Source of the DNA: Halomonas elongata
GTDB lineage: Bacteria; Pseudomonadota; Gammaproteobacteria; Pseudomonadales; Halomonadaceae
Length of the DNA: 64,000 nucleotides
Direction: 5' to 3'
NCBI RefSeq assembly: GCF_029081005.1
Contig: NZ_JAJQTQ010000001.1
Span: 124,001-188,000 of the forward strand
Under the pieces are notes generated by a model, which searched no databases, was not told where the DNA came from, and was given only the letters and a program-made list of their open reading frames with translations. Each line of letters starts with the position of its first letter. Positions within the stretch are counted from its first letter, which is position 1. Shown in pieces: positions 1 to 64,000 of this stretch. A program made the translations under genes and the position numbers.

Positions 1-1412
1 TCGCGGCGCATCATGGTGTCGCTGTACGCCACGCCATAGCGACGTCGCGACCAGGCATACAAGGCCAGCCCAAGCAGCGTCCAGACGGCGAAGATACCCC
101 ATTCCACCATCGACAGTGCCGACGGACTGCCGGGCAGGTAGAGCCCGATCAACGCGATGGAGAGCAACACCGAGAGAGCACCGACGGTCTTGCCCCGGCG
201 CACACGAAATGGACGCTCCAATTCGGGTTCTCGACGGCGCAGCACGACGAAGGACAGCGCGACGAACAGGTAGGCGATGACGATGCCCAGACCACCGGCT
301 ACTACCAGCCAGACCAGCGCCGGCCGACCGAAGAAGGGAGCGATGGCCGACAGCAGCCCCATGACCAGGATAGCGTTGGTCGGTGTACGGTGCCTGGGAT
401 GCAGCTTGGCGAGAAACGCCGGCAGCATGCCGGCGTGCGCCAGAGCATAGATAGCTCGAGACCCCCCGATATAGAAGGCGTTCCAACTGGTGATGATGCC
501 GGCGATCCCCGCCAGGATCATGAGGTTCCCCGCCCAGGGGGCCTGAAAGACCGCCTGCATGGCATCGGGTACCGCCAGCGAGCTCTCGGCCAGTGCCGGG
601 GAATCGAGCATCAAGGCAGTCCCGAGGATGATGAGGGCATACCAGAAGACGGCCAGGATCACCGAGATCATCAGCACGCGACCGATCTCCCGAAATGGCA
701 GGTTGATCTCTTCAGCAGCCTGGGGGATCACGTCAAAGCCGACGAACATGAACGGCACCATGATGATCACCGCCATGATGCCGCCGATCACGCCCTCCTC
801 CACGTTGAACAGCGGGTCCATAGTGGCGGCGTTACCTTCGAACAGGGCTCCAGTGATGAACATGATACCCACTACCAGGATCAGCAGCGTCACGACCTTC
901 TGTACCAGGGCCGCCGTACGTACACCGATATAGTTGATCCATGTCATCACCACCGAGCCGGCTACACCAACCGCCACCCAGGTCGCGTTGACGTCCCAAC
1001 CAGCGATGGTCCACATCCGCCCCACCGCATAATTCGGGAAGAGATGCTCCACCACGGTCGGCAAGGCCACGGCTTCGAAGGAGACGACGCTGACATAGCC
1101 CAGTGTGATCGCCCAGGTACAAAGAAAGGACGCGAAGTGGCCCAAGGCCCGATAACTGTAGACATGCTCTCCCCCCACCTGAGGCATCGCCGAAGCCAGT
1201 TCTGCATAAGTCAGCCCCACCAGGACGATCACGGCGCCCCCCAGCAGGAAGGCGACGATGGCCCCCAGGCTACCGGCCGACTGGATCCAGTTTCCGGTCA
1301 TCACGATCCAGCCCCAGCCGATCATCGCGCCGAACGCCAGAGCCAGCACATCCTTGCGTGCCAATACCCGTGTCAGTCGTGTCGTGTCATCATGCATACG
1401 TCGATTGTCCAT
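1..1412 (-). CDS. APC-family amino acid permease (3' end outside window)
   Basis: The minus-strand frame is open from an ATG at 1412 to base 1, so about 470 residues are visible and the C-terminus is missing. The protein starts MDNRRMHDDT and soon enters a glycine-rich first membrane segment with GAMIGWGWIVMTG, the substrate-binding unwound helix typical of the amino acid/polyamine/organocation superfamily. About eleven to twelve hydrophobic segments follow, including SAMPQVGGEHVYSYRALG after the second. An internal ATG at 1397 is an alternative start; neither has a strong ribosome binding site. It is an inner-membrane symporter for an amino acid or amine. The substrate cannot be read from sequence and no catabolic partner is adjacent. 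The long plus-strand open frame over this region is a shadow. Confidence 0.85.
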   Translation of the reverse strand, partial: MDNRRMHDDTTRLTRVLARKDVLALAFGAMIGWGWIVMTGNWIQSAGSLGAIVAFLLGGAVIVLVGLTYAELASAMPQVGGEHVYSYRALGHFASFLCTWAITLGYVSVVSFEAVALPTVVEHLFPNYAVGRMWTIAGWDVNATWVAVGVAGSVVMTWINYIGVRTAALVQKVVTLLILVVGIMFITGALFEGNAATMDPLFNVEEGVIGGIMAVIIMVPFMFVGFDVIPQAAEEINLPFREIGRVLMISVILAVFWYALIILGTALMLDSPALAESSLAVPDAMQAVFQAPWAGNLMILAGIAGIITSWNAFYIGGSRAIYALAHAGMLPAFLAKLHPRHRTPTNAILVMGLLSAIAPFFGRPALVWLVVAGGLGIVIAYLFVALSFVVLRRREPELERPFRVRRGKTVGALSVLLSIALIGLYLPGSPSALSMVEWGIFAVWTLLGLALYAWSRRRYGVAYSDTMMRR

Positions 1413-1663
1413 CTTGTTGTCGGCTGTTCGTATCGTTCACTTTATAAATCGCCGTAAAAAATAAACAACATTCACGCCTGGCACAAGACAACACGGGCCG
1501 TCGTTTCCTCCCTCTTTTGTCGTAGAAGCTTGCCGCCGTATCCCCCCTTCGCCCTGTCGGCCGACTTCCCCTCGGTGACCTTCCAAATCGGGCTTGCGAG
1601 ACACTGGCGAAAGTGGGAAAAAGGTTGCATCCTGTAGCGGTCGACCCGTCCCACTGGAGCATC

Positions 1664-1942
1664 ATGAGCACGGCAAGCCATACCTTCGAGACGGATCCCA
1701 GCGATCCTCCTCCACGAAGATGCCCTGACCTCGACGTCAGGGACCTTGAACAACGCACGCGCCTCATGCGCATCATTACTCGGCTGATCGCCGTATCGGA
1801 CCTCGGCAGCCGCGATATCGCCCGCCGCGCCGGCCTGCCAATGCAGAAGATCAGCGACCTCCTCGCCGGGCGCCTGGAGCAGCTGACGCTCGACGAGCTG
1901 CAAAGCCTGCGGCGGACCATCGACCCCGAACTCACGTCCTGA
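1664..1942 (+). CDS. Small XRE-like helix-turn-helix protein
   Basis: This encodes a 92-residue protein from the ATG at 1664, preceded by GGAG at 1656-1659. A GTG at 1613 would add 17 residues. The first 30 residues are proline-rich and probably disordered. The rest (about residues 35-85) reads as a compact helical domain, with SRDIARRAGLPMQKISDLL as a plausible helix-turn-helix of the XRE/HigA-antitoxin type. It is probably a DNA-binding protein. No toxin-like gene is adjacent, so an antitoxin role is not supported. It is divergent from the APC permease across about 250 bp and could regulate it, which is inference. Confidence 0.6.
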   Translation: MSTASHTFETDPSDPPPRRCPDLDVRDLEQRTRLMRIITRLIAVSDLGSRDIARRAGLPMQKISDLLAGRLEQLTLDELQSLRRTIDPELTS

Positions 1943-2057
1943 CGACGCATGCGCGGCGGCGGCCTTGTTGTGCCACCGCCGCCCGCTTTCGCAATCCCCA
2001 CAACCAGGCTGTCCCAGACAACCAGCCTGCAACGATCAGCGATACAGGGAGTGCCCC

Positions 2058-2741
2058 ATGCGATACCTCGCTACCGGCCTGCTGGCCACCGGGCTTGTCA
2101 TGGCCGCTTCGTCCCCCGCGATGGCCGATGGCAGTGCCAAGCTGGAAGCCCAATCGGACCAGGGCGGCGTCACCATGGACGTCCGCTGGGCCGGCGATAA
2201 CCTGCGGATGGATTTCCCCGACCAGTCACAGGCCGGATTCATGCTGCTGCGCGACGGCAAGGGCTATATGGTCAGCCAGATGCAGGGGCAGACCATGATC
2301 ATGGACATGGCCAAGCTGAAGGACATGGCCGAAAACATGGGCGGGGGTGAGGTCGAGACCATGACCGGCCAGCAGGCCAGCCAGGTGGACGCCCTCGAAT
2401 CCACGGGCGACAGCGAATCCATCGCCGGCCTCGAGGGCGAGGTCTACCGGCTCCAGTGGACCGACAAGAGCGGCACTGCGCACGACGACGAGATCGTGCT
2501 CAGCGATGATGGCCAGGTGCGGGAACTGATGTCGGCCTTCCACGACTATCAGCGCACCATGACCGGTGAGCCCGACCCCATCGCCACGACGCTGGAAGAA
2601 CGCGGACTTGGCATGCTGCGCTTCGGTGACCGCTTCCGGCTGGCCGAGCTATCCGACGCCTCCCCGGCGCCGGATATCTTCGAGTTGCCCGAGAACGCCA
2701 AGACCTTCGAGGACATGATGCGCTCGGCCGTCTCGGAATAA
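2058..2741 (+). CDS. Periplasmic protein of unknown function (DUF4412-like)
   Basis: This encodes a 227-residue protein starting MRYLATGLLATGLVMAASS, a clear Sec signal peptide with likely cleavage after AMA near residue 23. A GGGAG site ends 6 bases before the ATG and decides the start; upstream in-frame codons are spurious. The mature part is acidic and methionine-rich, with a repetitive beta-strand feel (residues 24-100: MDVRW, LRMDF, FMLLRDGKGYMVSQ). This resembles DUF4412-type periplasmic proteins that read like a LolA-type half-barrel. No catalytic motif is visible. It converges on ilvD with 6 bp between stops. The family assignment is by eye only. Confidence 0.6.
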   Translation: MRYLATGLLATGLVMAASSPAMADGSAKLEAQSDQGGVTMDVRWAGDNLRMDFPDQSQAGFMLLRDGKGYMVSQMQGQTMIMDMAKLKDMAENMGGGEVETMTGQQASQVDALESTGDSESIAGLEGEVYRLQWTDKSGTAHDDEIVLSDDGQVRELMSAFHDYQRTMTGEPDPIATTLEERGLGMLRFGDRFRLAELSDASPAPDIFELPENAKTFEDMMRSAVSE

Positions 2742-2747
2742 CGCGGT

Positions 2748-4436
2748 TCACTCCAGTCGGTCGGTCACCGCGCCCATCGAGGCCGAACTGACGACCCGGG
2801 CATACTTGGCCAGGGCACCACGGGTATAACGTGGCTCGGGACGCTGCCAGGCGGCGCGACGACGCGCCAGCTCATCATCGTCCAGGGCCACGTCGATGGT
2901 GTTGGCCTCGGCATCGATGGTGATGCGGTCGCCATCCTCCAGCAGCGCCAGCGGGCCACCGTCGAAGGCCTCGGGCGTGACGTGGCCGACCACGAAACCG
3001 TGGCTGCCGCCGGAGAAGCGCCCATCGGTGATCAAGGCCACCTGATCGCCGAGGCCCCGCCCCATGATCGCCGAGGTCGGCGTCAGCATCTCGCGCATGC
3101 CCGGCCCGCCGCGTGGCCCTTCATAACGAATGACCACCACGTCGCCGGCCACCACGACGCCATCGTTGATACGCGCCTGGGCTTCTTCTTCCGAACCGAA
3201 TACCCGCGCCGTGCCGGTGAAGTGCGTCCCCTCCTTGCCGGTGATCTTGGCCACCGCGCCTTCCGGCGCCAGATTGCCGTAGAGAATGCGCAGGTGGCTC
3301 TCGTCCTTGAGCGGGGCCTCCAGCGGGGCAATGATCGACTGTCCATCGGGATAGGGCGCCACCTCGGCCAGGTTCTCGGCCAGCGTCTTGCCCGTCACCG
3401 TCAGGCAGTCGCCATGCAGCAGGCCGGCATCGAGCAAGGTCTTCATCAACGGCAGGATACCGCCGATGGCGACCAGCTCGCTCATCATGTAATGGCCGCT
3501 GGGACGCAGGTCGGCGAGCACCGGCACCCGACGGCCGATGGCGGTGAAGTCATCGAGGCTCAACGACACGCCGATGGTGTCCGCCATGGCAATCAGGTGC
3601 AGCACGGCATTGGTCGAGCCGCCCAGCGCGATCACCACCGTGATGGCATTCTCGAAGGCCTCGCGGGTCATGATGTCCGAAGGCTTGATGTCGTGCTCGA
3701 GCAGCTTGAGCACGGCCTCTCCCGCCGCCTGGCTATCGCCGCGCTTCTCGTCCGACACGGCGTTCTGGGCGGAGCTGCCCGGCAGGCTCATGCCCAGCGC
3801 CTCGATGGCCGAAGCCATGGTGTTGGCGGTGTACATGCCGCCGCAGGCGCCAGGGCCGGGAATCGCCGTTTCCTCGATGCGCTTCACGTCGATGAGGTCG
3901 AGATCGCCACGGCTGTGGGCCCCCATGGCCTCGAACACCGAGACCAGATCGGTATGGTCGGCGCCGGGCATGATGGTCCCGCCATAGACGAAGACGCTGG
4001 GACGATTCAGTCGGGCCAGCCCCATCAGGCATCCCGGCATGTTCTTGTCGCAGCCGCCCAGCGCCACCAGGCCGTCGAAGCCCTCGCAGCCGGCCACCGT
4101 CTCGATGGAGTCGGCGATCACCTCCCGCGACACCAGCGAATACTTCATGCCCTCGGTACCGTTGGCGATGCCATCGGAAATGGTGATGGTATTGAAGACC
4201 ACCCCCTTGCCACCGGCCGCATCGGCGCCGGCACTGGCCCGGTCGGCCAGCTCGGCGAGATGGCTGTTGCAGGGCGTGACCTGGCTCCAGGTCGAGGCGA
4301 TGCCCACCTGCGGCTTGCTGAAGTCGTCATCGGAAAAACCGACCGCGCGCAACATGGCGCGGCTGGCCGACTTGCCGATGCCATCCACCACCGGGGCGGA
4401 ATATCGGCGACGTGAGTCACTTGGTGTATCGCTCAT
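2748..4436 (-). CDS. ilvD: Dihydroxy-acid dehydratase IlvD
   Basis: This encodes a 562-residue enzyme that dehydrates 2,3-dihydroxy-isovalerate and 2,3-dihydroxy-3-methylvalerate to the 2-keto acids of valine and isoleucine biosynthesis. The IlvD/Edd signature GGCDKNMPG places a cluster cysteine at 129. Further conserved cysteines sit at 56 (TPCNSH) and 198 ([12 protein letters not shown]). The three-cysteine pattern and the roughly 560-residue length fit the shorter, 2Fe-2S-type branch rather than the 616-residue E. coli type; that distinction is inference. No other ilv gene is adjacent. It lies downstream of tenA on the same strand with an 86-bp gap and is probably transcribed separately. 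Confidence 0.96.
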
Positions 4437-4522
4437 GCGGGCTCTCCTCGGGTCGCTAGTCTGACCTTCAGAGGGTGGCTGGCCGCGCCCGCCATGACAA
4501 CCCGGTCGAGCCGACGCCCGGT

Positions 4523-5227
4523 TCAGCGACGAGGATGGACGGCGTCGTGGAACGCCAGCTCCTTGGCCACCGTCTCGCGGAAGCGCTCGGCCATCCGCAA
4601 GAAGTCGGCGTCATCGAGTCCGGCCGCCTCTTCGTCCAGGCGACGGCGCAGCCAGTCGACGAAGGCCTGGAAATCCGGGTTGTCGTGCAGGTCGATCCAC
4701 TCGTTCATCAACGGATGCAGGCCCTCGGCGCGGGAGACTCGGGTCGCCCAATCCAGGTAGAGCCATTCGGTGACCACCAGGACCGCCAGCATCTCGGCAT
4801 AGCGCCCTTCGCCGGAAGGCGCGCTTCCCATGCCGGTATCGCGAAGCAGCTTCCGGAAGTCGCGAGTCGCCGGCAGGTACTCGGCCCGGGCCGACACCCC
4901 GAAGGCTTCGAAGGTCCGCTGGAAGGTGCTGTTCTCGTCACTGGTCAGCATGCCCATGAACTGCCCCAGCACCACGCGGTCTTCCATGTTCGGCGCATGG
5001 CCGATGGCATGGCCGATCAAGGCGGTGAAGGGATCCACGAACCCGTAGTCCTGCACCATGTAGGCGGCGAAACGCCCGCCCTCCAGACATCCGGAAGCCA
5101 GATCGTCGAACAGCGGGTGGTGCACGGTCTCGGACCAGTCGGGCTCGCTGATCTCGCGCAGCCAGTCGGTGATGCGGGGAGCCTCCTGGCCCGCGGCCCA
5201 TGTCTGCCAGTTGGTGCGCGACGTCAT
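4523..5227 (-). CDS. tenA: TenA-family thiamine-salvage protein, cysteine-less (TenA_E) type
   Basis: This encodes a 234-residue all-helical TenA/THI-4 family protein. Family landmarks are [15 protein letters not shown] (53-67) and a C-terminal helix ending [17 protein letters not shown]. Classical TenA (thiaminase II, aminopyrimidine aminohydrolase) has an active-site cysteine in a CPWLYAE-like stretch. Here the equivalent is [11 protein letters not shown] (151-161), with threonine/glutamate and no cysteine. That marks the TenA_E subgroup, of which plant members are reported to act in salvage of formylaminopyrimidine/aminopyrimidine to HMP. The start codon overlaps the stop of thiV by 4 bp, so both share the TPP riboswitch. 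The precise reaction is inferred. Confidence 0.88.
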
Positions 5228-6630
5228 GGCGTGTCTCCTTCGCTCGTCAGGGGGGTACGTGTGGCGGGCCGGAAGCCGGCGACCAGCAGGCTGACCAGAG
5301 TGGAAGCCACCAGGGCACCGAGGAACGGCGGCAGCGTCGGCACGCCCCCCGGGAAACTCGCCGCCAGGAGGCCAGCCATCGGTTCACCCTGGCTCACCCA
5401 GCCCGGCAGCACCGCGCCCAGCAGGCCGGCGACCCCGCCGGCCACCGCGGCCAGCGGGCCCATGCGACGCCACAGCCCCAGCAGTACCGGCACCACGATG
5501 GCCGCGCACAGCAGATCGGCGACCAGGAACAGGCGCAATACGGACAGCCCCTGCAGGGCGATCACCACCACCGGGACCATCAAGGCCACGGTGACCAGCC
5601 GCGCGGTTCCGATGGACAATCCGCGACGCCCGGAACCCGCCACCACCAGCGAGGCGATGGCGTTCTGCAGGGTATCCACACTCGACGCCACCAGGGTGAC
5701 GGCCAGCACCAGTGCCGGCACGCCGAGCCAGCTCGGCGCCTCGGTCAGCAGGGCGAAGAAGGGAATCGGCGGCTCGCCCAATGGCAACCCCTGCATGGCG
5801 GCCAGCATGCCGAGGCCACCGATCGCCATGATCACCACCAGAACACTGCCACCACCCAGCAGGGCGCCTCGTCCCAGCGCCTGACTCGTCTCGGCCGCCC
5901 AGATGCGTTGCCAATAGCCCTGGTGGAAGAGATTGGCCGCCGTCACCGCGATGACCAGGGTCAACGCCACCGATAGCGCCCCGCCGGTGGGCGTGGACGG
6001 CATCGTCGCCTCCGCCGGCAACGGCGGCAGGCGCCATACGGACACCCCGGCAACCAGCACCAGCAATCCGAGCAGCAACCAGGCCTGCCAGCGATCCGTG
6101 GCCAGGCTGGCACGCAGGCCGCCCAGTACCGTATACACCAGGGTAACGACGGCCACGCCGATCACCACCAGCGACGGCGGCACCTCGGACAGCAAGGAGG
6201 CGATCGCGCCGATGGCCGTCAGCTCGGCGGCCAGGAAACACGCCATGTAGAGGATCGAGACCAGCGCGACCCAGCGCCGCACGCCGGCGCCATAGCAGGC
6301 CTCGGCGAACTCGCCGATGCTGCGCCCCTCGGGCAGGTGCCGACGAATCACCGGGCCATACAGCCCCAGCACGACGAAGGGCAGCGCCGAGCCGACGGCA
6401 TAGCCGGCCAGCGCCACCGGCCCCACGAAAGCGCCGATTTCCGGCGGCGCAAAGAGAATCCAGGCCCCCATGCTCGAGGCCAGAAAGGAAAGACCGATCG
6501 ACTGGGCGCCCTGGGAGTTCCGGGCGGTCACATAGTCATCGAGGGGGCCATCGGCCCGGCGGGCCCGCAGGCCCAGGTAGGCAAAACACAGCAGCGCCGC
6601 GCCAAGCACGGCTGACGTCAGGTAAGGCAT
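5224..6630 (-). CDS. thiV: Na+/solute symporter of the thiamine regulon (ThiV-like)
   Basis: This encodes a 468-residue integral membrane protein of the sodium:solute symporter (SSS, PanF-like) family with about 13 hydrophobic segments. Family-typical stretches include RNSQGAQSIGLSFLASSMGAW in the first core helix and GGLRASLATDRWQ mid-protein. It sits directly behind a TPP riboswitch and is translationally coupled to tenA (4-bp overlap). That context matches the SSS transporter named ThiV in comparative studies of the thiamine regulon, predicted to import hydroxymethylpyrimidine or related thiamine breakdown products. The transported compound is not proven. The ribosome binding site GGAGG (6640-6644) lies inside the riboswitch. 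Confidence 0.85.
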   Translation of the reverse strand: MPYLTSAVLGAALLCFAYLGLRARRADGPLDDYVTARNSQGAQSIGLSFLASSMGAWILFAPPEIGAFVGPVALAGYAVGSALPFVVLGLYGPVIRRHLPEGRSIGEFAEACYGAGVRRWVALVSILYMACFLAAELTAIGAIASLLSEVPPSLVVIGVAVVTLVYTVLGGLRASLATDRWQAWLLLGLLVLVAGVSVWRLPPLPAEATMPSTPTGGALSVALTLVIAVTAANLFHQGYWQRIWAAETSQALGRGALLGGGSVLVVIMAIGGLGMLAAMQGLPLGEPPIPFFALLTEAPSWLGVPALVLAVTLVASSVDTLQNAIASLVVAGSGRRGLSIGTARLVTVALMVPVVVIALQGLSVLRLFLVADLLCAAIVVPVLLGLWRRMGPLAAVAGGVAGLLGAVLPGWVSQGEPMAGLLAASFPGGVPTLPPFLGALVASTLVSLLVAGFRPATRTPLTSEGDTP

Positions 6631-6631
6631 G

Positions 6632-6724
6632 TCGCGCTTCCTCCGCCGGCATGAACCGGATCAGGTTCCAGGGTCAGCGTCACGCGCTCTCTCAGTCCCG
6701 TCGATGACGAGACTCCCCTGGCGA
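6632..6724 (-). promoter_or_regulatory. TPP riboswitch (THI element)
   Basis: Read on the minus strand, the region has the conserved TPP aptamer blocks in order: CAGGGGAG, ACTGAGAGAG, GACCC, GAACCTGATCCGG and ATGCCGGCGGAGG. The outer strands TCGC and GCGA can close helix P1. The Shine-Dalgarno GGAGG at 6640-6644 is itself the last conserved block of the aptamer and lies 9 bases before the thiV ATG. TPP binding should therefore occlude ribosome access directly, with no separate expression platform. No terminator-like hairpin lies between aptamer and gene, which favours translational control. Confidence 0.95.
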
Positions 6725-6888
6725 CAGTGGATGAATTGTGAGGGAAACGGCGCCGAACGCGACGTTTCCACGGCAGCCCGAAAAGGCCACCCGACAGCAT
6801 GCCACACTCGTCGCCAGAAGACGAATGCCCCGGGGCGCCTGGACCTTTTCCTGGAAGTCAGCGAGCGCAGACACTTTTCGTACAGACA

Positions 6889-8100
6889 CTAAAATGCCGT
6901 TTCGAGCATCTCGGTCACGGTCAGCCGCTCATCGACCAGACAGATCCGCCGCCACTTGTCGAAGGTCAGGCAGGGATGCGAGGCGCCGAAGGCCACCACA
7001 TCGCCGATCCGGACATCGTCGGCGTCTTCGGGCAAGCGGATGAAGGCATGCTGGTCCATCAGCTTGGTGATCTCCCAGCCCTCGACGCTCAGCACCTCGT
7101 CCACCGAGCCGCCTTCCCGATAGCGCCGCAGCGGCTCGGGAAGATGATCGAAGCCGATATCGCGCTTGCCGAGCGCGACGATCGCCAACCCAGGTTCCGG
7201 CAATGACTGCACCTGGGCGAAGACCTCGAGCGCCGGCCGCAATCCCTCGTGCAGATCGGGCCGTCGCGACAGCACGCCGCGCTGGGCCTGGCGATAGATG
7301 CCGTGATCGTGCACCACATAGCAGCCAGGACGAATCACCGGCGTGAAGCGTCGACGCAGCTCGGCCGTATCGAAGGCCTCGGCGATCAGGTCGTACCAGG
7401 CCGATCCCGACGCGGTGATGATCGGCATGTCCACGGCGAGCCGACCCTCGTCATCCAGGCAGCGGGCCGCCTCGACCAGCCGAGTGGCATAATCGCGAAT
7501 CGCCGGCACCGGATCCTCGGCATGCACCACGCCCTCGTAGCCCTCCATGCCGGCCAATGCCAGGCCCGGCTCGGCATCGACGACCCGGGCCAGTTCCCTG
7601 ACCGCCTCCACGGAGCGGCAGCCGGTACGACCGCCCTCGACGCCCAGTTCGATCAGCACCTTGAGGGTCAAGCCACGTTCGGCGAAGAAACGCCCCAGGT
7701 CCTGCACGTTGGCTTCGCTATCGACCACGCAATGGAAGTCGGCGCCCGCCTCGAGCAATTCGGCGATGATCGCCATGTTGGCATGGCCCACCAACTGGTT
7801 GGCCATCAGCACTCGCACGACGCCACTGGCGAAGGCCGCACGACACTGCGGCGCGGTGGCCAGGGTGATGCCCCAGGCGCCGGCCTCGAGCTGGCGACGG
7901 AACAGCGCGGGCGTCATGGTGGTCTTGCCGTGCGGCGCCAGCTGGGCACCATGCGACTCGGCGAAACGCTGCATCCACGTCAGGTTATGCGCCAGCGGTG
8001 CCGCCTGTATCGCCGCCGCCGGCAGGCTCACGCCCCCCAGCAGCGAACGCCCGCCTTCCGGGGTTCCCTTGTCGCCCATCTTCGATGCCGTCTCGCGCAT
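6889..8100 (-). CDS. PLP-dependent D-amino acid deaminase/dehydratase (alanine-racemase-fold, DSD1-like)
   Basis: This encodes a 403-residue fold-type III PLP enzyme. The N-terminal alanine-racemase barrel carries the Schiff-base lysine in APHGKTTMTP (Lys59). The C-terminal domain ends with GASHPCLTF, the His/Cys motif that binds zinc in eukaryotic D-serine dehydratase. The ATG at 8100 has an ideal GAGGAG site about 8 bases upstream; the longer open frame reaching 8400 runs through a repeat element and is rejected. The gene is divergent from an RpiR regulator and a D-aminoacylase operon, so it most likely deaminates D-amino acids (D-serine or D-threonine type) to keto acids. Exact substrate unknown. 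Confidence 0.85.
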   Translation of the reverse strand: MRETASKMGDKGTPEGGRSLLGGVSLPAAAIQAAPLAHNLTWMQRFAESHGAQLAPHGKTTMTPALFRRQLEAGAWGITLATAPQCRAAFASGVVRVLMANQLVGHANMAIIAELLEAGADFHCVVDSEANVQDLGRFFAERGLTLKVLIELGVEGGRTGCRSVEAVRELARVVDAEPGLALAGMEGYEGVVHAEDPVPAIRDYATRLVEAARCLDDEGRLAVDMPIITASGSAWYDLIAEAFDTAELRRRFTPVIRPGCYVVHDHGIYRQAQRGVLSRRPDLHEGLRPALEVFAQVQSLPEPGLAIVALGKRDIGFDHLPEPLRRYREGGSVDEVLSVEGWEITKLMDQHAFIRLPEDADDVRIGDVVAFGASHPCLTFDKWRRICLVDERLTVTEMLETAF

Positions 8101-8240
8101 TTCGTCACTCCTCGTCCTGGGGTCTCGGCCTTGTGCCACCGCCTTGCCGACGGCCCCTCTGATAAAAACTTTCACAAATATTGATTTATTGTTAGAAAAT
8201 ACCATACCTTGTTCGACAGGCAACCACTGGCCCTTATCCA

Positions 8241-8386
8241 AGGAAACGCTGAATAAATCGCCGAGCGTAGTGAAGCGCAAGGCGCATGGAGCACAGAAAG
8301 CGAGACATAACAGTTGGTTAGGCGAGCTTTCGAGCACCACGCAACACAGCGATTGGCACGCGCAGGCATTTAAGCAGTGTTTCCCT
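8241..8386. repeat. 146-bp MITE-like repeat, family B, copy 1
   Basis: This non-coding element has imperfect terminal inverted repeats: it begins AGGAAACGCTGAATAAAT and its other end reads, in reverse complement, AGGGAAACACTGCTTAAAT. A second copy of the same length and roughly 88% identity by eye lies at 20702-20847. Shared internal blocks include GAAGCGCAAGGCGC and GGAGCACAGAAAGCGAGACA. It fills most of the 316-bp divergent interval between the deaminase and rpiR genes and ends 30 bases before the rpiR start. No transposase is encoded. It is probably a non-autonomous derivative of an insertion sequence. Confidence 0.75.
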
Positions 8387-8416
8387 AGGCCTTTCATCAC
8401 ACGCCAGGAGACAGCG

Positions 8417-9280
8417 GTGACTCAGGACATCGACATCCTGTCACGCATCACCAGCGATTTCGCCGGCTTGCGTGACGCCGAAAAGAAGGTCGCCGAATTG
8501 ATCTTCGCCGATATCGATTTCGTCAGCGAGGCCAGCATTGGCGCCATCGCCGAACGCGCCGACGTCAGCGATGCCAGCGTGACCCGCTTCGCCCGGGCGG
8601 TGGGGTGCCAGAATGTACGCGATCTCAAGCGGCGACTGACGCGCGCCCTGGCGGCCGGACGACGCTTCATCCAGGATGCCGGTGATACCGACGGACTCGG
8701 TGCCGTCTACGACATCGCGACCCAGACGCTCGACGTCAATCGCGAACTGATGGAACAGGCCGACGTCGCCGGTGCCATCGAACTGCTCGACGGCGCCCGC
8801 CAGATCCTGGTTTTCGGCGCCGGCGGCGGCTCCACCATGCTGGCCCAGGAACTGCAGTTCCGACTGGTCAGGCTGGGATATGCCATCAGTGCCTATCCGC
8901 AGTCGCTGCTGCCGCGCATGGTGGCCTCGACCCTGGAACCCGACGATGTGGTGGTCACCCTCTCGGTGAGCGGTTATACGCCCGAGATCGTCGAATCGGC
9001 ACAGATTGCCCGCCAGTACGGCGCGCGGGTCGTGGCGATCACCGCCAACGGTTCGCCGCTGGCCGAGACCGCCGATGTGATCCTGCCGGTGGCCGCCCGC
9101 GAGACCGACTTCATCTATCACCCCTCGGCATCACGCTATGCCGTGCTCGCCGCCATCGATGTGCTGGCTCTCGAGCTCGCCCTGCGACATCAGGACCGCT
9201 CCCGCGACAAGCTGCGCCGGCTCAAGATCACCCTCGATGCCCATCGTGGCGGCGACAACCGCCAGCCACTGGGGGACTGA
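8417..9280 (+). CDS. RpiR/MurR-family transcriptional regulator
   Basis: This encodes a 287-residue regulator with an N-terminal RpiR helix-turn-helix (residues 1-80, SIGAIAERADVSDASVTRFARAVG) and a C-terminal SIS sugar-phosphate-type domain (about 110-260, QILVFGAGGGSTMLAQEL and VVVTLSVSGYTPEIV). The start is a GTG at 8417 with CAGGAG six bases upstream; the in-frame sequence further upstream is MITE and deaminase-promoter DNA. It lies 2 bp before the D-aminoacylase gene, so it heads that operon and is divergent from the deaminase gene. It most likely controls D-amino-acid catabolism in response to a pathway metabolite. Confidence 0.9.
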   Translation: MTQDIDILSRITSDFAGLRDAEKKVAELIFADIDFVSEASIGAIAERADVSDASVTRFARAVGCQNVRDLKRRLTRALAAGRRFIQDAGDTDGLGAVYDIATQTLDVNRELMEQADVAGAIELLDGARQILVFGAGGGSTMLAQELQFRLVRLGYAISAYPQSLLPRMVASTLEPDDVVVTLSVSGYTPEIVESAQIARQYGARVVAITANGSPLAETADVILPVAARETDFIYHPSASRYAVLAAIDVLALELALRHQDRSRDKLRRLKITLDAHRGGDNRQPLGD

Positions 9281-9282
9281 CC

Positions 9283-10764
9283 ATGCATCACGACCTTCTG
9301 ATCCGAGGCGCCATGGTGCTCGACGGTACCGGCGCCGCCCCCTTCCCGGCCGATATCGCGGTGAACGGCGAGCGCATCACCGCCGTGGGAAGGCTCGAGG
9401 CGGACGATGCCACGACCGTCATCGAGGCACGCGGGCGCTATCTGGCGCCGGGCTTCATCGATGTCCACACCCACGACGACACCAACGTCATCCGCACTCC
9501 CGAGATGCGACCCAAGCTGTCCCAAGGCGTGACCACGGTGGTGGTGGGCAACTGCGGTATCAGTGCCTCTCCCGTGACCCTGGACGACACGGTACCGGAC
9601 CCGATGAACCTGCTGGGCGGCGTCGAGGACTTCCGCTACCCCCGTTTCGCCGATTATGCCCGGGCGGTGGATGACGCCGTCCCCTCGATCAATGTCGCCG
9701 CGCTGATCGGCCATACCAGCCTGCGCAGTCAGGTGATGGACGACTTCGCCCGTCCCGCCGAGGCGGCGGAGATCGCTGCCATGCGCCGGTCGCTGCGCGA
9801 GGCGCTGGACGACGGCGCCCTGGGCATGAGTTCGGGGCTGGCCTACCGCAACGCCTTTCACGCCCCCGACACCGAAATGCGCGCCCTGGTCGACGAAGTC
9901 GGCGCCGCCGGCGGCCTCTACACCACGCATCTGCGCGACGAGTTCGCCGGCCTGCTCGACGCCATGGACGAGGCCTACGCCACCGCCCGGCACGGCCAGG
10001 CGCCGCTGGTCATCTCGCACCTCAAGTGCGCCGGCGCCGGCAACTGGGGCAACGCTCCCCAGGCCCTGTCCAGCCTCGAACATGCCGCACGGGAGCACCG
10101 TGTGCACTGCGACTGCTACCCCTACACAGCGGGTTCCTCGACCCTCGACCTGGGGCAGGTCACCGACGAGATCGCCATCTTCATCACCTGGTCGGACCCT
10201 CACCCCGAACAGGCACGACGCCCGCTCTCCGACATCGCCGCCGACTGGAATGTCTCGCTGATGGACGCCGCGCGGGGCCTGCAGCCAGCCGGCGCCGTCT
10301 ATCACAACATGAGCGAGGACGACATGCGCCGGGTGCTGACCCACCCGCTGTCGATGATCGGCTCCGACGGCCTGCCCAACGACCCGCACCCCCATCCGCG
10401 ACTGTGGGGTGCCTTCCCCCGGGTCCTGGCCCGCTACAGCCGCGACCTGGGCCTGATGCCACTGGCCGAGGCGGTGCGCAAGATGACAGGCCTCTCGGCG
10501 GCACAGTTCGGCCTTACCGATCGCGGCATCATCCGCGAAGGCGCCTACGCCGACCTGACCCTCTTCGACCTGACGACGCTCGAGGACACCGCCGATTACG
10601 CCCGGCCCATCGCCGCGGCTCGCGGCATCGACCTGGTGATGGTCAACGGGGCGATCGCCTACCGCGACGGCCAATTCGCCGACCACCGCCGCGGGCGCCT
10701 GCTGCGGCGTCGGGAGCGCCTTTCCCCCACCCCCATTCATGCCATGACGGAGGACTCTCCATGA
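9283..10764 (+). CDS. N-acyl-D-amino-acid deacylase (D-aminoacylase)
   Basis: This encodes a 493-residue amidohydrolase-superfamily enzyme that hydrolyses N-acyl-D-amino acids to the D-amino acid plus a carboxylate. The metal site begins APGFIDVHTHDD (His62, His64). The D-aminoacylase-specific zinc-ligand cysteine is Cys91 in VVVGNCGIS, and SHLKCAG supplies a later histidine. A C-terminal beta-sandwich with REGAYADLTLFD closes the fold. It follows the RpiR gene by 2 bp and overlaps the Rid-like gene by 4 bp, so the three are cotranslated. Products would feed the divergently encoded D-amino acid deaminase. Confidence 0.92.
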   Translation: MHHDLLIRGAMVLDGTGAAPFPADIAVNGERITAVGRLEADDATTVIEARGRYLAPGFIDVHTHDDTNVIRTPEMRPKLSQGVTTVVVGNCGISASPVTLDDTVPDPMNLLGGVEDFRYPRFADYARAVDDAVPSINVAALIGHTSLRSQVMDDFARPAEAAEIAAMRRSLREALDDGALGMSSGLAYRNAFHAPDTEMRALVDEVGAAGGLYTTHLRDEFAGLLDAMDEAYATARHGQAPLVISHLKCAGAGNWGNAPQALSSLEHAAREHRVHCDCYPYTAGSSTLDLGQVTDEIAIFITWSDPHPEQARRPLSDIAADWNVSLMDAARGLQPAGAVYHNMSEDDMRRVLTHPLSMIGSDGLPNDPHPHPRLWGAFPRVLARYSRDLGLMPLAEAVRKMTGLSAAQFGLTDRGIIREGAYADLTLFDLTTLEDTADYARPIAAARGIDLVMVNGAIAYRDGQFADHRRGRLLRRRERLSPTPIHAMTEDSP

Positions 10765-11153
10765 CCATCAAACGCTACGGCGCCGAGGGCGGCACCGGTA
10801 CCGGCGGACAGAAGCTGCCCTTTTCCCGTGCCGTCGAGGCCGGCGGCTGGCTGCGCGTTTCCGGCCAGACGCCCATGACCGACGGCGAGGTCGTCGAGGG
10901 CGGCATCGTCGACCAGACCCGCCTGGCCTTCGACAACTGCCTGGCCATCATGCGCGAGGCCGGCTATGGCGTGGAGGACGTCGTGCACGTCACCGCGGTG
11001 CTCACCGACGCGCGCTACTTCTCGTCGTTCAACAAGGTGTTCGCCGAGATCTTCAGTGACCACCCACCGGCGCGGATCTGCAGCGTCCAGGACCTGGTGG
11101 TCGACTGCAAGGTCGAGGTCGACGTCTCTTGCTACCGCGCCGACCGCGCCTGA
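10761..11153 (+). CDS. RidA/YjgF-superfamily protein (Arg-less subgroup)
   Basis: This encodes a 130-residue Rid-superfamily protein whose ATG overlaps the deacylase stop (ATGA) and has GGAGG at 10749-10753. Rid landmarks are VSGQTPMTDG near residue 34 and VVHVTAVLTDARYFSSFNKVF (75-95). Archetypal RidA hydrolyses imine/enamine products of PLP dehydratases using an arginine equivalent to Arg105 of E. coli RidA. In the matching stretch here, CSVQDLVVDCKVEVD, no arginine is present, which places it with the Rid4-7-type groups of unknown activity. In this operon a role in handling 2-imino acids from the deaminase is attractive but inferred. Confidence 0.88.
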   Translation: MTIKRYGAEGGTGTGGQKLPFSRAVEAGGWLRVSGQTPMTDGEVVEGGIVDQTRLAFDNCLAIMREAGYGVEDVVHVTAVLTDARYFSSFNKVFAEIFSDHPPARICSVQDLVVDCKVEVDVSCYRADRA

Positions 11154-11332
11154 CAACGACACGCCGCACCAGCAGGCAAGGAGGAACGACCGCGACACCC
11201 AGCGACCGTGCAACGAAAAGGCGCCGTACCCCGGCAAGGGCACGGCGCCACACAGCGATAAACACAACCTTCTTACTCTTACCACTGCCTCGGTCGCGGC
11301 AACGACCGAGTCAACAATTATAAGAGGCATGT

Positions 11333-12829
11333 ATGAGCAGTCATATCTTCCTCGGCACCTTTTTCGTCTACATCGCCCTGATGATCGGCTTCGGCTGGTG
11401 GGTCTCGCGACACAGTCGCGGCAGCGGCGATGACTTCCTGCTCGGCGGTCGCAGCGTGCCGCTGTTCCTGACCGTCGGCACCACCGTGGCGACCATGGTC
11501 GGCACCGGCTCGAGCATGGGTGCGGTAGGCTTCGGCTACACCAACGGCTGGGGCGGCGCCCTCTACGGCATCGGCGGTGCGACCGGCGTGCTGCTGCTGG
11601 CCCTGCTGTTCGCGCCGGTACGCAAGTTGCGCTTCATGACCATGAGCGAGGAGCTCGCGTACTACGTGGGCGCCAATCGTCTGGTGCGCAACCTCGTCGC
11701 CCTGCTGATCTACATCGCCTGCATCGGCTGGCTGGGCGCCCATATTCTGGGGGGCGGTCTCTACCTGGCCTGGATGGCCGATATCGATCCTGACCTGGCC
11801 AAGGTCATCGTGGCGCTTGGCTTCGGCGTCTATTGCGTGATCGGCGGCTACATGGCGGTGGTCTGGACCGACACCATTCAAGCCATCGTGCTGTTCATCG
11901 GCTTCTTCCTGATGGCCGGCCTGGCCCTGGTCGAAGTCGGCGGCTTTTCGGGGCTCACGGCAAGCATGGATGCCGGCGCCACCAGCCTGCTCGGCATCGA
12001 CAAGATCGGTGGCCTGCCGGCATTGTCGCTGGCCGCGGTGATCGCCGTCGGCGTGCTCGCCACGCCTTCGTTTCGCCAGCGCATCTACTCGGGCAAGTCG
12101 GTGCGTTCGGTACGACGCTCCTTCCTGGTGACCGGCGTGCTCTATCTGGCCTTCTCGATCGTGCCGGCGATCATCGGCATGGCGACCCACGCCCTGAACC
12201 CGTCGCTGGACAACAGCAACTTCGCCTTCCCCTTCCTGGCCACCGAAGTGCTGCCGATGGGACTCGGCCTGCTGCTCCTGGTCGCCGGTCTCTCGGCGAC
12301 CATGTCCAGCGCCAGCTCCGACGCCATCGCCGGGGTCTCGACGCTGATGCGTGACCTCTATGTGCTGTTCACCGGCAGGACGCCCTCGGCCCGTCACGTG
12401 GTGCTCTATTCACGCCTCGCACTGGTGGTCACCATCGGCCTGGCCCTGACCTTCGCGCTGGCCTCCGACAACGTCATCGACTACATCACCACGATGATCT
12501 CGACGGTGCTGGCCGGCATGTTCGTGTGCGGGCTGCTGGGCCGTTTCTGGCCGCGCTACAACTGGCAGGGCGCGGTGGCCTCGCTGATCACCGCCTCGGC
12601 CACGTCGCTGGCGATCACCGCCAATGCTGGCTGGAACGACTTCTGGGGCAACCCGAGCATTCCCTCGGTGCTGCTGGCAGTCGGCGGCGGCGTGCTTGTC
12701 AGCCTGCTGACCCGGGCCCCGCGCACCACTCCCGAGCAGGCACTAGCCATCCTCGACCATGAGCGGCGCCGCATGGAGGAAGCCCCCGACGCCGACCTGA
12801 CGGCTTCCACGGCATCCTCCAAAGGATAA
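11333..12829 (+). CDS. Sodium:solute symporter (SSS family) of the D-amino acid operon
   Basis: This encodes a 498-residue membrane protein with about 13 hydrophobic segments and the SSS core: DDFLLGGRSVPLFLTVGTT near the N-terminus, GVYCVIGGYMAVVWTDTIQ mid-protein, and LSATMSSASSDAIAGVSTLMRD for the conserved sodium-site helix. The C-terminal 35 residues are cytoplasmic and charged. It follows the Rid-like gene by 179 bp that include a GC-rich inverted repeat (GGCGCCGT/ACGGCGCC, about 11220-11250), which may attenuate expression. It probably imports the D-amino acid or N-acyl-D-amino acid used by the upstream enzymes; the substrate is inferred from position. Confidence 0.85.
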   Translation: MSSHIFLGTFFVYIALMIGFGWWVSRHSRGSGDDFLLGGRSVPLFLTVGTTVATMVGTGSSMGAVGFGYTNGWGGALYGIGGATGVLLLALLFAPVRKLRFMTMSEELAYYVGANRLVRNLVALLIYIACIGWLGAHILGGGLYLAWMADIDPDLAKVIVALGFGVYCVIGGYMAVVWTDTIQAIVLFIGFFLMAGLALVEVGGFSGLTASMDAGATSLLGIDKIGGLPALSLAAVIAVGVLATPSFRQRIYSGKSVRSVRRSFLVTGVLYLAFSIVPAIIGMATHALNPSLDNSNFAFPFLATEVLPMGLGLLLLVAGLSATMSSASSDAIAGVSTLMRDLYVLFTGRTPSARHVVLYSRLALVVTIGLALTFALASDNVIDYITTMISTVLAGMFVCGLLGRFWPRYNWQGAVASLITASATSLAITANAGWNDFWGNPSIPSVLLAVGGGVLVSLLTRAPRTTPEQALAILDHERRRMEEAPDADLTASTASSKG

Positions 12830-12854
12830 GTAGCACCTCCCATCGAGGACGACG

Positions 12855-12884
12855 ACGGCCCCGTCTCTCGCGAGACGGGGCCGT
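12855..12884. terminator. Bidirectional terminator hairpin
   Basis: A perfect 13-bp stem (ACGGCCCCGTCTC / GAGACGGGGCCGT) closes a TCGC tetraloop between the convergent symporter and mmsA genes. No clear U tract follows on either side, so strength is uncertain. Confidence 0.75.
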
Positions 12885-12909
12885 TCGCATCGTCATCGTC
12901 GCGGCGGGA

Positions 12910-14409
12910 TCAACTCAGCGAAATCGTGCTGTTGATGCCGCTGGAGACGTTTTCCGGTTCGAACCAACGGGCGGTGACCGTCTTGGTCTGGGTCCAGAAG
13001 GCGATCGCCTGCTTGCCGTTGGGGCCCAGATCGCCGAGCTTCGAGGCCCGGGAGCCGGTGAAGCTGAAGTAGGCCACCGGCACCGGGATCGGCACGTTGA
13101 TGCCGACCTGGCCGACATCGATGTCGGTCTCGAAGCGGCGCGCTACCCAGCCGGAATTGGTGAAGATGGAGGTACCGTTGCCGTTGGGGTTGGCATTGAT
13201 GACATCGATGGCTTCATCCAGGGTCTCGACCCCCACCACGCACAGCACCGGCCCGAAGATCTCCTCGCGATAGATGGTCATCTCGGCGGTCACGTCGCTG
13301 AACAGGGTCGGGCCGACGAAGTTGCCATCGGGGTAGCCCTCCACCTGATGGCCTCGCCCATCGACCAGCAGCCTGGCGCCTTCCCGCTCGCCGGTGGCGA
13401 TCAAGTCTTCCACCCGCGCCTTGGCGGCCGGCGACACCAGCGGGCCGAGATCGGCATCACGCTGGGTGCCGGGGCCGACCTTCATGTTGCGTGCCCCCTC
13501 GACGATATCGTCCAGCCATGACCGCGCCTCGCCGACCAGCACCACCACGGAGTTGGCCATGCAACGCTGGCCGGCGGCGCCGAAGGCCGAGCCCAGCAAG
13601 TTGTTGATCGCCTGGCTGCGATTGGCATCGGGCATGACCACGCAATGGTTCTTGGCACCCATCATCGACTGCATCCGCTTGCCGGCAGCCGCGGCGCGGT
13701 TGTAGAGCAGCGAGCCGACATGGCTGGAGCCGATGAAGGACAGCGCCTTGATATCGGTGTGATCGGCGATCCGGTTGGCCACGTCCGGCCCGCCATGCAC
13801 CACGTTGAGCACCCCGGCCGGCACGCCGGCTTCATGGGCCAGCTCTACCAGTCTCATGGTCGAGCTGGGGTCCTGCTCGGACGGCTTGAGCACGAAGGTG
13901 TTGCCGGTGGCGATGGCCAGCGGAAACATGAAGCAGGGCAGCATGATCGGGAAGTTGAAGGCGGTGATGCCGGCCCCCACGCCAAGCGGCTGGTTGAGGG
14001 TGTAGACATCCACCTCGCTGGCGGCATTCTCGGCCAGCTCGCCGAGTTGCAGCGAGGTGATCGAGCAGGCGTGCTCCACGACTTCCAGGCCGCGCCCCAC
14101 CTCGCCGGCGGCGTCCGGCAGCGTCTTGCCATGCTCTTCGGTGATCAGCGCCGCCAGTTCCTCGGTGTGCTCGCGGATCAGCGCCTGCAGCTTGAGCATG
14201 ATGCGCTGCCGCTTGGCCAGCGGCACCTTGCGCCAGCTCCTGAAGGCCTCCTTGGCGCTGGCCACGGCGCGATCGACCTCTTCTGCGGTGCAGAAGGGCA
14301 CGCGGGCGACCACTTCCTGGGTCGCCGGATTGACCACATCGCGTACCTCCTGACTCCGAGAGGGGACGGCCTGGCCATCGATGTACAGTGGAATCTCGCG
14401 AACGGACAT
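12910..14409 (-). CDS. mmsA: CoA-acylating methylmalonate-semialdehyde dehydrogenase
   Basis: This encodes a 499-residue aldehyde-dehydrogenase-superfamily enzyme that oxidises methylmalonate semialdehyde (and malonate semialdehyde) to propionyl-CoA or acetyl-CoA with CO2 release, in valine, beta-alanine or inositol catabolism. The catalytic nucleophile is Cys283 in GAAGQRCMANS. At the place where ordinary ALDHs have the general-base glutamate (ELGGK) this protein has MGAKNH, the hallmark of CoA-dependent MMSDH. The NAD fold is marked by TAFNFPIMLP and FVLKPSEQDP. It is divergent from a LysR gene, which probably regulates it. No mmsB partner lies in the window. Confidence 0.94.
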   Translation of the reverse strand: MSVREIPLYIDGQAVPSRSQEVRDVVNPATQEVVARVPFCTAEEVDRAVASAKEAFRSWRKVPLAKRQRIMLKLQALIREHTEELAALITEEHGKTLPDAAGEVGRGLEVVEHACSITSLQLGELAENAASEVDVYTLNQPLGVGAGITAFNFPIMLPCFMFPLAIATGNTFVLKPSEQDPSSTMRLVELAHEAGVPAGVLNVVHGGPDVANRIADHTDIKALSFIGSSHVGSLLYNRAAAAGKRMQSMMGAKNHCVVMPDANRSQAINNLLGSAFGAAGQRCMANSVVVLVGEARSWLDDIVEGARNMKVGPGTQRDADLGPLVSPAAKARVEDLIATGEREGARLLVDGRGHQVEGYPDGNFVGPTLFSDVTAEMTIYREEIFGPVLCVVGVETLDEAIDVINANPNGNGTSIFTNSGWVARRFETDIDVGQVGINVPIPVPVAYFSFTGSRASKLGDLGPNGKQAIAFWTQTKTVTARWFEPENVSSGINSTISLS

Positions 14410-14568
14410 GGGGCATGCTCCAGTGACGATTGTGATTGTGGTGTCGTGTGCATATCGACAAGACGTCCGAATGGTTCGAGTCTAGCCAGACGTCGGATGG
14501 CGAAACAACGGGCACACAGGCACATTGCTTGTGCGCTCATGCACAACCATCGATACCCGGAGTTCCCC

Positions 14569-15516
14569 ATGCTCGACTGGCAGGACATTCAGATATTTCT
14601 GGAGGTGGCACGCAGCCAGCGGCTCGCCGACGCCGCCCGGCGACTGGGGCTCGACCACTCCACCCTGTCGCGCCGCACCCGCCGCTTCGAGCAGCAGCTC
14701 AATACGCAGCTCTTCGAGCGTAGCACCCACGGTTACCATCTCACCGAGGCGGGCCATCGGTTGCAGGCCCACGCCGAGGAAATGGCGCGTCACGCCTTCG
14801 AGGCCGGCGAAGGTCTCACCGACCAGAATCACCGGATCAGCGGCCAGATCCGTCTCGGTGTCACGGAAGGCTTCGGCACCTGGGTGATCGCGCCGTTGCT
14901 CACCGCCTTCTGCGAGCGCCACCCGGGCGTGACCCTGGACCTCCTGGCCCTGCCCCGCGTGGTCAATCTGAGTCGTCACGAGGCCGACCTGGCGATCACC
15001 ATCGAACGCCCGTCGAGCCCGGGCCTGGTGATCTCGCGACTCTGCGACTATCGCCTGCGCCTCTATGGCAGCCAGGACTACCTGACTCGCCATGACAGTC
15101 CCCGACGGCTCGCCGACCTGCGCCGACACCGGCTGATCGGCTACGTCGACGACCTGATCTTCAGCGAACAGCTCAGTTACCTCGATCCCTTGCTCGACCC
15201 GACCGTGGTCGGCCATCCCGGCCCGCACTTCGCGATGCGCGGTACCAGCGTCACGACCCAGCACAGCGCCTGCCTGCGCGGCGCCGGACTCGCCGTGCTA
15301 CCCTGCTTCATGGCGTCCACCACACAGGCGCTTTCCAGCCTGCTGACCGATGACGTGGATATCGTGCGGCAATTCTGGATCACCTCGCGCCAGGAACAGC
15401 GCCGTCTCGCCCGGGTACGGCTGCTCTGGGATTTCCTGCGCGACGCCCTGGAAATCAATCGGGATTTCCTGATGGGCGAAGGCCATGAGTTGACGATCCC
15501 CCCGGCCTTTTCCTGA
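14569..15516 (+). CDS. LysR-family transcriptional regulator, divergent from mmsA
   Basis: This encodes a 315-residue LysR protein. The N-terminal winged helix-turn-helix is residues 1-65 (MLDWQDIQIFLEVARSQRL, then LGLDHSTLSRRTRRFE). The effector domain spans about 90-300 and begins with the usual IRLGVTEGFGTW strand. The ATG at 14569 has GGAG six bases upstream; an in-frame ATG at 14539 is less likely. It shares a roughly 160-bp divergent promoter region with mmsA and so is a likely regulator of methylmalonate-semialdehyde metabolism. The effector is unknown. Confidence 0.9.
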   Translation: MLDWQDIQIFLEVARSQRLADAARRLGLDHSTLSRRTRRFEQQLNTQLFERSTHGYHLTEAGHRLQAHAEEMARHAFEAGEGLTDQNHRISGQIRLGVTEGFGTWVIAPLLTAFCERHPGVTLDLLALPRVVNLSRHEADLAITIERPSSPGLVISRLCDYRLRLYGSQDYLTRHDSPRRLADLRRHRLIGYVDDLIFSEQLSYLDPLLDPTVVGHPGPHFAMRGTSVTTQHSACLRGAGLAVLPCFMASTTQALSSLLTDDVDIVRQFWITSRQEQRRLARVRLLWDFLRDALEINRDFLMGEGHELTIPPAFS

Positions 15517-15562
15517 ACCGCACGCACGATCCCCATCGACGGCCACGGACACTATTGAATGA

Positions 15563-17959
<2,397 letters not shown>

Positions 17960-17998
17960 ACCGTCCCGCCTTGCGCAGCCCCGCGCAGAGGCACTAAA

Positions 17999-18034
17999 GA
18001 AGCCGCGTCGGCCCCGGGCCGACGCGGCTTTCTT
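17999..18034 (+). terminator. Rho-independent terminator after katG
   Basis: A 14-bp inverted repeat (AGCCGCGTCGGCCC / GGGCCGACGCGGCT) at 18001-18029 is followed by TTCTT and preceded by AAGA, so it can work in both directions between katG and the convergent hydrolase gene. Confidence 0.88.
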
Positions 18035-18096
18035 CGGCTTGATGTCTCGCAAATGGCAAGACCGGATTCCCATCGAGGCACGGCATCGATGGCGAC

Positions 18097-18966
18097 TCAG
18101 AACGAGTCGATGGGCACCTTGAGATAGACCTTGCCATTCTCCTCTGCGGGAGGCATCTCGCCGGCGCGCATGTTGACCTGCACCGAAGGGATGATCAGCC
18201 GAGGCATTCCCAGGGTAGCATCGCGCTCGGTGCGCATCTTGACGAACGCCTCCTCGCCGATCCCCTCATGCACATGAACGTTGTGGGCGCGCTCTTCGGC
18301 CACCGTGGTCTCGTGTCGATATTCCTCGCGCTCCGGCGCCTTGTAGTCGTGGCACAGGAACAGGCGCGTCTCGTCGGGCAGCGCCAGCACCTTCTGGATG
18401 GAGCGGTACAGCGCGCGGGCATCACCTCCGGGGAAATCACAGCGTGCAGTGCCATAATCGGGCATGAACAGGGTATCGCCGACGAAGGCCGCATCGCCGA
18501 TCACGTAGGTCAGGCAGGCCGGCGTGTGTCCCGGTGTGTGCAGCACGCGGCCTTCCAGGTTGCCGATGGCAAAGGTGTCGGCCTCCTCGAAGAGGCGATC
18601 GAACTGGCTACCGTCGCGCGCAAACTCGCTGCCCACATTGAACACCTTGCCGAAGACCTCCTGCACCACGGTGATATTGGCGCCGATGCCGGTCTGCCCG
18701 CCCAGCCTCTCGTGCAGATAAGGCGCCGCCGAGAGATGGTCGGCGTGAACATGGGTCTCGAGGATCCACGCCACCTCCAGGCCATTATCGCGCACGAAGG
18801 CAATGATCTCGTCGGCGGAGCGGACATCGGTACGACCGGCGGCGTAATCGAAATCGAGCACCGAGTCGAGGATCGCACACGCCTTGCTGGCGGGATCCTG
18901 TACCACGTAACTGAAGGTATTGGTGGGCTCGTCGAAGAAGACCTGGACGATGGGCTGCTGGGACAT
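18097..18966 (-). CDS. MBL-fold hydrolase, persulfide dioxygenase-like
   Basis: This encodes a 289-residue metallo-beta-lactamase-fold protein. Metal ligands are visible as ETHVHADHLSA (His72, His74, Asp76, His77), TPGHTPAC (His147), FVGDTLF (Asp164) and FLCHDY (His206). The sequence FSYVVQDPASKACAILDSVLDFD near the N-terminus and the C-terminal region resemble the ETHE1/SDO-like (Blh) group, which binds a single iron and oxidises glutathione persulfide. A hydrolase of the glyoxalase II type is the alternative. The ATG at 18966 is preceded by GGAGG; the longer frame is not needed. It stands alone, so the substrate assignment is by family only. Confidence 0.82.
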   Translation of the reverse strand: MSQQPIVQVFFDEPTNTFSYVVQDPASKACAILDSVLDFDYAAGRTDVRSADEIIAFVRDNGLEVAWILETHVHADHLSAAPYLHERLGGQTGIGANITVVQEVFGKVFNVGSEFARDGSQFDRLFEEADTFAIGNLEGRVLHTPGHTPACLTYVIGDAAFVGDTLFMPDYGTARCDFPGGDARALYRSIQKVLALPDETRLFLCHDYKAPEREEYRHETTVAEERAHNVHVHEGIGEEAFVKMRTERDATLGMPRLIIPSVQVNMRAGEMPPAEENGKVYLKVPIDSF

Positions 18967-19052
18967 GGGATGCCTCCGTTTGCAGCAAAGAATGAGGGAC
19001 ACCGATGCTGGCACGTCCCGGACAGGGACCATGTGTCATCAAGCTCGAGACC

Positions 19053-20531
19053 TCAGGTACCGCAGAAGGTCCGCAAGACTTTCTCCTCATCGCGCGGCGG
19101 CCGGGTGTAATCGACCTCGGTGTCCGGCGTCGTATAGGGATCGGTGATCACTGCCAGCAAGGCCTCGAAGGGCCCGAAGTCGTCCTCCTCGGCGGCGGCG
19201 ATGGCCTCGGCGACGCGATGGTTGCGAGGCACCACCGCTGGATTGGCGGCGTTCAGGCGTGTCACGATCTCGTCGTTCGACACGCTCTCCCGGCCCAGGC
19301 GTTCGTGCCAGCGCGGCAGCCATGTCTCGAGCTCCTCGGTCGTCTCGAAGATTTCCAACAGGCGTGGCGCCTCGGCCTGCGACTCGACGGCATCGGCCAG
19401 ATGGCGAAAGGCCAGGTGGAAGTCGGCGCGCCCGGTACGCATGGCATCCAGCAGCGCCTGGGCGAGCTCGCCATCACCGTCCTCCTCGGTGGCCAAGCCA
19501 AGCTTGGCACGCATCACCTCACGCCAGCGCGCTTCGAAGCGTTCCGAGACATCACGGATGATCGGCGTGGCGCGTTCGACGGCACGCTCACCATCGCTGT
19601 CGATCAGCGGTACCAGCGTCTCGGCGAAGCGCGCGAGATTCCACTGGATGATCACCGGCTGATTGACGTAGGCATAGCGCCCCTGCTCATCGATGGAGCT
19701 GTATACCGTGCGCGGATCAAAGGTGTCCATGAAGGCACAGGGACCATAATCGATAGTCTCGCCCGAGATGGCAGTGTTGTCGGTGTTCATGACGCCATGG
19801 ATGAAGCCGACGCCCATCCAGCGTGCCACCAGCTCGGCCTGACGCTCCGCCACGGCATCGAGCAGCGCCAGGTAACGCTCGCCGTCATCGGTGCGGTCGG
19901 CGAGATGCGGATAGTGACGGGCGATGGCCTCGTCGGCCAGCAGGCGCACCGCCTCGGTATCTCCCCGCGCGGCGAAGTACTGGAACGTCCCCACGCGAAG
20001 GTGGCTGGATGCCACCCGCGTCAACACCGCGCCGGGCTCGGGAATGCGGCGGAAGACGCGCTCGCCGGTCGTCACGGCGGCCAGCGCCCGGGTCGTCGGA
20101 ATGCCCAGGGCCTGCATGGCCTCGCTGACCAGGTATTCGCGCAGTACCGGACCGAGCGGTGCCCGCCCGTCCCCGCCTCGAGAGAAAGGCGTGCGGCCAC
20201 TGCCCTTGAGCTGGATATCGCGCGACCGACCCTGGCGATCGATCACTTCGCCCAGCAGCAGCGCCCGACCGTCGCCGAGCTGTGGCACGAAGTTGCCGAA
20301 CTGGTGGCCGGCGTAGGCCATGGCCACCGGCTCGGCGCCCTCGGGCACCGTGTTGCCGGCGAATGCCTCGGCGGCCCCGTCGGCATCGAAGGCGCCGAGA
20401 TCGAAGCCCAGCTCGTCGGCGAGCTCCCGGTTGAAGGCCACCAGCCGGGGGCGTTCGGCCGGTGTGGGCAGGCATTCGGCGCGCAACCGCTCGGGCAGGC
20501 GTACATAGCGCAGGGAAAAGCTCGGGAACAT
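19053..20531 (-). CDS. selO: Protein adenylyltransferase SelO (YdiU)
   Basis: This encodes a 492-residue pseudokinase-fold enzyme that transfers AMP to Ser, Thr or Tyr of target proteins and is linked to redox stress. Family blocks seen are AYAGHQFGNFVPQLGDGRA, IQLKGSGRTPFSRGGDGRA (phosphate-binding), VASSHLRVGTFQYFA and GFIHGVMNTDNTAISGETIDYGPCAF (metal-binding Asn/Asp region). It ends RTFCGT; the C-terminal cysteine corresponds to the selenocysteine position of animal SelO. Length matches bacterial homologues. Two repeat elements sit immediately upstream of its start (20559-20847), so its promoter may lie within or beyond them. Confidence 0.95.
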   Translation of the reverse strand: MFPSFSLRYVRLPERLRAECLPTPAERPRLVAFNRELADELGFDLGAFDADGAAEAFAGNTVPEGAEPVAMAYAGHQFGNFVPQLGDGRALLLGEVIDRQGRSRDIQLKGSGRTPFSRGGDGRAPLGPVLREYLVSEAMQALGIPTTRALAAVTTGERVFRRIPEPGAVLTRVASSHLRVGTFQYFAARGDTEAVRLLADEAIARHYPHLADRTDDGERYLALLDAVAERQAELVARWMGVGFIHGVMNTDNTAISGETIDYGPCAFMDTFDPRTVYSSIDEQGRYAYVNQPVIIQWNLARFAETLVPLIDSDGERAVERATPIIRDVSERFEARWREVMRAKLGLATEEDGDGELAQALLDAMRTGRADFHLAFRHLADAVESQAEAPRLLEIFETTEELETWLPRWHERLGRESVSNDEIVTRLNAANPAVVPRNHRVAEAIAAAEEDDFGPFEALLAVITDPYTTPDTEVDYTRPPRDEEKVLRTFCGT

Positions 20532-20558
20532 GACGCCTCCTGTACAGTGGGCCTCTCA

Positions 20559-20699
20559 GAGGGTGTCTACAAAATGCCTGCACTCGACAATACGGCGTTG
20601 AAATTGACCTCAAAATGCTCATTTACCCATTGTAAACTGCGCTTTTTCACTCAATTTCGCCTTGTCTTGCCTTCGTTCGCCTGTTTTGTAAACACCCTC
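20559..20699. repeat. 141-bp MITE-like repeat, family A, copy 1
   Basis: The ends are inverted repeats GAGGGTGTCTACAAAA and TTTTGTAAACACCCTC, flanked on both sides by TCA, a possible 3-bp target duplication. The interior (GGCGTTGAAATTGACC, CAAAATGCTCATTTACC) matches copy 2 at 39343-39554 in reverse orientation. Copy 1 lacks roughly 70 bp of copy 2's interior, so it is an internally deleted version. No coding capacity. Confidence 0.82.
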
Positions 20700-20701
20700 T
20701 C

Positions 20702-20847
20702 AGGAAATGCTGAATAAATTGCCGAGCATCGTGAAGCGCAAGGCGCCCGGAGCACAGAAAGCGAGACATAACGAAGGGTTAGGCGAGCTTTCGAGCACCG
20801 CGTAACGCAGCGATTTGCATGCGCAGGCATTTATGCAGTTTTTCCCT
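20702..20847. repeat. 146-bp MITE-like repeat, family B, copy 2
   Basis: This matches the element at 8241-8386 in length and over its whole extent in the same orientation, with terminal inverted repeats AGGAAATGCTGAATAAAT and (reverse complement of the end) AGGGAAAAACTGCATAAAT. It begins inside the TCA flank of the family A element, so the two repeats abut, one probably having inserted next to the other. Together they fill the interval between selO and the DUF2252 gene. Confidence 0.75.
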
Positions 20848-20898
20848 CACACTACAAGGACAGGCGGTGCCGGCCAACATTCCCGAACACGGTGAAGA

Positions 20899-22236
20899 TC
20901 ATGCCTCCTGCGCCGACATTTCCTCGGCCTGTTCGGCCCGGCTGGCGACGAAGGTGCGATAGTCCTGAGCGACGCATTCGGCATAGCTGACCGCCAGGGT
21001 GGCGATCATGTCGGTGAAGTGATCCAGCCGCCCCTCGAGCCGTGCACAGACGCTGCGTGCGAAGCTGCCCGGATCATCCGGATACAGGGCCCGGGCACCG
21101 CGCAGGTGTTCCCGGGCGAGAATACGCCCCCAACGCTTGACCAGCTTGCGGTAGGACTTGCCGTCATCCAGCTTGTGGGTCGGAAAGTCGTCCTTGAAGG
21201 GCGAGCGCTCGCGCACCGAGAACACGGTGTCCCCGATGTGCAGCCAGCCCAGATACGGATCGGGATGTTCGGCGATGGCATGGAAGGCGGCGGCATGGCG
21301 TGCCCCTTCATGGGGAAAGGCACGACGCCAGGCCCGTTTCTCGGCGGCATTCATCAACCGCCAGCCCTCCGGCGGTGTCTGCTGCTTGATATCGAGAATC
21401 ACATCGTCGTGCTCGTGATCGCGCCCGCCCTCGATCAGCGCATAGTAACGTTCCAGGCCCAGCGAGCCGGTGCCGGCATCCAGGCGCCGCGCCAGATCCT
21501 TGACCCTGAAGTGATCCTCCTCGGCCTCGGCGCGCTCGCTGCGCAGCGTCTCGCGGTATTCCCCCTCGATGGCCTTGCGCAACTGGCTGGCCAGATGCGC
21601 CGGCAGGCGAGCGAGCTTGTCCGGGCGCTCGGCGAAGCGGCGTCCTTCATCGCTCATGCGGGTCCACTTGTCCAGCATCCTGGCACGGCTGCGCTTGGCG
21701 GCGACCTTCTCGAGAAAGGGCGCGACAGGTCCCTTGGCGGTCTCCAGGGTCACGCCGTCGGGGGCTTCCCCATTCAGATGGCCGGCCAGTTCGTCGTGAT
21801 AGCTCTCGGTCAGCGTCGCCAGGGCCTTGTCGATCGCCTTGCGTGACAGGCCGACGTTCTCGCGGGCATCGAGCACCAGGCTGATCGCCAGCCGCCACAG
21901 ATCGTATTGGTAATCGCCGATCATGGCATCGTCGAAGTCATCCATGCCGTACCGCACGGTATCGTCGCGATGCCCGTAAGCGCCGAAGTTGTAGGCGTGG
22001 GCGTCGCCCTGCAGCCAGGTCTGGGTCTCGGGCAAACCGCCATAGAGGGCGAAGCGCCAATCATGCCAGACATCGTCCCAGTAGAGGTGATTGGTGCCCC
22101 GGAAGAACCGATAGGGTGACTCGGCCAGCTTGGCGTACTTGGCCTCGCGATCCGCCTCGGACAGCCCGGCATTGGCGGCAGTGATCGCGTCCAGCACCTG
22201 GCGGGGGCGATTATGGCGTGTCAGGGGTTGTGGCAT
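20899..22236 (-). CDS. DUF2252 family protein
   Basis: This encodes a 445-residue protein matching the DUF2252 family, seen in YRFFRGTNHLYWDDV (42-56), TWLQGDAHAYNFGAYG (about 72-87) and YGMDDFDDAMIGDYQYDLWRLA. The HxxN and DFDD patterns resemble the catalytic and metal sites of aminoglycoside-phosphotransferase-like kinases, so a phosphotransferase fold has been suspected for the family; no activity is established. The ATG at 22236 has GGGAG upstream; the in-frame extension to 23238 is a shadow of the transporter. It follows the NSS transporter gene by 83 bp on the same strand. A role in tryptophan catabolism is not supported by anything beyond position. Confidence 0.85.
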   Translation of the reverse strand: MPQPLTRHNRPRQVLDAITAANAGLSEADREAKYAKLAESPYRFFRGTNHLYWDDVWHDWRFALYGGLPETQTWLQGDAHAYNFGAYGHRDDTVRYGMDDFDDAMIGDYQYDLWRLAISLVLDARENVGLSRKAIDKALATLTESYHDELAGHLNGEAPDGVTLETAKGPVAPFLEKVAAKRSRARMLDKWTRMSDEGRRFAERPDKLARLPAHLASQLRKAIEGEYRETLRSERAEAEEDHFRVKDLARRLDAGTGSLGLERYYALIEGGRDHEHDDVILDIKQQTPPEGWRLMNAAEKRAWRRAFPHEGARHAAAFHAIAEHPDPYLGWLHIGDTVFSVRERSPFKDDFPTHKLDDGKSYRKLVKRWGRILAREHLRGARALYPDDPGSFARSVCARLEGRLDHFTDMIATLAVSYAECVAQDYRTFVASRAEQAEEMSAQEA

Positions 22237-22319
22237 GTGGCATCTCCCGATGATCGACGGGGACCGCCGACGCGGCCCCGTATCAGTCAAGCAAGCCCAC
22301 TGCCCGCAAGCAAGCCCGG

Positions 22320-23684
22320 CTAGCCGGACAAGCCATTGAACAGTACCACCAGGGGCAATACCGGGCAGACGAAGCGGATGTACCAGGGCCAGAGCTTCCA
22401 GAACAGGGTGTCCTCGATCTCCGGCGCGCCCCGGCGCAGCTCCTGCAACTTGGCGTTGCGCGACAGCAGCCAGCCCACGTAGAGACACACCAGGGCGCCG
22501 ATCAGCGGCATGTTGTAGGTGATGGTGACCGTAATCGCCCAGCCGAACAGCGGATCGAAGTGCATCAGGATCAGCGTGGAGATCGCGAAGATCACGGCCC
22601 CCATCAGCAGGGTCGCCCAGCGCCGCGAGACTCGACCGGTCTCGACGAGGGTCGCCACCGGCACCTCCAGCACGGGAAACATGGAGGTCAGGGCGGCGAT
22701 CGCCAGCAGAGCGAAGAACAGCACCTCGAGACCGGCGCCCAGACCGCCCAGTTGGGCGAACATCGCCGGCATCACATCGAACAGCAGCGTCGAGGAACTC
22801 TGCAGTTGCCCGTTGGCGTCGAAGATGTCCACCCCCAGCTCGTCGGCCACGAACATCGAGGGCACGATCAGCAACCCGGCGATGAAGGCCACGCCCATGT
22901 CGATGAACATCACCTGGGCGCCGGTCCTGGGCAGGCTGGCCTCGCGGCTCAGGTAGGAGCCATAGATCACCATGGCGCCGACACCGATGGACAGCGAGAA
23001 GAAGGCCTGGCCCATGGCGTCCACCACCAGTTGGCCGGAGACCCGGGAGACATCCGGCACCAGGTAGGCGGCGAGCCCGGCGGTGGCTCCGGGCAGGGTC
23101 ATGACCACCAGGATCAACGCCAGCATCAGCACGATCAACAACGGCATCAACCGCTTGGACCAGCGCTCGATACCCTTGTTGACCCCGGCCAGCACCACGC
23201 CGACGGTTACCAGCATGGCCAGGCTGGCCAGCCACCAATCCTTCCAGAAGCCGGCCTCGTCAAGCCGCGTCGCCCAGGTCTCCAGCCCCAGCAGGTCGAG
23301 CAGGGGCACCAGGGTGTCGCCGATCAACCAGCCGGTGACGATGGCGTAGAAAGCCTGCCCCAGACAGGCGGTGAGGATGGCCAGGACGCCGATGGCGGCG
23401 CCCAGCCGACCGGCGGTCCCGGGCCCGCCGACACGCGACATGGCCTGGATGACCCCGCTCTGGGCGTAGCGCCCCAGGGTCAGTTCGGCCATCAACGCCG
23501 GATAAGCGAGGATGAAGGCCATCACCAGGTACAGCAGCAGAAAGGCACCGCCGCCGTTGTTGGCGGCCATGGACGGAAAGCTCCAGACGTTGCCCAGGCC
23601 CACGGCGGCGCCGGCTGCAGCCATCAGGAAGCCAAAGCGGGAGGAAAACTGCGCTCTTGTCTTGTTCATGACGAAAGAAGCCAT
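22320..23684 (-). CDS. Neurotransmitter:sodium symporter (NSS) family transporter, possible tryptophan/kynurenine uptake
   Basis: This encodes a 454-residue membrane protein with 11-12 hydrophobic segments. The NSS first-helix motif reads AAAGAAVGLGNVWSFPSMAANNGGGAF's core, residues about 22-48, which lines the Na+ and substrate sites, and SIGVGAMVIYGSYLS marks helix 6. The slightly short C-terminus is usual for bacterial members. It lies 53 bp downstream of the formamidase gene and is probably cotranscribed with kynU and kynB. NSS members include a characterised bacterial tryptophan transporter (TnaT), so import of tryptophan or kynurenine is a reasonable inference from context, not from residues. 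Confidence 0.85.
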   Translation of the reverse strand: MASFVMNKTRAQFSSRFGFLMAAAGAAVGLGNVWSFPSMAANNGGGAFLLLYLVMAFILAYPALMAELTLGRYAQSGVIQAMSRVGGPGTAGRLGAAIGVLAILTACLGQAFYAIVTGWLIGDTLVPLLDLLGLETWATRLDEAGFWKDWWLASLAMLVTVGVVLAGVNKGIERWSKRLMPLLIVLMLALILVVMTLPGATAGLAAYLVPDVSRVSGQLVVDAMGQAFFSLSIGVGAMVIYGSYLSREASLPRTGAQVMFIDMGVAFIAGLLIVPSMFVADELGVDIFDANGQLQSSSTLLFDVMPAMFAQLGGLGAGLEVLFFALLAIAALTSMFPVLEVPVATLVETGRVSRRWATLLMGAVIFAISTLILMHFDPLFGWAITVTITYNMPLIGALVCLYVGWLLSRNAKLQELRRGAPEIEDTLFWKLWPWYIRFVCPVLPLVVLFNGLSG

Positions 23685-23737
23685 GGGAAGTCGCTGCGCG
23701 ACTCCGCTGTCGTTGTTGTGGTGGTCGACTCGGCGGC

Positions 23738-24499
23738 CTAAAGGTGGTCGAGAATGTTGAAATGATCACAGCCCGGCAGGTCGACGAATGATGCCTCACG
23801 ACCGGCGGCACGCAGCGCGGCCACGAAGTCGCGACCCTGGGATCGGAAGGCCGGCGGGTCATGCTCGGCGATCATCACCCGACTCGGCGGCAATCCGGCC
23901 AGCTCGCCGAACAGCGGGCTCAACGCCCGAGCCCGCGCTCGGTCCAGCCCCAGCGGTGCATTGACGTAGGTGTCGACCAGCGGGGTCAGGTCATAGACGC
24001 CGCTGACCAGCAGCAACTCGTCGAGGCGCATGCCGCTCTCGGCAGCCACCCGACAGGCCAGCTGCGCGCCGGCACTGTGGCCACCGAGGGTCACGGAACC
24101 GGCGCCGCCGTACTCGTCGAGCGCCGCGAGCGCCACTGCCAGCCCCCGTGCGCTCTGTTCGCTCATGGTCTCGATCGAGGCCTCCGGCGCCAGCCCGTAG
24201 CCCAGGGAAGCGAAGGCCATGCCCCGGGCCAGGTAACGCTCGGCCAGGAAGTCGGTAGCGGTGTGGTCCAGCGCCTGCCAGTAGCCGCCGTGGATGAACG
24301 CCATCAGCGGCCAGGGGCCCGCGCCCTCGGGAACGAACAGGTTCAGCCGAGCCGCCGGATCCTTACCATCATCCAGCCGGCGGGGCCGGTGACGTATCAC
24401 CAGCTCGGCCCCTTCAACGGCTTGCCGGGCCAGAGTGGCCTCGTAGTCCCGAGCGAACAGGCTCGGGGAATAGTCACGATCCAGGCCCTGCTGGGTCAT
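23738..24499 (-). CDS. Kynurenine formamidase, alpha/beta-hydrolase (AFMID) type
   Basis: This encodes a 253-residue alpha/beta hydrolase. The oxyanion-hole motif HGGYWQ is at 70-75, the nucleophile is Ser142 in LGGHSAGAQ, an acid lies in AEHDPPAFRSQGRDF, and the catalytic histidine is in GCDHFNILDHL at the C-terminus. HGGxW is characteristic of animal-type arylformamidases and differs from the cyclase-fold KynB common in bacteria. The gene starts 16 bp after kynU, so it most likely converts N-formylkynurenine to kynurenine plus formate. It is a paralogue of the hydrolase half of the fusion gene at 26379-27548. Confidence 0.82.
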   Translation of the reverse strand: MTQQGLDRDYSPSLFARDYEATLARQAVEGAELVIRHRPRRLDDGKDPAARLNLFVPEGAGPWPLMAFIHGGYWQALDHTATDFLAERYLARGMAFASLGYGLAPEASIETMSEQSARGLAVALAALDEYGGAGSVTLGGHSAGAQLACRVAAESGMRLDELLLVSGVYDLTPLVDTYVNAPLGLDRARARALSPLFGELAGLPPSRVMIAEHDPPAFRSQGRDFVAALRAAGREASFVDLPGCDHFNILDHL

Positions 24500-24514
24500 G
24501 GCACACGCTCCTGA

Positions 24515-25744
24515 TCAGGTCACCGCGGAACGGACATGAAACTGCGGATCCCGGTACTCGCCGCTCTCCAGCACCTCGCGGAAGTGACGGGCCGCCTGCC
24601 AGACGTCCTCGAAGCTCAGGTAGAGCGGCGTGAAACCGAAGCGCATCAGTCCGGGCTCGCGGTAGTCGCCGATCACGCCCCGGGCGATCAGCGCCTGGAC
24701 GATGGCGAAACCATTCTCGATATCCACCAGCGACACCTGACTGCCCCGCTCCCCGGTTACCGGGGTGATATCGGCGATGCCGTAGGGCTCGAGCAAGTCG
24801 GCCAGACAGTCGCGGAACAGCCCGCTCATCGCCAGGCTCTTGTCGCGCAGCGCCTGCATATCGACCTCGGCCCACATTTCCAGCGAAGCTTCCAGGGCGC
24901 TGTAGATCAGCGCCGAGTGAGTACCAGTACGAAAGCGGGTGATATCGCCGGCCGGTGCATAGTCCGCCTCGAAAGCGAAGGGCGCAGCATGCCCGTGCCA
25001 GCCGGAAAGCGGCTGCCAGCCACCGCCCTGGTGGTCGCGATGGACGTACAGGAAGGCCGGCGCCCCGGGCCCGCCGTTGAGGTACTTGTAGGTGCAGCCC
25101 ACGGCATAGCGGGCACCGCAACCGTTCAGGTCCACCGGTAGCGCGCCGGCCGAGTGGGCCAGGTCCCAGACGATCTCCGCGCCATGCTCATGCGCCTGGC
25201 GGGTAATGGCCGCCATGTCGCGCAGCCGACCGGTGCGGTAATTGACCTGACTCAGCACCACCACGGCCACGCCGTCCAGGTAGTCGGCCAGCTCGGCACC
25301 CTCGGGCAGGAAGCGGTGCTCGAAGTCGCCGAAGCGGCAGAATCCCTGGGCGATGTAGCCGTCGGTCGGAAAGTTGCCGTCCTCGCTCAGCACCACACGG
25401 CGCCCGTCCGTCCGCTGGCCAGTGATGTAGCCCAGCAACTTGAAGATATTGAGCGTGATGTTGTCGGTGACCACCACCTCGCCCTCGCTCGCGCCCAGCA
25501 CCGGGGCGAGCAGATTGCCGAGCCGCTCGGGGGCATCGAACCAGCCCTGATTCCAGCCCTTGATCAGCTCGTCGCGCCACTGGTCCATGGTCTCGGCGAC
25601 CGCCTTCCGGGCGGCGGTCGGCTGGGCGCCCAGAGAGTTGCCGTCGAGGTAGAGCACGCCCTCCGGCAGGGTGAAGTGTGACTTGAAGCCGGCCAGGGGG
25701 TCCTGGCGGTCGAGTTCACGGGCATGGTCCAGGCTCACGCTCAT
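24515..25744 (-). CDS. kynU: Kynureninase
   Basis: This encodes a 409-residue fold-type I PLP enzyme that cleaves kynurenine to anthranilate and alanine. Diagnostic segments are LYLDGNSLGAQP (31-42), WDLAHSAGALPVDLN (193-207) and GCTYKYLNGGPGAPAF (216-231), with Lys220 as the PLP Schiff base. Length matches the family (about 400-420). It is the first gene of a minus-strand operon with the formamidase and NSS transporter and is divergent from an Lrp-type regulator. The anthranilate formed can be used by antABC about 10 kb away. Confidence 0.96.
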   Translation of the reverse strand: MSVSLDHARELDRQDPLAGFKSHFTLPEGVLYLDGNSLGAQPTAARKAVAETMDQWRDELIKGWNQGWFDAPERLGNLLAPVLGASEGEVVVTDNITLNIFKLLGYITGQRTDGRRVVLSEDGNFPTDGYIAQGFCRFGDFEHRFLPEGAELADYLDGVAVVVLSQVNYRTGRLRDMAAITRQAHEHGAEIVWDLAHSAGALPVDLNGCGARYAVGCTYKYLNGGPGAPAFLYVHRDHQGGGWQPLSGWHGHAAPFAFEADYAPAGDITRFRTGTHSALIYSALEASLEMWAEVDMQALRDKSLAMSGLFRDCLADLLEPYGIADITPVTGERGSQVSLVDIENGFAIVQALIARGVIGDYREPGLMRFGFTPLYLSFEDVWQAARHFREVLESGEYRDPQFHVRSAVT

Positions 25745-25811
25745 GTCGAGTCTCCGGGTAGAAAAAGGGAATCACTGCTGGGCATTCTAGGAGCAGTTGG
25801 ATGATGGGGGG

Positions 25812-25859
25812 TTGCGTTTTGCCACGGCCTGGACCACCGTCCATGCAAAATTATTGCAA
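25812..25859. promoter_or_regulatory. Candidate Lrp-type operator between kynU and its regulator
   Basis: In the 136-bp divergent interval, TTGCGTTTTGC (25812-25822) faces GCAAAATTATTGCAA (25845-25859), giving inverted TTGC/GCAA and TTTTGC/GCAAAA half-sites in an otherwise GC-rich region. Spaced, imperfect inverted half-sites suit an octameric Lrp/AsnC regulator. This is pattern recognition only. Confidence 0.4.
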
Positions 25860-25880
25860 AAAACCACCCAATCAAGAGAA

Positions 25881-26351
25881 ATGACATCACTCGATCGTTT
25901 TGACCTGAAACTTCTGTATATCCTGCAGCGCGATGCCCGCCTGACGCTGGGACAACTCTCCGAGCGGGTGAACCTCTCCACCAGTCAGTGTTCGCGACGC
26001 ATTGCACGACTGGAGCGCGAGGGCGTGATCCAGGGGTATTCGCTTCGCGTCTCCCCCGATGCACTGGGCCTGCAGGTCACCGCCTTCATCTTCCTCTCCA
26101 TGGACAAGCGCCGCATGGCCGATCCACAGAGCGCCGTGGCCGGACTGCTGGAAAGGGACGAGGTCATCGAATGCCATACCGTCACCGGCAATCACGACTT
26201 CATCATCAAGGTGGTGGTAGGAAGCCTCGGCGCTCTGTCGAACTTCCTCGCCGAGGTCGTCAGCCCCCTGGAAGGCATCCACGACATCGCCACCCAGGTG
26301 GCCATGGATACCCTCAAGACCAACGGGCCGTTGAACACCCGAGGGAAATAA
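25881..26351 (+). CDS. kynR: Lrp/AsnC-family regulator of the kyn operon (KynR-like)
   Basis: This encodes a 156-residue protein with an N-terminal helix-turn-helix (residues 1-60, LDRFDLKLLYILQRDARLT and LSTSQCSRRIARLE) and a C-terminal RAM ligand-binding domain (about 70-145, VIECHTVTGNHDFIIKVVV). The ATG at 25881 is the natural family start; the frame extends upstream without support. It is divergent from kynU, the arrangement of the kynurenine-responsive regulator KynR in Pseudomonas. Function as KynR is inferred from family plus position. Confidence 0.85.
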   Translation: MTSLDRFDLKLLYILQRDARLTLGQLSERVNLSTSQCSRRIARLEREGVIQGYSLRVSPDALGLQVTAFIFLSMDKRRMADPQSAVAGLLERDEVIECHTVTGNHDFIIKVVVGSLGALSNFLAEVVSPLEGIHDIATQVAMDTLKTNGPLNTRGK

Positions 26352-26378
26352 CTCTCAAGACGGTCGGACGACAATCGT

Positions 26379-27548
26379 TCATATCATGTCAAAAGATGCT
26401 CTCTGCAGCTCGCCGTTGGCCAGGGTCTCCATCACCGAGAAATGATGGGTGCCGGGAACGCTCGAGACCTCGATACCCTCGAGACGGGCTCCCCAGCGGC
26501 GGGCCAGTTCCCGGGACTGCCAGTGGAACGCCGCGCTCTCACGCTCCCCCACGGCCAGGTGCAGGCTCAGGCCGGGATTGGGGGTGGCGAACATCGGACT
26601 CAGTGCCCGGGCCGTCTCGGCGTCCGGCAGGCCGAGCAGAGGACCGAAGCTCATGTGGCGCATCGGCTCGAGCTCGAACAGCCCGCTGACCAACAGCGCG
26701 GAGTGAAGGGGCGCGGCGGGCATGGCTGGGTCCAGGGACGACCAATCGGTGCTGGCCAGGCAGGCTCCCAGGTGCCCCCCGGCGCTGTGGCCGCAGACCT
26801 GGATCCGTGACCGATCGAAGCCATACCGCTCGGCACCGTGCCAGAGGTGGCGCAGCGCCAGGCGCACGTCCTCGACCTGATCGGCGATCGTCGCCTCGGG
26901 GCACAGCCGATAGTTGAGCAGCGCCACCGCCCAGCCGGCGTCGAGGTGACCCTCGATCAGCGACGCGTGTTCGGCCTTGTCCATGGCCTGCCAATAGCCG
27001 CCGTGGAGGAACACCAGCAGCGGCGCGTTCGGCCGCGGCGCGGGAAAGAAGTCGAAGCGCTGCAGCGGCGCCTCGCCATAAGGCAGGTCGCGGTACACCT
27101 CCCGCGAAGCCAGGACACGCTCTCCCGCGTCCCGCCAGCGCTCGAAGATCGCCAGATGCTCGGGCACGGCCGCCCGGGCGCTGTAGGTCGCATCGAGCTC
27201 GGCCGGGGTCAGGCCCTGCCAGACCGGCGTCGCCTCGGCGGCGGAAGGCGACGCCGCCGCCAGGGTGATCGCCAGGCCGATCGTCGGCGCCTGCCCAGCC
27301 TGAACCTCGACGCTCGCCGGCCGGAAACCACCGAAGACCTCGCGCCACCGACGCTCGCAGACCGGATCACGGGGATCCAGCCGGCCCCCCGGCGAGATCA
27401 CGGTCAACCGTGCCATGCTGGCCGGCGAGCATTGTGAGGCCTTGAGGCGTCCGAGCAGCACCACCGCCGCATCGCGATAGGCGGCCGCCATGGCCGCCGA
27501 CGAGTCGTCGTCCAGGGCCGATTCGGCCCGCAGGGTCATCATCGTCAT
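26379..27548 (-). CDS. Fusion of a truncated RidA-like domain and an AFMID-type alpha/beta hydrolase
   Basis: This encodes a 389-residue protein of two parts. Residues about 15-100 read as the C-terminal two-thirds of a Rid-superfamily domain (ASMARLTVISP, RRWREVFGGFRPASVEVQAG, LAITLAAAS) without the first strands and without the RidA catalytic arginine. Residues about 115-389 are a kynurenine-formamidase-like hydrolase with HGGYWQ at 182-187, Ser255 in CGHSAGGHL and a C-terminal PGTHHFSV histidine. The start (ATG 27548 or GTG 27557) abuts the dctM stop, so it is coupled to the TRAP genes. In an anthranilate/catechol cluster, hydrolysis of an N-acyl or N-formyl aromatic amine is plausible. 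The reaction is unknown. Confidence 0.78.
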   Translation of the reverse strand: MTMMTLRAESALDDDSSAAMAAAYRDAAVVLLGRLKASQCSPASMARLTVISPGGRLDPRDPVCERRWREVFGGFRPASVEVQAGQAPTIGLAITLAAASPSAAEATPVWQGLTPAELDATYSARAAVPEHLAIFERWRDAGERVLASREVYRDLPYGEAPLQRFDFFPAPRPNAPLLVFLHGGYWQAMDKAEHASLIEGHLDAGWAVALLNYRLCPEATIADQVEDVRLALRHLWHGAERYGFDRSRIQVCGHSAGGHLGACLASTDWSSLDPAMPAAPLHSALLVSGLFELEPMRHMSFGPLLGLPDAETARALSPMFATPNPGLSLHLAVGERESAAFHWQSRELARRWGARLEGIEVSSVPGTHHFSVMETLANGELQRASFDMI

Positions 27549-27553
27549 GGTCG

Positions 27554-28816
27554 TCACCCGATCAACGCCAGGGTCAGCCAAGGCTGCCAGGCCAGCAGCA
27601 CCAGCGCCAACAGGCTCATCAACAGGAAGGGCCACAACGCACGGAAGATCCGCATCGGCGGCACCCCGGTCATCGACGAGCCGATGTACAGCCCCGCCCC
27701 CACCGGCGGCGTCAGCAGGCCCAGCACCAGGGTCAGGCACACCACTACCCCGAACTGGTAGGCACTGACGTCGAACTGCTGCTGGGCGATGGGCAGCAGA
27801 ATCGGCACCACCAGGATCAGCGCGGCGATGCCGTCGACGATCATCCCCACCAGCAGCAGGATGCCCACCACCAGCAGCAGGAAGGCGAAGGGATCGTCGG
27901 TCATCCCGGCGATCCAGGCGGCGGCCATCTGCGGCAGCTCCTCGTAGACGATCACCCAGCCGAACACCCCGGCGGCGGCGATCAGCATGATCACCAGGCC
28001 GGCATTGAAGGCGGTCCGCTTGAGGATCTCCGGCAGCCTGGCGAAGGTCAGGTCGCGATAGACGTAACGCCCGATCAGCAGCGCCGCCAGGGAGGCCAGC
28101 GCCGCCGACTCGGTGGGCGTGGCCAGCCCGGCGAGGATGCCGCCGATGATGATCAACGGGATGCTCATCGCCGGCAGGCCCATCAGCAGGAAGCGACGGG
28201 CCTGCTCGCGGCTCGGCCACCGGCCACGCGGATACTGCTGCACCAGGCCCACCGCGGCGATGGCCAGGAAGAACAGCCCGCCCATCAACAGCCCCGGGAT
28301 GATGCCGGCGATGAACATGTCGGCGATCGGCACCTGGGCCATCACCCCGTAGAGCACGAACAGCATCGACGGCGGGATGATCGGCGACAGCAGCCCGCCG
28401 GCGGCGGTGATCGCCGCGGCGAAGGGCTTGTCGTAGCCCTCCTCCTCCATGGCCGGGACCATGGCCCGGGACATGATGGCGATCTGCGAGGCCGCCGAGC
28501 CGACGATGGCTGCCATCATCATGTTGGCCACCAGGTTGATATACACCAGGCCGCCGCGGAAGCCACCGACCAGGATCCGTGCCAGGTCGATCAGCCGGCG
28601 AGTCAGCCCGCCCTCGTTCATCAGCTCGCCGGCAAGCATGAACAGGGGAATTGCCAGCAGGCCATAGTTCTCGATGGCCCCATACAGCTGCTGGGGATAG
28701 GAGGCGAACAGCAGGGTGTTGCCCGAGTCGGCGATGTACCAGGCGGCGGTGAGCGCCAGCACCAGGGCGATAGGCACCGCGCCCAGCAGCAGCGCGGCGA
28801 AGACGACGAGCGTCAT
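27554..28816 (-). CDS. TRAP transporter large membrane subunit (DctM)
   Basis: This encodes a 420-residue DctM-family permease with about 12 transmembrane segments. Typical blocks are IPLFMLAGELMNEGG, VGSAASQIAIMSRAMVPAMEEEGYDK and LLSPIIPPSMLFVLYGVM, plus GLLTPPVGAGLYI near the end. The ATG at 28816 has AGGAGGT upstream and overlaps the small-subunit stop by 4 bp. It powers Na+-coupled uptake with the small subunit and the periplasmic binding protein encoded next to it. The set lies downstream of catA on the same strand, so an aromatic acid or other anthranilate-pathway substrate is likely but unproven. Confidence 0.92.
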   Translation of the reverse strand: MTLVVFAALLLGAVPIALVLALTAAWYIADSGNTLLFASYPQQLYGAIENYGLLAIPLFMLAGELMNEGGLTRRLIDLARILVGGFRGGLVYINLVANMMMAAIVGSAASQIAIMSRAMVPAMEEEGYDKPFAAAITAAGGLLSPIIPPSMLFVLYGVMAQVPIADMFIAGIIPGLLMGGLFFLAIAAVGLVQQYPRGRWPSREQARRFLLMGLPAMSIPLIIIGGILAGLATPTESAALASLAALLIGRYVYRDLTFARLPEILKRTAFNAGLVIMLIAAAGVFGWVIVYEELPQMAAAWIAGMTDDPFAFLLLVVGILLLVGMIVDGIAALILVVPILLPIAQQQFDVSAYQFGVVVCLTLVLGLLTPPVGAGLYIGSSMTGVPPMRIFRALWPFLLMSLLALVLLAWQPWLTLALIG

Positions 28817-29361
28817 GCGTACCTCCTCGGCGCAGCGGCCAGGCTCCTGAGACCCTCGCCGAGATTGACCACGGCATGCAGGGCGAGCGAGACGGCGAAG
28901 ATGGGCAGGCACAGCCAGACCCAGAACTTGGGAATGCCCAGCGTGCGCGAAGTCTCGGAATACATGAAGTTGAAGGTCTCCCCCTGGAAGGCCTGGATAT
29001 CGAACCCCGCAGCCCAGAGGGTCGCCGGGTCGTACCAGCGCCAGCACAACACGGCCAGGAAGAGCGCGAAGAACAGCACCAGCGCATCCACGGCCAGTGC
29101 CAACAGTCTCCGCAGGCCCGCCGGCAGGGCGTCGAGCAGCAGGGTCACGGCGACGCCCTCGCGGCGCTTGAGCGTCGCCGAGGTGGTGAAGAAAGTCATC
29201 CAGATCATGGCGTGAATAGCCAGTTCGTCGGTCCAGTAGAGGGCATGGCCGAGGGCACGGGTGGCGATGTTGAGCAGGATCAGCAGGGTGACCAGCGCCG
29301 CCAGTCCCGCCGCGATGGCCCCCTCACAGCGGGCGATGCCGGACGAGAGTCGTTTGAACAT
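28813..29361 (-). CDS. TRAP transporter small membrane subunit (DctQ)
   Basis: This encodes a 182-residue four-helix membrane protein of the DctQ family: a first helix around AAGLAALVTLLILLNIATRA, then YWTDELAIHAMIWMTFFTTSATLKRREGVAV, the conserved DctQ loop. The start MFKRLSSG at 29361 is preceded by GGAG. It overlaps dctM by 4 bp and follows the binding-protein gene by 56 bp. It forms the membrane complex with the large subunit. The order of genes (P, Q, M) is the usual one. Confidence 0.9.
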   Translation of the reverse strand: MFKRLSSGIARCEGAIAAGLAALVTLLILLNIATRALGHALYWTDELAIHAMIWMTFFTTSATLKRREGVAVTLLLDALPAGLRRLLALAVDALVLFFALFLAVLCWRWYDPATLWAAGFDIQAFQGETFNFMYSETSRTLGIPKFWVWLCLPIFAVSLALHAVVNLGEGLRSLAAAPRRYA

Positions 29362-29417
29362 GACGGTCTCCGGACGCCCCGGCGCCGGGCCGGGGCGATG
29401 GCAGGTGGACGGGCGGG

Positions 29418-30401
29418 TCAGTCGGCCAGCTCGGCGGCCGTCTCGCGCAGCGCGGCCAGCGACGGGGCCTTGGGCGCCCAGATCTCCTCCCACTTCTCGG
29501 TGGCCTCGGCGAAGAAGGCGGGATCGATCTCGGTGACGGTGATGTCCTGCTGGCGCAGGTCCTCCCCCCAGGCCGCGTGATGCTCCTGGAAGCGGGCCAT
29601 GACGTTGTCGGCGTGCTCGGCCATGGTGGCTCGAATCAGCTCGCGATCCGCCTCGTCGAGCTGCGCCCAGACGCGTCCGGAGACCACCGCCACCATGGGG
29701 AACATCATGTGGTTGGAGATCACCAGGTTCTCGGCCTGCTCATAGAATTTGAGCAGCCGGATGGAATCGTAGTCCATGTCGATGGCATCGACCTGCCCGT
29801 TGGCCAGGGCATCGTAGACCGCGGGCAGCGGCAGCGGCGTGGGCGCGGCCCCGGCCGCGGCGTAGAAGTCGCGGATGGGGTCGAAGGGCGTGATGCGTAC
29901 CTTGAGCCCGCTCAGGTCCTCGGCGGACTCGATGGGCTCACGGCTGAGAATCTGGCGCATGCCGGCCATGCCGTAACCCACGCCCACCAGGCCGGTGCGG
30001 GCCGGCATCTGCTCGAGCAGGCCGGCAGCGGTGCCGGAACGTAGCAAGGCGGCGGCGTGATCGATGTCCTCCACCAGGAAGGGGGCGTAGAGGGCGCCGA
30101 AGTCCGGGATGCGATTGGAGATTTCGGCGATGGTCAGAAAGGCCATGTCCAGGGAACCGGCCTGGAGCTGCTGGACCATCTGCGCCTCGGTACCGAGCTG
30201 CTGGGCGGGAAAGATGCTGGCGCTGTGCTCACCGTCGGAGCGCTCGGCCAGGTCGTCGGCGAAGCCCTGGGCCTCCTGGGACCAGATATGCGACTGGGGC
30301 GTGATCAGGCCGAGCCGGAAGTCACGCGCCTGGGCGGTGAAGGCGGTGACGGAAATCGAGGCCGCTACGGCGGCGGTGATCAGGGTCTTGAGCTTGTTCA
30401 T
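29418..30401 (-). CDS. TRAP transporter substrate-binding protein (DctP family)
   Basis: This encodes a 327-residue periplasmic protein with a signal peptide (MNKLKTLITAAVAASISV, cleavage near residue 25). DctP landmarks are FPAQQLGTEAQMVQQLQAGSLDMAF and LSGLKVRITPFDPIRDFYAAAGA, where the conserved arginine that binds the substrate carboxylate would be Arg-Ile-Thr. It lies 73 bp after catA and shares with it an identical 13-base leader (CAGATGACAACAA) at the same distance from the start codon. It presumably binds an aromatic or other organic acid used by the ant/cat pathway. Confidence 0.9.
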   Translation of the reverse strand: MNKLKTLITAAVAASISVTAFTAQARDFRLGLITPQSHIWSQEAQGFADDLAERSDGEHSASIFPAQQLGTEAQMVQQLQAGSLDMAFLTIAEISNRIPDFGALYAPFLVEDIDHAAALLRSGTAAGLLEQMPARTGLVGVGYGMAGMRQILSREPIESAEDLSGLKVRITPFDPIRDFYAAAGAAPTPLPLPAVYDALANGQVDAIDMDYDSIRLLKFYEQAENLVISNHMMFPMVAVVSGRVWAQLDEADRELIRATMAEHADNVMARFQEHHAAWGEDLRQQDITVTEIDPAFFAEATEKWEEIWAPKAPSLAALRETAAELAD

Positions 30402-30474
30402 GGAAGTCGCCTCTATTGTTGTCATCTGGCTGGATGTCGCCGGCCCTCGAGGGGCCGACCATCGATGCGGAGCG

Positions 30475-31449
30475 TTACACCCTGGCGGTGCCCGCCTGCT
30501 GGCTGGCCTGGTCCTGCGTGTCTTCCTTGGCCCGCGGGCGCTTGTGACGGTGCTGCAGGTCGTGTTCCGCGGTCGCCGACAACTCGACGTCGAACACCAC
30601 CTCGGTGAACGGACCCTCGAAGCCGCGTGCCTCGATGGCGGCGGCATCCTCGATCCGCCGACCCTCGACCACCAGCTCCTCGCGGGTGGCGAAGGCGAAG
30701 TCGTCGAAGGTGTAGGGATCGCCGGCCAGGTTGATCTGGGTGGTCAGGTGCTGGTGCCCCGGGGCCGAGATGAAGTAGTGGATGTGCGCCGGGCGCTGGC
30801 CGTGGCGGCCGAGCAGGTCGAGCACCTGCTGGGTCGGGCTGTCCGGCGGGCAGCCATAGCCGGAGGGGATGATGCTGCACACTGCGTAGCGCCCCTCGGC
30901 ATCGGTGATGATGGTGCGGCGCAGGTTGTACTCGCTCTGCGACGGGTCGAAGAAGGAGTAGCCGCCCTTGGAGTCAGCATGCCAGATCTCCACCTTGGCG
31001 CCGGCGACCGGGTTGCCGTCGGTGTCACGCACCTGGCCGGTCAGCCACATGGCCTCGCCGTCGGTGTCGGTGCCGTCGTCCATGCGCCCGCTACCCTGGA
31101 GCTCCGGCGCCCCGGCCACGTAAAGCGGGCCCTCGATGGTGCGCGGCGTGCCGCCGGTGCGGCCGGCCTCGGCATCCAGGGCGTCCATGCGCATGTCCAG
31201 GTAGTGGTCGAAGCCGAGCCCCGGGGCCAGCAGGCCGAACTGGGTGCCCTGGCCGAGCGCGTTGAGCACGCTAACGCTGCTCCAGAATTCCTCGGGGGTG
31301 ACGTCGTAGTCGTCGATCAGCCGATACAGGTCGGAGAGCAGGCGATGCAGGATCCGCTTGGCGCGCTCGTTGCCGCCGTCCTGGTCGAAGCCGCTGACGG
31401 CCTTCAGGAAGTCCTGGACGTCAGGCGTGTCGAAGATCTTCACGGTCAT
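30475..31449 (-). CDS. catA: Catechol 1,2-dioxygenase
   Basis: This encodes a 324-residue intradiol ring-cleaving enzyme that converts catechol to cis,cis-muconate. The non-heme Fe(III) ligands are readable: Tyr164 (GGYSFFD), Tyr198 (PSGYGCP), His222 and His224 (RPAHIHYF). The N-terminal helical dimerisation domain of CatA-type enzymes is present, as is IEGPLYVAGAPE. The last 25 residues are a charged tail (HRHKRPRAKEDT) slightly longer than usual. It is the third cat gene (order catB, catC, catA) downstream of antABC and receives catechol made by anthranilate dioxygenase. Confidence 0.96.
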   Translation of the reverse strand: MTVKIFDTPDVQDFLKAVSGFDQDGGNERAKRILHRLLSDLYRLIDDYDVTPEEFWSSVSVLNALGQGTQFGLLAPGLGFDHYLDMRMDALDAEAGRTGGTPRTIEGPLYVAGAPELQGSGRMDDGTDTDGEAMWLTGQVRDTDGNPVAGAKVEIWHADSKGGYSFFDPSQSEYNLRRTIITDAEGRYAVCSIIPSGYGCPPDSPTQQVLDLLGRHGQRPAHIHYFISAPGHQHLTTQINLAGDPYTFDDFAFATREELVVEGRRIEDAAAIEARGFEGPFTEVVFDVELSATAEHDLQHRHKRPRAKEDTQDQASQQAGTARV

Positions 31450-31514
31450 GGTCGTTTCCTCGGTTGTTGTCATCTGTGTGACGGCCGGCGCGCGTGTCCG
31501 GCGTCCTCCGTGAT

Positions 31515-31805
31515 TCAGGACTCGTCGTCGCGGATCGACGACGGATGGCGGCACAGCGGCTTGACGGCGATCTCCATGTAGGGGAACAGCGGCAGGTTGC
31601 TGATCAGGTCCTGCAGTTCGGCGTTGTCCTCGACGTCGAAGATACTGACGTTGGCGTAGCTGCCGGCGACCCGCCACAGGTGGCGCCACTTGCCGGCGCG
31701 CTGCAGCTCCTGGGCGTAGGCCTTCTCGGTCGCCTTGATCTCGGCAGCCCGCTCGGCCGGCATCTCCGGCGGCAGTTTCACGGTCATTTCCACCTGGAAG
31801 AGCAT
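31515..31805 (-). CDS. catC: Muconolactone delta-isomerase
   Basis: This encodes a 96-residue protein starting MLFQVEMTVKLPPEMP and containing EIKATEKAYAQELQRAGKWRHLWRVAG, the classic CatC sequence. It isomerises muconolactone to beta-ketoadipate enol-lactone and forms a decamer in known homologues. It lies 28 bp after catB and 65 bp before catA in the same operon. Length matches the family. Confidence 0.96.
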   Translation of the reverse strand: MLFQVEMTVKLPPEMPAERAAEIKATEKAYAQELQRAGKWRHLWRVAGSYANVSIFDVEDNAELQDLISNLPLFPYMEIAVKPLCRHPSSIRDDES

Positions 31806-31833
31806 GGGCGTCTCCTTGAGATGCGGGGCGCGC

Positions 31834-32958
31834 TCAGTCGCGGCGCCGATAATGGTTGAGCTTGTCTTCGTCGAGGGTGATGCCGAGCCCGGGACCGACC
31901 GGCAGGTCGACACCGAACTCGTGATAGTTCAGCGGCTCGGCGACGATGTCGTCCTTGAGCAGCAGCGGGCCGAACATCTCGGTACCCCAGGTCAGCTCGC
32001 CGAGGGTCGCCCAGGCATGCAGGGAGGCGGCGGTGCCGATGGTGCCCTCGAGCATGGTGCCGCCGTACAGGCTGACGCCGGCGGCTCGGGCCACGTGGGC
32101 CAGCTCCAGCACACTGCGTGGCCCGCCGGCCTTGGCGATCTTGAGGGCGAAGGCATCGCCGAACCCGCCGGCCGCCAGGGTGAAGCCGTCACGGGCGTCA
32201 TGAACCGCCTCGTCAGCCAGCATCGGCACCACGAAGCGTTGCGCCAGCCGGGTCAGGCCGGCGAACTCCCGGGCCGGGATCGGCTGCTCGATGAGATCGA
32301 TGCCGGCGGCCTCCAGGGCGTCGATGCCGCGGGCTGCGGTGGCCTCGTCCCAGGCCTGGTTGACGTCGACCCGCACGCTGCCCCGGTCGCCCAGCGCCGC
32401 CTTGATCGCCGCCACATGGCGCACGTCCTGGTCCACCGGGTTGGCGCCGATCTTCAGCTTGAAGTCGCAGTGACGGCGTTCCTCGAGGCGCTGGAAGGCC
32501 TCGTCGATGTCCTTCTGGGTGTCGCCGCTGGCCAGCGTCCACAGCACCGGCAGGTGATCGCACCGGGCCCCACCCAGCAGTTCCGCCACCGACAGGCCGC
32601 AGCGCTTGCCCTCGGCGTCGAGCAAGGCGGTCTCGAGCCCCGACTTGGCGAAACTGTTGCCGCGGGCATGGCGGTCAAGGCGCGCCCGCAGGGCGTTGAG
32701 ATTATGGGACGGCTGGCCGATCAGCAGCGGCGCCAGGTAGGTGTCGATGGTCTGCTTGATGCCCTCGGGGCTCTCCGGGCCGTAGCTCAGACCACCGATG
32801 GTGGTGGCCTCGCCCAGACCCTCGGTGCCATCGGACAACCGCAGGCGAATGATGACCATCGTCTGGCAAGCCATGGTGGTCATCGACAGCTTGTGCGGCC
32901 GAATGGTCGGCAGGTCGACCAGCAGGGTCTCGACCTCGTGGATCAGGATGTCGGACAT
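31834..32958 (-). CDS. catB: Muconate cycloisomerase
   Basis: This encodes a 374-residue enolase-superfamily enzyme that lactonises cis,cis-muconate to muconolactone. The acid/base pair is in FKLKIGA (Lys167, Lys169) and Lys273 (ALKIAKAGG). Metal ligands are Asp198 (VDVNQAW), Glu224 (LIEQPIP) and Asp249 (ADEAV). The start MSDILIHEVET at 32958 suits the family; the upstream in-frame stretch is not needed. It lies 88 bp after antC, so ant and cat genes probably form one transcript. Confidence 0.95.
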   Translation of the reverse strand: MSDILIHEVETLLVDLPTIRPHKLSMTTMACQTMVIIRLRLSDGTEGLGEATTIGGLSYGPESPEGIKQTIDTYLAPLLIGQPSHNLNALRARLDRHARGNSFAKSGLETALLDAEGKRCGLSVAELLGGARCDHLPVLWTLASGDTQKDIDEAFQRLEERRHCDFKLKIGANPVDQDVRHVAAIKAALGDRGSVRVDVNQAWDEATAARGIDALEAAGIDLIEQPIPAREFAGLTRLAQRFVVPMLADEAVHDARDGFTLAAGGFGDAFALKIAKAGGPRSVLELAHVARAAGVSLYGGTMLEGTIGTAASLHAWATLGELTWGTEMFGPLLLKDDIVAEPLNYHEFGVDLPVGPGLGITLDEDKLNHYRRRD

Positions 32959-33046
32959 GAGTGTCTCCAGGCGGCTCGCCTCGGGGCGCCGCTTGCATGC
33001 AATGAAAGTCGCTGGGGCCATGCGAGACGCCCCCCGGCGGTGGCGG

Positions 33047-34063
33047 TCAGCTCGAGACGAACTTCTCGAAGAACACCCGGTGCTCGCCGACCTCGCGCTC
33101 CTCGAGCCACTGTTTCGAAGCCTCGATCATCGGCGGCGGCCCGCACAGGTAGGTGTCGAAGGGCTGGGCCAGGAAGTCCAGATCGAACAGGTCGCAGACC
33201 ACGCCCTTCTTGCCCTGCCAGGCCTCGGAGGGGTTCATCACCACGGTTTCATAAGCGAAATCCGGCAACGTCTCGGTGAAGCGGTCCAGGCGATCGAGCT
33301 CGCTGAGATCGGCCTCCTGAGTCACGCCGTAACACAAGCGGATCGGCTGGTCGGTCTCGCCCGATTCCTCGAGTCGCTCCAGCATGCCGAGGAAAGCCGA
33401 GAGCCCAGTGCCGCCGGCCACCATCAGCAGGGGACGCTCCACCTCGCGCAGGTAGAAGGCGCCCAGCGGGGCTTCCAGAGAGATGGCATCGCCCGCCTTG
33501 GCGCTCTCGCGCAGGTAGTCGCTCATCACCCCGCTGGGCAGCAGGCGAATCAGGAAGCGTAACTTGCCGTCCTTCACCGACGAGGTGGCGAAGGAGTAGG
33601 CCCGCCATTCGTCGGAGCCCGGCACCTCGAGGCGCGCGTACTGCCCGGGCAGGTACTGCAACGCCTGGGCGGGATCTTCCAGGGTGATCTCCAGGATGGC
33701 GGCGGCATCGGACACCTGCTCCACGGCGCTCACGGTGGCCTCGTGAACCTCGGTGGCCACGCTGCACACGCTGGAGTCCACGTCGAAGTAGAAGGACGCG
33801 TGGCTGGAGAGCAGGCGGGTCTGGCAGGCCAGCACATGGCCCTCGGCGACTTCCTCCTCGCTGAGGGCTTCCTCGTCGATGTACTCGACGTCGACCTCGC
33901 CGGCCTCGCGCCGGCAGCGGCAGGTCCCGCAGACGCCCTCCCGGCAGTCCACCGGCAGATTGACCCCGTGACGCTGGGCGGCGTCCATCAGCAGCTCGTT
34001 GTCGTCGACCTTGACGAAGCGCGTGGTGCCGTCGCGAAAGACGATGGCAGCTGTGTTATGCAT
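33047..34063 (-). CDS. antC: Anthranilate 1,2-dioxygenase reductase component
   Basis: This encodes a 338-residue electron-transfer protein. An N-terminal plant-type 2Fe-2S ferredoxin domain has ligands Cys40, Cys45, Cys48 and Cys80 (DCREGVCGTCRC, VLACQTR). A flavin-binding domain follows with RAYSFATSS, then an NAD-binding domain with MVAGGTGLSAFLGML and YLCGPPPMIEA. It passes electrons from NADH to the AntAB oxygenase. BenC has the same architecture; the ant assignment rests on antA and on the absence of a benD gene. It is separated from antB by 20 bp. Confidence 0.88.
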   Translation of the reverse strand: MHNTAAIVFRDGTTRFVKVDDNELLMDAAQRHGVNLPVDCREGVCGTCRCRREAGEVDVEYIDEEALSEEEVAEGHVLACQTRLLSSHASFYFDVDSSVCSVATEVHEATVSAVEQVSDAAAILEITLEDPAQALQYLPGQYARLEVPGSDEWRAYSFATSSVKDGKLRFLIRLLPSGVMSDYLRESAKAGDAISLEAPLGAFYLREVERPLLMVAGGTGLSAFLGMLERLEESGETDQPIRLCYGVTQEADLSELDRLDRFTETLPDFAYETVVMNPSEAWQGKKGVVCDLFDLDFLAQPFDTYLCGPPPMIEASKQWLEEREVGEHRVFFEKFVSS

Positions 34064-34083
34064 GACTCGCCCTCCAGCGAAAC

Positions 34084-34569
34084 TCAGACGTGGTAGAAAT
34101 CCAGCACGGAATCGATCTTGTCGTTGAGCAGCACGCTGTGCTTGCGCAGGACCTTCCAGCCGTCGCCATCGCCACGCAGGGTGTAGTCGGCGGTGCCGAA
34201 GAAGTGGCCGCTCTCGCCGAAGCGATAGAAATGGGTCACCCAGTTGACCCGCACCTGGACGATGCCATCGCCCTGCTCGGTAAAGCGCACGTTGTCGATC
34301 AGGTGCAGGGTGCGCGGCAACGGCGTGGAGGCCGCGGACTTGCCGGTGCGCAGGCGGAAGATTCGATCCTCGATGCCGGTGCGGTCGGCGTAGTACATCA
34401 ACGACATCTCGCGCTTGGGATCGCGGGTGACCTCGTCCTCGTTCTTCCACTGCGGGATGTGGAACTCGCACTCCGGCGCGAACTGGTCGAGGTAGCCGTC
34501 CCAATCGCGGTCATCGCAGAGCTCGGCCAGGCGATACATGAACTGCTCGATGGATTGCTGAAGAGTCAT
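34084..34569 (-). CDS. antB: Anthranilate 1,2-dioxygenase small subunit
   Basis: This encodes a 161-residue beta subunit of a ring-hydroxylating dioxygenase, with the SnoaL-like cone fold suggested by LCDDRDWDGYLDQFAPECEFHIPQW and the C-terminal GDGDGWKVLRKHSVLLNDKIDSVLDFYHV. It has no cofactor of its own and assembles with AntA, probably as a hexamer. It starts 3 bp after the antA stop. Length is as expected. Confidence 0.9.
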   Translation of the reverse strand: MTLQQSIEQFMYRLAELCDDRDWDGYLDQFAPECEFHIPQWKNEDEVTRDPKREMSLMYYADRTGIEDRIFRLRTGKSAASTPLPRTLHLIDNVRFTEQGDGIVQVRVNWVTHFYRFGESGHFFGTADYTLRGDGDGWKVLRKHSVLLNDKIDSVLDFYHV

Positions 34570-34572
34570 GGC

Positions 34573-35961
34573 TTACACCTCCTGGAGCTTGAGTGCTTTC
34601 TTTTCGAGGCCCTCGAGCAGCAGCCGCTGCCAGGTGCCGTGCTGGTTGACGTAGAGCCCTTCGTGGGTGAACTCGGTGCCGGTGATCACCGGTTTGATGC
34701 CCAGCACCTGGCTGTTGTGAGTCTCGCCGTACTGCCAGTCCTGGTGACCCCGGGAGATGTCGCTCCAGCGGGAGGCGCGGGCCTGAAAGCCGCGCTGCTG
34801 CTCGCGGAACTCCACCAGGTCGTCGGGCGTGCCCATGCCGGAGACGTTGAAGAAGTCCTCGAACTGGCGAATGCGGTTCTCGCGATCGGCGTCTGATTCG
34901 CCCTTCACGCCCAGGCAGAGGCTGATGACCTCGGTCTTGTTCCAGGCCACCGGACGCACGATGCGCAACTGCGAGCTGATCTGGTCCATGAAGAACAGGC
35001 TCGGGTAGATATTCAGATTGCGCAGGCGATGCATGGTCCACTCGGCGCGCTCCCGGGGGTGCTTTTCGAGCATGCGCGGCATCACGGTGGCGTAGCCGGG
35101 ACGCACCTGGGGGTTGGGCATGTCGCTGAACAGCAGGCTGTGGCCGTTGGCGAAGGAGAACCAGCCGTCGTCGGTGTCCTTGTCGCCGGCGCCGAGCTTG
35201 CTGTAGTCGAGGGTGTCGCCGTTGTCGCCGTGCTTCTGCGCCTCGAGCTCGCGGCGATGCTTCACGGTGGAGACGTAGTTGTAGTGCACGGTGCTGACGT
35301 GATAGCCATCCAGGCCGTTCTCGTTCTGCAGCTTCCAGTTGCCGTTGAAGGTGTAGGTGGACTTGCCCGGCAGCACCTCCAACTCACCGTCCTCGGCCTG
35401 CTCGACCATCATGTCGAAGAACAGCCGGGTATCGCCGAGGAAGTCCTCGAGGCTATCGGTGCCCTCGGCATCCAGGCTGATGAACACGAAGCCACGGTAG
35501 CTCTCGATGCGGGCCTGCTTGAGGCCACGGCTCAACTTGTCGAAGTCCGCCGGGTACTCGCTCGGCGCCTTGACCTTCACCAGGCGGCCGTCGGACTTGT
35601 AGCACCAGGCGTGGAAGGGACAGGTGTAGGTGGACTGGTTGCCACACTCGGTACGCACCAGGGTCGCGCCACGGTGCTGGCAGGTGTTGGCCAGGGCCCG
35701 CAGCTCACCCTTGCCGTCGCGCGCGATGATCATCGGCTGGCGACCGGCCTGCATGGTGATGAAGTCGTTGTTGTTCGGGATCTGGCTCTCGTGGCAGGCG
35801 AAGATCCACTGCTTCTCGAAGATGAGTTCCATCTCCAGGTCGAACAGAGCCTCGTCGGTGAACATCTCCCGGGCCATCTGGTAGACGCCGTTATCGGGGC
35901 GGAAATCGAGACAGTTCTCGACGAATTGCTGCCACTCGGGGATAGAGCGTTGTGCTGTCAT
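34573..35961 (-). CDS. antA: Anthranilate 1,2-dioxygenase large subunit
   Basis: This encodes a 462-residue Rieske oxygenase alpha subunit. The Rieske ligands are Cys94, His96, Cys114 and His117 (TCQHRG, TCPFHAWC). The mononuclear iron site lies in NENGLDGYHVSTVH (His221, His226). The segment CPFHAWCYKSDGRLVKVKAP is that of anthranilate dioxygenases as I recall them; benzoate dioxygenase has [20 protein letters not shown] there. Anthranilate dioxygenase releases catechol, CO2 and ammonia without a diol dehydrogenase, fitting the absence of benD. It is first in antABC-catBCA and divergent from antR. Confidence 0.9.
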   Translation of the reverse strand: MTAQRSIPEWQQFVENCLDFRPDNGVYQMAREMFTDEALFDLEMELIFEKQWIFACHESQIPNNNDFITMQAGRQPMIIARDGKGELRALANTCQHRGATLVRTECGNQSTYTCPFHAWCYKSDGRLVKVKAPSEYPADFDKLSRGLKQARIESYRGFVFISLDAEGTDSLEDFLGDTRLFFDMMVEQAEDGELEVLPGKSTYTFNGNWKLQNENGLDGYHVSTVHYNYVSTVKHRRELEAQKHGDNGDTLDYSKLGAGDKDTDDGWFSFANGHSLLFSDMPNPQVRPGYATVMPRMLEKHPRERAEWTMHRLRNLNIYPSLFFMDQISSQLRIVRPVAWNKTEVISLCLGVKGESDADRENRIRQFEDFFNVSGMGTPDDLVEFREQQRGFQARASRWSDISRGHQDWQYGETHNSQVLGIKPVITGTEFTHEGLYVNQHGTWQRLLLEGLEKKALKLQEV

Positions 35962-36313
35962 CGGTCATCACCGTCTTGTTGCTTGTCGTGGTGTGACCCA
36001 ACTTAAGCAGGCTCCCGTCTCGCCACTATTCGATTCTTTGGGCAACGCTATGCACTTTTTCGGCGTCGTCCCTCCTCCCCGCCTGCCAGGCCGTCCCGAG
36101 ACGGATAGACTTTGGTCGCAACATCGGTGAAAAGCCGCTCTCCCCTCGTCCCAGGCGGATCGAGATATGGCATAAAGGTGCTATACTCCAACAACAAAGT
36201 TCGCAATACGTACTTTATACCGACAAGCGAACATATCAGCCTCCGATGCTGGGCCCGACATATCCAACGAGAAGCCGTGACCAGCGGCCAGGCCCCGGAG
36301 GCGAGGAGACCGT
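35962..36313. other. Divergent antA/antR promoter region
   Basis: These 352 bp hold no gene. The antR-proximal half is AT-richer (about 36165-36240) and probably carries its promoter. GGAG at about 36303 serves the antR start. I searched for the XylS/BenR-type TGCA-N6-GGNTA operator and found no convincing pair, so the AntR site is not placed. Confidence 0.5.
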
Positions 36314-37312
36314 ATGACACTGGCGCCCCAAACGTCGCCCCGCCAGCGGATCGCTACCCTGATCCACGAGCCCGACGACGCCTGCCGCTGGATGCGCGGC
36401 ATCAACGGCCCGCACGAGCTCGAAGTCCCGAGGCCGCGTGAACTGGCCTTCCGTCACGAGGGCACCGCGCTCGGCAACGTGGCCCTCGGCATCATCGAGT
36501 ACGCGACCCGGGTCAACATCCGAGTCGACGACCTCGCCCACAGCTACAGCATCAGTCTGCCGCTGTCCGGCGAACAGCACATCGAATACGCGCGACAGGA
36601 ATTCGCCTCGGACACCCGGGTGGGGGCGATCATCTCCCCGAATCAGCCGCTGCACCTGAACATCGGCGACGACTGCCGCAAGCAACTGGTGCGCCTGTCC
36701 CGCGAGGCCGTGCATCACCGCCTCGGCCAACTGCTCGGCCGCAAGGTGACGTCACCGGTGGTCTTCGACCCGCGGATGCCGCTCGAGGGCCATCTCGGCG
36801 ACTGGTGGAAGACCGTCGCCCACCTGCAAGACCTGCTCGGCGCGGAGGGCTCGCTGTGCGACCTGCCGGAAGTCTGGGGCAACTTCGAGAGCAGCCTGAT
36901 CACCAGCCTGCTCTACGCCCAGCCCCACAATTACTCGGGAGAACTGCTCGGCCGCCAGCAGGAGCGTCCGGGCTACCTCGACCAGCTCGACGCGATGATG
37001 CGCGAGTCCCTCGACCAGCCGCTCACGCTGGAAGATCTCGAGAGGCTCTCCGGCGTCTCCCGGGAGCGCCTCTACCAGGACTTCCATGCCCACTTCGGTG
37101 CCGCGCCCATCGCGCACTTCCGCAACCTGCGCTTCGACTGGGTGAAGCGTCGCCTGGAGCATGCCGGTCCGCGGGAGAGCGTCTCCAGCATCGCCATGGA
37201 CTGCGGCTTCCTGCAGCTCGGCCGCTTCTCCAGGGACTACCAGAAGCGCTTCGGCGAGCGACCTTCCCAGGTACTCGGCCGCCATCGCCGGGACGGCATC
37301 GTGCATCACTGA
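36314..37312 (+). CDS. antR: AraC-family activator of the ant operon (AntR/BenR-like)
   Basis: This encodes a 332-residue AraC/XylS-type regulator. The N-terminal 210 residues resemble the cupin-like ligand domain of the XylS/BenR/AntR group (YSISLPLSGEQHIEYARQEFASD). The C-terminal AraC domain (about 225-325) contains LTLEDLERLSGVSRERLYQDFHAHFGAAPIAHFRNLRF and the second helix-turn-helix SSIAMDCGFLQLGRFSRDYQKRFGERPSQ. It is divergent from antA, and anthranilate is the likely inducer by analogy with Pseudomonas AntR. Confidence 0.88.
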   Translation: MTLAPQTSPRQRIATLIHEPDDACRWMRGINGPHELEVPRPRELAFRHEGTALGNVALGIIEYATRVNIRVDDLAHSYSISLPLSGEQHIEYARQEFASDTRVGAIISPNQPLHLNIGDDCRKQLVRLSREAVHHRLGQLLGRKVTSPVVFDPRMPLEGHLGDWWKTVAHLQDLLGAEGSLCDLPEVWGNFESSLITSLLYAQPHNYSGELLGRQQERPGYLDQLDAMMRESLDQPLTLEDLERLSGVSRERLYQDFHAHFGAAPIAHFRNLRFDWVKRRLEHAGPRESVSSIAMDCGFLQLGRFSRDYQKRFGERPSQVLGRHRRDGIVHH

Positions 37313-37429
37313 CTCGGTAAGCAGGTCGACTAGACTTCCGATTCCGGCTAGTTTCCTCGCCACGCCGCGATACACTCGTGGAATGATCCTCGGATGTATC
37401 ATGGGGTAGAGGAAGTGAGACACGCTGCC

Positions 37430-38833
37430 ATGCTGGACCCTGCCCAGTGCCGCCAGGCTCGTCTGGCTCGGGATGCCCGCTTCGACGGACGTTTCGTGGT
37501 CGCCGTGACCACCACCGGTATCTACTGTCGTCCGATCTGTCCGGCGACGCCACCCCATGAACGCAACGTGCGCTATTACGAGAGCGCCCTGGCCGCCTCG
37601 CAGGACGGCTTCCGCCCTTGCCTGCGCTGCCGGCCGGACAGCGCGCCGGATTCGCCCGCCTGGCGAGGTACGCACACCACCTTCGAGCGGGCCCTGCGGC
37701 TGATCGACGAGGGTACCCTGAGCGAGGCGCCCTTGAGCACGCTCTGCGACCGCCTGGGCATCGGCGAGCGCTACCTGCGCCAGCTGTTCCAGCAACGCCT
37801 CGGCGTTTCCCCCAAGGCCTATGCCCTGCATCGCCAATGCCTGTTCGCCAAGCAGTTGCTGCACCAGACGACGCTGCCGATCACCGAGGTCGCCTATGCC
37901 AGCGGCTTTCGCAGCCTGAGACGTTTCAACGATGCCTTTGGCCGTCACATCGGCCTGGCTCCCCGGGAATTGCGCCGCCGCGGTGACGATGGCGGCGACG
38001 CCCTGATGCTGACGCTCGCCTACCGACCGCCCTATGCCTGGTCCCCCCTGCACGACTTCCACCGGCACCGCGCCATCGACGGCCTGGAGTGGGTCGGCGA
38101 GCATCATTACGGGCGCCACGTTCGCTGGCGTCATGCCAGGGGCTGGTTCACCGCCGAACACCATCCCGAACGCCACGCTTTCAGGGTACGGCTGGCGCTG
38201 GACGATCTCGCCGTCCTGGCGCCGGTGGTGCGGCGGATTCGCCGATGCCTCGACCTGGATGCCGACACCGAGGCCATCGAAGCCCATCTCGGTCGCGTCG
38301 TGCCTGGACTACCGCTGACCGAAGGGCTGCGCCTGCCCGGCATCTGGTCACCGTTCGAAGCCGGCGTGCGAGCGATCCTCGGCCAGCAGGTCTCCATCGT
38401 CGCCGCCCGCCGGCTGGTCGGTACCCTGGTCGCCCGACTAGGCGAGCCGACCGAGACCGGCCATCATTTCCCCACGCCCGAGGACGTTGCCGTCAGCGAG
38501 CTCGATTTCCTGCGCATGCCCGGCGCCCGCAAGGCGACCCTGCAACGCTTCGCGAGCTGGTACGCTGGTGCCGAGTCGGGCGATGATCCGCTCCAGTGGA
38601 CGGCCCTCAAGGGCATCGGCCCCTGGACGGCGCACTACGCCGCCATGCGCGGCACCGGGCACCCCGACATCTGGCTGGAGGGCGACGCCGGGGTACGGCG
38701 AGCCCTCGGCCACCTGGGCGGTGTCGATCCGGCCAGCGCCGCGCCCTGGCGCAGCTACCTGACCCTTCAGCTATGGTCTCAGGAACCGGCACCCGACAAC
38801 CTGGAACCGAACGTCATGGAGGCGACCCGATGA
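37430..38833 (+). CDS. Ada-type regulator fused to AlkA 3-methyladenine DNA glycosylase
   Basis: This encodes a 467-residue fusion. Residues 1-75 are the Ada metal-binding domain with zinc cysteines 33, 37, 64 and 67 ([26 protein letters not shown]); one of them accepts methyl groups from DNA phosphotriesters. Residues about 80-185 are an AraC helix-turn-helix domain. From about 195 the AlkA N-terminal domain and the HhH-GPD glycosylase follow ([16 protein letters not shown], then DIWLEGDAG with the catalytic aspartate). It can therefore sense methyl damage, activate transcription and excise alkylated bases. The ATG at 37430 is chosen by family; 37394 is an in-frame alternative. Its stop overlaps the ogt start. 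Confidence 0.92.
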
Positions 38834-39318
38834 CCGATGCCCTCGACTACTACCAGCCACCGGAAAGCGATGCCCTCGGCCTGCTGCGACTGAGCGCCAC
38901 GGCCTCGGGCCTCACCGAGATCGCCTTCGTCCTGGAAGAGGACGAACCGTCCCGACCCAACGCCCACACCGAGCAGGCCCGGGCCCAGCTCGCCGAATAC
39001 TTCGCCGGCACTCGCCAGGCCTTCGATCTGCCGCTCGCCCCCGAGGGCACCGACTTCCAGCGGCGCGTCTGGGAGGCGCTCACCACCATCCCCTACGGGC
39101 AGACGCGCAACTACGCCGAGATCGCCGAGCAGCTTCGCTGCAAGGGCGGTCAGCGCGCGGTGGGCGCCGCCAACGGCAAGAACCCCATCGCCATCGTCGT
39201 GCCCTGCCACCGGGTGATCGGCAGCGACGGCCGGCTCACCGGCTATGCCGGCGGCATCGGCCGCAAGCAGTGGCTGCTGGCGCATGAAGCCGGCGAGGTG
39301 CCCTTTCAACTGGCCTGA
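38830..39318 (+). CDS. ogt: Methylated-DNA-protein-cysteine S-methyltransferase
   Basis: This encodes a 162-residue O6-alkylguanine DNA alkyltransferase. The alkyl-acceptor Cys126 is in the invariant [10 protein letters not shown], preceded by the DNA-binding helix [12 protein letters not shown]. The N-terminal ribonuclease-like domain is short, as in Ogt rather than the Ada C-terminal domain. Its ATG overlaps the upstream fusion gene by 4 bp, giving a compact two-gene alkylation-repair operon. A family A repeat begins 24 bp after its stop. Confidence 0.95.
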
Positions 39319-39342
39319 AGGGAGAGGCACTGGCTTCCCTCA

Positions 39343-39554
39343 GAGGGTGTTTACAAAAGTCACGAGCGACGGCCAGGCCAGGCGAAATCAGCCGACAAAT
39401 CGTCAGGATTGACGATTTGGGCAGCTCTGCTGCTCGAAGAGCGAGTGACAAGGATGTCACGAGTCAGAACGCGGAGTTTACGAGCTGGTAAATGAGCATT
39501 TTGAGGCTGATTTCAACGCCGCATGGGCGAGCGCAGTAGTTTGTAAACACCCTC
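39343..39554. repeat. 212-bp MITE-like repeat, family A, copy 2
   Basis: The terminal inverted repeats are GAGGGTGTTTACAAAA and TTTGTAAACACCCTC, with TCA directly outside both ends. In reverse complement it carries GCGGCGTTGAAATCAGCC and CAAAATGCTCATTTACC, shared with copy 1 at 20559-20699, plus an extra internal block with an inner inverted repeat (CAAATCGTC/GACGATTTG). The right-hand TCA is the stop codon of the GntR gene on the minus strand. It fills the gap between the convergent ogt and gntR genes. Confidence 0.82.
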
Positions 39555-40229
39555 TCAGACGGTTTCTTCCTGAAAGGCACCTAGCCGGCGCACGCTGGCG
39601 ACGAAGTCGCTGAACCGTTCCCCCTGGATGAGCACGTGATCGCGTAGCGCGTGCTCGGCCCGCTCGGCATCTCCCGCCTCGATGGCATCGACGATCTCGC
39701 GATGCTCGTCCAGCGAGCTGCCCATGCGCTGGCGTACCTGCAGTTGCAGGCGCCGATAGGGCTTGAGCCGCTGCTTCAACTGGCGTGCCTCGCTGTCCAG
39801 GAAACCGTTGTGGCTGGCCCGATAGATGCAGTCGTGAAAGGCCGCGTTCTCGTAATAGTATTCGTCGGGATCACCCGCCCGGGCCGACGCCTCGCATCGC
39901 GCCAGGGCCTCGCGCAGTGCCGCCAGCTCCTCGTCGCTGATCCGCCGCGCGGCCAGACGGCCGCACATGCCCTCCAGCTCGGCCATCACCTCGAACATCT
40001 CGATCAATTGATCGATGCCCACCTTGGCCACGAAGGTTCCCTTCTTCGGCGAGACCGTGACCAGTCCGCTGGCCACCAGTTGCTGAATCGCCTCGCGAAC
40101 CGGCGTGCGCGAGACCTCGAACTCGCGTCCCAGGGCCTCCGGGTCCAGGCGTTCTCCCGGGGCGCGCCGCCCATTGATGATGTCGTCTTCCAGTGCATCC
40201 CGAAGTCGCTGCGTATTCGACCGTTTCAT
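39555..40229 (-). CDS. matR: GntR-family regulator (FadR/FCD subfamily), probable malonate regulator MatR
   Basis: This encodes a 224-residue regulator with an N-terminal winged helix (residues 1-70, GEREF-like GREFEVSRTPVREAIQQLVASGLV) and a C-terminal all-helical FCD domain (about 85-215, with ENAAFHDCIYRASHN and DEHREIVDAIEAGD, the metal-coordinating Asp/His positions). GGAGG lies 10 bases before the ATG at 40229. It is divergent from a TRAP/malonyl-CoA operon, the arrangement of MatR, the malonate-responsive repressor of mat genes in rhizobia. Its stop codon coincides with the flanking TCA of the repeat downstream. Confidence 0.85.
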   Translation of the reverse strand: MKRSNTQRLRDALEDDIINGRRAPGERLDPEALGREFEVSRTPVREAIQQLVASGLVTVSPKKGTFVAKVGIDQLIEMFEVMAELEGMCGRLAARRISDEELAALREALARCEASARAGDPDEYYYENAAFHDCIYRASHNGFLDSEARQLKQRLKPYRRLQLQVRQRMGSSLDEHREIVDAIEAGDAERAEHALRDHVLIQGERFSDFVASVRRLGAFQEETV

Positions 40230-40285
40230 GGCCTGGGTTCCTCCCTTCACGCGCTTGCCTCACCCCTTGGTCTAATATCCTGAAT

Positions 40286-40316
40286 TTGACACTGGTATTT
40301 CAATAGGTCTATTGAA
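40286..40316 (+). promoter_or_regulatory. Sigma-70-type promoter overlapped by a GntR-type palindrome
   Basis: A consensus TTGACA -35 box (40286-40291) is followed, 18 bp on, by TATTGA (40310-40315) as a -10. The perfect inverted repeat TTCAATA-GGTC-TATTGAA (40299-40316) spans the spacer and -10. This is a natural repressor site for the divergent GntR regulator in front of the malonate operon. Function inferred. Confidence 0.6.
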
Positions 40317-40374
40317 GTATACATCAGCGTAGCTGATACACACTTCATACAAGAACAATCTCGATGGAGACGCC

Positions 40375-41379
40375 ATGAAACGCTCATACATGCCACCCCT
40401 GGTGGCCAGCCTGGCCCTCGCCACTCTCGTTGCCAGTTCCTCCGCGTCCGCCCAGACGGTACTTCGCGCCTCCCACCAGTTCCCCGGTGGACAAGGCGAC
40501 GTGCGTGACGAGATGGTCCAGTTGATGGCCGAGAAAGTCGCCGACGCCGATGTGGGACTGGAGGTCGAGGTCTATCCCGGGCAATCGCTGTTCAAGGCAC
40601 GCGAGCAGTGGTCCGCCCTGACCCGCGGCCGGCTCGACATCACCGCGCTGCCGCTCGACTACGCCAGCGGCCGCCACCCGGAGTTCTCCGCCACCCTGAT
40701 GCCCGGCCTGGTGCGTAACCACGAGCATGCGCAACGGCTGAACGACTCCGAGTTCATGGGCATGATCAAGGACGTCATCCAGGAAGGCGGCGCCCGGGTG
40801 CTGGCCGATGCCTGGCTGGCCGGCGGCTTCGCCTCCAGCGACCGCTGCATCACCTCGCCGGATACCGTCGACGGTCAGAACTTCCGTGCCGCCGGCCCGG
40901 CCTTCGAGCAGATGCTCGAAGCCGCGGGGGCATCGATCACGTCCATGCCCTCCTCGGATATCTACACCGCCATGCAGACCGGCGTGCTGGATGCCGCCAA
41001 CACCTCGTCGATGTCCTTCGTCTCCTACCGCATCTACGAGCAGGTCGAGTGTCTGACCGAGCCCGGCGAGCACGCTCTGTGATTCATGTACGAGCCGATC
41101 CTGATCTCCGAACAGAGCTGGCAGGAGCTCGATGAGTCGCAGCAACAGGCGCTGACGGAGGCCGGCCAAGCCGCCGAGGAATTCTTCGCCGAAAAAGCGG
41201 CCGGCCTGGATCAGCAGATGGTCGATGTCTTCGAAGAGAATGGCGTCGAGGTCGTGAGCATGAGCGAAGAGGATTACAACGCCTGGCTGGAGGTCGCCAA
41301 GCAGAGCGCCTACCAGAACTTCGCCGAGGACGTCCCCGATGGGCAGGCCCTCATCGACGCCGCCCTGGCCGTCGATTGA
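40375..41379 (+). pseudogene. matP: TRAP substrate-binding protein gene interrupted by an in-frame TGA (malonate TRAP)
   Basis: The frame encodes a signal peptide (MKRSYMPPLVASLALATLVASSSASA) and a DctP-family protein of about 334 residues, but codon 236 is TGA (41080-41082). Reading stays in frame: the protein runs ...EPGEHAL, stop, FMYEPILISEQSW.... Related DctP proteins usually have a tryptophan here (ALWFMYEP-like), so a TGG to TGA change is the simplest explanation. The 235-residue product would lack the final helices, so the transporter may be inactive unless the stop is read through. The downstream piece has its own ATG (41086) but no ribosome binding site. The operon otherwise looks intact. 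Confidence 0.82.
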
Positions 41380-41445
41380 TCCGGTTCTTCTCCGCCACCG
41401 ACACCGGCTCGACAGCGCCGGTGTCCCTGACTCCGGGAGGACGAC

Positions 41446-41967
41446 ATGGCCATGGCCAACTCTTCATCCTTCGCCAGACGCCTGCCCCTCGTCGATCTTT
41501 ACATTCGCCTGATGGACAGCGTCTCCCGCTACGCGGCCTACCTGGCCGCCGCCATGTTCATCGCCGGCGTGTTCTCGGTCTGTCACATGGTCTTCGTGCG
41601 CTACGTGCTCGGCATGAGTACCAGTTGGCAGACGGAGTTCACCGTCTTCTCCGTCACCGCCGCCATGCTGATGGGCAGCGCCTATGTACTGATGACCGGC
41701 GGCCACGTCGCCATCACCCTGCTGCCCGATCTGGTGGGCGGCGTGACCCGCAGGATCATGCAGTGGGTGGCTTCGCTGTTCGGCCTGGGTTTCTGTGCGG
41801 CCCTGAGCTACGGCTCCTGGATCTACCTGGCCGAGGCCTGGCATGGCCAGTGGACCACCGGGACGGTATGGAATCCGCCCCTCTGGCCGGCCCTGGTGCC
41901 GGCGGCCGTGGGGACCAGCCTGCTGACCCTGCAGTACATCGCCGAACTACTGCGTGGGGAGGCCTGA
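41446..41967 (+). CDS. matQ: TRAP transporter small subunit (malonate operon)
   Basis: This encodes a 173-residue DctQ-family membrane protein with four hydrophobic segments; the conserved loop is MSTSWQTEFTVFSVTAAMLMGSAYVLMTGGHVAI. The ATG follows GGGAGGACGAC. Its stop is 1 bp before the start of the large subunit, so they are tightly coupled. It works with the neighbouring binding protein and large subunit, probably in malonate uptake as in the MatPQM system of Sinorhizobium; that comparison is from gene context. Confidence 0.88.
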   Translation: MAMANSSSFARRLPLVDLYIRLMDSVSRYAAYLAAAMFIAGVFSVCHMVFVRYVLGMSTSWQTEFTVFSVTAAMLMGSAYVLMTGGHVAITLLPDLVGGVTRRIMQWVASLFGLGFCAALSYGSWIYLAEAWHGQWTTGTVWNPPLWPALVPAAVGTSLLTLQYIAELLRGEA

Positions 41968-41968
41968 C

Positions 41969-43303
41969 ATGGATCCAGTGACGCTTGGCATCATCGTCGC
42001 CGTCGCGCTCATCGCCTTGATGGCCATCGGCACCCCCATCGCCTTCGCCCTGGGCGGCGTCTCGCTGCTCGCGCTACTCTACGATCGCGGCCTGCCCGAG
42101 CTGACCTACTTCGGCGAAACCTTCTATCACAGCATCGCGGTTTTCGGCTTCGTGGCCATTCCCATGTTCATCATGATGGGGGCGGCCGTGGCCTCCTCGC
42201 CCACCGGCCGCGATCTGTATCGCTCGCTTGACCTGTGGATGGGCCGCCTGCCGGCAGGCCTGGCGGTTTCCAACATCGGAGCCTGCTCGATCTTCGCCGC
42301 CCTCTCCGGCTCCTCCCCCGCCACCTGCGCGGCCATCGGCAAGATGGGCATCCCCGAGATGCGCGCTCGTGGCTACCCGGACGGCGTCGCCGCCGGCTGC
42401 ATCGCCGCCGGGGGCACCCTGGGCATCCTGATCCCACCCTCGGTGACCATGATCATCTACGGTATCGCCAGCGAGACCTCCATCGGCCGGCTGTTCATTG
42501 CCGGCATCGTGCCGGGCTTCATGCTGGCGGGCCTGTTCATGGCCTGGACGATCATCGCCTGCAAGCTGGCCGGCGGCTACGCCAACCCGATGGCCCAGGG
42601 CGCCGACAAGCTGAAGGCGACCGTCAAGGCCAACGCCGACACCAATATCAAGGCATTGATCCGGGTTCTGCCCTTCCTCGCCGTGGTAGCGGGCATCCTG
42701 TTCGCGCTCTACGGCGGGGTCGCGACACCCTCCGAGGCAGCCGGCGTCGGCGCCTTCCTGTGCCTGGCACTGGCCATTCTCATCTACCGCATGTGGCAGA
42801 TCGGCCCCATCAAGCTGATCATGCGCGACTCCCTGCGTGAAAGCGTGATGATCATGCTGGTGATCGCCTGTGCCGAGATCTTCGCCTACGCGCTGTCCTC
42901 GCTGTTCATCACCCAGACCGTGGCCGGCGCCATCGCCGACCTGGAGGTCAATCGCTGGGTCCTGATGGGCATCATCAATGTCTTCCTGCTGGTGGCCGGC
43001 TTCTTCCTGCCGCCGGTGGCGGTGATCGTGATGACCGCGCCGATCCTGCTGCCGATCATCCTGGCCGCCAACTTCGACCCTTACTGGTTCGCCGTGGTGC
43101 TGACCATCAACCTGGAGATCGGCCTGATCACGCCGCCGGTCGGCCTCAACCTCTTCATCATCAAGGGCATCGCGCCAGACATTTCGCTGCGCAATATCCT
43201 CCTGGGCAGCCTGCCCTACGCCCTGTGCATGGTGCTGGCGATCGTCCTGCTGTGTTTCTTCCCGGGCCTTGCCCTGTGGCTACCCGACCTGATCATGGGC
43301 TGA
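41969..43303 (+). CDS. matM: TRAP transporter large subunit (malonate operon)
   Basis: This encodes a 444-residue DctM-family permease with about 12 membrane segments: FGFVAIPMFIMMGAAVASS, SGSSPATCAAIGKMGIPEM, LGILIPPSVTMIIYGIASETSIGRLF and LITPPVGLNLFIIKGIAPD. The start at 41969 is preceded by GGGGAGG and directly follows the small-subunit stop. It lies 13 bp before the malonyl-CoA decarboxylase gene, which ties the transporter to malonate. Confidence 0.92.
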   Translation: MDPVTLGIIVAVALIALMAIGTPIAFALGGVSLLALLYDRGLPELTYFGETFYHSIAVFGFVAIPMFIMMGAAVASSPTGRDLYRSLDLWMGRLPAGLAVSNIGACSIFAALSGSSPATCAAIGKMGIPEMRARGYPDGVAAGCIAAGGTLGILIPPSVTMIIYGIASETSIGRLFIAGIVPGFMLAGLFMAWTIIACKLAGGYANPMAQGADKLKATVKANADTNIKALIRVLPFLAVVAGILFALYGGVATPSEAAGVGAFLCLALAILIYRMWQIGPIKLIMRDSLRESVMIMLVIACAEIFAYALSSLFITQTVAGAIADLEVNRWVLMGIINVFLLVAGFFLPPVAVIVMTAPILLPIILAANFDPYWFAVVLTINLEIGLITPPVGLNLFIIKGIAPDISLRNILLGSLPYALCMVLAIVLLCFFPGLALWLPDLIMG

Positions 43304-43316
43304 AGGAGTCGACGTC

Positions 43317-44672
43317 ATGAACATGACCTTCCTGCAGGAGATGTTCAACAACATCACCCAGCGCGACGCGCTACTGCGCCGGCGCCACGGGTACAACACC
43401 AACCCCGACCACGCCGATCTGGTGGGCGCCTGCCGCGCCCTGCTGGAAAGCGATGGCGAGGCCTCGAGCATCGCCCTGGCCAGCCGCGCCCTGGCCATGT
43501 ACGAACGACTGGACGGCACCCAGCGTCGACTTTTCTTCGCCCGGCTCGCCGAGGAGTTCGCCGCCGACCCGACGCGCATCGATCAGGCCTACGCCACCTA
43601 TCGCGAGACGCGCGACAACGCCACCCTGAACACCCTGTTCGCGGCCTGCGAACCACGACGCCAGGAACTGTTCCGGCGGCTCAACCTGGCCAGCGACGGC
43701 ACCTACCAACTGGTTCGCATGCGCGAGGACCTGCTCGCCCTGCGCCGCGAACATCCCGAGCTGACAGGCATCGACGCCGACTTCGCCCACCTCTTCGCCT
43801 CCTGGTTCAATCGCGGCTTCCTGATGCTCAAGCGCATCGACTGGAATACACCGGCCTCGCTGCTCGAGCGCATCATCCACTATGAGGCGGTGCACGAGAT
43901 CCATGACTGGAACGACCTCCGTCGTCGACTCGATACCCGCGACCGACGCTGCTTCGCCTTCTTCCACCCCGCCATCGGCGACGAGCCCCTGATCTTCGTC
44001 GAAGTGGCGCTATGCAAGGGCCTGCCGGACCACATCCAGCCGATCCTGGCGGGAGAAGACAGCGAGGTGGAGAGCCCCGAGGATGCCGACACCGCCGCCT
44101 TCTTCGGCATCAGCAACTGCCAGACCGGCCTGCGCGGCATTTCCTTCGGCAACTTCCTGATCAAGCAGGTGGTACAGGAGCTCAAGCAGGAACTGCCCCA
44201 GCTCAAGCACTTCGTCACCCTCTCGCCGGTACCGGGCTTCGCCCGATGGCTGGAAGCGCAACGCGACGACGACAGTACCTCCGAGACGCAACGCGAGGCG
44301 CTCGACGCCATGGACGAGCCGGGCTGGCACCGGGACCCCGAACGCGCCGAAGCCCTCAAGGCCGTCGTACGGCCGATGGCCGCCCGTTACCTGGCGCAGG
44401 AGAAGAACGACCGGGGCCTGCCGCTCAATCCGGTGGCCCGCTTCCACCTCGGCAACGGCGCCGAACTCCACCGCATCAACTGGCTCGGCGACGTCTCCGC
44501 CAAGGGACTCGAGCAGGCCGCCGGTCTGATGGTCAATTACCTCTACGTCCTCAACGACATCGAACGCAACCACGAGAACTACACCGCCAACGCCACCGTG
44601 GCCTGCTCGAGCGAGGTTCGCGACCTCGCCCGCAAGGCCAGGAAACAGCAGGCCAAGGGAGAGCCGAGATGA
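43317..44672 (+). CDS. matA: Malonyl-CoA decarboxylase
   Basis: This encodes a 451-residue enzyme that decarboxylates malonyl-CoA to acetyl-CoA. The N-terminal helical MCD domain and C-terminal acetyltransferase-like domain are recognisable from LFASWFNRGFLMLKRIDW, IHYEAVHEIHDWNDLRRRL, FFHPAIGDEPLIFVEVAL and NCQTGLRGISFGNFLIKQV; the catalytic Ser/His region is KHFVTLSPVPGF. It overlaps matB by 4 bp (ATGA). With MatB and the TRAP transporter it forms a complete route from external malonate to acetyl-CoA. Confidence 0.94.
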   Translation: MNMTFLQEMFNNITQRDALLRRRHGYNTNPDHADLVGACRALLESDGEASSIALASRALAMYERLDGTQRRLFFARLAEEFAADPTRIDQAYATYRETRDNATLNTLFAACEPRRQELFRRLNLASDGTYQLVRMREDLLALRREHPELTGIDADFAHLFASWFNRGFLMLKRIDWNTPASLLERIIHYEAVHEIHDWNDLRRRLDTRDRRCFAFFHPAIGDEPLIFVEVALCKGLPDHIQPILAGEDSEVESPEDADTAAFFGISNCQTGLRGISFGNFLIKQVVQELKQELPQLKHFVTLSPVPGFARWLEAQRDDDSTSETQREALDAMDEPGWHRDPERAEALKAVVRPMAARYLAQEKNDRGLPLNPVARFHLGNGAELHRINWLGDVSAKGLEQAAGLMVNYLYVLNDIERNHENYTANATVACSSEVRDLARKARKQQAKGEPR

Positions 44673-46186
44673 GCCGCAACCTCTTCGAGACATTCGCCAG
44701 CCGCATGCAGGAACGCGGCGACGCCGACTTCATCACCACCCGCGAGGGGCGACGCTACTCCTACGCCGACGCCCTCGCCGAAAGCGCGCGTCTGGCCGGC
44801 GCCCTGAGCGCGCTGGGCGTCTCACCAGGCGACCGGGTCGCCGTCCAGGTCGACAAGAGCCCCGAGGTCATCCTGCTCTACCTGGCGTGCCTGCGCGTCG
44901 GCAGCGTCTATCTGCCCCTCAACACCGGCTATACCGGCGACGAGATCCGCTACTTCCTGGGTGACGCCGAGCCCGCCCTGTTCGTCTGCCGTCCCCAGGT
45001 CCATGAGGCGGCCAGCGCCATCGCCGCCGAGACTGGCTGCCCCGCGGTGGCCACCCTGGGCGCCGATGCCGACGGCAGCCTGCTGGAGGAGGCCGCGAAC
45101 GCCACGCCGCGCGACGAGGTAGTGCCACGAGAGGCCGACGACCTGGCCGCCATTCTCTACACGTCCGGTACCACCGGGCGTTCCAAGGGCGCCATGTTGA
45201 CCCACCGCAACCTCGCTTCCAACGCCGAGACCCTGGTGGATGCCTGGCGCTTCGATGCGCAGGACCGGCTGATCCACGCCCTGCCGATCTTCCATACCCA
45301 CGGGCTGTTCGTGGCCTGCAACGTCACCCTGATGGCCGGCTCCAGCGTGCTGTTCCTGCCGAAGTTCGACGCCGAGGTGATCTTCGAGGAATTGCCCCGC
45401 GGCACGGTGATGATGGGAGTGCCGACCTTCTACACCCGACTGGTGGCCGACGAGCGCCTCACCCCGGAAGTCACCGCCAACATGCGCCTGTTCGTCTCCG
45501 GCTCGGCGCCGCTCACCGCCGAGACCCACGAGGCCTTCGAGGCCAGGACCGGTCACGCCATCCTCGAGCGCTACGGCATGACCGAAACCAACATGAACCT
45601 CTCCAACCCCTACGACGGCGATCGCCGTGCCGGCACCGTGGGCCACCCGTTGCCCGGCGTAGAGATCCGCATCACCGACCGCGAGACCGGCAAGGAAGTG
45701 CCCGCAGGCGAGATCGGCATGCTTCAGGTGCGCGGCCCCAACGTCTTCATCGGCTACTGGCGGATGCCCGAGAAGACCCGCGAGGAACTGCTGGAGGATG
45801 GCTTCTTCATCACCGGCGACCTGGCCATGATCGACGACCGGGGCTATGTACAGATCGTCGGCCGGGACAAGGACCTGGTGATCTCCGGCGGCTACAACGT
45901 CTATCCCAAGGAAGTCGAGCAGGTGATCGACGAACTCGAGGGAGTACGGGAATCGGCGGTGATCGGCCTGCCCCACCCGGACTTCGGCGAAGGCGTCACG
46001 GCGGCGGTGGTCTGCGAGCCGGGCGCCAGCCTCGATGAAGCGAGCGTGCTCGACCACCTCCAGGGCCGCCTGGCCAGGTTCAAGCAGCCCAAGCGGATCT
46101 TCTTCGTCGACGCCCTTCCCCGCAACACCATGGGCAAGGTACAGAAGAACGAGCTGCGCCAGCGCTTCGACGCCACCTACCGCTGA
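44669..46186 (+). CDS. matB: Malonyl-CoA synthetase
   Basis: This encodes a 505-residue ANL-superfamily adenylate-forming enzyme. The phosphate loop is YTSGTTGRSKGA (164-175). Further core motifs are ERYGMTETNMNLSNPY and DGFFITGDLAMIDDRGYVQIVGRDKDLVISGGYNVYP, and the C-terminal catalytic lysine lies in RNTMGKVQKNEL. Proximity to matA and the NMNLSNPY substrate region support malonate as the acid. It activates malonate with ATP and CoA; MatA then decarboxylates the product. Confidence 0.93.
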   Translation: MSRNLFETFASRMQERGDADFITTREGRRYSYADALAESARLAGALSALGVSPGDRVAVQVDKSPEVILLYLACLRVGSVYLPLNTGYTGDEIRYFLGDAEPALFVCRPQVHEAASAIAAETGCPAVATLGADADGSLLEEAANATPRDEVVPREADDLAAILYTSGTTGRSKGAMLTHRNLASNAETLVDAWRFDAQDRLIHALPIFHTHGLFVACNVTLMAGSSVLFLPKFDAEVIFEELPRGTVMMGVPTFYTRLVADERLTPEVTANMRLFVSGSAPLTAETHEAFEARTGHAILERYGMTETNMNLSNPYDGDRRAGTVGHPLPGVEIRITDRETGKEVPAGEIGMLQVRGPNVFIGYWRMPEKTREELLEDGFFITGDLAMIDDRGYVQIVGRDKDLVISGGYNVYPKEVEQVIDELEGVRESAVIGLPHPDFGEGVTAAVVCEPGASLDEASVLDHLQGRLARFKQPKRIFFVDALPRNTMGKVQKNELRQRFDATYR

Positions 46187-46259
46187 ACTGGCCCCTGCCC
46201 CATGACGGCATCGCGATGGCGGTGCCCGTCATCGACTCCCCCTCACGCCCGAGGAAAGC

Positions 46260-46748
46260 TCACACCGGCAGATGCAGGATGGCGCCGCGCAGGGCCGACT
46301 CGTCAACCCATAGCTGGCCCAGGGTCAGCGGCAGCGAGAAGCGGCGCCGGCCGGCGCCACCGGGATTGAACAGCAACCGGCCATCGCGCCACTCGTTGCG
46401 CGCCTTGTGGGAATGGCCATGGAGCACGGCATCGCAGGGCGTCTCGGCATCGAAATCGGCGATGTCGTGCACCAGGTGAAACCGCCAGCCGTTGACCATC
46501 AGATCCCGGCGCCAGGGCAACCGCTCGGCCCAGGCCGCGGTGTCGACGTTGCCGCGCACGGTGTGGACCGGCGCCAGCTCACCCAGCCGATCGAGGATCG
46601 CCTCGTCCCCTTCCCGGCTGCCCACGTCGCCGAGATGCAGGATCAGCCCGCAACCCTCGAGCATCGCCAGCGCCTCGTCGCGCAGCGTGCCGTGGGTATC
46701 AGCGATCACGCCAATCGGAGCATCGATCTCGAAACGTTCGGTGTCCAT
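46260..46748 (-). CDS. YfcE/MJ0936-type metallophosphoesterase
   Basis: This encodes a 162-residue calcineurin-like phosphoesterase with the dinuclear metal motifs in order: IADTHG, HLGDVGS, VRGNVD, LVHD and HGHSHKARNE. The size and single-domain layout match small YfcE-type phosphodiesterases active on generic phosphodiesters or cyclic nucleotides in vitro. The ATG at 46748 has GGGAG nine bases upstream and is preferred over 46763. It converges on matB with about 73 bp between. The natural substrate is unknown. Confidence 0.88.
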   Translation of the reverse strand: MDTERFEIDAPIGVIADTHGTLRDEALAMLEGCGLILHLGDVGSREGDEAILDRLGELAPVHTVRGNVDTAAWAERLPWRRDLMVNGWRFHLVHDIADFDAETPCDAVLHGHSHKARNEWRDGRLLFNPGGAGRRRFSLPLTLGQLWVDESALRGAILHLPV

Positions 46749-46805
46749 GCGCCTGGCTCCCATGATTCGATTGCTGGCCCCATGGCGGCGCCGACTGCTA
46801 CGTGC

Positions 46806-47396
46806 TCAGGGCTGCATCCAGTCCGCCGCGCCCTCTCGGTCCAATGGCCGAGCATCCAGTGCCAGCAGCGGCGCCAGCGCTGCCCAGGCATCATCCACAG
46901 CGTCCGGACCAAACATATAAGCATTGACGATCAGGCCGTCCAGCGTCACTTGAACGAGGCGCGCCAGCCGTGGCGCGGGCATACCTTCTTGCTCGGCGAG
47001 AATCTCCTCCACCAGCGCCATCACCTCGATCTTGTGGCGTTGCGAGAGTGCCAGCAGAGAGGCCGGCTCCCGAGCATATTCCTCGATCGCCTTGATGAAC
47101 ATGCAACCGTGGAAGTCCGCGGAGGCGAACCAGCGTGCATGCCAGTCGAAGACGGCGCGAAGGCGCTCCCGGGGTGTCGTCTGGGCGGCCACGGTTTCCC
47201 TGAGGGAGGTCATGAAACGCTCATGGCGTTGATCCAGCACCGCCTCCACCAGCGCCTCCTTGCCGGGAAAGTGGTGGTAGAGCGTCATCTTGGAGACCTC
47301 GGCCTCGTCCCGGATCCGATCCACGCCGACCGCATGATAGCCATGCTCCCCGAATAGCCGGGTTGCCGTCGCCAGGATGTCGTCGCGCTTGGCCAT
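46806..47396 (-). CDS. TetR-family repressor
   Basis: This encodes a 196-residue TetR regulator. The helix-turn-helix is residues about 10-55 (ATRLFGEHGYHAVGVDRIRDEAEVSKMTLYHHFPGKEAL); the rest is a helical ligand-binding domain with CMFIKAIEEY and the TetR_C-like region near 100-180. AGGAGG lies seven bases before the ATG at 47396. It is divergent from the HPP-family gene, and a perfect 20-bp palindrome lies between them, so it most likely represses both. The ligand is unknown. Confidence 0.92.
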   Translation of the reverse strand: MAKRDDILATATRLFGEHGYHAVGVDRIRDEAEVSKMTLYHHFPGKEALVEAVLDQRHERFMTSLRETVAAQTTPRERLRAVFDWHARWFASADFHGCMFIKAIEEYAREPASLLALSQRHKIEVMALVEEILAEQEGMPAPRLARLVQVTLDGLIVNAYMFGPDAVDDAWAALAPLLALDARPLDREGAADWMQP

Positions 47397-47450
47397 GAAC
47401 ACACCTCCTCTTCAATCGGGAGTCTTGCATCGATGCACTCATCGTACTAC

Positions 47451-47470
47451 TGTACAGACCTGTCTGTACA
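47451..47470. promoter_or_regulatory. TetR operator palindrome
   Basis: TGTACAGACCTGTCTGTACA is a 20-bp inverted repeat, perfect apart from the two central bases. It lies 54 bp before the tetR start and 21 bp before the HPP gene start. Its size and symmetry are those of a TetR-dimer operator. Confidence 0.85.
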
Positions 47471-47491
47471 CAACCTGACGAGGCAATCTCC

Positions 47492-47995
47492 ATGCTCCAC
47501 AAGATGAAGGGCGGCGACACCCTGCCGGCGCGCCCCGACCCCCTCCAGATTCTCACCGGCCTGGTGGGCGGCATCAGCGGCATCGGCCTGGTAGCCTGGC
47601 TGACCCGCCTCACCGAGGTACCGCTGCTGATGGCCCCCTTCGGCGCCACCTGCGTGCTGCTGTTCGCCGCCCCGGGGGCACCTCTGGCCCAGCCTCGCAA
47701 CGTGATCGGCGGCCACCTGGTCTCGGCACTGGTCGGCCTGATCGCCATGCAACTGCTGGGCACAGGACCGCTAGCCATGGCAATCGGCGTCGGCGTTGCC
47801 ATCGCCGCCATGCAGGCGCTGCGCGTGGTTCACCCGCCAGCAGGCGCCAACCCGCTGGTGGTGATGATGTCCGGCGCCGTCGGCTATGACTTCCTGTTGA
47901 TGCCGGTGCTGGCGGGGTCGGTGAGTCTGGTGCTGGTCGCCCTGCTGATCAACAACCTGGGTAGCGAGCGTCGCTGGCCGAACTACTGGCTGTAG
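47492..47995 (+). CDS. HPP-family integral membrane protein
   Basis: This encodes a 167-residue protein with four to five hydrophobic segments and the HPP motif in LRVVHPPAGANPLVVMM (about 115-130), after LMAPFGATCVLLFAAPGAPLAQPRNVIGGH. HPP proteins are small membrane proteins; plant and cyanobacterial members have been linked to nitrite transport, but most bacterial ones are uncharacterised. Many carry a C-terminal CBS pair, which is missing here. It is divergent from the TetR gene and probably repressed by it. Confidence 0.85.
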   Translation: MLHKMKGGDTLPARPDPLQILTGLVGGISGIGLVAWLTRLTEVPLLMAPFGATCVLLFAAPGAPLAQPRNVIGGHLVSALVGLIAMQLLGTGPLAMAIGVGVAIAAMQALRVVHPPAGANPLVVMMSGAVGYDFLLMPVLAGSVSLVLVALLINNLGSERRWPNYWL

Positions 47996-48066
47996 GAAAC
48001 GCAGCTTGATCGATATCCGGATATATGGGTGAACTCGCAGGCTTGTGTTGCCTGAGGTGCAGGGTA

Positions 48067-49239
48067 TCAGGCCCGCTTCGCCCGACGACCGGACCATGGC
48101 AGACACGTGGATAATGCAAGCAGGCCGAGTGCCAGCACGGCCCCTCCGAGCACGTTGAATCCGGTGCCGAACGTTGCACTCAGCCCCATCGCGACTAGCG
48201 CGGCACTGCCAATCTGACAGAATCCGACCAGACCCGATGCCGTGGCGGCATGCCCGTGTTCACTGGCGATGGCCCCGGATACGGCCAGCGACAATGACGA
48301 ACCATTGGCCAGGCTGACCAGGCACATCGGAAGCACCACGGTCGCCGCACTTTGCCTCTCCAGAGCAACCACGCCCAGGAAGGCCATGCCGCCGAGCACG
48401 AAGCAGGCGATACCTGCGGCGACGATGCGGTCATAAGGCCAACGATCAAGCAGCCGCTTGGCCAGCAAGTTGGCACCGATGATGCCGGCCGTCAGCGGCA
48501 GGTACAGCCAGCCACTTTGCTCTTCGCTCACCCCCTGGCGTGCGAACAGAAAGGGCGATTGGGTCAGATAGACGAACCAGGCGCAGTAGATGGCGCAGAC
48601 CACCAGTGTGTAGCGACGGAAATGCCGATCACGAACGACATGGCCGAATCCGGCGAACGGCGACGTCCGGGTACGGGCCACGGTGGGAAGCGTTTCCGGT
48701 AGTAGCGTCAGCACTATCAACAGAGCCACGGCACCAAAAGCGGCCACAAACAGGAAGTCAGCCCGCCATCCAAATACGGCGGCCAGGTGTCCGCCGATGG
48801 CCGGCGCCAGGGCCGGCGACAGCGACACCAGTGGATAGACCACCGCATAGATCTTGGCCGAGGTGCGCTTGTCGCAAGTATCGGCGATCAAGGCACGCCC
48901 AATGACCAAGCCTGCAGCGGCGCCCACGGCCTCGAGGATGCGCCACGCTAGAAATCCAGCGTAGCTCCCCGAGACGGCACACCCCAGCGAACCGATCATG
49001 TAAAGCGCGATGCCAGCCAGCAGCAGAGACTTGCGCCCATAGCGGTCCGACAAGGGCCCATAGAACAGTTGTGCCATCGCCAGTGCCAGCAGATAGAAGG
49101 AGACGGTCTGCGGCATCTGCCAGTTGGCGACACCAAATTCAGCCGTCATGGTGGGCATGGCGGGTAGATAAACGTCCGACGCGATCAGGCCGAAAGCGCT
49201 GAGCATGGCGACGGTCAGGATGAAGGATACGCGTGGCAT
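48067..49239 (-). CDS. Bcr/CflA-family MFS drug exporter
   Basis: This encodes a 390-residue 12-helix major-facilitator protein. The Bcr/CflA subfamily is indicated by SDVYLPAMPTM after helix 1, AQLFYGPLSDRYGRK (motif A, about 58-72) and RALIADTCDKRTSAKIYAVVYPLVSLSPALAPAIGGHL (motif C region). It is an inner-membrane proton antiporter expected to export small drugs or metabolites. GGGAG lies six bases before the ATG at 49239. It is divergent from a LysR gene that probably controls it. Confidence 0.9.
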   Translation of the reverse strand: MPRVSFILTVAMLSAFGLIASDVYLPAMPTMTAEFGVANWQMPQTVSFYLLALAMAQLFYGPLSDRYGRKSLLLAGIALYMIGSLGCAVSGSYAGFLAWRILEAVGAAAGLVIGRALIADTCDKRTSAKIYAVVYPLVSLSPALAPAIGGHLAAVFGWRADFLFVAAFGAVALLIVLTLLPETLPTVARTRTSPFAGFGHVVRDRHFRRYTLVVCAIYCAWFVYLTQSPFLFARQGVSEEQSGWLYLPLTAGIIGANLLAKRLLDRWPYDRIVAAGIACFVLGGMAFLGVVALERQSAATVVLPMCLVSLANGSSLSLAVSGAIASEHGHAATASGLVGFCQIGSAALVAMGLSATFGTGFNVLGGAVLALGLLALSTCLPWSGRRAKRA

Positions 49240-49320
49240 AGCATCTCCCGGCGGCCGGAATATCGGCCACTCATCGAATGTGCATGGGGAACGGACGCCA
49301 TTGTACGAAGAGAGGCATGG

Positions 49321-49363
49321 TGCAAAAATGCATTAAAACGCAGCCTATACCTGCATAAATGCA
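49321..49363. promoter_or_regulatory. Duplicated TGCA(A/T)AAATGCA site in the MFS/LysR divergent promoter
   Basis: TGCAAAAATGCA (49321-49332) and TGCATAAATGCA (49352-49363) are near-identical palindromic 12-mers 31 bp apart, about three helical turns. They lie just upstream of the LysR start and downstream of the MFS start. Two phased sites suit a tetrameric LysR protein acting on both genes. Confidence 0.55.
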
Positions 49364-49376
49364 TCAAGGGAAGCGA

Positions 49377-50246
49377 ATGAACTGGGACGACGTGCAACTT
49401 TTCCTGGCGGTGCATCGCGCCGGCACACTGCGCGGGGCGGCGCAGCGTCTGGGCATCGACCAGACCACGGTGGGACGGCGCTTGACCGGCTTGGAACGGT
49501 CGCTGGGCAGCCGGCTGTTTCTGCGTACCACGGGAGGATGGACGCTCACCGATAGCGGCCGGCAAGCATTGCCCACGGCCGAGGGCATGGAGCGACTGGC
49601 CGTTTCCTTCGAACGTCGCAGCGAAGGTGCCGACAACCGTATGGCCGGCGAGGTTCGCGTGACCACCACCGATGCATTGGCGATGGACTTTGTGGTACCC
49701 GCGATCGAACGCCTACGCACGACGCATCCCGACATCAGCGTCATCCTGAGTACCACGACGCGACTGCTCGACCTGGCAAGACGCGAAGCGGATGTTGCCG
49801 TACGCACGCTTCGACCAGAGCAGCCCGACCTGATCGTTCGACGGCTGGGCTGCTGGGAGGTAAGGCTGTACGCGACCAAGGGATATCTGGAACGGCATGG
49901 CGAGCCACAGCGCGGCGACGGCTTCGCCGGCCACGACATCGCGCTGTATCAGGAAGGGGTTACGGGGCGGCAGGACGACACCCTGACGGGTGAGTCCAGG
50001 AAACAGGGCCGTGTGGTCGCCGAGCTCGACTCGAGCTTGATGCTGGCAACCTTCGTACGCGCCGGCCTGGCGTTGGGAGAACTGCCCGATTACATCGCCC
50101 AGCGTGATCACAATCTGGTGAGGGTCTGGCCCGACCACCATCGGGCCAGACCGTACGAGGCTTGGCTCGTCCTGCACCAGGATCTGGCGCGCACCGCGCG
50201 GGTCCGGGTTGTCACGGAGGCGATCTCGGACGCCTTTGCCGGTTGA
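49377..50246 (+). CDS. LysR-family regulator, divergent from the MFS exporter
   Basis: This encodes a 289-residue LysR protein: winged helix-turn-helix in residues 1-60 (MNWDDVQLFLAVHRAGTL, LGIDQTTVGRRLTGLE) and an effector domain beginning VRVTTTDALAMDFV near residue 90. The ATG at 49377 follows AAGGGAAG; the earlier in-frame ATG at 49359 lies within the operator-like repeat. It is likely an activator or repressor of the adjacent Bcr/CflA gene. Its effector is unknown. Confidence 0.9.
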   Translation: MNWDDVQLFLAVHRAGTLRGAAQRLGIDQTTVGRRLTGLERSLGSRLFLRTTGGWTLTDSGRQALPTAEGMERLAVSFERRSEGADNRMAGEVRVTTTDALAMDFVVPAIERLRTTHPDISVILSTTTRLLDLARREADVAVRTLRPEQPDLIVRRLGCWEVRLYATKGYLERHGEPQRGDGFAGHDIALYQEGVTGRQDDTLTGESRKQGRVVAELDSSLMLATFVRAGLALGELPDYIAQRDHNLVRVWPDHHRARPYEAWLVLHQDLARTARVRVVTEAISDAFAG

Positions 50247-50421
50247 ATCCTGGGCATGCCGATAACGCTGGTGTTCCCGCGATGACTGGTACCCTTTCAT
50301 TCGCCGCGGGGATCAGCGTCTCCTGTACGACTCTCCTACTCCCATAGGCATAAACCGGCTTCATGCCCTCGGCGATTTGCGGCACCATGAAGGCCCGTTC
50401 CATCGCCGCGAAGGATTCGCC

Positions 50422-53400
50422 ATGCTCGCCACCGCAGAGACCGCCCTGACGCCCGGCTTCATGGTGATCCACGGCAACCGCCTGGAGGAACTGCGCGACC
50501 TGGCGGTGACCTGGATGCGCCATCATCCACTGGGGCCGCTCGAGGACGAGGTGATCCTGGTACAGAGCAACGGCATCAGCCAGTGGCTGAAGCTGGCGCT
50601 GGCCGCCGATCCGCCCGCGGGCGCCGGCATCGCCGCGGCGATGGACGTCACCCTTCCGGCGCGCTACCTGTGGCAGGCCTACCGTGCGGTGCTGGGAAGC
50701 GATGCCGTGCCGCCGGCCTCGCCGCTGGACAAGCCGCGGCTGATCTGGCGGCTGATGCGCCTGCTGCCGGAACTCTTGGATGACGAGATCTTCGCGCCCC
50801 TGGCGCGCTTTCTGGCCGACGATGATGACCTGCGCAAGCGCCACCAGCTCGCCGAGCGGCTGGCCGACCTCTTCGACCAGTACCAGGTCTATCGTGCCGA
50901 CTGGCTGTCCGCCTGGGCCGAGGGCCGCGACGAGCTGATCGATGCCCGCGGCCAGGCCAAGCCGCTGGCCGAGGACCAACGCTGGCAGCCGGCGTTGTGG
51001 CGGCGGCTGCGCGACGACATCGGAGAAGACGGCCTGGCTACCAGCCGCGCCTGGGTGCACACCCGCTTCCTCGAGGCCTGCCGCGAGCTGACGCCTGAGA
51101 GCCTTCAGCGGGGTTCTGGAAAGAGCCGTCCTTCAGGGCTTCCGCGCCGGGTGGTGGTGTTCGGCATCTCCTCGCTGCCCCGCCAGACCCTGGAGGCGCT
51201 CGCCGCCGTGTCCAAGGTCAGCCAGGTGCTGCTCTGCGTGCACAACCCCTGCCGCCACTACTGGGCGGACATCATCGAGCACAAGGACCTGCTGCGCGCC
51301 GCCCGCCGACGCCAGCGCCAACGCCCGGGCATGCCGCTGGAGCTCGACGACACCCAGCTGCACCTTCACGCCCAGCCGCTGCTCGCCGCCTGGGGCAAGC
51401 AGGGTCGCGACTACCTGCGCCTGCTCGACGAGTTCGACGACCAGGACGCCTACCGGGCGCTGTTCGACGCCGAGTCGATGCGCATCGACCTCTTCGATTC
51501 GCCGCTGGAGCAGGCCGAGGCCCCGGGGCTGCTGCAGCAATTGCAGGACGACATCCTCGAGCTGCGCCCGCCCCAGGAGACCCGCGAGGCCTGGCCGGCG
51601 GTGGACCCGGCTCGCGACCCCAGCCTGCGCTTCCACGTCGCCCACAGCGCCCTGCGCGAGGTGGAGATCCTCCACGACCAGTTGCTGGCCGCCTTCGACG
51701 CCGACCCCACCCTGCGCCCGCGCGACGTGCTGGTGATGGTGCCGGACATCGACACCTACGCCGCCGCCGTGCAGGCGGTGTTCGGCCGACTGCCGCCGGA
51801 CGATCCGCGCCACATCCCCTTCACCCTCTCCGACCAGACCAGCCGCCACCGCCAGCCGCTGCTGGTGGCGCTCGAGGCGCTGCTGCACCTGCCGGAGTCG
51901 CGGCTCACGGTGAGCGACCTGCTCGACCTGCTGGAGGTGCCCGCCCTGCGTGGTCGCTTCGGCCTGGACGCCGAGGCGCTACCGGTGCTGCGCCGCTGGA
52001 TCGAGGGCGCCGGCATCCGCTGGGGGCTCGACGCCGAGCAGCGTGCCCGGCTCGACCTGCCCGGCGGGCTCACCGCCAACACCTGGGCCTTCGGCCTGCG
52101 ACGGCTGCTGCTGGGCTACGCCGTCGGTGACACCGCCGAGGGCCCCTGGCACGACATCGAGCCCTATGGCGACATCGGCGGCCTGGAGGCGGCCCTGGCT
52201 GGCCCGCTGATGGACCTGCTCGACGTGCTCGAGGCCCAGTGGCGCGCGCTCAGCGAGCCCGCCGACGTGCCGACCTGGTGCCGCCGCCTGCGCGGGCTGC
52301 TGGCCGAGTGCTTCGCCGCCGAGGACGAGGCCGACCTCGCCACCCTCAACCGCCTGGGGGAGCTGCTCGAGGACTGGCAGGAGACCACCGAGGACGCCGG
52401 CCTGACCGAGGCCCTACCGCTCTCGGTGGTGCGCGAGCACTGGCTCGGCCAGCTCGACGAGGCCAACCTCTCCCAGCGCTTCCTGGCCGGCGCGGTGAAC
52501 GTCGCCACCCTGATGCCGATGCGCGCCATCCCGTTTCGCCACGTCTGCCTGCTGGGCATGAACGACGGCGACTACCCGCGCACCCAGCGCCCGTTGGACA
52601 TCGACCTGATGGGCCACGATTACCGCCCCGGCGACCGCTCGCGTCGCGAAGACGACCGCTACCTGTTCCTCGAGGCGCTGCTCTCGGCCCGCGACTGCCT
52701 GATGATCAGCTGGGTCGGCCGCAGCATCCACGACAATGCCACCCAGCCGCCCTCGGTGCTGCTCGGCCAGCTCCGCGACCACCTGGCCGCCGGCTGGCGG
52801 CTCGCCGGCTATGAGGACGACGCCGGCCAGGCCCTAGTCGACGCCCTGACCACCGCGCACCCACTGCAGCCCTTTAGCCGCGAATACTTTGAGACAGATA
52901 GCCCACTCTTCACCTACGCCCATGAATGGCGGGCGGTGCACGCCAACCTGCCAACAGCGCAAGGCGTCGCGGATGGCGAGCTGCCGCCGATGGCGCTGGA
53001 TAACGCCCTCCCCCTGGCGCGTCTCAGTGGTTTCCTCAAGGACCCGGTCAAGGCCTTCTTCACCACCCGGCTCGGCGTCTATCTCGAGCGCGAGGCGCTG
53101 GAGAGCCCCGACCACGAGCCCTTCGCCCTGGACGGCCTGGACCTCTGGCAGCTCCAGCAGGCGCTGATCGAGGCCGGGCGCCGCGCCGTGGACGAGGGCG
53201 AATCGCCGACGCCTGCCGTCCACGACACCCTGGAACGGCTGGAGCGCGAGGGCCGACTGGCCATGGGCGGCTTCGCCGAGCTGATGCGAGAGCATCTGGT
53301 CGAGCCGCTGGACAAGGTGCTCGGCGACTACGCCGAGCTGCTCGAGGCCTGGCCCCACGCCTGGGAGACGTCGGCCGCCGTGTCGCTGGAGCTCGCCACG

Positions 53401-54051
53401 AACGACGAACCGCTTTACATCGAGGACTGGCTGGACGGCCTGCGCGAGAACGAAGCGGGCGAACGCTGCCGGCTGGTGCTGATGACCAGCAGCCTGATCA
53501 ACAAGGGCAAGTACCACTGGAAGCACTGGCTGGCCCCCTGGGTCGCCCACCTGGCCGGCCAGCTCGCCCTCGGCCCCATGACCACCGAGCTGATCTCCCG
53601 CGCCGGCGGCGGCACCCTGGCGCCGCTGGACGCGGACACCGCCCGCGCCCATCTGGAAGCCATCGCCAAGGCCTGGCGCGCCGGCATGACCGCACCGCTG
53701 CCGCTGGCCCGAGACACCGCCTTCGCCTGGCACAAAGAGGGGGGCGGCGAACACGCCCTGGCCCGCGTCTTCGGAGGCGATGAGAAGAAAGCCGAGGAAG
53801 CCGATCTCAAGGCCTGGAAGGCCGCCGTCCAGGTGTTCGAGGGCAACGACTACACCCCCGGCGAGCGCGACCGCGATCCCTACCTGGCCCGCCAGTGGCG
53901 CGACCTGGAGAGCCTGGTGCGCCACCAGGCCGCCGGCCGACGCTTCACCGAATTGACCGCGGCGCTCTATGCCCCACTGCACGATGTGGTGAAGACCAAG
54001 GGCGGCGGCGATAAAAAGAAAGGCAGCAAGGGCCAGGGAGGCAAGGCATGA
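50422..54051 (+). CDS. recC: Exodeoxyribonuclease V subunit RecC
   Basis: This encodes a 1209-residue RecC, the Chi-recognising inactive helicase-like subunit of RecBCD. It starts near GFMVIHGNRLEELRDLAVTWM, the usual N-terminus, and contains VQSNGISQWLKLALA, FGISSLPRQTLEALAA and LLGMNDGDYPRTQRP. The ATG at 50422 follows AAGGA. An extra low-complexity stretch (QRGSGKSRPSGLPRR) near residue 235 is probably a surface loop. It overlaps recB by 4 bp. Order recC-recB-recD without ptrA differs from E. coli but is common in other gammaproteobacteria. Confidence 0.96.
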   Translation: MLATAETALTPGFMVIHGNRLEELRDLAVTWMRHHPLGPLEDEVILVQSNGISQWLKLALAADPPAGAGIAAAMDVTLPARYLWQAYRAVLGSDAVPPASPLDKPRLIWRLMRLLPELLDDEIFAPLARFLADDDDLRKRHQLAERLADLFDQYQVYRADWLSAWAEGRDELIDARGQAKPLAEDQRWQPALWRRLRDDIGEDGLATSRAWVHTRFLEACRELTPESLQRGSGKSRPSGLPRRVVVFGISSLPRQTLEALAAVSKVSQVLLCVHNPCRHYWADIIEHKDLLRAARRRQRQRPGMPLELDDTQLHLHAQPLLAAWGKQGRDYLRLLDEFDDQDAYRALFDAESMRIDLFDSPLEQAEAPGLLQQLQDDILELRPPQETREAWPAVDPARDPSLRFHVAHSALREVEILHDQLLAAFDADPTLRPRDVLVMVPDIDTYAAAVQAVFGRLPPDDPRHIPFTLSDQTSRHRQPLLVALEALLHLPESRLTVSDLLDLLEVPALRGRFGLDAEALPVLRRWIEGAGIRWGLDAEQRARLDLPGGLTANTWAFGLRRLLLGYAVGDTAEGPWHDIEPYGDIGGLEAALAGPLMDLLDVLEAQWRALSEPADVPTWCRRLRGLLAECFAAEDEADLATLNRLGELLEDWQETTEDAGLTEALPLSVVREHWLGQLDEANLSQRFLAGAVNVATLMPMRAIPFRHVCLLGMNDGDYPRTQRPLDIDLMGHDYRPGDRSRREDDRYLFLEALLSARDCLMISWVGRSIHDNATQPPSVLLGQLRDHLAAGWRLAGYEDDAGQALVDALTTAHPLQPFSREYFETDSPLFTYAHEWRAVHANLPTAQGVADGELPPMALDNALPLARLSGFLKDPVKAFFTTRLGVYLEREALESPDHEPFALDGLDLWQLQQALIEAGRRAVDEGESPTPAVHDTLERLEREGRLAMGGFAELMREHLVEPLDKVLGDYAELLEAWPHAWETSAAVSLELATNDEPLYIEDWLDGLRENEAGERCRLVLMTSSLINKGKYHWKHWLAPWVAHLAGQLALGPMTTELISRAGGGTLAPLDADTARAHLEAIAKAWRAGMTAPLPLARDTAFAWHKEGGGEHALARVFGGDEKKAEEADLKAWKAAVQVFEGNDYTPGERDRDPYLARQWRDLESLVRHQAAGRRFTELTAALYAPLHDVVKTKGGGDKKKGSKGQGGKA

Positions 54052-57000
54052 CGATGACGGAAGCCATGCAAGCGGCCGAGACGCCTCGGCTTGATCCCGT
54101 AGCGCTACCGCTCACCGGCAGCCGGCTGATCGAGGCCAGCGCCGGCACCGGCAAGACCTTCACCATCGCCCTGCTCTACCTGCGCCTGGTGCTCGGCCCC
54201 CGCGATGAAGCGGACGCGGCCAGCTTCCCCCGGCCGCTGACCCCGCCGGAAATTCTGGTGGTCACCTTCACCAACGCCGCCACCCAGGAGCTGCGCGACC
54301 GCATCCGCGCCCGGCTGGTGGAAGCCGCCGAGGCCTTTCAACCAGGCACCAGCACGATGGAGACAGGCGGCGGAAACCCCGAAGGGGCGCCGGGGCACGC
54401 CCCGTCCCTGACAGGCGATCTCTTCGCCGAACCGGTTGTGGATAAGCCAGCACCGGACGATGAGACGCCCAGCAGCGACCCGCTGATCGCCCTGCGCGAC
54501 AGCTACCCCCGCGAAAGCTGGCCGACCTGCGCCCGCCGCCTGCGGCTGGCCGCCGAGTGGATGGACGAGGCCGCGGTCTCCACCATCCACGCCTGGTGCC
54601 ACCGCATGCTGCGCGAGCACGCCTTCGACAGCGGCAGCCTGTTCGCCCTGGAGATGTCGCTGGACCAGTCGGAGATGGACCTGGAGATCGCCCGGGACTA
54701 CTGGCGCAGCTTCTACTACGACCTCGCCCCCGAGGCGCTGGAAATCGTCGCCCGCTACTGGACCACGCCGGACACCCTCAACGACACCGCCGCCCGGCTG
54801 CGCACCCATGCGAGCGCCCTGCCCGCGGCCCCGCCGCCGGCCGAGGCGCTTTCCAACTACCGCGAACAGCGCGCCGCGGCACTGGCCGAGCTCAAGGCGC
54901 CCTGGCCGGCCTGGCTCGACGAGCTGGAGGCGCTGCTCGAGGACGCCGCCAAGCGCAAGGCATTCAACGGCCAGAAGCTCAACGCCAAGAGCCGCGCCAA
55001 CTGGCTCGCCTCGCTGCGCGACTGGGCCCATGACCCAGAGCTTGCCGAGCCGAAGCTGACCGACGCCGCCTGGAAGCGCCTGACGCCCGAGGGCATCGCC
55101 GAGATCTGGAAGGAAGATCCCGTCCCGAATCTACCAGCGCTGGAGGCCCTGGAAGCGCTGCCGGAGCGTCTCGCCGAGCTGCCCGATCCCTTCGCCGACC
55201 TGCTCGCCCACGCCGTGCACTGGATGGCCGCGCGTCGCGAGACCGTGCAGCGCCGCCGCGCCGAGCTCGGTCCCGACGACCTGCTGCATCGACTGGACGC
55301 CGCCTTCGCGGGCGAGGCCGGCGAGACGCTGGCCGCGCGCATCCGCGAGCAGTTCCCGGTGGCGCTGGTCGATGAGTTCCAGGACACCGACCCGGTGCAG
55401 TACCGGCTCTTCGACCGGGTCTATGAGCTGGCCAAGAATCGTGGTGACAGCGCGGCTTCGGGCGCTGAAAAGAACGCGGCTTCGGGCGCTGAAAAGAGCG
55501 CGGTGCTTTTGATCGGCGACCCCAAGCAGGCGATCTACGCCTTCCGCGGCGCCGATATCCACACCTACCTCCAGGCCCGGCGCGACACCGCCGGGCGCCA
55601 CGTCACGCTCGGCACCAACTTCCGCTCCGCCGCGCCCATGGTCGAGGCAGTCAATCGGGTGTTCGCCCACGCCGAGCGGAGCGAATCCGGCGCCTTCCTG
55701 TTCCGCCGCGGGAACGACAACCCGGTGCCTTTTTCTCCAGTCGACGCGAATGGCAGGAAAGACGCTCTGGTCCGCCATGGCGCACCCCAGCCGGCGCTGA
55801 CGCTCTGGCACCTGGCCAGCGACGATACCCTGCCCAAGGGCGCCTACCTCAACGAGCTGGCCGGGCGCTGCGCCACCGAGATGGCCGCCCTGCTGCGCGA
55901 GGGCCAGGCCGGGCAGACGGGCTTCGAGCAGGTCAGTGGTGAAGAGCAGGGAGAATTACGCCCCCTGGCGCCATCGGACCTCGCCGTGCTGGTCAACAAC
56001 GCCGGCGAGGCCCGCGCCATCCGCGCCGCCCTGCTGGCCCGCGGCATCCGCAGCGTCTACCTCTCCGACAAGGAAGGCGTGTTCGAGACCGAGGCCGCCG
56101 CCGAGCTGGAGGTGTGGCTGGCCGCCTGCGCCGCGCCGGACAACGAGCGCTGCCTGCGCGCCGCCCTGGCCACGCCGAGCCTGGGCCTGAGCCTCGCCGA
56201 GCTCGACGCCCTGAATGGCGGCCCCCAGCAGGACGAGCTGGCCTGGGAGGCGCGGGTGATGCAGTTCCGCGACTACCACCGCCAATGGCAGCGCCGCGGC
56301 GTGCTGCCCATGCTGCACCGGCTGCTGGCCGACTTCGCCGTGCCCGGCCGGCTGCTGGCGGTGCCCGAGGGCGAGCGACGGCTCACCGACCTGCTGCACC
56401 TCGGCGAGCTGCTTCAGGAGGCTAGCGCCGAGATCGACGGCGAGCACGCCCTGCTGCGCTTTCTCGCCGAGTCCCGCGCCCATCCCCAGGCGCAGTCCGA
56501 CACCCACCGCCTGCGCCTGGAGAGCGACGCCGACCTGGTGCAGGTGGTGACCATCCACAAGTCCAAGGGCCTGGAATACCCGCTGGTGTTCCTGCCCTTC
56601 ATCGTCGCCTTCCGCCCTAAGAAGCAGGGCGACCTACCGCTGCAATGGCACGACGACGACGGCCACCTGCACCTGACACTCTCCGCCGACGAGGTGACAC
56701 TCGCCCGCGCCGACCACGAGCGCCTGGGCGAGGACCTGCGCAAGCTCTACGTCGCCCTGACCCGCGCCCGCCACGCCACCTGGCTCGGCCTGGCGCCGCT
56801 GGAGGCCATGGAACGCAGCGCCGTCGGCCACCTGATCTCCGGGGGCGAGGCACTGACGCCCGACAACCTGCGCCCGGCGCTCGAGGCGCTGGCCGACGAC
56901 AACCCCGGCGATCGCAACGAACAGGTGACGGTGCAGGACGCCCCCGAGGCCGATGCCACGCCGGTCGAGCTCGCCGCCGACGACGCGCCTCTCGGTGAAG

Positions 57001-57959
57001 CCCGCGCGCCGACCCGGGCGATCCGCGAGCACTGGTGGATCGCCAGCTACTCGGCGCTGCGCACCGGCGCCACGCCGGAGGAGGACAGCGCAGCAGCCAC
57101 CGCCGTCGAGGCCGAACCGGCCCCCGAGCCCACCACCGCCGACGAGGCGACGGCCATGGAGGTGATCGACGAGCCCTTCGATGCCGCCGCGGCTACGGTG
57201 AGCGAGGGTTCGCTTCACCGCTTCCCCCGCGGGCCCTCGGCGGGCACCTTCCTGCACGGCCTGCTGGAATGGGCCGGCGAGGAAGGCTTCGCCCGAGTGG
57301 CGGAAGACGCCGAACTGCGCGCCGACACCCTGGCCCGGCGCGCCAACCGTCGCGGCTGGGAGGGTCAGATCGCCGCCCTCGAACAGTGGCTACCGGAGCT
57401 CTTGACCACGCCGCTGCCGGTGCCGGATTCGAGCGATGGCGAGACCGCGCCGCTGCGCCTCGATGCCCTGAGCGACTATCGCATCGAGCTGGAATTCTGG
57501 TTCGCCGCGCATAAGGTCAACACACGCAAACTGGACGCCCTCGTAAGCGCTCACACACTCGGCGGGCGCCCCCGGCCGGCGCTCGAGCCTGACACCCTCA
57601 ACGGCATGCTCAAGGGCTTCATCGACCTGGTAGTGGAGCACGAAGGCCGCTTCTACGTGCTCGACTGGAAGTCCAACCACCTGGGCGCGGACGATGCCGC
57701 CTACACCGAGGCGGCGATGGCCGAGGCCGTGCTCGAGAAGCGCTACGACGTGCAGTACTGCCTCTACCTGCTGGCCCTGCACCGGCTGCTCGAGGCCCGG
57801 CTGCCGGACTACGACATCGAGCGCCACCTGGGCGGGGCGCTCTACGTCTTCCTGCGCGGCACCCGCGCACCCTCCCGCGGCGTGCACGCCGAACGCCCGC
57901 CGAGCGAGCTGATCCTCGCGCTCGATGCCCTGTTCCGCGCCGAGGAGGCCAACCCATGA
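54048..57959 (+). CDS. recB: Exodeoxyribonuclease V subunit RecB
   Basis: This encodes a 1303-residue SF1A helicase-nuclease. Walker A is [11 protein letters not shown] (about 29-39). Helicase motifs include [52 protein letters not shown]'s start, and [19 protein letters not shown]. The C-terminal RecB nuclease has [11 protein letters not shown] (about 1200) and [15 protein letters not shown]. Two unusual insertions are seen: [15 protein letters not shown] near residue 108 and a duplicated [14 protein letters not shown] at 469-484, just before motif III. Both should be loops. It overlaps recC and recD by 4 bp each. Confidence 0.97.
   Translation: [1303 protein letters not shown]
55452..55499 (+). 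repeat. 24-bp tandem duplication inside recB
   Basis: Two copies of GCGGCTTCGGGCGCTGAAAA plus AGAAC/AGAGC-type ends lie head to tail, differing by one base in 24. They keep frame and add one eight-residue unit. The recent look (nearly identical copies) suggests replication slippage. Confidence 0.85.
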
Positions 57960-60166
57960 CCCCGACATCATCCAACGCCGCCCCCCTCGGTGCTCATCCC
58001 ATCGATACCGACGCCGCCCCGGAAGCCGCGCTAATTCAAGCGCCCGAAACCGCGCTGAGCGATACCGGTGCGCTGTTCGCCCTGCTCGACCGCTGGGTCG
58101 ACCGCGGCTGGCTGCGCTCGCTGGACCGCGCCTTCGCCGCCTTCCTGCATCGCGAGGCGCGTAAGGACAATGAGGTGAGTGAGGCCTCACCCCTGCTGTT
58201 GCTGGCGGCGGCACTGGCCAGCCACCAGCTCGGCCGCGGCCACGTCTGCCTGGACCTCGCCCAGACGCTGGCCACCCCGGACCTCGCACTCTCGCTGCCG
58301 CCGGAGGGCGACAGCCTGGAGGACCCGCCGCCGCTGCCCAGCCGGGTGATGGCCGCGCTCGACCTCGACGCCTGGCGTGCCGCCCTGGCCCAGCCCGAAC
58401 TGGTGGCCACCGGCCCCGGCAGCACCCCGCTGGTGCTCGCCGGCACCGCCGAACGCCCCCGGCTCTACCTGCGCCGCTACTGGCAGCATGAGCAGGATAT
58501 CCACAGCCGGATCGTCGCGCGGCTGGGTGAAACGGATAGCGACGACGCCCCGGACGCGGCCCGCCTGCGCCCGATCCTCAACGCGCTCTTCCCCGACCGG
58601 GGCGATGCACCGCAAGCGATCGACTGGCAGAAGGCCGCCTGCGCCCTGGCCGGTCGCTCGCGCTTCGCGGTGATCACCGGCGGCCCCGGCACCGGCAAGA
58701 CCACCACCGTGGTGCGCCTGCTCGCCCTGCTCCAGGCTCAGGCACTCGGTGAAGGCCAGGGAGAAGGAGAGCGAGCCCTGCGCATCCGCCTGGCCGCCCC
58801 CACCGGCAAGGCCGCCGCCCGGCTCAACGAGTCCATCGCCGGCCAGGTAGCCAAGCTCGCCCTCGACAGCCTGGCCGACGATCCCGAGCGGCTGCGAGGC
58901 GTGATCCCCAAGGACGTCTCGACGCTACATAGATTGCTGGGCTCGCGACCGGACACCCGCCGCTTCCGCCACGACCGCCACAATCCTCTGCCGCTGGACG
59001 TGCTGGTGGTGGACGAGGCCTCGATGGTCGACGTGGGCATGATGGCCGCGATGCTCGAGGCACTGCCGCCCCGGGCGCGGCTGGTGCTGCTGGGCGACAA
59101 GGACCAGCTCGCCTCGGTGGAAGCCGGCTCCGTGCTGGGCGACCTGTGTGCCCGGGCCGAGCGCGGCCACTACACCCCGGCCACCACCGAGTGGCTGGCC
59201 CAGGCCACCGGCCAGCCGCTGCCCACGAACACCCTCGACGCCGACGGCCAGCCGCTCGACCAGAGCATCGCCATGCTGCGCGTCAGCCACCGCTTCACCG
59301 CCGACAGCGGCATCGGCCAGCTCGCCGCAGCGATCAACCTGGAGGCCGAGCCCGCCGCCAAGCGCAAGGCGATTGGCGACGCACTGGGCGCCGGCTTCGC
59401 AGACCTCTCGCACCACAAGCTTTCCGCCGACGACGAACGCGGCCTGGCTCGCCTGGCCGTGACCGGCTGCCCCGAGCGCTTTCCCGGAGGCCACAACGCC
59501 GACACACCGCCGGTGGGCTATCGCCACTTCCTGAGCGTGATGGCCGAGCGGCGCCCGGCGGACGACGCGGATCAACAAGCCTTCGATGACTGGGCCCGAG
59601 CGGTGCTGGCGGCCCACGGCGACTTCCAGCTGCTGTGCGCGCTGCGCCGCGGCCCCTGGGGCGTGGAAGGCCTGAACGAGCGGGTGCGCCAGGCGCTGGA
59701 GCGGGAGAAGCTGATCGGCAGCCAGGACGGCCGCCAACGCTGGTACCCCGGCCGCCCGGTGCTGGTCACCAAGAACGACTACGGCCTGGGGCTGATGAAC
59801 GGCGATATCGGCATCACCCTGGATATGCCGCGCCCCGATACCTCACCCAACGACAAGGGCCGACGCCTCCTACGGGTGGCCTTCCCCGCCGGCGACGGCA
59901 CCGACCGCATCAAGTGGGTGCTGCCCTCGCGCCTGCAGGCGGTGGAGACGGTGTTCGCGATGACGGTCCACAAGTCACAGGGCTCGGAGTTCACCCACGC
60001 CGCCCTGGTGCTGCCCGACGCGCCGAACCCCATTCTCACCCGAGAGCTGGTCTACACCGGCATCACCCGCGCCCGCCACTGGCTGACGCTGGTGGAAACC
60101 GGCCGCGGCCAACTGATGGACGCGGCGCAGCGGCGAGTGATGCGGGTGAGTGGGTTGGGAAGTTGA
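57956..60166 (+). CDS. recD: Exodeoxyribonuclease V subunit RecD
   Basis: This encodes a 736-residue SF1B 5'-3' helicase. Walker A is TGGPGTGKTTT (241-251), motif II is VVDEASMVD, then LLGDKDQLASVEAGSVLGDL, and the C-terminal motifs are FAMTVHKSQGSEFTHAALVLP and YTGITRARHWLTLVE. The N-terminal domain that contacts RecC is longer and alanine-rich. Its start overlaps recB by 4 bp. Two further partial copies of its 3' end lie downstream (60515-60600 and 62038-62500), but this copy is complete. Confidence 0.97.
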   Translation: MTPTSSNAAPLGAHPIDTDAAPEAALIQAPETALSDTGALFALLDRWVDRGWLRSLDRAFAAFLHREARKDNEVSEASPLLLLAAALASHQLGRGHVCLDLAQTLATPDLALSLPPEGDSLEDPPPLPSRVMAALDLDAWRAALAQPELVATGPGSTPLVLAGTAERPRLYLRRYWQHEQDIHSRIVARLGETDSDDAPDAARLRPILNALFPDRGDAPQAIDWQKAACALAGRSRFAVITGGPGTGKTTTVVRLLALLQAQALGEGQGEGERALRIRLAAPTGKAAARLNESIAGQVAKLALDSLADDPERLRGVIPKDVSTLHRLLGSRPDTRRFRHDRHNPLPLDVLVVDEASMVDVGMMAAMLEALPPRARLVLLGDKDQLASVEAGSVLGDLCARAERGHYTPATTEWLAQATGQPLPTNTLDADGQPLDQSIAMLRVSHRFTADSGIGQLAAAINLEAEPAAKRKAIGDALGAGFADLSHHKLSADDERGLARLAVTGCPERFPGGHNADTPPVGYRHFLSVMAERRPADDADQQAFDDWARAVLAAHGDFQLLCALRRGPWGVEGLNERVRQALEREKLIGSQDGRQRWYPGRPVLVTKNDYGLGLMNGDIGITLDMPRPDTSPNDKGRRLLRVAFPAGDGTDRIKWVLPSRLQAVETVFAMTVHKSQGSEFTHAALVLPDAPNPILTRELVYTGITRARHWLTLVETGRGQLMDAAQRRVMRVSGLGS

Positions 60167-60175
60167 TGGGCTCCC

Positions 60176-60460
60176 TTATCCATGCGGTTGATGAGTGCCA
60201 CTTTCGGCCAGGAACGGACTTTGTCGTGTCACGTCTGGCTCAGGGCATGGCTGTGTGTCCTGTTTGGCCACCTCTGGAAACGGGAACACCAGCCCCTTGT
60301 AGACCGGCTCGAACGTCCGAACGTACCCGCACACCGAACCCTGTAGCCGCTCCAAAGAGCGGTCTGTGGCATCAGCCGCTGCATAGGGCCGCCACTGACT
60401 GTTCTCTCGCATCACCATGACACCCGTATCTAAACAAAACCTTGGTTTTCTTTGCGTCAT
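60176..60460 (-). CDS. Hypothetical protein, doubtful
   Basis: This 94-codon frame starts MTQRKPRFCLDTGVMVMREN in the roughly 570-bp space after recD. It has no recognised domain, no signal peptide and no good ribosome binding site. Composition is unlike a membrane protein. It is included because nothing else explains the interval and the frame is open throughout. It may be a remnant of inserted DNA. Confidence 0.25.
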   Translation of the reverse strand: MTQRKPRFCLDTGVMVMRENSQWRPYAAADATDRSLERLQGSVCGYVRTFEPVYKGLVFPFPEVAKQDTQPCPEPDVTRQSPFLAESGTHQPHG

Positions 60461-60514
60461 GGCGTCATATCGTCGTTAGCTTCAGGCATGCCTGATGCGA
60501 TGCACCTGCATCCG

Positions 60515-60600
60515 CACGGGACCCGCGCCAAGCACTGGCTCATCCTGGTCGAGGCCGGGCGGGGTCCATTGCTTGATGCAATGGAACGGCGGGTGATACC
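60515..60600 (+). pseudogene. Degenerate remnant of a recD 3' end
   Basis: Translation gives GTRAKHWLILVEAGRGPLLD, continuing AMERRVIPG, which aligns without gaps with the RecD C-terminus GITRARHWLTLVETGRGQLM and so on. Nucleotide identity to recD is much lower than that of the copy at 62038-62500, so this is an older remnant. Only about 30 codons remain and there is no start codon in a plausible context. It lies between recD and the diguanylate cyclase gene. Confidence 0.7.
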
Positions 60601-60735
60601 GGGGATCATTGGCACTCACCTGACTTGCCGCTACCTTGAAACGTTTATATTTCACCAAGCCGGCATGAGAGGAGCTCACCTCCAAGGCCAGAGTGGTGAG
60701 GTTTTCACTCACTACAGGACGCGGAGAGTCAGCCT

Positions 60736-61941
60736 GTGCCGTCACCCAACACAAGATACCTCCTGCACCGGCTGACCGGTCAGTTCCGCGAAACGGCCAG
60801 GGAAGCGATGTATCGCCGGGAGATCGCGCCCAGGGTGCGGCTCGAATCCAGTCTGTCGCTCTGCGTGGCGGCGCTGGTCTTCGGCATGTTCGCCATCTCC
60901 GACTACCACTACACCGGCGTGAGCACGGAGCTCTATCTGCTGCTCGTCATGCGCCTGGTGGTGGTGGTCTCTTGCCTCGTTCTCGCTTTCCTGATCGGTC
61001 GCGTCGGCGACTATAACCGCCGGATCTGGCTACACGCCCTCCCCCTCTGGATCCTGGCGACGGGCATCATCCTGATCGTGCCCCTACGGCCCGAGAGTCT
61101 CCCCACCCAGGTCACCTCATTGCTAGTGGCCATCACGGCGTTCTACCTGCTGATCCCCAACCTCTTGCCCGTGGTGGCCATCGCCAGCCTCTATCTGAGC
61201 GTAGGCTTCCTGACCACGGCAGTGTCGGTGGCCGACATCTCTGTCGTGGTCACCCTGCGCATCCTGCTGCTGGTGATCATGGCCAACGCCGTGGGGTTCT
61301 TCGCGCTGCTGCGCCTGGAAACACTTCAGCGCAAGCAGTTCGCGCTCCTTCAGGACGAGCGTGTCCAGAACCGCCAGCTGGTCGAGGAGATCGCGCACCG
61401 CAAGTCGCTGGAGGCCCAGCTGCGCCAGGTCGCCGAGCAGGATGCGCTGACGGGCCTGGACTCGCGCCGCCACTTCATGGCGCGTGCCGAGGCGCTGCTG
61501 CGGCGCGCACGGCTCGAGAAGGCGCCCTTCAGCCTGTTCATGATCGACGTGGACCACTTCAAGGCCATCAACGACACCTGGGGGCACCGCCAGGGCGACA
61601 CGGTGCTGACCGCCATCGCGGAAACCTGCAAGCGCTCCCTTAGGCCCCAGGACGTGATCGGGCGCTTCGGCGGCGAGGAGTTCATGGTCGCCCTGCCAAA
61701 CACCTACCCTAAGGACGCGCGGGCGGTTGCGGAGCGCCTGCAGCAGAAGGTCAGCGAGCTGCCGGTGATAGACGCCATGCCCGACCACCGCCTGACCGTT
61801 ACCGTCGGCATCGCCGGAGTTCTCGACGAGAAAACCGACCTGGGCGTCCTGATCAACCAGGCCGACCGCGCCCTCTACGCCGGCAAGCACGGTGGCAGGA
61901 ACCGGGTCGTATTGGGCCACGAAGTGAAAGACGAGGTTTAA
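60736..61941 (+). CDS. Membrane-anchored diguanylate cyclase (GGDEF)
   Basis: This encodes a 401-residue protein from a GTG at 60736 with a GGAGA site nine bases upstream. Residues 40-195 form about six membrane helices; a short coiled coil (196-230, ERVQNRQLVEEIAHRKSLEAQL) leads to the GGDEF domain (235-395). The active-site motif is GGEEF (312-316), with DVDHFKAINDTWGHRQGD for metal and base binding. The product-inhibition I-site RxxD is RPQD (303-306), five residues before GGEEF. It is therefore expected to be active and feedback-regulated in making c-di-GMP. It lies between two recD 3'-end fragments and may be cargo of an inserted segment. Confidence 0.92.
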   Translation: MPSPNTRYLLHRLTGQFRETAREAMYRREIAPRVRLESSLSLCVAALVFGMFAISDYHYTGVSTELYLLLVMRLVVVVSCLVLAFLIGRVGDYNRRIWLHALPLWILATGIILIVPLRPESLPTQVTSLLVAITAFYLLIPNLLPVVAIASLYLSVGFLTTAVSVADISVVVTLRILLLVIMANAVGFFALLRLETLQRKQFALLQDERVQNRQLVEEIAHRKSLEAQLRQVAEQDALTGLDSRRHFMARAEALLRRARLEKAPFSLFMIDVDHFKAINDTWGHRQGDTVLTAIAETCKRSLRPQDVIGRFGGEEFMVALPNTYPKDARAVAERLQQKVSELPVIDAMPDHRLTVTVGIAGVLDEKTDLGVLINQADRALYAGKHGGRNRVVLGHEVKDEV

Positions 61942-62037
61942 AGCAGCCCCCCGATACCGCTACCTACCTCACATCCCAACAGGAGCGGTCAGCGGCCCTG
62001 GCAGCTCCATGATGGCCTCCCGCGGAATCGGCCTGGT

Positions 62038-62500
62038 GAAAAAGCTGATCGACAGCCAGGAGGGCCGCCAACGCTGGTACCCCAACAGCCCGGTGCTGGT
62101 CACCAAGAACGACTACGGCCTGGGGCTGATGAACGGCGATATCGGCATCACCCTGGACATGCCGCGCCCGAACACTTCCCCCAACGGTAACAGCCGCCGT
62201 CTGCTGCGGGTGGCCTTCCCCGCCGGCGACGGCACTGATCGCATCAAGTAGGTACTGCCCTCGCGCCTGCAAGCCGTAGAAACCGTCTTCGCCATGACCG
62301 TGCACAAGTCCCAAGGCTCGGAGTTCACCCACGCCGCCCTGATACTGCCCGACGCGCCCAACCCCATCCTCACCCGGGAACTGGTCTACACCAGCATCAC
62401 CAGCGACCGCCACTGGCTGACGCTGGTGGAAACCGGCCGCGGCCAGCTGATGGACGCGTCACAGAGACGGGTGATGAGGGTGAGTGGGTTGGGGAGTTGA
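62038..62500 (+). pseudogene. Partial recD duplicate (3' end) with an internal stop
   Basis: This stretch matches recD from codon about 584 to the stop: KKLIDSQEGRQRWYPNSPVL, then NDYGLGLMNGDIGITLDMPR and so on to RRVMRVSGLGS. Divergence is largely at third codon positions, so it evolved under selection as a recD allele before becoming a fragment. An in-frame TAG (62249-62251) replaces the TGG of IKWVLP. Similarity continues a few bases past the stop (GGCTCCCTTA in both). There is no promoter or 5' part. It is best read as a displaced recD tail from recombination or element insertion. Confidence 0.9.
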
Positions 62501-63145
62501 TAGGCACCGGCTCCCTTATTAATGTCACGGACGCGACTCGCATTCTGGTCATCGGTGGAAACTCGAAGGTGAGACCGCTTGTTCCATTGGCATATCCACA
62601 AACGCTCATGTGTTCATTTGGATATGTTCATACTGTAAGTGCTCACTTGGATTGTAACTGGCTGCTTATGAACACGAACACCGCGGGATGCAGGCTGTGC
62701 TCGCTCAGGTATACTCAAATGGTTACGGTCTCAGAAGCCCATCGACAGGCAGACCGACGCGGCTCTACAGGATGAACGCCGAGGACGCACAGCTTGCAGA
62801 TTATTTGCTCGTCTGTGTGCCCTGGTTTGTTTTTGCGAACCACCCGAGACGGCCAGGGGATAGACCAGAAGGCGGACTCGGCGTGGCTGTGCGTGTCTCT
62901 CAGGGAAGCAGGGGCATAAACCGGATCCCTACGGGAAGAGCTTGTCGACGCTTGGAAAGGCGCTCGCCGATGGATGGATATTGCTTCTGGTCCTCCCTAA
63001 TGATATGACTTCAGGATATTATCGTTGACACTGAGGCAAAGTGATGGGGCAACCCATAAACTAATTCTGAGAATGTCTGGCATGATCTTTTTTTTCATGC
63101 AAATTTTAAATGGACATGAATCATCAAGATAAGCAGGAATAAACG
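62501..63145. other. Non-coding or degraded interval before the FRG gene
   Basis: About 645 bp without a supported gene. Short open frames here lack ribosome binding sites and recognisable domains. GC content falls along the interval, and 63010-63145 is AT-rich and probably holds the promoter of the next gene. Repeated words such as TGTTCAT and ATATG near 62600-62680 are visible but form no clear structure. It has the look of a junction between the host chromosome and acquired DNA. Confidence 0.5.
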
Positions 63146-64000
63146 ATGTGGGATGAGATACCTCAGATTGAGCATCACAATGCCTCAGAACTTCTGAAAC
63201 ATTTTATTGCCAACCAAAGTGCGGGCATTATTTATAGAGGGCTAGGCCATCAGACTTGGACTCTCAGCCCATCAATTTCAAGGGCCACAGGGTCTCGCAA
63301 GCTGAATGCCATCTACGCTGATGACTCAAGGGCATTTAAGGAAATCGCGTACTTAGCAAGATTTGTAAATGCTTGCGATGATGCCGGGCTAAAAGTGGCT
63401 GGAGATAGCGACCAGCTAAGAGAATTTCTATTAGAACCAAGAGGGCCGAACAGTCATGGACGTGTCGTAGATTTATTTAAGTACCCAAGCCTTTGGCCGT
63501 CAGATGACAATGCTGTATTTCACTTCCTTGCACAAGCACAGCACCACGGGGTTCCTACACGACTCTTAGACTGGACAACTTCACCATTAGTTTCTTGCTA
63601 CTTTACTGTTTCCCAGGCCATACATGAACGGAGAAGGCTGCTTTCACAGAGAGAAGATGCAAACCTTTCAGAGTGGATGCTCGCCGTTGTAGAACTTGAC
63701 ACAATTCAAGCAGCAGGATTCAAGGAAACCTTTAAGATTAGACATGCTCCAGGCTCCACCAGCCAGAACTTAGCCGCTCAGAAGGGGCGCTTTACGTTTA
63801 TCAAAGGCTTTGAGCTTGGTGATCTTGATCTTTTGAATCATAGACATTCCCGGAACTACCTAAAAAGGCATCTTCTCCCTCTTTCGGAAGCATACAATCT
63901 GATGCGACAGATAGAAATGTTAGGAGTAACTACAGCGACACTCTTTCCTGGCCACGACGGTGCTGCGAAAGACTCAATTGAAACCATGCTTCTGGAAGAT
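63146..64000 (+). CDS. FRG-domain protein (3' end outside window)
   Basis: The frame is open from ATG 63146 (AGGAA at 63134-63138) to the window end, 285 codons. It starts MWDEIPQIEHHNASELLKHF. The FRG domain is recognised by IIYRGLGHQTWTLSPSISR and HFLAQAQHHGVPTRLLDWTTSPLVSCYF, containing the family's characteristic PTRLLDWT. FRG domains have no established biochemical activity; they are frequent in variable genomic islands. Composition is strikingly AT-richer than all genes before 62.5 kb, pointing to horizontal transfer. The protein may be nearly complete (most are 250-400 residues). Confidence 0.88.
   Translation, partial: MWDEIPQIEHHNASELLKHFIANQSAGIIYRGLGHQTWTLSPSISRATGSRKLNAIYADDSRAFKEIAYLARFVNACDDAGLKVAGDSDQLREFLLEPRGPNSHGRVVDLFKYPSLWPSDDNAVFHFLAQAQHHGVPTRLLDWTTSPLVSCYFTVSQAIHERRRLLSQREDANLSEWMLAVVELDTIQAAGFKETFKIRHAPGSTSQNLAAQKGRFTFIKGFELGDLDLLNHRHSRNYLKRHLLPLSEAYNLMRQIEMLGVTTATLFPGHDGAAKDSIETMLLED

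Follow-up and report, generated by a model that had tools for sequence, protein, structure and literature searches.

We analysed a window of 64,000 nucleotides of Halomonas elongata, which belongs to a genome assembly of 4.18 Mb in 170 contigs. The genes recC (50377-54051), recB (54048-57959) and recD follow each other in this window, all three named by similarity and gene order. The last of the three, recD, is an intact open reading frame on the forward strand (57956-60166), and its protein was matched in 49 of 58 genomes, its own included. There are no tRNA genes in the 64-kb window according to ARAGORN.

Behind the intact recD lie two truncated recD 3' ends in the same orientation. The longer one (62042-62500, forward strand) was found in a search of the genome with its own recD protein (E = 5.6e-88). 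It spans the last 152 recD codons (585-736) and the stop, 459 bases in total, of which 408 are identical to the main recD. Of the 51 differences 36 fall on third positions; 31 codon changes are synonymous and 14 are non-synonymous, including the one in-frame TAG, which replaces TGG at codon 654 (62249-62251). The similarity to the main gene extends about 22 bases beyond the stop (GGCTCCCTTAT), with a 6-base indel. The shorter copy (60518-60598, forward strand, codons about 703-729) is decayed, and the same protein search gives it a weak match only (E = 6.7e-5). It is confirmed because a single continuous DNA match (80%) that starts in its recD part covers the spacer and reaches into the gene for the diguanylate cyclase, which in genomes G116 and G086 stands directly behind the intact recD. 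The short copy is more similar to the recD of G116 (81%) than to that of its own genome (69%). Besides recD itself, the two copies are the sole matches in the genome at E 0.001. An earlier note on this DNA, made from the letters alone, had described two recD tails, mostly silent differences in the longer one and a homology that ends just past the stop, and in all of this it was right.

The segments between and beyond the copies are of various kinds. Directly behind recD there is the newest insert (60167-60436, forward strand). Its first 55 bases or so resemble the sequence behind recD in G129 and G168; the remainder has no match in 117 other recD regions or in its own genome, and a 94-aa antisense reading frame inside it belongs to no Pfam family. 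The following stretch (60437-60517, forward strand) accompanies the short copy and the cyclase gene and, by comparison, does so in G100 as well. The diguanylate cyclase gene (GGDEF, PF00990) occupies 60736-61941 on the forward strand. Next to it, on the reverse strand, lies the 3' end of another gene (61980-62040), putatively of EAL type as judged by eye, which is cut at 62040, where the long copy starts with recD codon 585. The long copy is followed by 62501-62524 (forward strand), a native post-recD stretch GGCTCCCTTATT that is common to the sequence behind the main recD, and by a stub of a serine recombinase gene (62524-62617, reverse strand; approximately the first 35 codons, with a stop), truncated at the old recD end. 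The novel joints at 62040 and 62524 cut unrelated genes. We had considered a true transposon end at 62525 and rejected it: the sole reason why matches in many genomes start there is that the serine recombinase gene, which continues elsewhere, is cut here. An FRG-domain gene (PF08867; 63146-64000 in the window, forward strand, ending at about 64042) begins a defence island, which goes on beyond the window with genes for an AbiJ-like protein, a DUF6338 protein and a reverse transcriptase (Pfam; PADLOC classes PDC-S15, AbiJ and RT_V). In G189 the serine recombinase gene is intact beside the same FRG gene. The FRG/AbiJ-like cargo moves, since G189, G130 and G117 each have a cassette 94-95% identical to it, placed outside the contig that bears recD.

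Old recD ends and their old neighbours

We compared 118 recD regions containing 47 truncated copies. For 19 of the 47, both window copies among them, the copy continues into DNA that is found directly behind the intact recD of another species; the other 28 have no collinear partner in the compared set. The short copy, spacer and cyclase gene of the window are collinear with the recD-cyclase junction of G099, G116, G086, G134 and G030. The cyclase gene is therefore an old neighbour of recD, because it stands directly 3' of the intact gene in these five genomes. Similarly, the long copy and the next 220 bp are collinear with the intact recD of G187 (93%), so the FRG side belongs to the long copy. 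A counterpart of 60437-62040 (81%) is present in G100 at a locus without recD, and there it runs on into the putative EAL-type gene. Since the copies and their neighbours are collinear with intact-recD junctions elsewhere, the comparison shows the locus to be a layered stack of old recD ends.

The order of the layers is informative. The more decayed short copy lies nearer to recD and the less decayed long copy further out, which is most simply read as an already layered piece set before the resident segment of long end and FRG genes. On this reading of the sequence, the latest event would have put the insert, the short copy, the cyclase gene and the gene stub ahead of the resident long end, recombinase stub and FRG island; which piece came from the donor we infer. 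This is the reverse of the sequence of events proposed in the earlier note, in which the cyclase came with the first insertion and the FRG segment perhaps with the second.

We also asked where the copies themselves come from. Among 44 copies, the average identity was 0.835 to the own recD and 0.827 to the recD of the nearest relative, while the intact recD genes of these pairs were 0.909 alike. The copy was closer to the pre-chosen relative in 14 of the 44 cases and not closer in 25, with 5 ties. Many copies may therefore be old, being about equally distant from the two genes. A few are clearly nearest to the recD of their own genome and clearly of its lineage: the first copy of G268 (0.916 vs 0.845) and the copies of G269 (0.931 vs 0.899) and G123 (0.896 vs 0.815). 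In a wider comparison 42 of the 47 copies were closer to the recD of another species, which could be taken to mean that the copies are foreign in general. This is an effect of choosing the best of 117, and the comparison with a single relative led us to reject the idea. We keep a foreign origin for single cases only, namely the short copy of the window and G126. In the latter, at a distance of 365 kb from the resident recD, there are two recD ends with 94% identity to the window recD (86-100% in protein); the resident recD end is 79% identical.

We set aside a sweep of recD ends between species as well. Silent-site identity, measured at four-fold sites, does not increase consistently toward the recD 3' end, and the tree of the 3' segment conflicts at 4 of 14 supported splits, compared with 8/24, 12/23, 6/14 and 7/26 in controls (54 sequences; a short segment with low power). 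The idea of the earlier note that inserted DNA brings its own recD end and displaces the old tail is therefore upheld in part: insertion is repeated, the old end is pushed out and the cargo varies; a replaced recD end finds no reflection in excess tree conflict.

Truncated recD ends across the family

A search with the recD 3' end gave matches in 267 of 275 family genomes. A second search covered 73 genomes that had multiple matches and left out G016, G019, G075 and G078, which also have two. The census kept matches of at least 45% identity with an open frame of less than 600 aa and removed intact helicase-like frames. By this count, truncated recD 3' ends occur in at least 52 of the 275 family genomes, the window genome included. 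Among these ends, 44 copies (51 matched pieces) in 37 genomes lie at most 20 kb downstream of recD and on its strand. Of the kept matches none is on the opposite strand and none is upstream within 20 kb of recD, and in the 118 recD regions there was no opposite-strand match at E 0.001. Among the weak matches that were dropped, one in G232 is on the opposite strand near recD (34%) and those in G084 and G173 are downstream on the same strand (39%). Six further pieces are far off on the recD contig and 17 are on other contigs; several of the latter are near contig ends and may reflect assembly breaks. The main recD is broken in G243 and G287. As the sets of loci were partly picked for the presence of copies, the proportion 38/118 is not to be read as a frequency.

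Most copies start abruptly. Between adjacent blocks of six codons, the identity to the own recD rises from about 25% to about 60-90%. Counted back from the recD end, the starts of the 47 copies lie between 58 and 512 bases away and cluster loosely at -132 to -157 (16 of 47) and at -256 to -271 (9 of 47). Inside the copies of G185 and G110 there is a deletion of approximately 90 bases between two GTGCTGCCC repeats, and a similar one is found in the group around G012, G111 and G133. Such deletions explain part of the cluster at -132 to -157.

Outside the family, no truncated copies were recognised among the matches listed for an order sample of 244 genomes (10 from the family), for which the query came from the Halomonas family, so that diverged copies would be missed. 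A short-frame match in G049 in this sample is probably part of a main gene divided between contigs. Matches were obtained for 200 plasmid records, of which 30 were listed; three of these reach 60% identity and no small carrier is among them. The three are a Halomonas record of 1.8 Mb, a Paraburkholderia record of 1.4 Mb and a Halomonas record of 229 kb with an annotated recD, and the identities of the two Halomonas records are 72.5% and 63.4%. Among the 30 matches listed for 326 phage records with a match, none reaches 60% identity.

The DNA between recD and its remnants is variable, unrelated cargo, as seen in the first reading frames and among those listed in the tables of 58 loci, and some inserts behind recD measure just 0.35-1.2 kb. 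For the regions behind recD in relatives, the earlier note had set variable cargo flanked by recD tails against the same fragments and cargo everywhere, and it is the former that we see. Defence genes are enriched here, beside a core gene. In 30 genomes, chosen randomly from 112, we took the first reading frame that has 150 codons or more and starts no further than 5 kb behind recD, and found a PADLOC match at 1e-10 in 11 of the 30 (one weak, in G219). Control frames 10.5-16.5 kb away (30 chosen randomly from 50) matched in 3 of 30 cases, one of which (G059) lies within a stack; both samples are small, and frames picked by length may include spurious ones. The PADLOC classes behind recD include Drt3b, AbiU, GajB, LmuB, RmrT, type I restriction and methylase genes.

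Possible origins of the stack

The record at this locus is layered, runs in one direction and has variable joints, with no recombinase seen nearby among the matches listed. These features and the short inserts fit homology-facilitated illegitimate recombination anchored in recD, and we think that the recD 3' end in this family is probably a recurrent landing place where foreign DNA is stacked by this process. DNA arriving with another recD end would pair at one side with the recD already in place, while a joint that needs no homology would form at its other side, in or close to the old recD end. The new piece would end up directly behind an intact recD. The previous recD end would be severed at a point that varies and would move outward along with its former neighbours. 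Repeats of this step would build a stack in which recD is followed by the newest DNA and an old recD end, then by older DNA and an older recD end, and last by the oldest DNA. We infer both the homologous pairing in recD and the donor origin of the intact end. The clusters of copy starts are evidence against such a joining, as unguided joining does not predict them. The tree and silent-site results, the distances of the copies to the nearest relative and the 28 copies without a collinear partner also count against it.

Site-specific integrative elements with an attachment site in recD, carrying a replacement recD 3' end and later losing their integrases, would explain several of the same observations. 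What marks out such elements is a displaced 3' end behind an intact gene; in addition, some of the copy starts fall together at -256 to -271, and the G-rich motif at the end of recD (see below) is kept at the DNA level. On the other hand, in 20 genomes with copies behind recD, the window genome included, and within the reach that draft contigs allow, none of the 150 matches listed (of 158) to tyrosine recombinases (Phage_integrase) and none of the 15 matches to serine recombinases (Resolvase) lies on the contig of recD at less than 100 kb from the gene. The closest integrase on the same contig among the matches listed is about 125 kb away (G133), so the integrase near recD for which the earlier note had proposed to look did not turn up among them. 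When 58 loci were scanned for motifs, one reading frame looked convincingly like a tyrosine recombinase, 15 kb from recD (locus L083, genome G080); two other hits, at L038 and L039, look spurious. Furthermore, the copy starts span 450 bases in place of one fixed crossover, inserts go down to 0.35 kb and there is no small plasmid or phage carrier among the matches listed. We therefore regard integrative elements as unlikely, albeit the best placed of the alternatives to anchored recombination.

Could the host have duplicated its own recD end in place, with decay and chance insertions between the copies to follow? The copies in G268, G269 and G123 that are nearest to their own recD would agree with this, as would the fact that on average the copies are as close to the own recD as to that of the nearest relative. 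However, 19 of the 47 copies run on into DNA from behind the intact recD of another species, so a copy with its neighbour is an old junction of recD. Evidence against duplication in place, which we consider distinctly improbable, also comes from the window's short copy, with its greater similarity to the recD of G116, and from the two distant ends in G126. Less probable still is that rearrangements of the chromosome, such as relocation of recBCD or inversions, left recD ends behind and that defence genes gathered there independently. The 6 pieces far off on the recD contig and the 17 on other contigs would fit, and so would the short copy, cyclase and neighbouring gene at the non-recD locus of G100. 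But rearrangement alone does not predict 44 copies close behind recD in one orientation, and the several off-contig pieces near contig ends may have arisen from assembly breaks.

A separate question is why recD is the place. Family conservation stops at a G-rich motif with rare codons at the recD end (GTGAGTGGGTTGGGA, 60146-60160, forward strand), and the long copy ends with its counterpart (GTGAGTGGGTTGGGG, 62480-62494, forward strand). In 107 of 118 genes the last recD codons read V-S-G-x. Of these 107, 90 have AGT as the serine codon (6% in the rest of the recD 3' region), 93 have GGG as the glycine codon (10% in the rest of that region) and 63 have TTG after the glycine (leucine is TTG 5% of the time). 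Within a few bases after the motif the information content is near zero. A possible quadruplex, made of four G-runs, is present within the final 75 bases of 48 of the 118 genes, compared with 0.9 expected from synonymous shuffling (maximum 4 in 200 runs). None of 20 comparison genomes has it; four of these 20 are family members, each with one recD-end match. The quadruplex score is highest along the gene at the recD end (0.99) and nearly equal at codons 553-589 (0.91). The strict motif does not predict copies: these are found in 32 of 79 genomes with it and in 14 of 39 without it (p = 0.69). It is also not abundant in the window genome.

Quadruplexes have been reported as active in recombination at Neisseria pilE. 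By analogy, the putative quadruplex-forming motif could conceivably act in a Chi-like manner or as the G-quadruplex of pilE does, which we rate as doubtful. Equally doubtful is the wider idea that the recD end itself might be an active recombination element, starting or bounding recombination and loading defence cassettes. If it were true, the motif would load such cassettes beside the gene that guards DNA ends. In any case, the odd G-rich recD end makes the question directly testable.

Whatever the process, this bacterium and many of its relatives have repeatedly received new DNA behind recD, quite often with genes for defence against viruses. Each truncated recD end marks an old border, and therefore the order in which defence genes were gained can be partly reconstructed from the sequence, without markers of mobile elements.

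Comparison with known systems

The prophage e14 and phage 21 integrate into icd, where the 3' end brought by the element restores an intact gene and the old end is displaced, by means of an integrase and one fixed crossover. The recD locus resembles e14/icd in having an intact gene with a displaced old end behind it, and differs from it in its variable copy starts and in that no recombinase was found among the matches listed. Within the scope of those matches we see neither an integrase at one end nor a fixed crossover.

In Rhs and CDI systems the displaced pieces encode alternative toxin tips and can be switched back in. The recD ends here, unlike these, look like dead fragments. What is shared with orphan Rhs/CDI modules, as described in excerpts of PMC5361080, is that displaced 3' ends are strung behind a full-length gene. 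The same excerpts describe arrays of T6SS effector and orphan immunity genes in V. cholerae, in which new modules enter beside an anchor and the old 3' ends are pushed downstream, and for which homology-facilitated illegitimate recombination was proposed (PMC5361080). The recD stacks share with these arrays the conserved upstream anchor and the ordered displaced 3' ends. However, the V. cholerae anchor belongs to a locus for toxin delivery, where selection may act on the displaced immunity genes (PMC5361080). The anchor of the recD stacks is the end of a housekeeping gene for DNA repair, to which the cargo has no relation. The recD locus has several properties of a displacement array: an anchor, same-strand remnants joined to old neighbours, variable cargo and, among the matches listed, no dedicated recombinase. 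This suggests that chromosomal defence islands may expand from a housekeeping gene as their anchor even where no integrase resides, through the kind of mechanism that PMC5361080 proposes for T6SS and Rhs loci.

Core defence hotspots of P. aeruginosa, as the excerpts of PMC10250203 describe them, likewise receive defence genes repeatedly at one fixed place between core genes, and the enrichment beside recD is what characterises such a hotspot. Set beside them by description only, the recD site additionally keeps truncated ends of a core gene as a record of insertions. We found no report of an insertion site at the recD end in the portions of the open-licence PMC literature that were available. 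While displacement arrays and defence hotspots are both already known, a housekeeping gene as the anchor, with a record that extends across a whole family, is new.

The recD end and its displaced copies

Two recD ends lie at positions 5899-6102 and 7086-7402 of locus L068 in the genome G126. Compared with the window recD, the pair shows matches of 94% and, in protein, of 86-100%; the genome's own recD, located 365 kb away from the pair, shows 79%. An acetyltransferase-like gene is enclosed between both ends, and the surrounding genes are, judged by eye, defence-like. This arrangement indicates that recD ends move together with cargo.

The window recD closes with a G-rich motif (60146-60160), which uses codons that are rare in the rest of the gene, and conservation ends immediately behind it. 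Several dead recD copies, those in G185, G110 and the G012/G111/G133 group, lack similar stretches of some 90 bases that lay between GTGCTGCCC repeats.

Several genomes carry an additional recD-like frame elsewhere (G188 on contig C2, G269 on contig C25, G232, G240, G245, G247, G251 and G156). These second frames are about 690-730 aa long, with 61-64% identity across the tail, and are perhaps part of a second recBCD.

Genes behind recD

The FRG-domain gene stands beside a serine recombinase gene in the window (62524-64042) and at locus L193 (2134-3980); the adjoining recombinase gene is intact in G189. The cassette is found in G189, G130 and G117 with 94-95% identity, each time at a different place, and its distribution marks it as a mobile defence cassette.

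Beyond the window, locus L034 has an intact nucleosidase-like gene (10239-10886) and, near it, what appears to be a frameshifted remnant of such a gene (5367-5768). Similar genes recur downstream of recD in other genomes.
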